35,062 bases of DNA from Candidatus Cryptobacteroides merdipullorum (lineage in GTDB: Bacteria; Bacteroidota; Bacteroidia; Bacteroidales; UBA932): contig DVLC01000133.1 of the NCBI GenBank assembly GCA_018715685.1, positions 1-35,062 of the forward strand. The letters run 5' to 3'. Shown here one piece after another: positions 1 through 35,062 of this stretch; position 1 is the stretch's first letter; every line of letters starts with the position of its first letter. A program made the translations under genes and the position numbers. The notes beneath the pieces are model-generated. The model was not told where the DNA came from. It saw only the letters and a list, made by a program, of their open reading frames with translations, and ran no database searches.

Positions 1-57
1 GGCGACTGAAGCGACAGCGGAAGTCGAGCAAACGCGCAGCGTTATATTTAAAATGGA

Positions 58-109
58 AGCGCTCTACCTGTCGGCAAATTTTTGTAAATTTGCCGACAGG
101 TGGAGCGCT
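58..109. repeat. Inverted repeat: AGCGCTC-TA-CCTGTCGGCAAATTT-TTGT-AAATTTGCCGACAGG-TG-GAGCGCT
   Basis: 15-bp perfect inner arms (67-81/86-100) and 7-bp outer arms (58-64/103-109) read directly. The right arm contains TAAATTTG (85-92), a match to the Bacteroidetes -7 consensus TAnnTTTG. Confidence 0.9.
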
Positions 110-396
110 CTGCCGCCCGTAAGGGAGGAAAGTCCGGACAGGACAGGGCAACCCGCTGCGGAAAGCGCAGACAGGGGTAACCTTGTGCAAGGCGTAACAG
201 AAAACAACAGCCGCAAGGCAATGGTGAAAACGCGAGGCAAGAGCTCACGACGGGCTGCAGCGATGCAGTCCGGGTACGCCCCCGGGTCCTGCAAGACCAA
301 ATATACTGGCAGATGAGGACGGCCCGTCCGATGCCAGGGGGTAGGTTGCGAAGATAAATGGCAGACTTGAACAGAAACCGGCTTACGGCTCCACCT
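98..396 (+). ncRNA. rnpB: RNase P RNA (bacterial type A-like)
   Basis: Conserved blocks GAGGAAAGUCCGG, AACAGAAA, GGUGAAA..GGCAAGAGCUCACG, GCAAGACCAAAUA, GGACGGCCCGUCC, GGGUAGGUUGC, ACAGAAACCGGCUUA. P1 = AGGTGGAGC (98-106)/GCTCCACCT (388-396); P2 = TCTGCC/GGCAGA; mini P3 = CCC-GTAA-GGG. Ends estimated from P1. Confidence 0.93.
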
Positions 397-1699
397 TTAT
401 TATTTCTCCGACAAGGTCGTAATCCCCGGCCTCGCTTATCCTCACATCAATGAAATCCCCGGGACGCACGGAAGCGGGACAGTTGCGTACAAGTATCTCT
501 CCGTCCACTTCAGGACTCTCGAATTCGCTGCGGCACACCAGAACTCCTCCGTCAAGCACATCATCGACAAGCACCTTCACAATGCTCCCCACCCGGGAAG
601 CGTTGTAGTCCAGAGATATGTCCCGCTGAAGCTCCATGAGCCTGTCGAGACGCTCCCGCTTCACCTCGGAAGAAACTTCATCCCGATAGTGCTTCGCTCC
701 GTAGGTCCCCTCTTCCTCGGAATACATAAAGGCGCCGAGACGCTCGAAACGCGCTTCAGCGACAAAATCAAGCAGCTCGCCGAACTCCTTCTCCCCTTCT
801 CCGGGATGGCCGACTATCATAGTGGTGCGCAGCACGACACCGGGAATCTCCCGGCGCATCCTGGCTATCAGATTCCTGGTCCATGCTCCGTCGACATTGC
901 GGTGCATCATCGACAGCACCTTGTCCGAAATATGCTGAAGGGGTATGTCAAGATAGCGGCAGACCTTGGGATTGTCCGCCATTTCGGCTATGACATCCTC
1001 CGGGAAATCATCCGGATAGGAATAGTGTATACGCAGCCGCTCCACTCCGTCAATCGCCGAGAGTTCCCTGAGCAGCGGCGCCAGCATACGCTTGTGATAG
1101 ATGTCAAGACCGTAGTATGTCGTATCCTGTGCGATGAGTATCAGCTCCTTCGCACCTGCGGCCACCAGCGAAGAGGCTTCCGTGACAATGTCCTCGACCG
1201 GCACGGAATGATGGGCGCCGCGGATATAGGGTATGGCGCAATACGAGCAGCGGCGGTCGCAGCCTTCGGAGACCTTAATATATGCGTAGCTTCCGCGACC
1301 GGTAGGATAACGGCTGACGAGAGGTCCGGCCGATACGCCGAGCCACGACAGGATGTCTCCAAGACCTCTGGCACCGAACCATGCGTCCACCTCGGGAATC
1401 TCCTTTGGAAGTTCGGATGAATACCTCTGCGACAGACAGCCGAATACCGCAAGTTTTTCCGCTTCCCCTCTTTTCTTGAGTTCCACGGCTTCCAGCACCG
1501 CCTGTATTGACTCCTCCTTCGCATCCCCTATGAAACCGCAGGTGTTCACCAGCAGATAATCCACCCCTCCCCCGTCCGGAACGATTTCAAATCTGTCGGA
1601 CGGGAGCTGGGCGAGAAGATGTTCCGTGTCTACAGTATTCTTCGAGCAGCCGAGAGTGACGACCCTAAGCCTCAGCCGCTTCTCCTGACTCTCCTTCAT
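383..1699 (-). CDS. rimO: Ribosomal protein S12 methylthiotransferase RimO
   Basis: LGCSKNTVDTE, radical SAM CDRRCSYCAIPYIRG, C-terminal TRAM-like region. Confidence 0.95.
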   Translation of the reverse strand: MKESQEKRLRLRVVTLGCSKNTVDTEHLLAQLPSDRFEIVPDGGGVDYLLVNTCGFIGDAKEESIQAVLEAVELKKRGEAEKLAVFGCLSQRYSSELPKEIPEVDAWFGARGLGDILSWLGVSAGPLVSRYPTGRGSYAYIKVSEGCDRRCSYCAIPYIRGAHHSVPVEDIVTEASSLVAAGAKELILIAQDTTYYGLDIYHKRMLAPLLRELSAIDGVERLRIHYSYPDDFPEDVIAEMADNPKVCRYLDIPLQHISDKVLSMMHRNVDGAWTRNLIARMRREIPGVVLRTTMIVGHPGEGEKEFGELLDFVAEARFERLGAFMYSEEEGTYGAKHYRDEVSSEVKRERLDRLMELQRDISLDYNASRVGSIVKVLVDDVLDGGVLVCRSEFESPEVDGEILVRNCPASVRPGDFIDVRISEAGDYDLVGEIIKVEP

Positions 1700-2096
1700 C
1701 TTCCTTCACGAAATCCAGGGACGCATACTTGACGAGCTGGGAATACCAGTCGAGCACCTTGCGCATGTGCGAAAGATAGAAACGGTCCGGATCGTAATTC
1801 GGCACTGCCTTTTCAAACAGAGCGGTCACTTCCTTCTCGGGGGCCTTTGACGAAGGGGCCTCGGCTCCGTCGAGCGCCTTGTTCAGCGCAAGGAACACGT
1901 CAGCGAGCTTCATCTCACCTTCGGAGGTGAATATCGATATGTCGGCGAGAGTTGAAATACGGCTCGTCGCGCCCAGCACCGTCCTGCGCCTGTCGGCCAG
2001 ATTTTCAGCGATCACGCCGCTGCGGGCCTGGGCCACATACTGGAAAAGTCCGTGCTGTCCGGAGACAGAAAGTATTTTTGTCAAATCAGTCTGCAT
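1665..2096 (-). CDS. DUF5606-family protein
   Basis: MQTDLTKILSVSGQHGLFQYVAQARSGVIAENL resembles the Bacteroidetes DUF5606 family; lies between coaE and rimO with overlapping ends. Confidence 0.75.
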   Translation of the reverse strand: MQTDLTKILSVSGQHGLFQYVAQARSGVIAENLADRRRTVLGATSRISTLADISIFTSEGEMKLADVFLALNKALDGAEAPSSKAPEKEVTALFEKAVPNYDPDRFYLSHMRKVLDWYSQLVKYASLDFVKEDEGESGEAAEA

Positions 2097-2602
2097 AATA
2101 TTTGATCTGTTTTTTTATGTAATTCTTCTATTGTCGAGTCATTCTCAATGATATATGAAACCCTCGCGCGGTCGAATGACTGCAGGGAGTCTCTCTGGGC
2201 CGCCTTCGGGTTGCGTCCGAAACGCGCGGCGGCAGGCGCGTCCACGAGCAGCACTTCGTCGTAAAGGCCGTCGAATTCACGCTTGTCCATCGCGACCGCC
2301 GATTCTATGAACGCAAGCCGCGATACGAGAGCAGACTTCCATTCAAGGATGTCGCGGACCACAAAGGGATAGACGATGCTTTCCAGCTTCTGCCGGCGGG
2401 CGGCATCCGTGAATATCACCCCGATCTGCGACCAGCTTATCCCGAGCTCCACCTCAATGCGGGCCTTCAGCCCCGGTATCGCGTCGTAAAGGGCTTTCGT
2501 ACGGGAGTCGCAGTCATAGACAGGAAAGCCTTCGGACTCCAGATAACGGCGCACCTCCGACTTCCCGCTGCCTATAGGCCCTGTGATCAAGACGGTCTTC
2601 AT
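2081..2602 (-). CDS. coaE: Dephospho-CoA kinase
   Basis: P-loop ITGPIGSGKSEV, YDCDSRTKALY; conserved operon position. Confidence 0.9.
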   Translation of the reverse strand: MKTVLITGPIGSGKSEVRRYLESEGFPVYDCDSRTKALYDAIPGLKARIEVELGISWSQIGVIFTDAARRQKLESIVYPFVVRDILEWKSALVSRLAFIESAVAMDKREFDGLYDEVLLVDAPAAARFGRNPKAAQRDSLQSFDRARVSYIIENDSTIEELHKKTDQILCRLI

Positions 2603-3534
2603 CTTCCACCCGAGTTTCTGACCACGCAGTCGAACACTTCAGGCTGCATTTCGTAGCTCAGCACCGTGGACGGAAGTCCGCTGCACCTTGCCACGCACCT
2701 CCCCGTGATGGAATTCGCGAAATCTCTGTAGTCAATATAGAAATCCGTGCTCGCGGCCGGATCCGAGGAAGTAGGGAACACGCATTTGAAAATCACCGTG
2801 GCCGAAGACGGCAGCACCGAGAGCTCCGTCCCCGAAGGGGCGTGCCGCACTCCGATCTTCACCTCGGCCCTGACTTCGACATAGCGAGTCACATCCATGG
2901 AATAGATGACCTCCTCGTCCGAAATCCTGACTCCCGAGGGCACTTCCAGCTTCACCTTTCCGTGAACACTGTTCCTGATATTGTGCAGCTCTATAGGTCT
3001 TGTAAGCACATAGCTGATATTCTCAAGCCTGGACGTCTCTCCGTAGACTATCACCGAATCCGGCTGCAGCTGCATGCCTTCCTCCGACATGTACTGGGGA
3101 GCGAACGAAATCGAATGCACCCGGCGCACGGGCACCTTCCTGTGAGACACCTCGGGGAAGATGAACTTGGGTGAATCGGAGATGAACGACTCTATCGCGA
3201 CGCCGTCGCCGAAGATGGCCGCGGCATACTTGTAGAGCTCGTTCGTTCCTATGGCATAGAGGTCGCCGCTCTCATGGCGGAGATCGGCGGCGTCGAAGGA
3301 CACAGTCACGGGGCGCTTGTTCCTGCGGCCGAGAGAAGCCTGCCTGAAGCCGGAGGCGCGCACCTGCGCGGTCACTGTGGCGTCCGAGGTGGAGCGGCGG
3401 GCCCGTCCGTCGATGTTGCTTTCAGCAACGACAGGCACACTCACAATATTCACATAATTCTGTGAAAGATTGTGAATGAACCAGATGCCTGCCGAAACGA
3501 GCAGGCACAGAAGCAACTGCGCCCACTTCTTCAC
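2599..3534 (-). CDS. YbbR-like domain protein
   Basis: N-terminal TM then beta-rich YbbR-type repeats; between yajC and coaE. Confidence 0.75.
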   Translation of the reverse strand: MKKWAQLLLCLLVSAGIWFIHNLSQNYVNIVSVPVVAESNIDGRARRSTSDATVTAQVRASGFRQASLGRRNKRPVTVSFDAADLRHESGDLYAIGTNELYKYAAAIFGDGVAIESFISDSPKFIFPEVSHRKVPVRRVHSISFAPQYMSEEGMQLQPDSVIVYGETSRLENISYVLTRPIELHNIRNSVHGKVKLEVPSGVRISDEEVIYSMDVTRYVEVRAEVKIGVRHAPSGTELSVLPSSATVIFKCVFPTSSDPAASTDFYIDYRDFANSITGRCVARCSGLPSTVLSYEMQPEVFDCVVRNSGGR

Positions 3535-3555
3535 TTCAGAAGCCTGTCCTGCGAA

Positions 3556-3942
3556 CTATTTCTTATCGCTCTTGCCGGCCTTGTCCCCGTCTGCGGGAGC
3601 GCCGCCCTTGTCAGCAGATGCGCCGTTCTTGTCAGCGGGGGCCTGCGCGCTTGCATCGAGAGAAATGGAATTCTTGTCGACACGGAGCTTGACCTCGCCG
3701 TCAACCTTGATGAGCACGGTGCGTTCGTCGACATCGCAGATCACGCCGTATATACCGCCTGCGGTCACTACATGGTCACCCTTCTTGAGAGCCTTGCGCA
3801 TCTCCTCAAGCGCCTTCTGCTGCTTGCGCTGGGGACGGATCATGAAAAGCCACATCACCAGGAAAAGCAGAATCAGCATTATCCACATGCTCGCTGCACC
3901 GCCGGCATTCTGTCCGGTCGCCTGTAAAACTGTTGTAATCAT
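3556..3942 (-). CDS. yajC: Preprotein translocase subunit YajC
   Basis: TM followed by MIRPQRKQQKALEEMRKALKKGDHVVTAGGIYGVI. Confidence 0.95.
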   Translation of the reverse strand: MITTVLQATGQNAGGAASMWIMLILLFLVMWLFMIRPQRKQQKALEEMRKALKKGDHVVTAGGIYGVICDVDERTVLIKVDGEVKLRVDKNSISLDASAQAPADKNGASADKGGAPADGDKAGKSDKK

Positions 3943-3946
3943 GGTT

Positions 3947-4867
3947 CTATTCGTGTTTATTGATTAATTTGTCAAGTAGTCCGTTCACGAAGCTGCTGCT
4001 TTCGGGAGTGCTGTACCCCTTCGCGATCTCCACATATTCGTTGATTATTATCTTCACCGGAGTTTCGGGATGCGACTCGGCCTCGGCCATTCCGCATACT
4101 ATCAGGGCGAGATCCGTGGTGCATATCCTGTCGCGGTTCCACTTCGGCGTCAGCCCGGCTATACGGTCGCAGTAGGCGGCGTAACCGTTGTAGGCGGCAC
4201 GCAGAATCCTGTAGACGAAAAGCTTGTCGCTGTCGTAGGCCCTGTTCCGCTCAAGATCGCTGCGGTAGAGAGGCGGAAGATTCCAGCGTTCTCCGGCGCC
4301 GAGCGACGACATTGTCCTGCGGCACAGGCCGACAGCGCTTCCGAGATCGTCGTTCCAGTAGATCGACATGTCTTCGAGGATGTCCTCGAATTCGGAGTCC
4401 CCTTCGAACTCACGCTCGAAGATCCTGCTCCAGAGCCGGGCGTCATCCTCAAGCGAGACCTCGGGCTTCTCCATGTAGTCGGCAAAATACTTCCTGCCTC
4501 TGATTCTCTCGTAAAGATGACGCAGGAAGACGTCGTACTGCTCCCAGGACAGTTTCTTCTTTGACACTATCTTCGTAAAATCCGGATCCTGCATCAGCAG
4601 AGGGGTGATTCCATTCTCCACGAAACGCATGTTGGGGTGAAGCTCCTCCTCGGTGGGGTTGAACTTGGCTCTGGCGGCCTCTATGCGGGAACGGGCCTCG
4701 TCCACGAGAGGGCCTGTGACCGAGAGCAGGAACAGGTACAGATCCCTGGCGGCCTCGCAGGAAGTCTCCATCAGAGCTTCGACCTCCTTGAGCGTCATCC
4801 CGGGGTTTTCCGCGTAGCTGTATACGGCCTTGAAGACCTTCGTGCGGAGTATTCTGCGGTTGAGCAT
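3947..4867 (-). CDS. nusB: Transcription antitermination factor NusB (long Bacteroidetes form)
   Basis: MLNRRILRTKVFKAVYSYAENP; C-terminal NEYVEIAKGYSTPESSSFVNGLLDKL. The track start at 4879 is TTG; ATG at 4867 preferred. Confidence 0.92.
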   Translation of the reverse strand: MLNRRILRTKVFKAVYSYAENPGMTLKEVEALMETSCEAARDLYLFLLSVTGPLVDEARSRIEAARAKFNPTEEELHPNMRFVENGITPLLMQDPDFTKIVSKKKLSWEQYDVFLRHLYERIRGRKYFADYMEKPEVSLEDDARLWSRIFEREFEGDSEFEDILEDMSIYWNDDLGSAVGLCRRTMSSLGAGERWNLPPLYRSDLERNRAYDSDKLFVYRILRAAYNGYAAYCDRIAGLTPKWNRDRICTTDLALIVCGMAEAESHPETPVKIIINEYVEIAKGYSTPESSSFVNGLLDKLINKHE

Positions 4868-4950
4868 ACTTTCAAACAAAATTGACGTGCAAAGATAGCA
4901 AGTAATCCATAAAAATCTTATTTTTGCACAACTAAAACAATAAAAATTCT

Positions 4951-5295
4951 ATGTACAAAGAAGATTACGATCACGCTCGCTTCGACAGCAGAGACGGAGA
5001 CGAGGTCTATTCCAAACCCGTCAGGGCCGGGAAACGTACATACTTTTTTGACGTCAAGACCACGAGGGGCAACAAGGACTACTACCTTACCATAACAGAA
5101 AGCAAGCGCCGCACCAATCCGGACGGCAGCTATACCTACGACAAGCACAAAATTTTCCTCTACAAGGAGGATTTCGAGAAATTCTCCGAAGGTCTTGCCG
5201 AAATCATAGACTACATCAAGAACAACTGCTTCGACGGCGAAATCCCCCAGCACCAGCCGGAAGGCGACCCGGACACGGAATTTGAGGAGCTCTGA
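4951..5295 (+). CDS. DUF3276 / PUR-alpha-like nucleic-acid-binding protein
   Basis: VRAGKRTYFFDVKTTRGNKDYYLTITESKRR; -7 box TATTTTTG at 4919-4926. Confidence 0.88.
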   Translation: MYKEDYDHARFDSRDGDEVYSKPVRAGKRTYFFDVKTTRGNKDYYLTITESKRRTNPDGSYTYDKHKIFLYKEDFEKFSEGLAEIIDYIKNNCFDGEIPQHQPEGDPDTEFEEL

Positions 5296-6572
5296 TGGCC
5301 GCGATTCTATTGAGGGACATATGCGCAGATGATGTCAGAAAGGACATTCTGATCCAGAACGGACTTATCCGCAGGATTGAACCTGCCGGGGCGGCGAAGC
5401 AGTGGGACATCGCAGGTGACATAGAAGTCATGGACTGCAGCGGAAAGGTCGCGGTGCCGGGTTTCGTCAACATGCACACCCACTCCCCCATGTCCCTGAT
5501 GAGGGGGATAGGCGAGGACATGGTGTTCCAGGACTGGCTGGACAGAATATGGAAAGTGGAGGACAGGCTGGACAAGGAATACGTCTACTGGGCCACCAAG
5601 GTCGCGTGTCTCGAGATGATACGCACCGGAACCACCACCTTCAACGACCAGTACTGGTTTTTCGACACCTCAGTGAAGGCGGCCAGGGAGATGGGGATGC
5701 GCATAGCCACGGGCTACGACATAATGGACAAGGGTGACCGCGGCGAATGCGAAAGGCAGAAGGAGCAGTGCATGGCCAAGAGCGAGCCCTTCATCAAGGA
5801 AAACGGACGCGACGGCCTCATATACAACCTCGCCTTCCATGCGATATATTCCGTGAGCGAGGACATGATGCTGTGGGCTGCCGAATATGCCCGGAAACAC
5901 GGACTCAACCTCCATATACACCTCTGCGAGACCCGCAGGGAAGTCGAAGACTGCAAAGCCACCCACGGAGGGCTCACTCCGGTGGAATATCTCGACCGGC
6001 TCGGAATACTTTCACCAAGACTGCTTGCAGCCCACACCCTCTGGGTCACGCCGCACGACATTGAGCTGCTTGCAGCCCACGGGGTGCACTGCATACACAA
6101 CATCAACTCCAACACCAAGCTCGCTTCCGGCTACCGCTTCATGTACAACGAAATGCGGGATGCGGGCATCAATGTATGCCTTGGAACCGACGGCTGCGCC
6201 TCATCCAACAATCTCGACATGCTCGAGGCCATGAAGACCTCAGCAATATTCCAGAAGGCCTGGAGAGACGATCCTTCCGCGCTGCCGCTGGACGAACTGC
6301 TCGACATGGCCACGGTCAACGGAGCCAGGGCGCTCAGGTTCGACGGAGGACGCATAGCCGAAGGTGCGGTGGCGGACATCAGCATCATAGACACGGACAA
6401 CACCTTCTTCCTTTCTCCGGGCCCCTTCCTTGCCAATTTCGTCTACTCGGCCCATTCGGACTGCATAGACTCGGTGATATGCGACGGAAAGTTCCTGATG
6501 AGGCACAGGGAGATACCGGGAGAAAAGGAAATCATATCCGAAGCACGCAAAGTGCTCGCAAAAATCTCATAA
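5295..6572 (+). CDS. mtaD: Amidohydrolase, 5-methylthioadenosine/S-adenosylhomocysteine deaminase-like
   Basis: PGFVNMHTHSPMSLMRGIGEDM, HIHLCET, LGTDGCASSNNLDMLE. Confidence 0.8.
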   Translation: MAAILLRDICADDVRKDILIQNGLIRRIEPAGAAKQWDIAGDIEVMDCSGKVAVPGFVNMHTHSPMSLMRGIGEDMVFQDWLDRIWKVEDRLDKEYVYWATKVACLEMIRTGTTTFNDQYWFFDTSVKAAREMGMRIATGYDIMDKGDRGECERQKEQCMAKSEPFIKENGRDGLIYNLAFHAIYSVSEDMMLWAAEYARKHGLNLHIHLCETRREVEDCKATHGGLTPVEYLDRLGILSPRLLAAHTLWVTPHDIELLAAHGVHCIHNINSNTKLASGYRFMYNEMRDAGINVCLGTDGCASSNNLDMLEAMKTSAIFQKAWRDDPSALPLDELLDMATVNGARALRFDGGRIAEGAVADISIIDTDNTFFLSPGPFLANFVYSAHSDCIDSVICDGKFLMRHREIPGEKEIISEARKVLAKIS

Positions 6573-6584
6573 AACATTGAAACT

Positions 6585-7412
6585 ATGGACCAGAGACTAA
6601 AAACCATCAACCAATGCGCCGACTACATACGGGAAAGGACGGGCGGATGCGCTCCCCTTGCCGGCATCATACTCGGAAGCGGACTGGGCAAGCTTGCGGA
6701 CAGTATTGAAAACCCGATTGTGATTCCCTACGGCGAAATACCCGGTTTCCCGGTTTCCACTGCGATAGGACATAAGGGCAACTTCATCATAGGCATGCTC
6801 GGAGGCAAGTGCGTCGTGGCCATGCAGGGCCGCTTCCACTACTACGAAGGCTACAGCATGGACATGGTGACAATCGGCGTCAGAGTCATGAAGCAGCTCG
6901 GCATCGGATACCTCTTCGTATCGAACGCTGCGGGCGCATGCAACCAGGACTACAAGGTCGGCGATCTTATCATAATCCGCGACCATATCAACATGATGCC
7001 GAATCCCCTGATCGGGCCGAACCTCGACGAAATGGGCCCGCGCTTCCCTGACATGACCTGCGCATACGACCTCAGGCTTCAGGCTCTCGCGGAGCAGATA
7101 TGCGGCGAGCTCGAGATTCCCGTGAAGAAAGGAGTGTATTTCGGCAGCACCGGTCCGACCTACGAGACGCCGGCGGAGGTACGCTTCTACCACACGGTAG
7201 GCGCCGATCTCGTGGGCATGTCCACGATTCCCGAAGTCATCGTCGCCAGACACTGCGGTCTCAAGGTGTTCGGAGTCTCCGTCGTCACCAACATTTCCAA
7301 CTTCCTGAATCTCGAGAAGAACTACAACGACGGCGAAGACGTGGTGAAGCAGGCGGACATGGCAGCCGACAGAATGGCCGTACTCTTTACGAAGATGATA
7401 GAGTCTCTTTGA
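6585..7412 (+). CDS. punA: Purine nucleoside phosphorylase
   Basis: GIILGSGLG, QGRFHYYEGYSMDMVT, SNAAGACN, GPTYETPAEVRFYHTVGADLVGMSTIPEVIVARH. Confidence 0.93.
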   Translation: MDQRLKTINQCADYIRERTGGCAPLAGIILGSGLGKLADSIENPIVIPYGEIPGFPVSTAIGHKGNFIIGMLGGKCVVAMQGRFHYYEGYSMDMVTIGVRVMKQLGIGYLFVSNAAGACNQDYKVGDLIIIRDHINMMPNPLIGPNLDEMGPRFPDMTCAYDLRLQALAEQICGELEIPVKKGVYFGSTGPTYETPAEVRFYHTVGADLVGMSTIPEVIVARHCGLKVFGVSVVTNISNFLNLEKNYNDGEDVVKQADMAADRMAVLFTKMIESL

Positions 7413-7413
7413 G

Positions 7414-8508
7414 ATGAAGACGGAAATACGCCTTGCCGGTATCGCCGCCGCGCTCGTCTTCCTTAATGTCAGCGAAGCCGAGGCCCAGACCTACAGCAAT
7501 CCGGTACTGCGCAGAGACTGTCCCGACCCGACTCTGCTTGACGACAGGGCACGGTCGGGGTATTTTTATGTCTACTCGACCCAGAGCCAGCGGGACGGCA
7601 ATGCTACGGCCAGCAGGGACGCCTCGGCCGACAGGCCTGAAGACATAATCAACCTGCCCATATACCGTTCGCGGAATCTCATGGACTGGGAATTCGCCGC
7701 CGACGGCTTTGCCGTGGACAGGCCAGACTGGGTCAGGGACACTAGAATCTGGGCTCCGGACATCAACTATGTCGACGGTCACTACCAGCTGTACTACGCT
7801 CTCGGCGCCTGGGCGCAGATTTTCCGCGAAGGCAGCGGAGTGGCTGTGTCGGATTCGCCCGAAGGGCCGTTCCGGGATTTAGGAGAAGTGGTCAGTTTCA
7901 AGTCTACCGGAGTGACCAATTCAATAGACCCGGCCCTGTTCATCGATGACGACGGGAAGAAATATCTGTTCTGGGGCAGCCTCGGTCCGGGCTCGGGAAT
8001 ATGGGCCGTACAGCTTGACGACGACGGGCTGAAGCCTGCTCCCGGAGCGAAGAGGAAGAGGCTGAGCGCAAGCAACATGGAAGCGGCCTATGTGTTCAAG
8101 CGGGACGGCTGGTATTATCTTTTCGCGTCGAAAGGCTCGTGCTGCAATCACGAAAAGAGCAGCTACCGGCTGGTCGTGGCGCGCTCCAGAAACATTTTCG
8201 GCCCATATAAAGGACCGGACGGACAGAAGATGACCTCCGGAAGTTTCGACAATGTGATCATGGAAGGCGGCGGGCAGTTCATAGGAACCGGCCATTGCTC
8301 ACAGATAGTGACGGACGATGCCGGACAGCAGTGGATGGCATACCACAGCTACTGGAACGGAAACGGGTACATCAGCCGCTGCCTCTGCATCGACCGCATA
8401 GACTGGACCGAGGACGGATGGCCCTGGTTTCCCGACGCATCCGGCAGCCCCTCAGTCTTCTCCGTCGCCAGCCCCGGCACGGACGTCCCGGTTCCTGCTT
8501 TCAATTGA
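7414..8508 (+). CDS. Glycoside hydrolase family 43 (arabinanase/arabinosidase-like), secreted
   Basis: Signal peptide; YSNPVLRRDCPDPTLL, WAPDINYVDGHYQLYYA, SIDPALFIDDDGKKYLFWGS. Confidence 0.88.
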   Translation: MKTEIRLAGIAAALVFLNVSEAEAQTYSNPVLRRDCPDPTLLDDRARSGYFYVYSTQSQRDGNATASRDASADRPEDIINLPIYRSRNLMDWEFAADGFAVDRPDWVRDTRIWAPDINYVDGHYQLYYALGAWAQIFREGSGVAVSDSPEGPFRDLGEVVSFKSTGVTNSIDPALFIDDDGKKYLFWGSLGPGSGIWAVQLDDDGLKPAPGAKRKRLSASNMEAAYVFKRDGWYYLFASKGSCCNHEKSSYRLVVARSRNIFGPYKGPDGQKMTSGSFDNVIMEGGGQFIGTGHCSQIVTDDAGQQWMAYHSYWNGNGYISRCLCIDRIDWTEDGWPWFPDASGSPSVFSVASPGTDVPVPAFN

Positions 8509-8591
8509 CCTCCTGACCGGCACGGAGCATCCAAGGAAAACACTTCGACGTAAAAAGCCACGCGGATACCGGCAAGCGGCTTTTCAGGAGG
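8509..8591. terminator. Nested hairpin after GH43
   Basis: CCTCCTGA (8509-8516)/TCAGGAGG (8584-8591) enclosing AAAAGCC (8553-8559)/GGCTTTT (8578-8584). Confidence 0.45.
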
Positions 8592-8622
8592 CAACTCCAA
8601 ATTCGACTCTTATTCCTGAACA

Positions 8623-8691
8623 TGCGAAAGCAACGCCCCCGGGGCAGGCTCTTCCAAAATTATCGCCTGCCCCGGGGGCATTGCTTTCGCA
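8623..8691. repeat. Long inverted repeat (27-bp arms, one C/A mismatch, 15-nt loop), member 1 of candidate family
   Basis: TGCGAAAGCAACGCCCCCGGGGCAGGC / GCCTGCCCCGGGGGCATTGCTTTCGCA read directly; convergent intergenic. Confidence 0.95.
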
Positions 8692-8705
8692 GTACAGAGA
8701 CCGGT

Positions 8706-9350
8706 CTACTTCACACGAGTCAGCTCGAAACCGATCTGCATGCCGTCATACTGATCCAGCAGCGAGGTCAGAGCGCCAAGCTTGGAGTCACCGACCGAAG
8801 AAGTGATCTTGGAGATGAACTCCAGAAGCTTGTCAGCGTTGAAGAGCAGCTGCATGGTGCTCGCGCCCACTGAAACATTGGTCTTCAGTGCAATTCCCTT
8901 GAGCTTCTCGTTCTTGCCATAATCAAGCTCAAGAGTCTTCTCCTGCTGGGAAAAAGTATACTGTCCGGGGAACTTCGCCTGGTTGAACGAGGTTGAGAAG
9001 GTTCCGTCCTCGTTGAAGGTGTAGCTGAACAGCCCCTCCTTGATTCCGACCTTGGCGAGATACTCGTTGAGAGTGTCCTCCACCTTGCCTACAGCCAGTT
9101 CTGATGCGGCGTTCATAAGCATGTTGTCGCCGGTGAACTTCACGGCGGAGCCGGAGAAAGTCCAGTTTCCCTCGATATTCTTGGGGATCACGTCAAGCTG
9201 GTCCACGACCGACTCAACTACACTCTTGACTCCGCCGTTGCTGAAAAGCTCCTTGAGCGACTGGGCGTTCGCAGACACGGTGCCGAGAAGCAGGGCGGCG
9301 GAAAGAACAACAAAAATCTTTTTTATTTTTTTAATATTAAGGTAATACAC
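8706..9350 (-). CDS. DUF4923-family secreted protein
   Basis: Signal peptide; IEGNWTFSGSAVKFTGDNMLMNAASELAVGKVEDTLNEYLAKVGI. Confidence 0.8.
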   Translation of the reverse strand: MYYLNIKKIKKIFVVLSAALLLGTVSANAQSLKELFSNGGVKSVVESVVDQLDVIPKNIEGNWTFSGSAVKFTGDNMLMNAASELAVGKVEDTLNEYLAKVGIKEGLFSYTFNEDGTFSTSFNQAKFPGQYTFSQQEKTLELDYGKNEKLKGIALKTNVSVGASTMQLLFNADKLLEFISKITSSVGDSKLGALTSLLDQYDGMQIGFELTRVK

Positions 9351-9366
9351 AATATTTCAGGCCTGA

Positions 9367-11166
9367 TCACTCCGAAAGAAATTCAATATATGCCGGAATG
9401 TCAAGGTCGTATGCCCGCGGCCCTTTCAGAATGTCTCCGTTCCGGTCCAGAACGAAATAGTTCGGCTGGGAGTTGACACCGAAACGCGTAAGCGCGATAT
9501 AGGAGTTAAGCCTTCCGACATCCTTGAGTGCGCGGCCTTCTTCAGTGACAATCTGTTCGGACTCGGGAATCTTCGTCTTGTCGTCGACATAGAGGGCCAG
9601 AATCACGAAATCCTCCCTGAGCATCCTCAACACCTCCGGATCCGACCATACCCTCGCCTCCATCTCGCGGCAGTTCACGCAGCCATGGCCGGTGATGTCC
9701 ACGAAAATGCGCTTTCCGCTGCGGCGCGCGGCTGCAACCGCGTCATCGAGATTGTCGTAGGCACGCAGACCATGGGCAATGGTGATCATGCCGTCTTCGC
9801 CTTCCGTCACGTCACTTTCCGTAACGACTGCGCCCGAGTTCTGTCCTATAACGAAATCCTGGGTCTCCATTGGCGGAAGGTATCCCGACAGAGCCTTGAG
9901 CGGAGCACCCCACATTCCGGGAATCATATAGACCACAAACGAGAACACCGCTATCGCGAGAGCAAGTCTCTTGACGGTCAGATGCTCCACGGGCGAATCA
10001 TACTTGAAACGCAGCTTTCCGAGCAGATAGAAACCCAGCAGCGTGAAAACGACTATCCATATAGCAAGATAGACCTCCCTGTCAAGCAGCCCCCAATGAT
10101 AAGTCTGGTCCGCCACGCTCAGGAACTTGAGTCCTAGAGCAACCTCGACGAAGCCCAGCACCACCTTCACGGAATTCAGCCATCCCCCGCTCTTGGGAAG
10201 TTTCTTCAGCAGCGAAGGGAACAGGGCGAATATCGTGAAAGGAAGGGCGAAGGCGATGCTGAACGCCAGCATGGTCACCATCGGAGCCCAGAACTCTCCC
10301 TGCGTGCTCTTGATAAGCACGGTGCCCACTATGGGGCCTGTGCAGCTGAAGCTTACGAGCACGAGGGTCAGAGCGAGGAAGAACACCCCTCCAAGACCCT
10401 TGCGGTCGCTGTTCCTGTCAGCGCTGTTTGTCCACTTTGAGGGCAGAGTTATCTCGAAAGCGCCGAAGAAACTCGCGGCGAACACCATGAACACAAGGAA
10501 GAAGATTATATTCGGCAGCCAGTGGGTGGCCAGCCAGTTGAATATGTCGGCCGTGACTCCGCTACCTCCCACAAGCCAGGTGACACCTATTATGGCAGAG
10601 ATTGGTACGGTGTACAGCAGGACAATGAACAGTCCGTACATCATGGCCTTGAAGCGGCCTCCCGCCGGAGAGCCGCTCCCCTTCATGAAGAAGGAGATGG
10701 TCATCGGCACCATGGGGAACACGCACGGGGTCAGCAGCATGGCGAACCCCCAGAGTATAGCCTCGAGAATCAGCCCCCATAGCGAAGACCCGGAGGAAGA
10801 TTCATCCGCCGGCACGGCCTTTTCTGCCGGCACAGCGCTTGAGGAAGCCGGAGCGTCCGCATTCCGGATGCCTTGGGAGCCGGGAAGCTGAAGCACAGGA
10901 GGAGTCGCAGCCGATGCCGGAGCAACCGTCCCGGCAGAACCGTCCTCTCCATGGAGATAGACATCGAACTCCCAGTCTTCGGGCATGTTGCACTGTGTGC
11001 CTATGCAGCTCATGAAATCGACCGTTCCCGAAACGTGGTCTATGCCGGGAGACGGCTCTCCGGTAAGCACCAGGCGCGGCCCGTCCTCGGTCTGCTCGAC
11101 CTCGGATGTCCAGCTGACCGTGGGTCCGGCCTGGAGCAGAATTGTCAGAAATAACAGATTGAGCAT
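9367..11166 (-). CDS. dsbD: Thiol:disulfide interchange protein DsbD-like
   Basis: Transmembrane domain with LLTPCVFPMVPMT and SCTGPIVG; C-terminal thioredoxin-like DITGHGCVNCREME. Confidence 0.9.
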   Translation of the reverse strand: MLNLLFLTILLQAGPTVSWTSEVEQTEDGPRLVLTGEPSPGIDHVSGTVDFMSCIGTQCNMPEDWEFDVYLHGEDGSAGTVAPASAATPPVLQLPGSQGIRNADAPASSSAVPAEKAVPADESSSGSSLWGLILEAILWGFAMLLTPCVFPMVPMTISFFMKGSGSPAGGRFKAMMYGLFIVLLYTVPISAIIGVTWLVGGSGVTADIFNWLATHWLPNIIFFLVFMVFAASFFGAFEITLPSKWTNSADRNSDRKGLGGVFFLALTLVLVSFSCTGPIVGTVLIKSTQGEFWAPMVTMLAFSIAFALPFTIFALFPSLLKKLPKSGGWLNSVKVVLGFVEVALGLKFLSVADQTYHWGLLDREVYLAIWIVVFTLLGFYLLGKLRFKYDSPVEHLTVKRLALAIAVFSFVVYMIPGMWGAPLKALSGYLPPMETQDFVIGQNSGAVVTESDVTEGEDGMITIAHGLRAYDNLDDAVAAARRSGKRIFVDITGHGCVNCREMEARVWSDPEVLRMLREDFVILALYVDDKTKIPESEQIVTEEGRALKDVGRLNSYIALTRFGVNSQPNYFVLDRNGDILKGPRAYDLDIPAYIEFLSE

Positions 11167-12702
11167 TTACTTGGCTATTGCTACTGAACGGGTTTCCCTG
11201 ATGACCGTAATCTTGACCTGCCCTGGATAGGTCATCTCATCCTGAATTCTCTGGGCGATGTCTGTTGACAGGCGGGCGGCCTGGTCGTCGCTGACCTCCT
11301 CCGCACCGACGATGACGCGGAGTTCGCGTCCGGCCTGTATGGCGTACGACTTGGTGACACCGGGATAGGAAGCGGCAAGATTCTCCATGCCCTCAAGCCT
11401 CTTGATATAAGATTCGATGACTTCACGCCTGGCCCCGGGACGCGCGCCGGAAATGGCGTCTGCGACCAGCACAAGAGGAGAATATATCGATGTCATCTCC
11501 ATCTCCTCATGGTGAGCCCCGATGGCGTTGCATATCTCGGGACGCTCCTTGTACTGCTCCGCCATTCTGGCTCCGAGTATCGCATGAGGATATTCCGGGT
11601 CGCTTTCGCAGACCTTTCCGATATCGTGCAGCAGGCCTGCACGCCTCGCAATCTTAGGATTCAGTCCCAGCTCGGAAGCCATGGTCGCGCAGATATTCGC
11701 CACCTCCCTCGAATGCTGGAGAAGATTCTGTCCGTATGAAGAACGGTACTTCATGCGGCCGATGAGCTTGACAAGCTCTATGTTCAGTCCGTGCACGCCA
11801 AGGTCGATGCATGTGCGCTTGCCGGTCTCGAGGATCTCGTCGTCGAGCTGCTTGCTGACCTTCGCGACCACTTCCTCGATACGGGCGGGGTGGATGCGTC
11901 CGTCGATCACAAGCTGATGGAGGGAAAGCCTTGCAATCTCCCTGCGCACAGGATCGAAGGCCGAAAGAAGAATGGCGTCAGGAGTGTCGTCAACCACGAT
12001 TTCAACTCCCGTGGCAGCCTCGAGGGCTCTGATATTGCGGCCTTCGCGTCCGATAATTCTGCCCTTGACCTCGTCGTTCTCGATGGGGAAGGTAGTGACC
12101 GCATTCTCGATGGCGGTTTCGGTGGCTGTCCGCTGGATAGTATTGATTACGATGCGCTTGGCCTCGCGGGCAGCGTTCAGACGAGCCTCGTCCATAGTGT
12201 CGTTGATGTAGGCCTGGGCCTCCGAACGGGCCTCGGCCTTGAGATTGTCGACAAGCATCTTCTTCGCCTCCTCGGCAGTCATGCCGGCGATGTTCTCAAG
12301 CTCTCTGTTGACCTGCTGGGTCAGCCTGTCGCATTCGGCCATCCTGGCCTCGAGCTTCTGCCTCTGGGCGTTGAGCTGCCCTTTCTGGGAGTCAAGGTCA
12401 CGCTGGCGACGGTTCAGTTCTCCCGCCTGCTGATTCAGCTGGCCTTCGCGAGACTTGATGTTGTTCTCCCTGTCCTTGAGCTCGGAATTCTTGTTGTTCA
12501 CGAATTTCTCGTGTTCGCTCCTGAGCTGAAGGAACTTCTCCTTCGCCTGGAAGATCTTCTGCTGCTTGATATTCTCCGCCTCGGCAGTGGCCTTCTCAAT
12601 GATGGCATCGGCGTGGCCCTTGGCCACAAGCCTGACTACCACTATATAAATCGCAATTCCGATAGCCGCACCGGCAATTGCCGCAATTACATAAAACAAC
12701 AT
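11167..12702 (-). CDS. rny: Ribonuclease Y
   Basis: N-terminal TM and coiled coil, KH region [30 protein letters not shown] domain LLHDIGK. Confidence 0.96.
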
Positions 12703-12725
12703 TATATATAAATTTTAATATTGTC

Positions 12726-12763
12726 AAAAAAAACAGTATCCGCACTCTGCGCGCAGATACTGT
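12726..12763 (-). terminator. Rho-independent terminator
   Basis: Minus strand ACAGTATC..GATACTGT followed by eight T residues. Confidence 0.85.
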
Positions 12764-12770
12764 ATCAAAA

Positions 12771-12919
12771 AGCCGTCAGCCGAACTTTCAGAAAGCCTCT
12801 GAATAAGATTTGGGCTCCGTCCTGTATCGGGCTTCCCGTCGGTGCGGGCCTGCCTTCCTCAGTGCGAGTGGACCCGGTTCCGAAGAACTTGTTGTTTTCA
12901 GAAGATGGGCCTGACGGCT
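12771..12919 (-). ncRNA. ssrS: Probable 6S RNA
   Basis: Located zapA-[RNA]-rny. Closing stem AGCCGUCAGGCC/GGCUGACGGCU; small hairpins GUUC-UUCG-GAAC and UUCAG-..-CUGAA flank a large central bubble; apical arm GGGUCC../GGACGGAGCCC; terminator follows. Identity inferred from context and fold. Confidence 0.65.
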
Positions 12920-13211
12920 ACTCTTTCTTCTTTCCGTCCAGATATGAATTGAGATCCTGCTCCAACGAATCCGCTTCGTCTACAAGATTCCGCATGTTCT
13001 TCTGCGAAAGCAACTTTGCGGCGGCCTCCCTGACAGCTACTATCATCAGCTTGTCTTCGAAGGAGGTCGAGGGGAACTGCCAGCTTAATTTCTTCAGCAT
13101 TCCGTCCACATCCTCGGCGGCCAGTCTCATCAGCTGCTCCACCTCGGGAGTTTCAGCCTCCATCGGGTAAGTTCTTCCCGAAATCACGAGTTTTATCTTC
13201 TGCCCCGCCAT
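12918..13211 (-). CDS. zapA: Cell division protein ZapA
   Basis: KIKLVISGRTYPMEAETPEVEQLMRLAAEDVDGML; KLMIVAVREAAAKLL. Confidence 0.88.
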   Translation of the reverse strand: MAGQKIKLVISGRTYPMEAETPEVEQLMRLAAEDVDGMLKKLSWQFPSTSFEDKLMIVAVREAAAKLLSQKNMRNLVDEADSLEQDLNSYLDGKKKE

Positions 13212-13212
13212 C

Positions 13213-13488
13213 TCAGTTCTCCAACAGTCTTATGCATTCGTCAATCTCCTTTATGATCCCGTCGACCGCCCCTTCACCTTTTCCGGCGAATGCTTTCCCG
13301 AGCCGGAGATTGTCTATCTGTAGGTTCAAACCAGTTATCTGCTCTTTGCATTTCCGCACCTCGGCCTTATAGTTTTCCAACTCGGCTTCCCTGTCGGCAA
13401 GAATACGCGAAAGAGATTCGGCCTTCAGCCTCTCTTTCTCGTACATAGCCACAAGCATCGATATGTCCGCCTTCAGTTTTTCGAGCAT
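13213..13488 (-). CDS. Small coiled-coil protein (ZapB-like candidate)
   Basis: 91 aa, heptad-rich, directly upstream of zapA; -7 box TATATTTG (minus, 13514-13521). Confidence 0.7.
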   Translation of the reverse strand: MLEKLKADISMLVAMYEKERLKAESLSRILADREAELENYKAEVRKCKEQITGLNLQIDNLRLGKAFAGKGEGAVDGIIKEIDECIRLLEN

Positions 13489-13562
13489 ATGTCAGAGGCA
13501 CTGAAACACAGCGCAAATATACGCAAAAACCACAGATTTTCAAAACGATGAACGACAAAAAG

Positions 13563-13588
13563 AAGGGCCCGCCGATCGGCGGGCCCTT
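13563..13588 (-). terminator. Terminator of the OmpA-family gene
   Basis: Perfect palindrome AAGGGCCCGCCGATCGGCGGGCCCTT followed on minus strand by CTTTTT. Confidence 0.85.
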
Positions 13589-13611
13589 GATTCATTCACC
13601 ATTCGAGTCTG

Positions 13612-14814
13612 TTACTCGCTGACTTCAAGAACTACGCATCTGTTGAGAGCAGGCTCTCCCCATCTGTCTTCGCTTGAGCCGGCGGCCTTCACGATAAGTC
13701 TGTCAGCAGGAACGCCGTACTTCTCGGTAAGCAGGTTGCATACATACTCGACTCTCTGCTCGCTGAGCTGCTGGTTGCGGGCGGCGGTGCCGGTCTGCTT
13801 GTCAGCATATCCGGTGAGAGTGAACACCTTGTCCTTGGAGTTGGAGATGATGTTCTTCATGTAGAAGTCGAGCTGGAAGAGCTCCTTTGCGCTGAGCTCG
13901 GTCTGTCCGATTTCGAAGAATACTGAACCGGGAGTGGTCGCGGGCATCACCTCTACGACTTCGGCGGGCCTGTTCTTGAGATCGTTGACTTCCTTCTTCA
14001 GGCTGGCGTTCTCGGACTCGAGAGCGGCGTTGTCGGCCTGAACATCCTTCTTCTCTGTGGCAAGGGCGGCGTTGGCTGCCTCGAGAGCGCTGATACGGCT
14101 GGCGTACTCAGCAGTATGAGAGCGTACGAAACCGGTCTTTCCGAGCTTCACTGACACACCGAAAGTGGCGGAGGTCATTCCGGCTACTCCTCCGACGGGA
14201 GAAGAGTCGTATCCCTGCTTCACCACGAGCTGGCGAACCTCAAGATTCAGATCGACGCGGTTGCTGATTCTGATGTTGTTCAGCAGGCCGACTCCTACAG
14301 CCAGTTCGTTGTTGTAGACTCCGTTCTTCCATGAGCGGGCGACACCTGCGGAGAGGAAAGGAACGAAATTCCAGAGCCTTGTCTCCTTGTAGCCGCTGAA
14401 CGCATTGGAAACATTCCAGAGCACGTCACCATGGATGTACATGGTATTGAATACGTTCTTGTACCTTCCATCATCTCCCATCTCCTTGAAATAAGGATAC
14501 TGGGCGTTGGTCCATGAAGAAGCGGTGATTCCCTGATAGCCCAGACGGAGTCCGACGCTGGGGGTAAGCCATTTACCGATATTTATATCGAGCGCAGGGG
14601 TCACGCCGCCGACATCCTTCGGACTGTTCTCGAACAGGTTGATTCCGCCGGCGATGCTGATCCACGTGTTGTCGATGAATCTGCCAGTCTCATAGGGGCC
14701 CCTGACGATCTTGCCGTCGGCATCCCTGTTACCATTCTCCTGAGCGCTTACGCTCAAGCCTGTTGCGGCCAGCAATGCTGCTGACAGCGCAACTACCTTC
14801 AAGATCTTGTTCAT
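13612..14814 (-). CDS. OmpA-family outer membrane protein
   Basis: Signal peptide, beta-barrel N-terminus, coiled linker, OmpA C-terminal (FFEIGQTELS..., LTGYADKQTGTAARNQQLSEQRVEYV). Confidence 0.92.
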   Translation of the reverse strand: MNKILKVVALSAALLAATGLSVSAQENGNRDADGKIVRGPYETGRFIDNTWISIAGGINLFENSPKDVGGVTPALDINIGKWLTPSVGLRLGYQGITASSWTNAQYPYFKEMGDDGRYKNVFNTMYIHGDVLWNVSNAFSGYKETRLWNFVPFLSAGVARSWKNGVYNNELAVGVGLLNNIRISNRVDLNLEVRQLVVKQGYDSSPVGGVAGMTSATFGVSVKLGKTGFVRSHTAEYASRISALEAANAALATEKKDVQADNAALESENASLKKEVNDLKNRPAEVVEVMPATTPGSVFFEIGQTELSAKELFQLDFYMKNIISNSKDKVFTLTGYADKQTGTAARNQQLSEQRVEYVCNLLTEKYGVPADRLIVKAAGSSEDRWGEPALNRCVVLEVSE

Positions 14815-14950
14815 ATCTTTAAGTGTTTGAAATAAAAATCCAACCTTGCTTGATTGTGTCCAATCAGTCTATTGCGCACAAATATACGAATTTTCCACCA
14901 ACAAAATCCACCCCGTCATATAAATATTCAGAAAATTTGCATCCCGGGCC

Positions 14951-15820
14951 TCAAAAAATCTTGTATGTGAGCCTCAGCGTGACCTGAGGGTAAAGCACAA
15001 GCCTGTCGAGCAGCGAGATGTCGGCGAAAAGGGCGTCCGCATCGGGGTCATAGGCCGTCTCATACGAGGAAGAGAGTTCCGGAACCCCGTGATACCACAC
15101 TCCGACATCGAACTGGAAGCCCACACGCTTTCCCGGCACGCTGCGGCCGAAACCGATTCCGAAGTAGGGGCGCAGCTTCGCCACGCACAGCACGGCCTCC
15201 GAGTATCCGATTCCGTCGTCTCCGCGCAGCTCGAATGTCCTCCCGCCGGCGTTGAAACGCATGAGATCGGACTCCAGAGGGACATATCCCTGCATGTCGG
15301 CATACTTCTCGTTGAGCGCGGAAATCTGATCCGCCACGGCAGAATATCCGGTCCAGAAAGCCCTGTCGGTCGAAACCGCAAGCGAAATGAGATTCTCACC
15401 CATCCCGACATACGCCCCGGCAGTAAGATGGAAGGAACTTCTCCTGAAAGGATAATATTCGACCATCAGCTTGGCGGTGCTGAGGTTCAGTGTCGGGCGA
15501 AGATTCAGCGCCGTCTCTGGAAGATCAGACGCGATGCGCTCCGGAAGCCCCAAGCCTTCCAGCCTGGAGTTCATGGCGTCTATCTTGGTATTCATGGCGT
15601 CAGCCGGCATGGTGACCTGGAACGGGTACGACAGGGACGGGGCGTTGAAGCCCGCCTTGACGACGAGATGGTCGGTCACCACCGGCACCGCCAGCTCAAC
15701 ACCGACCCCGACGGTCCCGAGTTCTATTCCCAGCGAGAGATTCTCGAACGCCTGCTGGGCCCTTCCGACAAAAGACGCCGCAAACAGAAACGCGACTGCG
15801 GCGACAAGCTTATTCTTCAT
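14951..15820 (-). CDS. Predicted outer-membrane beta-barrel protein of unknown function
   Basis: Signal peptide; alternating hydrophobic strands; ends in aromatic F (LRLTYKIF). Confidence 0.65.
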   Translation of the reverse strand: MKNKLVAAVAFLFAASFVGRAQQAFENLSLGIELGTVGVGVELAVPVVTDHLVVKAGFNAPSLSYPFQVTMPADAMNTKIDAMNSRLEGLGLPERIASDLPETALNLRPTLNLSTAKLMVEYYPFRRSSFHLTAGAYVGMGENLISLAVSTDRAFWTGYSAVADQISALNEKYADMQGYVPLESDLMRFNAGGRTFELRGDDGIGYSEAVLCVAKLRPYFGIGFGRSVPGKRVGFQFDVGVWYHGVPELSSSYETAYDPDADALFADISLLDRLVLYPQVTLRLTYKIF

Positions 15821-15868
15821 ACACGGCTATACACTACTTGAATGAAAACGCATACGCGCCAGAAAACC

Positions 15869-15900
15869 TGCGGCCTCGCGATCTCCGGGAAGCCGCAGGA
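15869..15900 (-). terminator. Hairpin terminator after rubrerythrin
   Basis: CCTGCGGC/GCCGCAGG stem followed on minus strand by TTTTCT. Confidence 0.6.
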
Positions 15901-15925
15901 TCAACATTCCGCACTGACGGGAATA

Positions 15926-16468
15926 TCAATAATTCCTCGCGGCCAGTCTGAAATAGCTCTTGGGATGAGCGCATACGGGGCAGACCTCGGGGGCGGCGGG
16001 GCCGACCACGATATGTCCGCAGTTGCCGCATTCCCAGATGGCGTCGCCCTCGCGGGTGAACACGAGCTTGCCCTCGATGTTCTCGAGCAGTTTCTTGTAG
16101 CGGGCCTCGTGCTCCTTCTCAATGTCAGCGACCATCTCGAAAAGCGCTGCTATCTCGAGGAATCCCTCCTCCCTCGCCTCTGCGGCGAACTTGGGATACA
16201 TCTCGGTCCACTCGTAGTGCTCGCCGGCAGCCGCGTCCTTGAGATTCTCCTCCGTCCCGGGCACCGCTCCGTCGTGAAGCAGCTTGAACCAGATCTTGGC
16301 GTGCTCCTTCTCGTTATTGGCGGTAGCCTCGAAAAGCTCGCCTATCTGGACATAGCCGTCTTTCTTCGCCTTGGATGCATAATATGTGTACTTGTTGCGT
16401 GCCTCGCTCTCGCCAGCATACGCAGCGGCGAGGTTGGCCTCCGTCTTCGTGCCTTTAAGTGATTTCAT
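15926..16468 (-). CDS. Rubrerythrin
   Basis: Ferritin-like ExxR..; C-terminal rubredoxin [23 protein letters not shown]. Confidence 0.95.
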
Positions 16469-16546
16469 AATTGCTTGGATTTACAGACTTACAAATATAA
16501 CATTAATTTTCATAAATTTGCATCAAATCGAAACATAAAGGAGACC

Positions 16547-16924
16547 ATGGCCGACAATTATCTGGAAAAGAAATATGAACAGCTTCGACAGGGCCGTCCG
16601 GTCATCCGGAAGGTCAACCCCTCGCTGGATTCGCTTCTGACGGCGGCCGCCTCAAGCGCGCAGGAGGATCCGTCGTACACTGTCGGAGCAGCGCAGCTCA
16701 AGGCTGCCGCATCGTCGGCTCGGCGGCTCGGAATAGAGTTCTCCGAAGCCATCTCCGGCACGGAACCGGCGGTGATGGAAATACGCTGCGCCGGCATGTT
16801 CGAACTCGGGCAGGTGCTCACCGCCTTCAGGCTCAAGCTCGCCGAACTGCACCTGCACGCGGAAACTCACCCGCTCGCAGACGGAGCAGGCGTGCGCCTT
16901 AAAGTATTCCGTCCGGCAAAATGA
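16547..16924 (+). CDS. Hypothetical protein (125 aa)
   Basis: ATG at 16547, 27 nt after -7 box TAAATTTG (16513-16520); the upstream extension of the track ORF spans the promoter. Confidence 0.7.
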   Translation: MADNYLEKKYEQLRQGRPVIRKVNPSLDSLLTAAASSAQEDPSYTVGAAQLKAAASSARRLGIEFSEAISGTEPAVMEIRCAGMFELGQVLTAFRLKLAELHLHAETHPLADGAGVRLKVFRPAK

Positions 16925-18118
16925 TCAGCAGCGGCCCGGGTACGATTCGAGAGCCATGGAGAGTATGGTCATGCACCTTTCCAGATCCTCACGGCACAGC
17001 ACATAGGCCATTCTGACCTCCTGCTTCCCCTCACCCTCTTCGGTGTAGAAGCCGGAACCGGGGGCCATCATTATCGTCTCGCCGTCCAGATTGAAATCCC
17101 GGAGGCACCACAGGCAGAATTTCTCCGCGTCGTCCACAGGAAGGCGGACCATGGTGTAGAAAGCGCCCATGGGCATGGGAGCGAACACGCCGGGAATATG
17201 GTTCAGAGCGTCGATCATATAGTTACGCCTGGCGAGATATTCGTCATAGACACCCTTCATGTACTCTTTTCCCACATCCATAGAGGCTTCCGCGACTATC
17301 TGGCCGAGCAGCGGCGGTGACAGACGGGCCTGGCAGAACTTCATCACTGCCTCATGCACCTTTCTGTTCTTCGTGCAGAGGCATCCTATCCTGACGCCGC
17401 ATTCCGAATACCTCTTGGAAACGGAGTCGAAGAGCACCACGTTCTCCTCGATTCCTTCAAGGTGCATAGCCGACACATACGGCCTGCCGGTGTAGATGAA
17501 CTCCCGGTAGACCTCGTCGCTGAACAGGAAAAGATCGTGTTTCCTGACGATGTCGCGGAACCGCTCCATCTCTTCGCGGGTGTAGAGGTAGCCGGTGGGA
17601 TTGTTGGGGTTGCAAATCAATATCGCCTTGGTTCTCGGCGTGATACATTTCTCGAACTCCTCTACGGAGGGCAGCCTGAAGCCGTCCTCGATATGCGTCC
17701 TGACACTGCGGATGACAGCCCCCACCGAGATGGCGAACGCCATGTAGTTTGCGTAGAAGGGGTCGGTGACAATGACTTCGTCACCGGGACTCAGGCAGGC
17801 CAGAAAAGCGAAAAGCACCGCCTCGGAACCGCCCGCCGTGATTATTATGTCTTCAGGCGAAAGGTAGATGCCGTACTGCGCATAATAGCCGACCATCTTG
17901 GTGCGCAGCGAAAGACAGCCGTCGGAAGGGCTGTATTCGAGTATTTCCCTGTCGACATGCTTAAGGGCATCGAGTCCGCAGCGCGGGGTTCTGATGTCGG
18001 GCTGCCCTATGTTGAGATGGTAGACCTTGATTCCGTTGCGCTTCGCCTCGTCGGCATACGGGGCTAGCTTGCGTATGGGTGAAAACGGCATCGCGGCCGC
18101 TCTTTGAGATATATCCAT
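16925..18118 (-). CDS. PLP-dependent aminotransferase class I/II (copy A)
   Basis: HLNIGQPDI, NPNNPTGYLYTREEM, SDEVYREF, SVSKRYSECGVRIG; start moved to MDISQRA. Confidence 0.9.
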   Translation of the reverse strand: MDISQRAAAMPFSPIRKLAPYADEAKRNGIKVYHLNIGQPDIRTPRCGLDALKHVDREILEYSPSDGCLSLRTKMVGYYAQYGIYLSPEDIIITAGGSEAVLFAFLACLSPGDEVIVTDPFYANYMAFAISVGAVIRSVRTHIEDGFRLPSVEEFEKCITPRTKAILICNPNNPTGYLYTREEMERFRDIVRKHDLFLFSDEVYREFIYTGRPYVSAMHLEGIEENVVLFDSVSKRYSECGVRIGCLCTKNRKVHEAVMKFCQARLSPPLLGQIVAEASMDVGKEYMKGVYDEYLARRNYMIDALNHIPGVFAPMPMGAFYTMVRLPVDDAEKFCLWCLRDFNLDGETIMMAPGSGFYTEEGEGKQEVRMAYVLCREDLERCMTILSMALESYPGRC

Positions 18119-18126
18119 AAAAGATA

Positions 18127-18166
18127 AACTGTAGAATTCCGGATAAAGATACGAAATTCTACAGTT
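18127..18166. promoter_or_regulatory. Palindrome overlapping a putative aminotransferase promoter
   Basis: AACTGTAGAATT (18127-18138)/AATTCTACAGTT (18155-18166); loop holds minus-strand TATCTTTA (18144-18151), close to TAnnTTTG. Confidence 0.55.
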
Positions 18167-18175
18167 CATTGTCAA

Positions 18176-18679
18176 TTATTTCATCGCCGAGCTTACAAGA
18201 GCCTCGAAATCCCCTCGGCTCATGCGGCCGTCGATATATATGAACGTCGTCTCGCCGGGAGAGTCCACATGGAGAAGAAAGCCGTTCAGCATGTCGGTGT
18301 CCCGCCTGTCCGGATCGGTGTACATGCTCACCTTCTCCTCCTCGTCGACCGCCTCCATCAGGAGTTCGAAAGTCCCCTTTCCGACAAAGGTGCGGATATC
18401 CTCCGACAGTTTCGAGTTCACTCCGGCATTGCTGCTGTCAAGTATGTACATTCCGTCCAATGACGCGATTATTGGCGCCAGATTGACCTTGTCGCCGTTA
18501 AGGTCGACAGGAATCTCGGGAAGTTCCCCTATCATGCGGAACATCGCAGGCGAGATGTAGACCGCTTCGACTCCGGGATTGCCGGAATATTTTTTGTAGA
18601 TGCCCGCCGCGTCCTGAGCCCGGGCGCCGGCCGCCGCAAGCATCAGAGCCAGGGCGGCGATGATAATTGTCTTTTTCAT
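18176..18679 (-). CDS. DUF4252 domain-containing protein (copy B)
   Basis: Signal peptide; small secreted protein with FIYIDGRMSRGDFEALVSSAM; similar layout to 19570-20091. Confidence 0.75.
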   Translation of the reverse strand: MKKTIIIAALALMLAAAGARAQDAAGIYKKYSGNPGVEAVYISPAMFRMIGELPEIPVDLNGDKVNLAPIIASLDGMYILDSSNAGVNSKLSEDIRTFVGKGTFELLMEAVDEEEKVSMYTDPDRRDTDMLNGFLLHVDSPGETTFIYIDGRMSRGDFEALVSSAMK

Positions 18680-19080
18680 TTTTCAGTGATTTTATCGATT
18701 ATTTCCTTTGGTTTGCCTATCGCGGGCGCCGACTCGGCGAACAGCTCGGCCCCTTTGTTCATCTTCTCCGAAATCAGGGAGAGACTTTTCTCGACTTCGG
18801 CGTATGCGAGGCGCGGATCGTCGAAGGTGTCCGCAGGGGCGCCATGACCGCCTAGCGTCAGCACTCCCAGTACGACCGTAGCCGCTGCTCCCGCGAGCGA
18901 AATCATGACCGTCCGAAGCCCGAAGCCGGAGTTCTTGCGGACGGAATCCTCGGCAGCCAGTCCGGCGATTCCGGCTTCCAGCCTGTCCGAAAAGCCTTCC
19001 GGCACTTTTATCGAGCCGTCTCCGGATATTCTTTCGAGCTCCTCGAAGCTCATCCGTTCCATGTCTTCAATCTTCTTCAT
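18676..19080 (-). CDS. Putative anti-sigma factor, single TM
   Basis: N-terminal cytosolic region, central TM LRTVMISLAGAAATVVLGVLTLGG; overlaps the sigma factor stop. Confidence 0.65.
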   Translation of the reverse strand: MKKIEDMERMSFEELERISGDGSIKVPEGFSDRLEAGIAGLAAEDSVRKNSGFGLRTVMISLAGAAATVVLGVLTLGGHGAPADTFDDPRLAYAEVEKSLSLISEKMNKGAELFAESAPAIGKPKEIIDKITEK

Positions 19081-19565
19081 AACGATATAGCCTTTCTTAT
19101 TTTTCTTCTGGCATTGCTGAGCTGCACTCTCAGTGTCAGCCCGCTCCTGCCTGTCAGTGATGATATCTCTCCATAGCTCATACCATCAAGCACCCTCATC
19201 TTCAGGACTTCCCTCTCCCCTTCCGACAATTCCCCGGCCGCTTTCATTATGCAGAGCATCCTTTCCCTGGAGATGACATCCGTATCCGCAGAGCCGTCGG
19301 CGGCAATGTTTTCATCCATTTCTTCCGTCCTTCCCGACGCGGCGGCGGCCCGCATGCGGTCAATGCAGATATTGCGCAGCATGGTGATGCAGTACGCCTT
19401 GGGATTGCGCACGGAGTCAAGAGAGTCCCTCGAACTCCAGAGACGCACGAACAGATCCTGAACCGCATCTTCGGCATCGGCGCCGGATTCCAGCATGTAG
19501 AAGGCGACCCTGTACAGCGGTTCCCCGAGCGGCAGATACTTCTCCTTGAATTCCCCGGCGGTCAT
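19077..19565 (-). CDS. ECF RNA polymerase sigma factor
   Basis: Sigma-70 region 2 DAEDAVQDLFVRLWSSRDSL; region 4 LSEGEREVLKMRVLDGMSYGEISSLTGRSGLTLRVQLSNARRKIR. Confidence 0.93.
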   Translation of the reverse strand: MTAGEFKEKYLPLGEPLYRVAFYMLESGADAEDAVQDLFVRLWSSRDSLDSVRNPKAYCITMLRNICIDRMRAAAASGRTEEMDENIAADGSADTDVISRERMLCIMKAAGELSEGEREVLKMRVLDGMSYGEISSLTGRSGLTLRVQLSNARRKIRKAISL

Positions 19566-19569
19566 CTGA

Positions 19570-20091
19570 CTACATGTCTTTCAGCAGTTCCGCGACGGCT
19601 TCCATGGAAATTCTTCCGAACACGCAAACGAGCGCGCAGTCGTCGGGAGTGAATATCACCAGGTCGCGCATATCGCCTTTCTTCTCGTCGGGAGTCCCGT
19701 AGATGCTGACCGAAGAGCCGCCGTCATTCACCGACATCAGCAGATCACTGTTCTTCAGAGCGGAGGATATCCTGTCATTGAACAGTCCGCGCTCGCGCTC
19801 AGATCCGTCTTCATATTCGACTACCACGAGCCGGCGGACGCCGTTCATGACTTTGAGGGCCTGTCTGAATTCAGGATCGCCGCCAGCCTCGGACAGACCC
19901 GCCGCGGAACGCATGAGCCAGACTCCGAACCTGCCTATCTTCACGACTTCGAAGCCTTCGGTGCCGCGGAAGCCGTTCACTATGTTTACGAGTCTCTGCT
20001 CCGGAACCGACCTTGCCGCAGCCTCGGGAGCCTGGCCGGCCAAGGCGGCGAGCGACAATAATAATAGTAGTATTCTCTTCATAAGCATCAT
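19570..20091 (-). CDS. DUF4252 domain-containing protein (copy A)
   Basis: Signal peptide; MNGVRRLVVVEYEDGSERERGLFNDRISSALKNSDLLMSVNDGG. Confidence 0.78.
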   Translation of the reverse strand: MMLMKRILLLLLSLAALAGQAPEAAARSVPEQRLVNIVNGFRGTEGFEVVKIGRFGVWLMRSAAGLSEAGGDPEFRQALKVMNGVRRLVVVEYEDGSERERGLFNDRISSALKNSDLLMSVNDGGSSVSIYGTPDEKKGDMRDLVIFTPDDCALVCVFGRISMEAVAELLKDM

Positions 20092-20162
20092 GGCGCGTGT
20101 TTTTCAGTCGCGCCTCACATAAAAGACGGATGAATATCGGAAATGTTAAGAAAAAATTCGCT

Positions 20163-20221
20163 GCGATAAGGAACATTTATCGCAAAAAGGTTGGCATATC
20201 GGAAATAAAGGGATAAATTTG
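20163..20221 (+). promoter_or_regulatory. lysR promoter with LTTR-type palindrome
   Basis: GCGATAA-N7-TTATCGC (20163-20183), -33 TTGG (20191-20194), -7 TAAATTTG (20214-20221). Confidence 0.65.
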
Positions 20222-20252
20222 CGGCCCGTTAACGCTTGACTGGAAGCATACA

Positions 20253-21158
20253 GTGGAACTCAGACAATTGTACTACTTCGTCAAGGTCGCGGAGACCTTG
20301 AATTTCTCGGAGGCGGCCCGGTCCCTCTTCGTGACCCAGAGCACGCTCTCACAGCAGGTGAAGCAGCTGGAGGAGGAGTTCGGCACTGCACTGTTCGAGA
20401 GGGATTCGCATTCCGTGTCGCTGACGGAGAACGGATCCAGGCTGCTTCCGCTCGCGAAGCGCACCCTCCAGGACGCCAGGGACTGCATCAACCAGATAAA
20501 GGATCTGCAGGAAATGGTCTCGGGAGAGCTTATCGTGGGAGTGACCTACTCCTTCTGCCCCGTGCTGACCGAAACCGTCAAGAACTTCATCGACGCCTAT
20601 CCCGGAGTCAAGCTCAGGATAGTCAGCAAGTCCAGCGAGGAACTGATATCCATGCTGCGCAAGCGTGAGGTCGACTTCGTGCTCGCGTTCAAGCCGAACG
20701 AAAGCTACGACGACATCGAATCGCAGATACTCTTCGACGACAGGCTGTCCGTAATCCTGAGGAACGACCATCCCCTCGCCGGCAGAAGCAGTCTCCGCAT
20801 GGAAGATCTCCAGAGGCAGAAGATCGCGCTTCCCGCGAAAGGACTCCAGGCGCGCAACGCCCTTGACAAATCCATCGACATAGCCGGGCAGAATCTGAAC
20901 ATCTGCATCGAGCTCAACGAGATAAACATACTTCTGGACATAGTGCAGAGCAGCCACGTACTCACAATCCTGTCGGAGGCCACCATCTACCATCACAAGG
21001 ACAGGCTCAAGGCGATTCCGCTCGAGATTCCGCAAAACCAGATGGAAGGATGCATCCACGTGCTCAGGAAAGCCTACCGGAAACGCTCCGCGGAGGCGTT
21101 CGTCAGGCTTCTGCGCGAATCCAACGAAATAATGGAAAGAATACACAGATGGCTCTAA
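20253..21158 (+). CDS. LysR-family transcriptional regulator
   Basis: GTG start; MELRQLYYFVKVAETLNFSEAARSLFVTQSTLSQQVKQLEEEFGTALFERD. Confidence 0.95.
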   Translation: MELRQLYYFVKVAETLNFSEAARSLFVTQSTLSQQVKQLEEEFGTALFERDSHSVSLTENGSRLLPLAKRTLQDARDCINQIKDLQEMVSGELIVGVTYSFCPVLTETVKNFIDAYPGVKLRIVSKSSEELISMLRKREVDFVLAFKPNESYDDIESQILFDDRLSVILRNDHPLAGRSSLRMEDLQRQKIALPAKGLQARNALDKSIDIAGQNLNICIELNEINILLDIVQSSHVLTILSEATIYHHKDRLKAIPLEIPQNQMEGCIHVLRKAYRKRSAEAFVRLLRESNEIMERIHRWL

Positions 21159-21168
21159 TCAAAAAATC

Positions 21169-22629
21169 ATGAATTTTCTGAACACTCTATTCAACGGCAC
21201 CGAAGGTGTCTGGAGCGGTGGCATCGCCCACTCCATCATAATCCTCGCCCTCGTGATAGCGCTCGGCAAGATTATGGGTAAGATCAAAATCGCAGGGATA
21301 AGCTTCGGAGTGACCTGGATCCTGTTCATAGGAATCGCCTTCAGTCATTTCGGAATGACTCTCGACCCCAACCTGCTGCAGTTCCTCAAGGAATTCGGAC
21401 TCATCCTGTTCGTATACAGCATAGGTCTTCAGGTGGGTCCCGGCTTCTTCTCAAGCCTCAAGAGCGGCGGAATCGGCCTGAACATGCTCGCGTTCCTCGT
21501 GGTGATTCTCGGCGTGGGCATAACGATAGCCCTGCACTTCATCACCGGACAGCCCATCACGACCATGACCGGAATCATGTCCGGAGCGGTGACCAACACC
21601 CCGGGTCTCGGCGCAGCGCAGCAGGCATATTCCGACATTTACCATACGGGTGCTCCCGACATAGCCCTCGGCTACGCGGTGGCTTATCCCCTTGGTGTAA
21701 TCGGATGCATCCTGAGCTTCGTGGTGCTCAAGGCCTGCTTCTACAAGAAGCCTCTCCCCGTGAAGAAGCCCAAGGACATCGAGGACAAGAAGATCGAAAT
21801 CCCCGATATCGAGAAGGCCGACCACCTGAGCGACAGCAAGTATATCTCCCGCCGCATCATCATATCCAAGCGCAAGCTCAACGGAATGGTGCTCGGCAAA
21901 CTTGAGTTCGAAAAGGTGCTCGGAGCCACGGTGACCCGCATCCGCAGGGCAGGTATCGAACTCAAGGCCACCCCGGAGATACGGCTCCAGTACGGAGACC
22001 AGGTGACCGTGGTCGGAAGCGAGCAGAGCATAGCCGCGGTGGAGAAGGTGCTCGGCAATTCACGCAAGCGTCTCGACGACCCCAACCTCGTGCCCATCTT
22101 CATGGGAATTGCGCTCGGCTGCATACTCGGAAGCATACCCATCATGTTCCCCGGCATCCCCCAGCCCGTTAAGCTCGGTCTCGCCGGCGGACCTCTGGTT
22201 GTCAGCCTGCTTATCAGCCATTTCGGCCCCCAGTTCAAGGTGGTGACATACACGACCGCCAGCGCCAATCTGATGCTGCGCGAGATAGGCATCGCCATCT
22301 TCCTCGCCTGCGTAGGACTTGAGGCAGGAAACGGTTTCGTGGACACCATAGTCCATCAGGGCGGCTATGTCTGGATAGGCTACGGCGCCATCATAACCGT
22401 GGTGCCCATGATTGTGGCCGGCCTCGTGGGCAGATTCGCTATGAAGCTCGACTACAACACTCTGATCGGCGTGCTCGCAGGCTCATGCACCAATCCGCCC
22501 GCACTCGCCTACGCCGGAGAGCAGGACAAGAACAGCGACCACTCGGCCGTGGGTTACGCCACCGTCTACCCTCTGACCATGTTCTTCAGGGTGCTGCTCG
22601 CGCAGATGCTGATACTGTTCTTTATCTGA
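21169..22629 (+). CDS. AspT/YidE/YbjL-family putative transporter
   Basis: Two multi-TM halves with central TrkA-C (RCK_C)-like domain; GLILFVYSIGLQVGPGFF, TNTPGLGAA, GSCTNPPALAYA. Confidence 0.9.
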   Translation: MNFLNTLFNGTEGVWSGGIAHSIIILALVIALGKIMGKIKIAGISFGVTWILFIGIAFSHFGMTLDPNLLQFLKEFGLILFVYSIGLQVGPGFFSSLKSGGIGLNMLAFLVVILGVGITIALHFITGQPITTMTGIMSGAVTNTPGLGAAQQAYSDIYHTGAPDIALGYAVAYPLGVIGCILSFVVLKACFYKKPLPVKKPKDIEDKKIEIPDIEKADHLSDSKYISRRIIISKRKLNGMVLGKLEFEKVLGATVTRIRRAGIELKATPEIRLQYGDQVTVVGSEQSIAAVEKVLGNSRKRLDDPNLVPIFMGIALGCILGSIPIMFPGIPQPVKLGLAGGPLVVSLLISHFGPQFKVVTYTTASANLMLREIGIAIFLACVGLEAGNGFVDTIVHQGGYVWIGYGAIITVVPMIVAGLVGRFAMKLDYNTLIGVLAGSCTNPPALAYAGEQDKNSDHSAVGYATVYPLTMFFRVLLAQMLILFFI

Positions 22630-22727
22630 TAGCGGCATTCGCTTTTTCCGATAGGACTATAGATTTCGCTTAAGGCGGCAATCGGAACAAAGCGTAGCTA
22701 AAGCTTGGCGGCATGCGGGGCGGTTCG

Positions 22728-22735
22728 TACCTTTG
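22728..22735 (+). promoter_or_regulatory. Promoter -7 box TACCTTTG (with -33 TTGG at 22705-22708)
   Basis: Matches TAnnTTTG with 19-nt spacing to TTGG. Confidence 0.6.
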
Positions 22736-22762
22736 CAAGGTCAAACAAACCTTATAGAAGAC

Positions 22763-22915
22763 ATGTACGCACTTTACATCATCGCCTTTGTAGCCGTTGC
22801 GGCTCTTGCCTACAGATTTTCCGAAACTCTCAAGGCCCGTCGCGCGGTAGTCCACGCGGAGAACGAGACCAAGCTTGAGAAGGCTCTTGACAAGTACAGA
22901 GAAATCGACGATTAA
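22763..22915 (+). CDS. Small single-TM protein (50 aa)
   Basis: MYALYIIAFVAVAALAYRFSETLKARRAVVHAENETKLEKALDKYREIDD; own promoter and terminator. Confidence 0.7.
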   Translation: MYALYIIAFVAVAALAYRFSETLKARRAVVHAENETKLEKALDKYREIDD

Positions 22916-22940
22916 TCGGATATCCGATCAGACCATATTG

Positions 22941-22973
22941 AGGTGGGCGACTACAAGGCCGTCCACCTTTTTT
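22941..22973 (+). terminator. Rho-independent terminator of the small TM gene
   Basis: AGGTGGGCG / CGTCCACCT stem followed by TTTTT. Confidence 0.85.
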
Positions 22974-23004
22974 ATGAAAGGACTTCTTGCTATCTTTGCG
23001 GGAT

Positions 23005-23688
23005 ATGAATCTTTCCGGAATCATCACGGCAGCCCTGGCGGCGATAGCAGTCGCAGGCTGCGCCCAGCGCCCCTCAGGGGAAGAGGCGGCGCAGCTCAGG
23101 ACAGGAGACCTGATCTTCGTCGGCATCCCCGCCGACTACAGTCTTGACAGCGATTCGATGGCCTCGGCCATCGGCGAAGCCACAGGAGAAGCCGACAGCC
23201 TCAACATCATACATGTCGCGATAGCCGAAGTGAGGCAGGACAGTGTATGGATCATCGACGCGACAATCGCCCACGGAGTGGACAGACATCCGCTCGACAC
23301 CTTCCTGACCGACTTCACGCTCCGCGACGGCTCATACCCGACATTCAAGGTCATGAGGCTCAAGGACGACAGTCAGGCGCAGAGTTTCGTGGAGAACGCG
23401 AAGAAATTCCTCGGGCAGCCCTATGACTCCGCCTTCCTGCCGGGCAACGGGGCCAAATACTGCTCCGAACTTGTCCGAGACAGCTATGTGACGCCGGACG
23501 GCGGATACATCTTCAGCGAGTCACCGATGAACTTCGAGAACTCCGCCGGAGAGATGCCGGTCTACTGGGAACAGCTTTTCGGCCGTCTTGGGATGGAAGT
23601 GCCTCAGGGCTTAATGGGCACCAATCCGAAACAGATGTCCGAAGAACCCGTGCTCGAAGCCGTCGAGCTCGACTTTCCGCAGGACTGA
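23005..23688 (+). CDS. YiiX/permuted papain-like amidase, lipoprotein
   Basis: Lipobox AVAGC; LRTGDLIF, IIHVAIAEV, YCSELVRDSY; start moved to ATG 23005. Confidence 0.8.
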   Translation: MNLSGIITAALAAIAVAGCAQRPSGEEAAQLRTGDLIFVGIPADYSLDSDSMASAIGEATGEADSLNIIHVAIAEVRQDSVWIIDATIAHGVDRHPLDTFLTDFTLRDGSYPTFKVMRLKDDSQAQSFVENAKKFLGQPYDSAFLPGNGAKYCSELVRDSYVTPDGGYIFSESPMNFENSAGEMPVYWEQLFGRLGMEVPQGLMGTNPKQMSEEPVLEAVELDFPQD

Positions 23689-23706
23689 CGGACGGCGGGC
23701 CCGGAT

Positions 23707-23737
23707 TTTGATTTATATTCCTTATTGGATAAATTTG
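23707..23737 (+). promoter_or_regulatory. Promoter TTTG-N19-TAAATTTG
   Basis: Good match to Bacteroidetes -33/-7 consensus 22 nt upstream of the aminotransferase start. Confidence 0.7.
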
Positions 23738-23758
23738 TGTGATATATAATTTTTCGCC

Positions 23759-24982
23759 ATGTCCCTTACTATTTCCGAAAAATCCCGTCTGATGCCGGCA
23801 TCGGCAATCAGAAAGCTTGTTCCGCTCGCCGACGCGGCAAAGGCGGAAGGCGTGAAAGTCTATCACCTGAATGTCGGCGCTCCTGACATAAAGTCTCCGG
23901 ACTGCGCATTCAATGCCGTGGCGGACGCGTGCAGGAGACTGCATCACCTCTCCTACACCAATTCGGCCGGATTGATGGAGCTCCGCAAAGGGCTGGTGGA
24001 GAAATACTACAGGAAAATAGGCATAGACATCGAGGTCAGCGAGCTGCTGGTCGAGGTAGCGGGAAGCGAGGCCTTCGCCAACGCGATGCAGATAGTCGCC
24101 GACGAGGGTGACGAGATAATCGTGATCGAACCCTACTACACGAACTACCAGACCTTCGCGTACCTGAACGGCATAACCCTCAGGGCCGTGCCCACCGACA
24201 TACATCACGGTTTCGCTGTTCCGGACATATCGGAGTTCGAGAAGCTCGTGAACGGGAGGACCCGCGCCGTGCTGCTCAGCAATCCCTGCAACCCCTCTGG
24301 CAAACTCTTCAGCCGCAGCGAGATGATAGCCATCGGAGAATTCTGCCGCAGGCACGACCTGTTCCTGATTTCCGACGAGGTCTACAGGGAGTTCTGCTAC
24401 ACCGACGAGCCGCATTTCTCGGCCATGAACATCCCCGGATGCGAACAGAACGTGATTCTCGTGGACTCTGTCTCAAAGCGCTACAACCTCTGCGGCGCCA
24501 GGATAGGATGCATCGTATCCCACAACAAGGACGTGATGGCCGCGGCGATGAAATACGCCCAGTCACGCCTGTGCCCTCCAGTGTTCGGCCAGTATGCCGC
24601 CATCGGAGCGCTCGACACTCCCCAGGAATATTTCAGCGAGGTCAGGGAAGAATACATACGCCGCAGGGACTGCGCGCTGAGGCTCATCAACGAGATTCCG
24701 GGCGTCTACGCGCCCGTACCCTATGGAGCCTTCTATACTGTGGCCGAACTGCCGGTCGACGACGCCGAAGACTTCGCGAAATGGATGCTCACCGACTTCC
24801 GTCTTGACGGACAGACGACCATGGTCACTCCGGCGCAGTCGTTCTACAAGACAGCGGGAGCAGGAAAGAACCATGTGCGCATAGCATATGTGCTCGAAGT
24901 CCCCGAACTCGAGAAAGCCCTGCACGTGTTCGCGGAGGGGCTCGCAGCCTACAGAAAGCTGCATCAGGATTCACATCAATAA
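23759..24982 (+). CDS. PLP-dependent aminotransferase class I/II (copy B)
   Basis: HLNVGAPDI, SNPCNPSGKLFSRSEM, SDEVYREF, SVSKRYNLCGARIG. Confidence 0.92.
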   Translation: MSLTISEKSRLMPASAIRKLVPLADAAKAEGVKVYHLNVGAPDIKSPDCAFNAVADACRRLHHLSYTNSAGLMELRKGLVEKYYRKIGIDIEVSELLVEVAGSEAFANAMQIVADEGDEIIVIEPYYTNYQTFAYLNGITLRAVPTDIHHGFAVPDISEFEKLVNGRTRAVLLSNPCNPSGKLFSRSEMIAIGEFCRRHDLFLISDEVYREFCYTDEPHFSAMNIPGCEQNVILVDSVSKRYNLCGARIGCIVSHNKDVMAAAMKYAQSRLCPPVFGQYAAIGALDTPQEYFSEVREEYIRRRDCALRLINEIPGVYAPVPYGAFYTVAELPVDDAEDFAKWMLTDFRLDGQTTMVTPAQSFYKTAGAGKNHVRIAYVLEVPELEKALHVFAEGLAAYRKLHQDSHQ

Positions 24983-24991
24983 TACTTCAGG

Positions 24992-26629
24992 ATGAAGCCG
25001 GTTTTCAGCACTCTTACGGAACTCTACGATTTCGCGACTTCTGCATACGCGAGAAGAACCGCGTCGGAATTCGCGAGCGGGGGCCAGAAATACACATATT
25101 CCCAGTTCAAGGACTGTTGCGACAACATTTCGAGAATACTTTCCAATTTCGGCATAGGCGCGAGCGACAAGGTCGCGATTCTCTCGGAGAACATGCCCAA
25201 CTGGAGCATAGCCTTCTTCGCCGTCACGGCCTTCGGGCGCATCGCCGTGCCCATGCTGCCGGATCTCTCTCACGACGAAGTGGAGAACATCCTCGCCCAC
25301 TCCGAGGCCAAGGCTATCTTCATCTCGAAGAAGCAGCTCGGCAAACTCAGCGAGGAGACGGTGAAGCGTCTCAATCTGGTCATCGACATTGAAGATTTCA
25401 GTTTCATCAAGGCCATAGGCGAGTCCTACACCTGTGACGGCAAGGTAAGCGTGCCGACTCCGCTCGACATCGCGGCCATACTCTATACCTCAGGCACCAC
25501 GGGCAACGCCAAGGGCGTGATGCTCAGCCACCGCAACTTCTGCTTCAACGTGCTGAGCTCATGGTACAGTTTCAGGATAAGCAGGAAGGACGTGTTCCTG
25601 TCCATACTCCCGATGGCGCACACCTACGAGCTGAGCATAGGCATGCTCTATCCCTTCGCCATGGGAGCGAGGGTCGCGTATCTCCAGAAGGTGCCCACGC
25701 CTACGATTCTGCTCGCCACGCTGAAGCAGATACGGCCCACGGCCATGCTTTCCGTGCCCCTGATCATCGAGAAGATCTACAAGAGCAGCGTCATACCGGC
25801 CATCAACGGCAGCAAGTTCCTGCAGTTCCTGCAGAAGGACATGGCCTGGCTGCTCTATATGCTGATAGGCATAAAACTCCGCAAGACCTTCGGCGGACGG
25901 CTGAAATTCTTCGGAATAGGAGGAGCGAAGCTCGACACGACGGTCGAAGCCTTCCTCAAGAAGACGGGCTTCCCCTATGCCATAGGCTACGGGCTCACGG
26001 AGACGGCCCCGCTGATCTGCGCCGCTCCCCCGCGGAAGACCGCCGTCGGATCGACAGGCAGGGCGGTTCCCGGAATACAGGTAAGGCTCAACGACATAAA
26101 CCCCGAGACAGGCGAAGGGGAAATCACCGTCAAAGGCCCCAACGTGATGCTCGGCTACTACAAGGACTACGACAGGACGCTGTCCGTGCTGAGCCAGGAC
26201 GGATGGTTCCGCACCGGAGACCTTGCATGCTGCGACAGAAAAGGGCGCTATTTCGTGAGAGGACGGCTCGGAAGCCTGATTGTCGGCGCTTCCGGAGAGA
26301 ACATCTACCCCGAAGAGATAGAAAACGTTATCAACAGCATGGACGGCATCTCCGAATCGCTGGTGATAGAGCGGGACGGCCAGCTCGTGGCGCTCGTGCA
26401 GTTCAACGACAATGTGATTGACTGGCAGCTCGAAGGCAAGGACAAGTTCATCGAAGATCTTGAGGCCCGCAAGAAGGCCATTCTCGAATTCGTGAACGCG
26501 AGGGTCAGCAAGTTCATGAAGATCCGCTCGGTCGAAGTCCAGAAGGAGCCGTTCACCAAGACTGCCACCCACAAGATCAAGCGTTTCCTCTATACCGGCA
26601 AGGCCGCAGAAAAGGAACAGGCTAAATAA
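24992..26629 (+). CDS. AMP-dependent synthetase / long-chain acyl-CoA ligase
   Basis: AILYTSGTTGNAKGVMLSH, GYGLTETAPLICAAP, DGWFRTGDLA. Confidence 0.93.
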   Translation: MKPVFSTLTELYDFATSAYARRTASEFASGGQKYTYSQFKDCCDNISRILSNFGIGASDKVAILSENMPNWSIAFFAVTAFGRIAVPMLPDLSHDEVENILAHSEAKAIFISKKQLGKLSEETVKRLNLVIDIEDFSFIKAIGESYTCDGKVSVPTPLDIAAILYTSGTTGNAKGVMLSHRNFCFNVLSSWYSFRISRKDVFLSILPMAHTYELSIGMLYPFAMGARVAYLQKVPTPTILLATLKQIRPTAMLSVPLIIEKIYKSSVIPAINGSKFLQFLQKDMAWLLYMLIGIKLRKTFGGRLKFFGIGGAKLDTTVEAFLKKTGFPYAIGYGLTETAPLICAAPPRKTAVGSTGRAVPGIQVRLNDINPETGEGEITVKGPNVMLGYYKDYDRTLSVLSQDGWFRTGDLACCDRKGRYFVRGRLGSLIVGASGENIYPEEIENVINSMDGISESLVIERDGQLVALVQFNDNVIDWQLEGKDKFIEDLEARKKAILEFVNARVSKFMKIRSVEVQKEPFTKTATHKIKRFLYTGKAAEKEQAK

Positions 26630-26642
26630 TCAGATAAACCAA

Positions 26643-26712
26643 CGGACAGACAATCCCCCTGCGGCAGGCTTTTCCCAAATCTTTCGCCTGCCGCAGGGGG
26701 ATTGTCTGTCCG
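26643..26712. repeat. Long perfect inverted repeat (27-bp arms, 16-nt loop), member 2 of candidate family
   Basis: CGGACAGACAATCCCCCTGCGGCAGGC / GCCTGCCGCAGGGGGATTGTCTGTCCG read directly; convergent intergenic. Confidence 0.97.
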
Positions 26713-26749
26713 GATATGCTGCAACTATGCTGACATGCGGTGGCCATGC

Positions 26750-26824
26750 GCTGCGGAGGGCGCTTGCTGCGCGAGAGGCTCTCCGCTCTCAATCGCCTCG
26801 AGAGCGGCAAGCGCCTGCCGCAGC
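26750..26824. repeat. Second long hairpin in the same convergent intergenic region
   Basis: GCTGCGG/CCGCAGC, GCGCTTGC/GCAAGCGC, GCTCTC/GAGAGC nested arms. Confidence 0.8.
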
Positions 26825-26842
26825 ATACAAAACGGAAAGAGG

Positions 26843-27871
26843 CTATCGCAGATCGGCGAGCTCGTAGATCAGGCGTTCGGTCTTCTCCCAGCCGAGACAG
26901 GGATCGGTGATCGAACAGCCGTATACGCCGTCGCCGGCCTTCTGGCTGCCGTCCTCGATATACGACTCAATCATCAGACCCTTGACGAGCCTGAAGATAT
27001 CCGGATTGTGACGCGTGCTGTGAAGCACCTCCTTGGCTATGCGAATCTGCTCCAGGTATTTCTTGCCGGAATTCGAGTGATTCGTGTCCACGATCACGGC
27101 AGGGTTCTGAAGACCCGCCGTAGCATAAAGCTCGTTCAGGAGCTCCAGATCCTCGTAATGATAGTTGGGGTGCGAATTGCCGCGGGAGTCCACATATCCG
27201 CGCAGAATCGCGTGCGAGAGCGGATTCCCCTTGCTCTCGACCTCCCAGTTGCGGTAGATGAAGGTGTGCGGGCTCTGGGCGGCCTTGAGCGCGTTCATCA
27301 TTACTGACAGATTGCCTCCGGTAGGATTCTTCATCCCGACAGGCACGTCTATGCCGCTCGCGGTCAGTCTGTGCTGCTGGTTTTCCACCGAACGCGCGCC
27401 GACAGCCACATACGACAGCAGGTCCGACAGATATTTGTGGTTCTCAGGATAGAGCATCTCGTCGGCGCAGGAGAAACCTGTCTCGTTGAGAGCCCTCATG
27501 TGCATCTTCCTTATCGCTATGAGCCCCCGGAGCATGTCGGACGCGGCCTGCGGGTCGGGCTGGTGCAGCATGCCCTTGTAGCCCGCGCCGGTAGTGCGAG
27601 GCTTGTTCGTATATATGCGCGGGACTATCACTATCTTGTCGGCAACCTTCTCCTGCACCCCGCGCAGACGCGAGATATAGTCGATCACTGCGTCCTCGCG
27701 GTCGGCGGAGCACGGGCCGATCACCAGCAGAAGCCTGTCGCTCTCGCCGGTGAATATCTCGCGTATGTTCTCGTCATTTCTCTTCTTCGCCAGCTCCCCC
27801 TCTTCGGAAATCGGATACATCTCCTTTATTTCCTGCGGGATGATGAGCTTGCGCTTGAAAACCATGTTCAT
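26843..27871 (-). CDS. aroF: 3-deoxy-7-phosphoheptulonate synthase (class I)
   Basis: VIGPCSADRE, PRIYTNKPRTTGAGYKG, PVGMKNPTGGNLSVM, IVDTNHSNSGKK. Confidence 0.93.
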   Translation of the reverse strand: MNMVFKRKLIIPQEIKEMYPISEEGELAKKRNDENIREIFTGESDRLLLVIGPCSADREDAVIDYISRLRGVQEKVADKIVIVPRIYTNKPRTTGAGYKGMLHQPDPQAASDMLRGLIAIRKMHMRALNETGFSCADEMLYPENHKYLSDLLSYVAVGARSVENQQHRLTASGIDVPVGMKNPTGGNLSVMMNALKAAQSPHTFIYRNWEVESKGNPLSHAILRGYVDSRGNSHPNYHYEDLELLNELYATAGLQNPAVIVDTNHSNSGKKYLEQIRIAKEVLHSTRHNPDIFRLVKGLMIESYIEDGSQKAGDGVYGCSITDPCLGWEKTERLIYELADLR

Positions 27872-28728
27872 ATCTTGTCAAAATTTGCGCGTCTGAGTGT
27901 CGACAGACGCATCATCTCCTTCATGGTGTCCGTGTCCGCGTTCTCCAGAGCCTCGCGAAGTTCACTGAACTTGGCCGCGAAAAGGTCCATCTGCGAAAGC
28001 AGGGCGGGTCTGTTCTCCAGGAAAAGTTCCGTCCACATGTCCTCGTTTATCCTGGCTATCCTCGTAAGATCCCGGAAAGAGTCTCCGGTGTACGCCGCGA
28101 AATGCGAGCACTCGCGGCAGTCCATCAGCGACACCGCGATGCAGTGCGTGAGCTGCGAAAGAAAGGCGACCATCTCGTCGTGCTCCTCCGGACTCAGTTC
28201 CGCTATGCTCCCGAAGCCCAGCGAGGCGGCGAGTTCCCTCACGAGCCCGATGCCCCTCACAGTATTGCGCACGGTCGGAGTGATGATGAAATTCGCGCCG
28301 CGGAAGATGTTCCTGTCGCTGTTCTCCACCCCGTACACCTCCCTTCCGGCCATGGGATGAGCCGGCACGAATTCAAGCCGGTCTCCCAGCATCTCCTGAA
28401 TCCTCTCAACGAGACCGCCTTTCACCCCGGTGACATCGGTCACGATGGAACCGCTGCGCAGACAATGGCCGTAATCTCCTATCCAGGCTTCGAACACATG
28501 AGGGTAAAGCGCGAAGACCACCAGGTCGAACGACGAGACATAATCTTCGGCGACCTCGGTGCGACCGTGGCGTATGATGCCTTTCTCAAGGGCGTAGTCC
28601 AGAGAGGACCTGCGCGGCTCCAGCGCCCCTACCTCATATCCGGCGGCAGCAAGCGCATCTGCATACGAGCCGCCTATGAGGCCGAGGCCCACGATCAGAA
28701 TCTTCTTGTCAGGAGTAAGGAATTCCAT
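27868..28728 (-). CDS. tyrA: Prephenate dehydrogenase
   Basis: ILIVGLGLIGGSYADAL, VTDVTGVKGG, PAHPMAGREVYGVENSD. Confidence 0.9.
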   Translation of the reverse strand: MEFLTPDKKILIVGLGLIGGSYADALAAAGYEVGALEPRRSSLDYALEKGIIRHGRTEVAEDYVSSFDLVVFALYPHVFEAWIGDYGHCLRSGSIVTDVTGVKGGLVERIQEMLGDRLEFVPAHPMAGREVYGVENSDRNIFRGANFIITPTVRNTVRGIGLVRELAASLGFGSIAELSPEEHDEMVAFLSQLTHCIAVSLMDCRECSHFAAYTGDSFRDLTRIARINEDMWTELFLENRPALLSQMDLFAAKFSELREALENADTDTMKEMMRLSTLRRANFDKI

Positions 28729-28739
28729 ACGCCGCAGGA

Positions 28740-29831
28740 TTAGGGGGCGAGCCAGTCTGTACCGAAGCGCAGGGCGAGCTGGTCGCAGAGCACCACGGCA
28801 GTCATGCAGGTCACTACGGGGCAGATTCTCCTGACTATCGCAGGGTCATGTCTTCCCCTTATCTGAAGCTCGGCGTCGGCACCGCGGACATAGTCCACGC
28901 TCTGCTGGCGGATGGAGATGGAAGGTGTCGGCCTTACGGCCATGTCGAACACTATGGGCATGCCGTTGCTGATGCCGCCGTTGATTCCGCCGCTGTTGTT
29001 GGTCAGAGTGACGACCCTGCCGTCGCGCATGCGGAAGGCGTCATTGGCTTCGGAACCGCGCAGGCTGCCGAAAGCGAAGCCGCGGCCGAATTCTATGCCC
29101 TTGATTCCGCCTATGGCGAACACGGCGCGGGAGATCACGCCCTCGAGCGAATCGAACCAGGGTTCGCCGACTCCGGCGGGCATTCCGCTGACAGCGGTCT
29201 GTATGACCCCTCCTATCGAATCCCCGCAGGCTCCGGCCGCCTCTATCTTCTCCTTCATCGCAGTCCCGACATCCGACAGCACAGGGAAAGACTTCCCCTC
29301 CAGGCTCCTTATCTGTCCGGCACAGTCATCCGAAAAAGGAATGTCGGACACGCCGCCGCAGCTCAGTATATGGGTGCCCACGGCAATTCCGCGAATCTCC
29401 AGAGCCTTGAGGCATATCGCTCCGGCCGCGACGATTCCGGCCGTCACCCTTCCCGAGAAATGTCCGCCTCCGCTCCTGTCCTGAAAGCCGTGATATTTCA
29501 TCTGGGCGCTGAAATCGGCATGCGAAGGTCGAGCGATGTCCTCCGTCGCGGAATAATCCGACCTGCGCACATCGGTGTTCGGAATGACTATCGTCAGGGG
29601 AGTTCCTGTCGTATGCCCCTCATGCACTCCGCTCAGGATGCGGAACTCGTCCTTCTCGGCACGGGCGGTGTCGGTTCTGCCGGAAGGTCTGCGGCGCGAA
29701 AGCCAGGATGCGACAAATGCCTCGTCCACCGGAACGCCTGGGGCGAGACCGTCCAGCACGACACCGACCGCGGGCCCGTGGCTTTCACCGAATACGGTGA
29801 GCTGTACGCTGGTTCCGACGGTATTCTTCAT
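28740..29831 (-). CDS. aroC: Chorismate synthase
   Basis: VFGESHGPAVGVVLDGLAPG, RRRPSG, GIVAAGAICLKAL, NNSGGINGGISNGMPI; start moved to MKNTVGTSVQL. Confidence 0.95.
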   Translation of the reverse strand: MKNTVGTSVQLTVFGESHGPAVGVVLDGLAPGVPVDEAFVASWLSRRRPSGRTDTARAEKDEFRILSGVHEGHTTGTPLTIVIPNTDVRRSDYSATEDIARPSHADFSAQMKYHGFQDRSGGGHFSGRVTAGIVAAGAICLKALEIRGIAVGTHILSCGGVSDIPFSDDCAGQIRSLEGKSFPVLSDVGTAMKEKIEAAGACGDSIGGVIQTAVSGMPAGVGEPWFDSLEGVISRAVFAIGGIKGIEFGRGFAFGSLRGSEANDAFRMRDGRVVTLTNNSGGINGGISNGMPIVFDMAVRPTPSISIRQQSVDYVRGADAELQIRGRHDPAIVRRICPVVTCMTAVVLCDQLALRFGTDWLAP

Positions 29832-29838
29832 GCAGTCA

Positions 29839-30918
29839 TCAGAATGAACCCGCCAGCTTGAAACGCTCGCAGAGGGTGCCCAGCTCATTGATCATGCTGC
29901 GTCCCTCCTCCGTGTAGACATTGCCGTCGAGTTCGATATAAAAATAATAGTTCCACTTCAGATCGTTCATGGGGCGGCTCCGCAGGCTGCACATGTTGTA
30001 GCCGTGCGCGCCTATGATGTTGAGCACCTTGGCGAGCGAGCCGGCCTCGTTCCTGGCCGTGAAGGTCAGGATGAAATGCCTGCCCATGCGGCGTTTCCCG
30101 GCATCGCTCGAAAGCACGCGGGAAAAAGCTCCGAAACGTGTGGTGTTGACTCCGCTGGTGTTGATGTTGCGCTCTATGACCCTGAGGCCGTAAAGTCCGG
30201 CGCATTCGGCGCTTGCGATGGCGGCTACCGACGGATCCCGCCTTTCGGCAACCATCTGCGCCGCCAGAGCGGTGTTGGGGTATTCGTGGGTAAGATACTT
30301 GTGGTCATGGATGTAGGCCGCGCACTGCGACAGAGCCTGCTGGTGGCTGACAACCTCCCTGACACTCTCGGGCGTGGCGCCCTCGCAGCCGAGAAGATTC
30401 TGTACGGCCTCTATCTCGAGCACCTGGTTCACGAACAGGTCTCCGGAGAACAGCAGATCCGTGACGGCTCCGACCTCCCCTGCGGAACTGTTTTCGAGAG
30501 GCAGGACCGCAACATCCGTTTCGCCTGAGGAACACGAAGAGTATGCCTGCTCGAAGTCCATGCATGGCACGAGCTCCGCTCCGGGAAACATCTTCGCGGC
30601 CGCAGTGGCCGAGAAGGCTCCGGGCACGCCGGCATACGCGACCTTGAGTCCGTTCATCACCCTCTCCTGGAAACGCCTGGACAGGGCCATGAGGTTCTTC
30701 TCGAAATTCACGTAATACTCGCGCACGGTGTCGTCTCCGACAAGTTCGGAGTTTTTCCTGACAAGTTCCGCCTCCCGGACCGGATCGCAGACCGCCATTC
30801 CGCGCTTCATCTTGTATTCGACTACATCACGGCTCGCCTGCATCCTCTGTTCGAAGAGAGCGGCGATCTGGGCATCGATCCCGTCGATGCGCTGCCTTAT
30901 CTCCTTGAGTTCGTCCAT
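29839..30918 (-). CDS. pheA: Bifunctional chorismate mutase / prephenate dehydratase
   Basis: N-terminal chorismate mutase helix; PDT VAYAGVPGAFSATAA, NTTRFGAFSR; C-terminal ACT-like SLAKVLNIIGAHGYNMCSLRSRP. Confidence 0.93.
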   Translation of the reverse strand: MDELKEIRQRIDGIDAQIAALFEQRMQASRDVVEYKMKRGMAVCDPVREAELVRKNSELVGDDTVREYYVNFEKNLMALSRRFQERVMNGLKVAYAGVPGAFSATAAAKMFPGAELVPCMDFEQAYSSCSSGETDVAVLPLENSSAGEVGAVTDLLFSGDLFVNQVLEIEAVQNLLGCEGATPESVREVVSHQQALSQCAAYIHDHKYLTHEYPNTALAAQMVAERRDPSVAAIASAECAGLYGLRVIERNINTSGVNTTRFGAFSRVLSSDAGKRRMGRHFILTFTARNEAGSLAKVLNIIGAHGYNMCSLRSRPMNDLKWNYYFYIELDGNVYTEEGRSMINELGTLCERFKLAGSF

Positions 30919-30941
30919 CGCGGGAAAGTAAGAAAATTTTG

Positions 30942-31013
30942 TACCCCCTAGGCGAATCGAACGCCTATCGTAGGAACCGGAATCCTAAATTCTATCCATT
31001 AAACTAAGGGGGC
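30942..31013 (-). tRNA. tRNA-Arg (anticodon CCG)
   Basis: Minus-strand GCCCCCTTAGTTTAATGGATAGAATTTAGGATTCCGGTTCCTACGATAGGCGTTCGATTCGCCTAGGGGGTA folds as a cloverleaf; anticodon arm TAGGA-TTCCGGT-TCCTA. Confidence 0.95.
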
Positions 31014-31023
31014 GCACGGATTG

Positions 31024-31031
31024 CAAAGATA
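31024..31031 (-). promoter_or_regulatory. Promoter -7 box TATCTTTG upstream of tRNA-Arg
   Basis: Matches TAnnTTTG about 11 nt upstream of the tRNA 5' end. Confidence 0.6.
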
Positions 31032-31105
31032 CGAAATTTTTGGAATTATGATGTTACGAAATTTTGAGGTAATTTAGCGGCGGAATTTACTAAAACCAAA
31101 TTGAT

Positions 31106-31990
31106 ATGAAGACTGCATACATTTTTCCCGGACAGGGAGCCCAGTTCTCAGGAATGGGCAAGGATCTCTATCAGAACTGCGGGAAGGCCCGCGAACTCAT
31201 GGACAAGGCCAATGAGATACTCGGGTTCAGAATCACCGACATAATGTTCGAAGGAAGCGACGAGGACCTGCGTGCGACCAAGGTGACGCAGCCGGCCGTG
31301 TTCCTTCATTCCGTGTGCGCAGCCGTCGCGGCCGAAGGCATTCCTGCCGCCGACATGACGGGCGGACACTCGCTCGGCGAATTCTCCGCCCTCGTGGCGT
31401 GCGGAGCCGTGGCCTTCGAGGATGCGCTAAGGCTCGTGGCCGTGCGCGCCGAGGAGATGCAGAAATGCTGCGAAGTGAAGCCCGGAACCATGGCGGCCAT
31501 CATCGGACTGCCGGACAGCAAGGTCGAGGAGATCTGCGGCTCGGTCGAAGGGCTCGTGATACCCGCCAACTACAACAGCGACGGACAGGTCGTGATCTCA
31601 GGCGAGAAGGAAGCCGTGGAAAAGGCCTGCGAACTCCTCAAGGCCGCAGGGGCGAAGAGAGCCCTCCCCCTGAGCGTGAGCGGAGCATTCCACTCCCCTC
31701 TCATGGAACCGGCCCGCGTCAGGCTTGCCGAGGCCATAGAAAAGACCGAGGTCAAGGCGCCCGCATGCCCCATCTATCAGAATGTGACCGCTCTTCCCGA
31801 GACTGATCCCGTGAAGATCAAGGACAACCTGCTCAAGCAGCTCACTTCTCCCGTGAGATGGACGCAGACCGTGAAGAACATGATCGCCGACGGAGCCGTG
31901 AACTTCAAAGAATTCGGCCCCGGAGCGGTGCTCCAGGGCCTGATAAAGAGAATCGCTCCCTCCACCGGAGTGGAGATCACCATTCTCTAG
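31106..31990 (+). CDS. fabD: Malonyl-CoA:ACP transacylase
   Basis: YIFPGQGAQFSGMGKDLY, GHSLGEFSALVACGA, SVSGAFHSPLM. Confidence 0.96.
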   Translation: MKTAYIFPGQGAQFSGMGKDLYQNCGKARELMDKANEILGFRITDIMFEGSDEDLRATKVTQPAVFLHSVCAAVAAEGIPAADMTGGHSLGEFSALVACGAVAFEDALRLVAVRAEEMQKCCEVKPGTMAAIIGLPDSKVEEICGSVEGLVIPANYNSDGQVVISGEKEAVEKACELLKAAGAKRALPLSVSGAFHSPLMEPARVRLAEAIEKTEVKAPACPIYQNVTALPETDPVKIKDNLLKQLTSPVRWTQTVKNMIADGAVNFKEFGPGAVLQGLIKRIAPSTGVEITIL

Positions 31991-32850
31991 ACTCCTCCGA
32001 ATGCGCTGTATCCGCCGTCCACAGGGATGACGATACCGGTGACGAACGAAGAAATGTCACTGAGCAGATAAAGCATGGTACCTACCAGATCCTCCGGCTC
32101 ACCGAACTTGTGGGTCGGAGTATTTGCTATTATCTTCTTTCCTCTGGGCTTGAGTTCGCCGGTCTGCTCGTCGGTGAGCAGGAAGCGGTTCTGGTCCGTG
32201 AGGAAGAAACCGGGAGCGATCGCGTTGCACCTGATGCCGAGTTCGGCCACATGAACCGCATACCACTGGGTGAAATTGTTGATGGAACCCTTGGCGGCAG
32301 AATATGCGGGAATCTTGGTGAGCGGGCGGATCGCATTCATCGAGGAGATGTTGAGCACATTGCCCTTTCCGGCCTCGATCATATCGGTGGTGAAGACCAT
32401 CGTGGCGAGCAGGGTGCCCTTGAAATTGAGGTCGTACACCTGCTGGAAGCCGTCGATGTCCAGGCCGTAGAAGGTGTCGGCGAGATCGTCGTCCTTGGTC
32501 ATCTGCTCCACCTGGCAGGTAGCCTTGGGCGAATTGCCTCCGGCGCAGTTGATCAGGATGTCGATTTTCCCGAGCTTTTCGTGGATTTCGTCGCGTGCCG
32601 CTTCAAGCGCGGCCTTGTCGAGCGTGCTGGCGGAGATGCCGAGGCACTTCACGCCGAACTCCTTTGCTATAGCCTCTCCTCTTGCGGGATTGTCCTTGCT
32701 GCGGCTGATTACGGCAAGGTTGACACCGGCCTCGGCGAGCCCCCTGGTGAGAGCCATGCCGAGGATTCCGAATCCTCCGGTGATGACGCAGTTGCGTCCC
32801 TTGAGATCGTCAAAAGAATACTTCATTCCTCTTCCTCCTCTATTTGTCAA
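31987..32850 (-). CDS. SDR-family oxidoreductase (possible fructuronate/mannonate oxidoreductase)
   Basis: Rossmann GGFGILGMALTRGLAEAG, YSAAKGSI, C-terminal VDGGYSAFGGV; substrate inferred from neighbour. Confidence 0.85.
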   Translation of the reverse strand: MTNRGGRGMKYSFDDLKGRNCVITGGFGILGMALTRGLAEAGVNLAVISRSKDNPARGEAIAKEFGVKCLGISASTLDKAALEAARDEIHEKLGKIDILINCAGGNSPKATCQVEQMTKDDDLADTFYGLDIDGFQQVYDLNFKGTLLATMVFTTDMIEAGKGNVLNISSMNAIRPLTKIPAYSAAKGSINNFTQWYAVHVAELGIRCNAIAPGFFLTDQNRFLLTDEQTGELKPRGKKIIANTPTHKFGEPEDLVGTMLYLLSDISSFVTGIVIPVDGGYSAFGGV

Positions 32851-34087
32851 ACAGTCTCTTTATGTGCCTGTCGCAGATGTTCTCGATGACCTCGCGCGCA
32901 ATCACGTCGCTGTGCCTCTCGAGAGCCGGATAATACTCGTCACCGAGCTCTGCGGCTATCTTGTAGCTCACATGGATGAGCTGGCGGAACGAAGGATTGT
33001 AGAGAGGATCGTCCTGGTTGTGGCGCATGGTGCGGGCGTAGGTGTCGGCATCCCACTTCTCCACGGTCTCGGGCGAAGGCAGGGAGTTCACGTCGACGTC
33101 GATCACGGTAGCATAGGGAACGGTGAGCTCCTCCATGCGTCCGAGCGCGTTGACATAGATCTTCTTGGCAAGCTTCAGCGCCTCGGGATCGGCAACTGCG
33201 AGTCCGATATTCTCCTCAAGCCAGGTCGTGCCGGCGGTCTTGATGTGGATGCCCTTGTCGTACTTCCTGATCAGACGGCCCATGATGGGGTAGATGGAGA
33301 ACTTGTCGGAGCCTGAATGGATGCTGAGCTTGAGATTGTCCATGAGACCGAACTCCTTCACGGCGTAGTCGATCACGAGCAGGTCCTCCTCGAACTCCTT
33401 CTCGAACTGGCGGATGTCTCCGCGATAGTCCACTCCCTTGTTGAAACGTCCGGTGAACTTGGGCGCGAAAGTCTGGGCGGGGACCTTCTCCTGCGCAAGC
33501 GCGCTGAGGATGAAGAGAATCTCCACGGGAGTCTGGGGGTCGTTGACCTCGTCCATGGAAACCTCGGTCACGAAATTGTCGGCACCCTTCTTCTCCGCGA
33601 TATGGCGGTAGATTCGTCCGGCCTCCTGGCAGGCGAAGAGATAGCGTCCTGCGATTGCGCGCACCTGCTCCTCGGTCACTTCGAAAGGCTCGATTCCGGG
33701 AATGTTCACGGTGCCGATGTACTTCCTGTTGGACTCCACGAAGGCGTCGACATCCTCCTTCGAGGCAGGCTTGCCGATATAGTCGGCAACGTCGAGGGTG
33801 AAGAAGTCCGAAGCCTCGATGAACCTGTCGACATTGGTCAGGTTGATGTGGTCGGCATCAACGAAATACTGTCCGGTATAACCGAGAGTCTTGACGGCCG
33901 CGTCGGCCTCGCGACGGGTCTCCATGGGCTCGGTGTGCACGATCTGGTGCTCGCGGTTGGACTTGTTCCAGACAGGGACGAAGCTTACGCCGAATTCCTT
34001 CTCGGCCTTGAGAAGGGCCTGGAGCTGTGCGACACCCTCATGGGAGAAGCGGTCGCCGACTCCGAATGAATATTTTCCTATTTTCAT
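32840..34087 (-). CDS. uxaE: Tagaturonate epimerase-family protein (UxaE-like)
   Basis: MKIGKYSFGVGDRFSHEGVAQLQAL, DADHINLTNVDRFIEASDFFTLDVADYIG, SIHSGSDKFSIYP. Confidence 0.8.
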   Translation of the reverse strand: MKIGKYSFGVGDRFSHEGVAQLQALLKAEKEFGVSFVPVWNKSNREHQIVHTEPMETRREADAAVKTLGYTGQYFVDADHINLTNVDRFIEASDFFTLDVADYIGKPASKEDVDAFVESNRKYIGTVNIPGIEPFEVTEEQVRAIAGRYLFACQEAGRIYRHIAEKKGADNFVTEVSMDEVNDPQTPVEILFILSALAQEKVPAQTFAPKFTGRFNKGVDYRGDIRQFEKEFEEDLLVIDYAVKEFGLMDNLKLSIHSGSDKFSIYPIMGRLIRKYDKGIHIKTAGTTWLEENIGLAVADPEALKLAKKIYVNALGRMEELTVPYATVIDVDVNSLPSPETVEKWDADTYARTMRHNQDDPLYNPSFRQLIHVSYKIAAELGDEYYPALERHSDVIAREVIENICDRHIKRLFDK

Positions 34088-34159
34088 ATATCTGATTGTT
34101 TTGGTTTCAATGAAAATGTCCGGCGGAACCGCCTGAAACGCGGCCCCGCCGGAACATGT

Positions 34160-35062
34160 CTATGCTATGTAGGTGCCTGCTACGGTATCTCCGCCGTGTC
34201 CTGTCCAGTTGGTGTGGAAGAACTCTCCGCGGGGACGGTCGGTACGCTCGTAGGTGTGGGCGCCGAAGTAGTCGCGCTGGGCCTGGAGCATGTTGGCGGG
34301 CAGGCGCTCGCTCCTGTAGCCGTCATAATACTCGAGGGCGGAGCTCAGGGTGGGTGCGGGAACGCCGTTCATGATGGCCTGGGCCACCACGTTCCTCCAT
34401 CCCTGCTGGGCCTCCGCGAGCTTGCCGCAGAAATAAGGGTCGAGAAGGATGTTGGCGATGTCGGGATTCTTGTCGAACGCCTCCTTGATCTTGCCGAGGA
34501 ACACGCTGCGGATGATGCAGCCGCCCCTCCACATCAGGGCGATTCCGCCGTAGTTGAGGTTCCAGCCGTACTCCTTGGCGGCGGCGCGCATCAGGGTGTA
34601 GCCCTGGGCGTAGGAAACCACCTTGGAAGCGAACAGAGCCTTGTGCAGGTCTTCGAGGAAGGCCTTGCGGTCGCCGGTGAACCTGGCAGGTGAAGGTCCC
34701 TGGAGAATCTTGGAAGCGGCCACGCGCTCCTCCTTCTGGGCGGACAGGCAGCGCGCGAACACGGCCTCGCCTATCAGGGTGAGGGGCACTCCGTTGTCGA
34801 GAGCGGCGATCGCGGTCCACTTGCCGGTTCCCTTCTGGCCGGCGGTGTCGAGGATATAGTCGAGCACATACTTTCCATCCTCGTCCTTCTTGGCAAGGAT
34901 GTCGCGGGTGATCTCGATGAGGTAGCTGTCGAGGTCGCCCTTGTTCCACTCGGCGAAGACTTCGTGCATCTCCTCGTTGGTCATTCCGAGCACGTCCTTC
35001 ATGATCTGGTAGCATTCGCAGATGAGCTGGATATCACCGTACTCGATTCCGTTGTGCACCAT
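34160..35062 (-). CDS. gnd: 6-phosphogluconate dehydrogenase, C-terminal part (gene runs off the window end)
   Basis: [49 protein letters not shown]. Confidence 0.95.

Follow-up and report, generated by a model that had tools for sequence, protein, structure and literature searches.

The two long hairpins in the 35,062-nucleotide stretch of DNA analysed here (the window) belong to a previously uncatalogued dispersed family, denoted family A, which is present in about 40–65 copies per expanded species. Our overall reading, to which we assign a probability of roughly two in three, is that the family is REP-like and confined to one genus, that it consists of extragenic hairpins of about 70 bp dispersed over the genome, and that their arms are kept perfect mainly by template switching. 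The relevant features of the window, with matches to two covariance models of the family (R1 and the broader R2), are as follows.

7414–8508, + strand: GH43 glycoside hydrolase, left neighbour of element 2 (Pfam PF04616, E 7.9e-61)
8623–8649 and 8665–8691, + strand: arms of element 2, an inverted repeat with the loop TCTTCCAAAATTATC (R1 match, E 6.4e-13)
8706–9350, − strand: DUF4923 lipocalin-like protein, right neighbour of element 2 (Pfam PF16270, E 5e-51)
24992–26629, + strand: AMP-binding enzyme of the acyl-CoA ligase type (Pfam PF00501, E 5.9e-81)
26643–26669, + strand: left arm of element 1, 100% complementary to 26686–26712 (R2 match, E 2.6e-14)
26670–26685, + strand: loop of element 1, TTTTCCCAAATCTTTC; the orthologous site in the sister species G354 has the exact opposite orientation, GAAAGATTTGGGAAAA
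26686–26712, + strand: right arm of element 1, complementary to the left arm
26754–26820, + strand: third, imperfect family member, an inverted repeat in the same convergent spacer as element 1 (R1 match, E 2.4e-5)
26843–27871, − strand: DAHP synthase, convergent neighbour of element 1 and the third member (Pfam PF00793, E 2.8e-46)

Element 1 (26643–26712) starts 13 nt after the stop codon of the AMP-binding enzyme and consists of 27-nt arms, 100% complementary, around a 16-nt loop; comparison of the arms agreed exactly with the perfect 27-bp-stem palindrome described in the initial annotation. Its fold has an energy of −62.6 kcal/mol, compared to −26.4 kcal/mol for shuffled sequences (z −10.4). 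Element 2 (8623–8691) has 27-nt arms that are 96% complementary and a 15-nt loop, and lies 14 nt from the stop codon of the DUF4923 protein. When the arms of the two elements were compared by eye, the earlier count held, with 10 differences in the left arm, 9 of them matched in the right arm, and a C opposite an A at position 8634. The placement of both elements between convergent genes (AMP-binding enzyme and DAHP synthase for element 1, GH43 and DUF4923 for element 2) was likewise borne out. The arms of the third member (26750–26779 and 26795–26824) are 80% complementary, and this element has a counterpart at the same place in G354; element 2 is represented there, at the orthologous site (L040), by a decayed counterpart with indels. 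Two other inverted repeats were seen in the window: a near-perfect one of 24 bp with a 4-nt loop at 58–109, immediately before and overlapping the start of an RNase P RNA match (97–401), and one with arms of 21 nt (86%) around a 4-nt loop at 18124–18169, which falls within the start of the ORF at 16925–18175 if its TTG start is real.

A genome-wide search with covariance model R1 returned 54 matches at about 40 distinct loci in the source genome (G000; a 2.0-Mb assembly, 83% complete, in which copies were read from separate sequence stretches only), which establishes the family as real and refutes the possibility, raised in the initial annotation, that the two hairpins have no further copies. 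The apex motif GGCAGGCTTTTCC, with one mismatch allowed, matched 19 times per strand in the genome and 3 times for the reversed control, and in most cases the matches were long hairpins. The sister species (G354; BRZ_GE__bin89, an uncultured Bacteroidales, 89% complete) yielded 98 R1 matches with both strands counted, corresponding to about 60 copies by covariance model, and 65 elements were identified there by a purpose-written finder. An expansion comparable to that in G000 was seen in just one of 400 genomes of the genus, that of G354. Model R2 was constructed from 33 elements drawn from several species. Of the 120 other species of the genus that were sampled, 16 had 1–9 copies by this model, and the family was found in none of 148 genomes of the class outside the genus (E 1e-4 with strict filters in both searches). 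Distant members keep the TTTTCCC loop, and their apex may differ (e.g. AAGCC).

The long stems are not a product of chance, because stems with at least 22 of 24 positions paired occur at 53 places in the G354 genome and at none in an order-1 Markov genome of equal size and composition. A pattern scan of a genome collection recovered 12 stretches, 5 of which were true long hairpins, all from BRZ_GE__bin89; in the other 7 the stem did not exceed 8 bp, and these were chance matches. The scan of viral contigs gave 6 single matches, none with a long stem, and a phage link was dropped on these grounds. A search of Rfam produced no match at the gathering score; the below-threshold matches were mainly to animal miRNA models and lay far under the gathering scores.

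Across 84 elements, the pairing frequency stays above 0.8 up to base pair 26 and falls to background (about 0.25) by base pair 31. Stems are typically 27–30 bp long (overall range 21–34 bp, mode 27), the apex reads GGSAGGC, and the loop, of 7–17 nt overall and 15–16 nt in most elements, begins with T[T/A]TTCCC. Outside GGSAGGC the stem has only a weak consensus, and paralogous stems typically have just 11–14 of 26 bases in common; conservation is therefore far stronger in the apex and loop than in the stem. Because they remain constant while the stems diverge, the apex and loop would be the part of the element under sequence selection or recognition. Copying of the stem from the surrounding sequence whenever an element inserts was considered and rejected, because a weak common pattern runs through the stems of different copies and species, and because the stem is preserved between orthologues. 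At one locus (L045; G000 C41:18094–18314, G354 C5:54680–54905), a family A element forms part of a tandem array whose 78-bp unit is present three times in G000. A family A subgroup with the stem GCGGCGGGAAGCCGTTGATGCRA, found in G000 at L037, L039, L042, L046, L051 and L065, adjoins spacer repeats of 200–450 bp that are common to these loci.

Although the stem sequence is different at every locus, pairing is retained. In 17 elements from the apex-motif search that could be aligned unforced, and from which model R1 was derived, 22 of the 26 stem pairs had changed on both sides, with covariation far above that of shuffled and slid controls. In the alignment behind R2, 23 of 26 pairs had changed on both sides, and 96.4% of the cells over the 26 pairs were paired, compared with 59% after shuffling and about 42% after sliding. 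Compensated change is thus massive, and the many uncompensated stem changes that the initial annotation had named as the contrary outcome did not occur.

The distribution of the elements relative to genes, obtained for G000 and G354 with our own simple hexamer-based gene caller, is far from even. In G354, an element is present in 29 of 110 eligible convergent spacers and in 19 of 410 others (p 4e-10, odds ratio 7.4), so that the suspected bias toward convergent spacers was confirmed genome-wide, and none of 58 elements lies inside a gene. Stop codons are within 30 nt of 22 of 47 elements, compared to 12.7 expected from random placement in the same spacers. For elements with a single gene end nearby, the TTTTCC loop strand is antisense to the adjacent gene in a ratio of 19:4 in G354 and 10:3 in G000, two sets that share orthologues; element 1 of the window is an exception, its G354 orthologue having the common orientation. 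A replication-strand control revealed no clear relation between loop strand and local GC skew (21/16/11/10). The 19:4 bias argues for a non-random orientation and also suggests selection at the RNA level. It hints, by way of suggestion, at a role at 3' ends: with copies just after stop codons and the GGGAAAA loop strand in the sense direction, many elements may plausibly serve as mRNA 3'-end hairpins.

The earlier proposal of a bidirectional 3'-end element would fit the position and loop-strand bias, but the elements have no terminator T-tract. Intrinsic, possibly bidirectional, transcription terminators would indeed be expected as G+C-rich hairpins where convergent genes end, but six or more T within the 9 nt that follow the stem were seen in only 2 of 58 elements, and a terminator scan calls none at 26643. 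Loops of 15–16 nt and stems of 27–30 bp are atypical for terminators, and most sister species lack the hairpins, making this explanation extremely improbable.

Another alternative is RNA-level selection alone, in which the hairpins are mRNA 3'-end elements, such as exonuclease barriers or RNase III sites, and their stems change by ordinary two-step compensatory substitution. The sites just after stop codons, the enrichment in convergent spacers, the loop-strand bias in both genomes and the conserved apex and loop all agree with it. The changes between orthologues do not. Over 11 locus pairs comprising 273 stem positions, 236 positions were unchanged, 14 had changed in both arms and were still paired, and 23 were mismatched in one species. 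If the arms changed independently, about 0.2 paired changes would be expected (our arithmetic from the 23 mismatch cells of 273), against the 14 observed, a count that comes from 11 locus pairs and could include some cases of two selected steps. Transversions make up half of these changes (7 of 14), and a transversion has no route by way of a wobble (G.U) intermediate. Tolerance at the RNA level would also favour G.U mismatches, but among the 84 elements these do not exceed A.C mismatches (47 vs 46), and on the strand of the nearest gene the numbers are 22 and 20, with no wobble bias. Moreover, selection for pairing leaves the loop inversions described below unexplained, and most species of the genus have almost no copies. 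We consider RNA-level selection as the sole explanation unlikely.

Comparison of orthologous loci in G000 and G354, with about 80–95% identity around the compared loci, uncovered a second type of change. Among the 15 loci readable on both sides, the loop has the same orientation in 10 and is inverted in 5 (the window locus at 26643, L044, L048, L055 and L056), with the flanks and arms in place and the loop reverse-complemented. For element 1, the identity of its loop to that of the G354 orthologue is 0.38 in the direct orientation and 1.00 (16 of 16 bases) when inverted, with flanks conserved on both sides. Two other species of the genus (G023 and G128) are nearly identical across about 480 bp around a shared element, save for an inverted loop. 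At the level of deposited assemblies, these comparisons demonstrate that loops are inverted between some orthologous copies.

All these orientations come from metagenome assemblies (bins), in which a palindrome with 27-bp arms is ambiguous to an assembler at k below the arm length, the loop being traversable either way, and the observed flip rate would also fit about 17% mis-oriented loops per genome, a plausible rate. The family would then be real and its loop inversions an artefact of assembly. However, the loop strand is non-random relative to genes, 10 of the 15 locus pairs are not inverted, and the paired arm changes provide independent evidence of copying from arm to arm. In addition, the contig names of G354 (NODE_...) point to a SPAdes-type assembly, presumably with the usual larger k exceeding the arm length. 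An artefactual origin of the inversions appears quite unlikely.

Both types of change have precedents in template switching, which in rRNA hairpins generates paired arm changes and loop inversion (PMC8794818) and in yeast inverted repeats leads to arm homogenisation and spacer inversion (PMC8604942). A replication template switch between the arms would copy a mutation of one arm into the other, and a switch crossing the loop would invert it. Because paired changes of any type and loop inversion are its predictions, we infer that template switching at the DNA level is the main keeper of the perfect stems. Something also selects on the element, given that the apex and loop are conserved, the stem length is fixed and the loop strand is biased; since this bias suggests selection at the RNA level, selection and template switching probably both act. 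The initial annotation had offered selection or a copying mechanism that preserves the fold, and copying is the better option of the two, in view of the loop inversions and paired transversions, with selection probably acting as well.

With regard to spread, two elements of G354 located 2 kb apart (C12:30007 and C12:32083) have 24 of 26 stem bases in common and unrelated flanks, and similar paralogues with matching stems and unrelated flanks were found in G000, suggesting that a unit of about 70 bp moved or was copied as a block. Its spread as a discrete block would date to the ancestor that G000 and G354 share and would have depended on a mobiliser; we infer mobility solely from these paralogues. 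In the comparison of G000 with G354, we found no clean empty site with a target duplication, and the differences between them look like deletions that left remnants behind (L044, L052) or, at L268, a messy spacer. The reading of species differences as fresh insertions is accordingly unsupported, the readable cases being losses with remnants.

An unusual form of a REP/REPIN family mobilised by RAYT would account for high-copy extragenic palindromes with a patchy distribution among species, some of them in opposed pairs within one spacer (G354 C21, C27, C11 and C6). Against such membership (the initial annotation had proposed a REP/REPIN-like element), no Y1_Tnp/RAYT gene was found in either expanded genome (G000, 83% complete; G354, 89% complete), and the tags are absent from the foot of the hairpin, with GTAG in 2 of 58 elements (1.9 expected) and CGTC in 3 of 58 (4.4 expected). 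REPs are defined by stems of 5–13 bp that have a sequence in common, and fall into GTAG and CGTC families (PMC3733652), whereas the stems of family A are 27–30 bp long and not conserved in sequence. The assignment to RAYT-mobilised REPs was therefore abandoned as very unlikely.

A second hairpin family, family B, has stems of 16–32 bp, a CAGTA apex and a 20-nt loop, TAGGGYYGYGCGGTGGTTCY, that is conserved. It is expanded in G199 (about 47 loop matches) and also occurs in G354, at the following sites.

G354 C2:119775–119854, C2:119966–120043, C3:81496–81571, C4:63369–63420 and C19:14673–14756: family B

Perhaps, although we are doubtful, the genus carries several loop-defined selfish or regulatory hairpin families (A and B), in which a mobiliser would read the apex and loop only, and template switching would re-perfect stems and flip loops. 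If so, the identity of such families would reside in the loop, leaving the stem free to change.

Compensated changes are usually taken as proof of a selected RNA structure. The tens of hairpins that act as replicates in the two sister species suggest that DNA copying between arms, of which loop inversion would be an independent fingerprint, can account for a large part of the covariation signal, and this calls for caution in covariation-based RNA discovery. As a natural system, family A also lends itself to testing by what means long, perfect stems are maintained, a long-standing question, and it gives Bacteroidales a REP-like class that lacks the usual transposase. We conclude that the most fitting description of family A is a new REP-like family, with a long stem and a conserved loop, that is not a RAYT REP and is maintained largely by template switching.

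Among known systems, intrinsic terminators resemble family A in being G+C-rich hairpins after stop codons, but family A differs in having no T-tract, a long loop, a stem much longer than usual and a presence in few species. The invertible DNA switches of Bacteroidales undergo site-specific inversion between inverted repeats, and the DNA is found both ways, as in family A. In family A, however, only 7–17 bp invert and the arms are the element itself; to our knowledge, 7–17 bp is too short for any known invertase, and the family A loop holds no promoter that we know of. REP, BIME and REPIN elements with RAYT (PMC3733652) likewise comprise tens of short extragenic palindromes that stay clear of genes and promoters, lie preferentially at convergent or unidirectional gene ends and at times form opposed pairs; unlike in these elements, the loop and apex of family A are conserved and its stem is variable, with no excess of G.T in the stems. 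Template-switch hairpins (PMC8794818, PMC8604942 and Ripley-type quasipalindrome mutation) share with family A the instantaneous paired arm changes and the inversion of the loop or spacer. The published template-switch cases concern individual hairpins of rRNA or inverted repeats in coding sequence whose spacers are small, whereas family A is a dispersed bacterial repeat, with long stems and a 16-nt loop, present at many loci.
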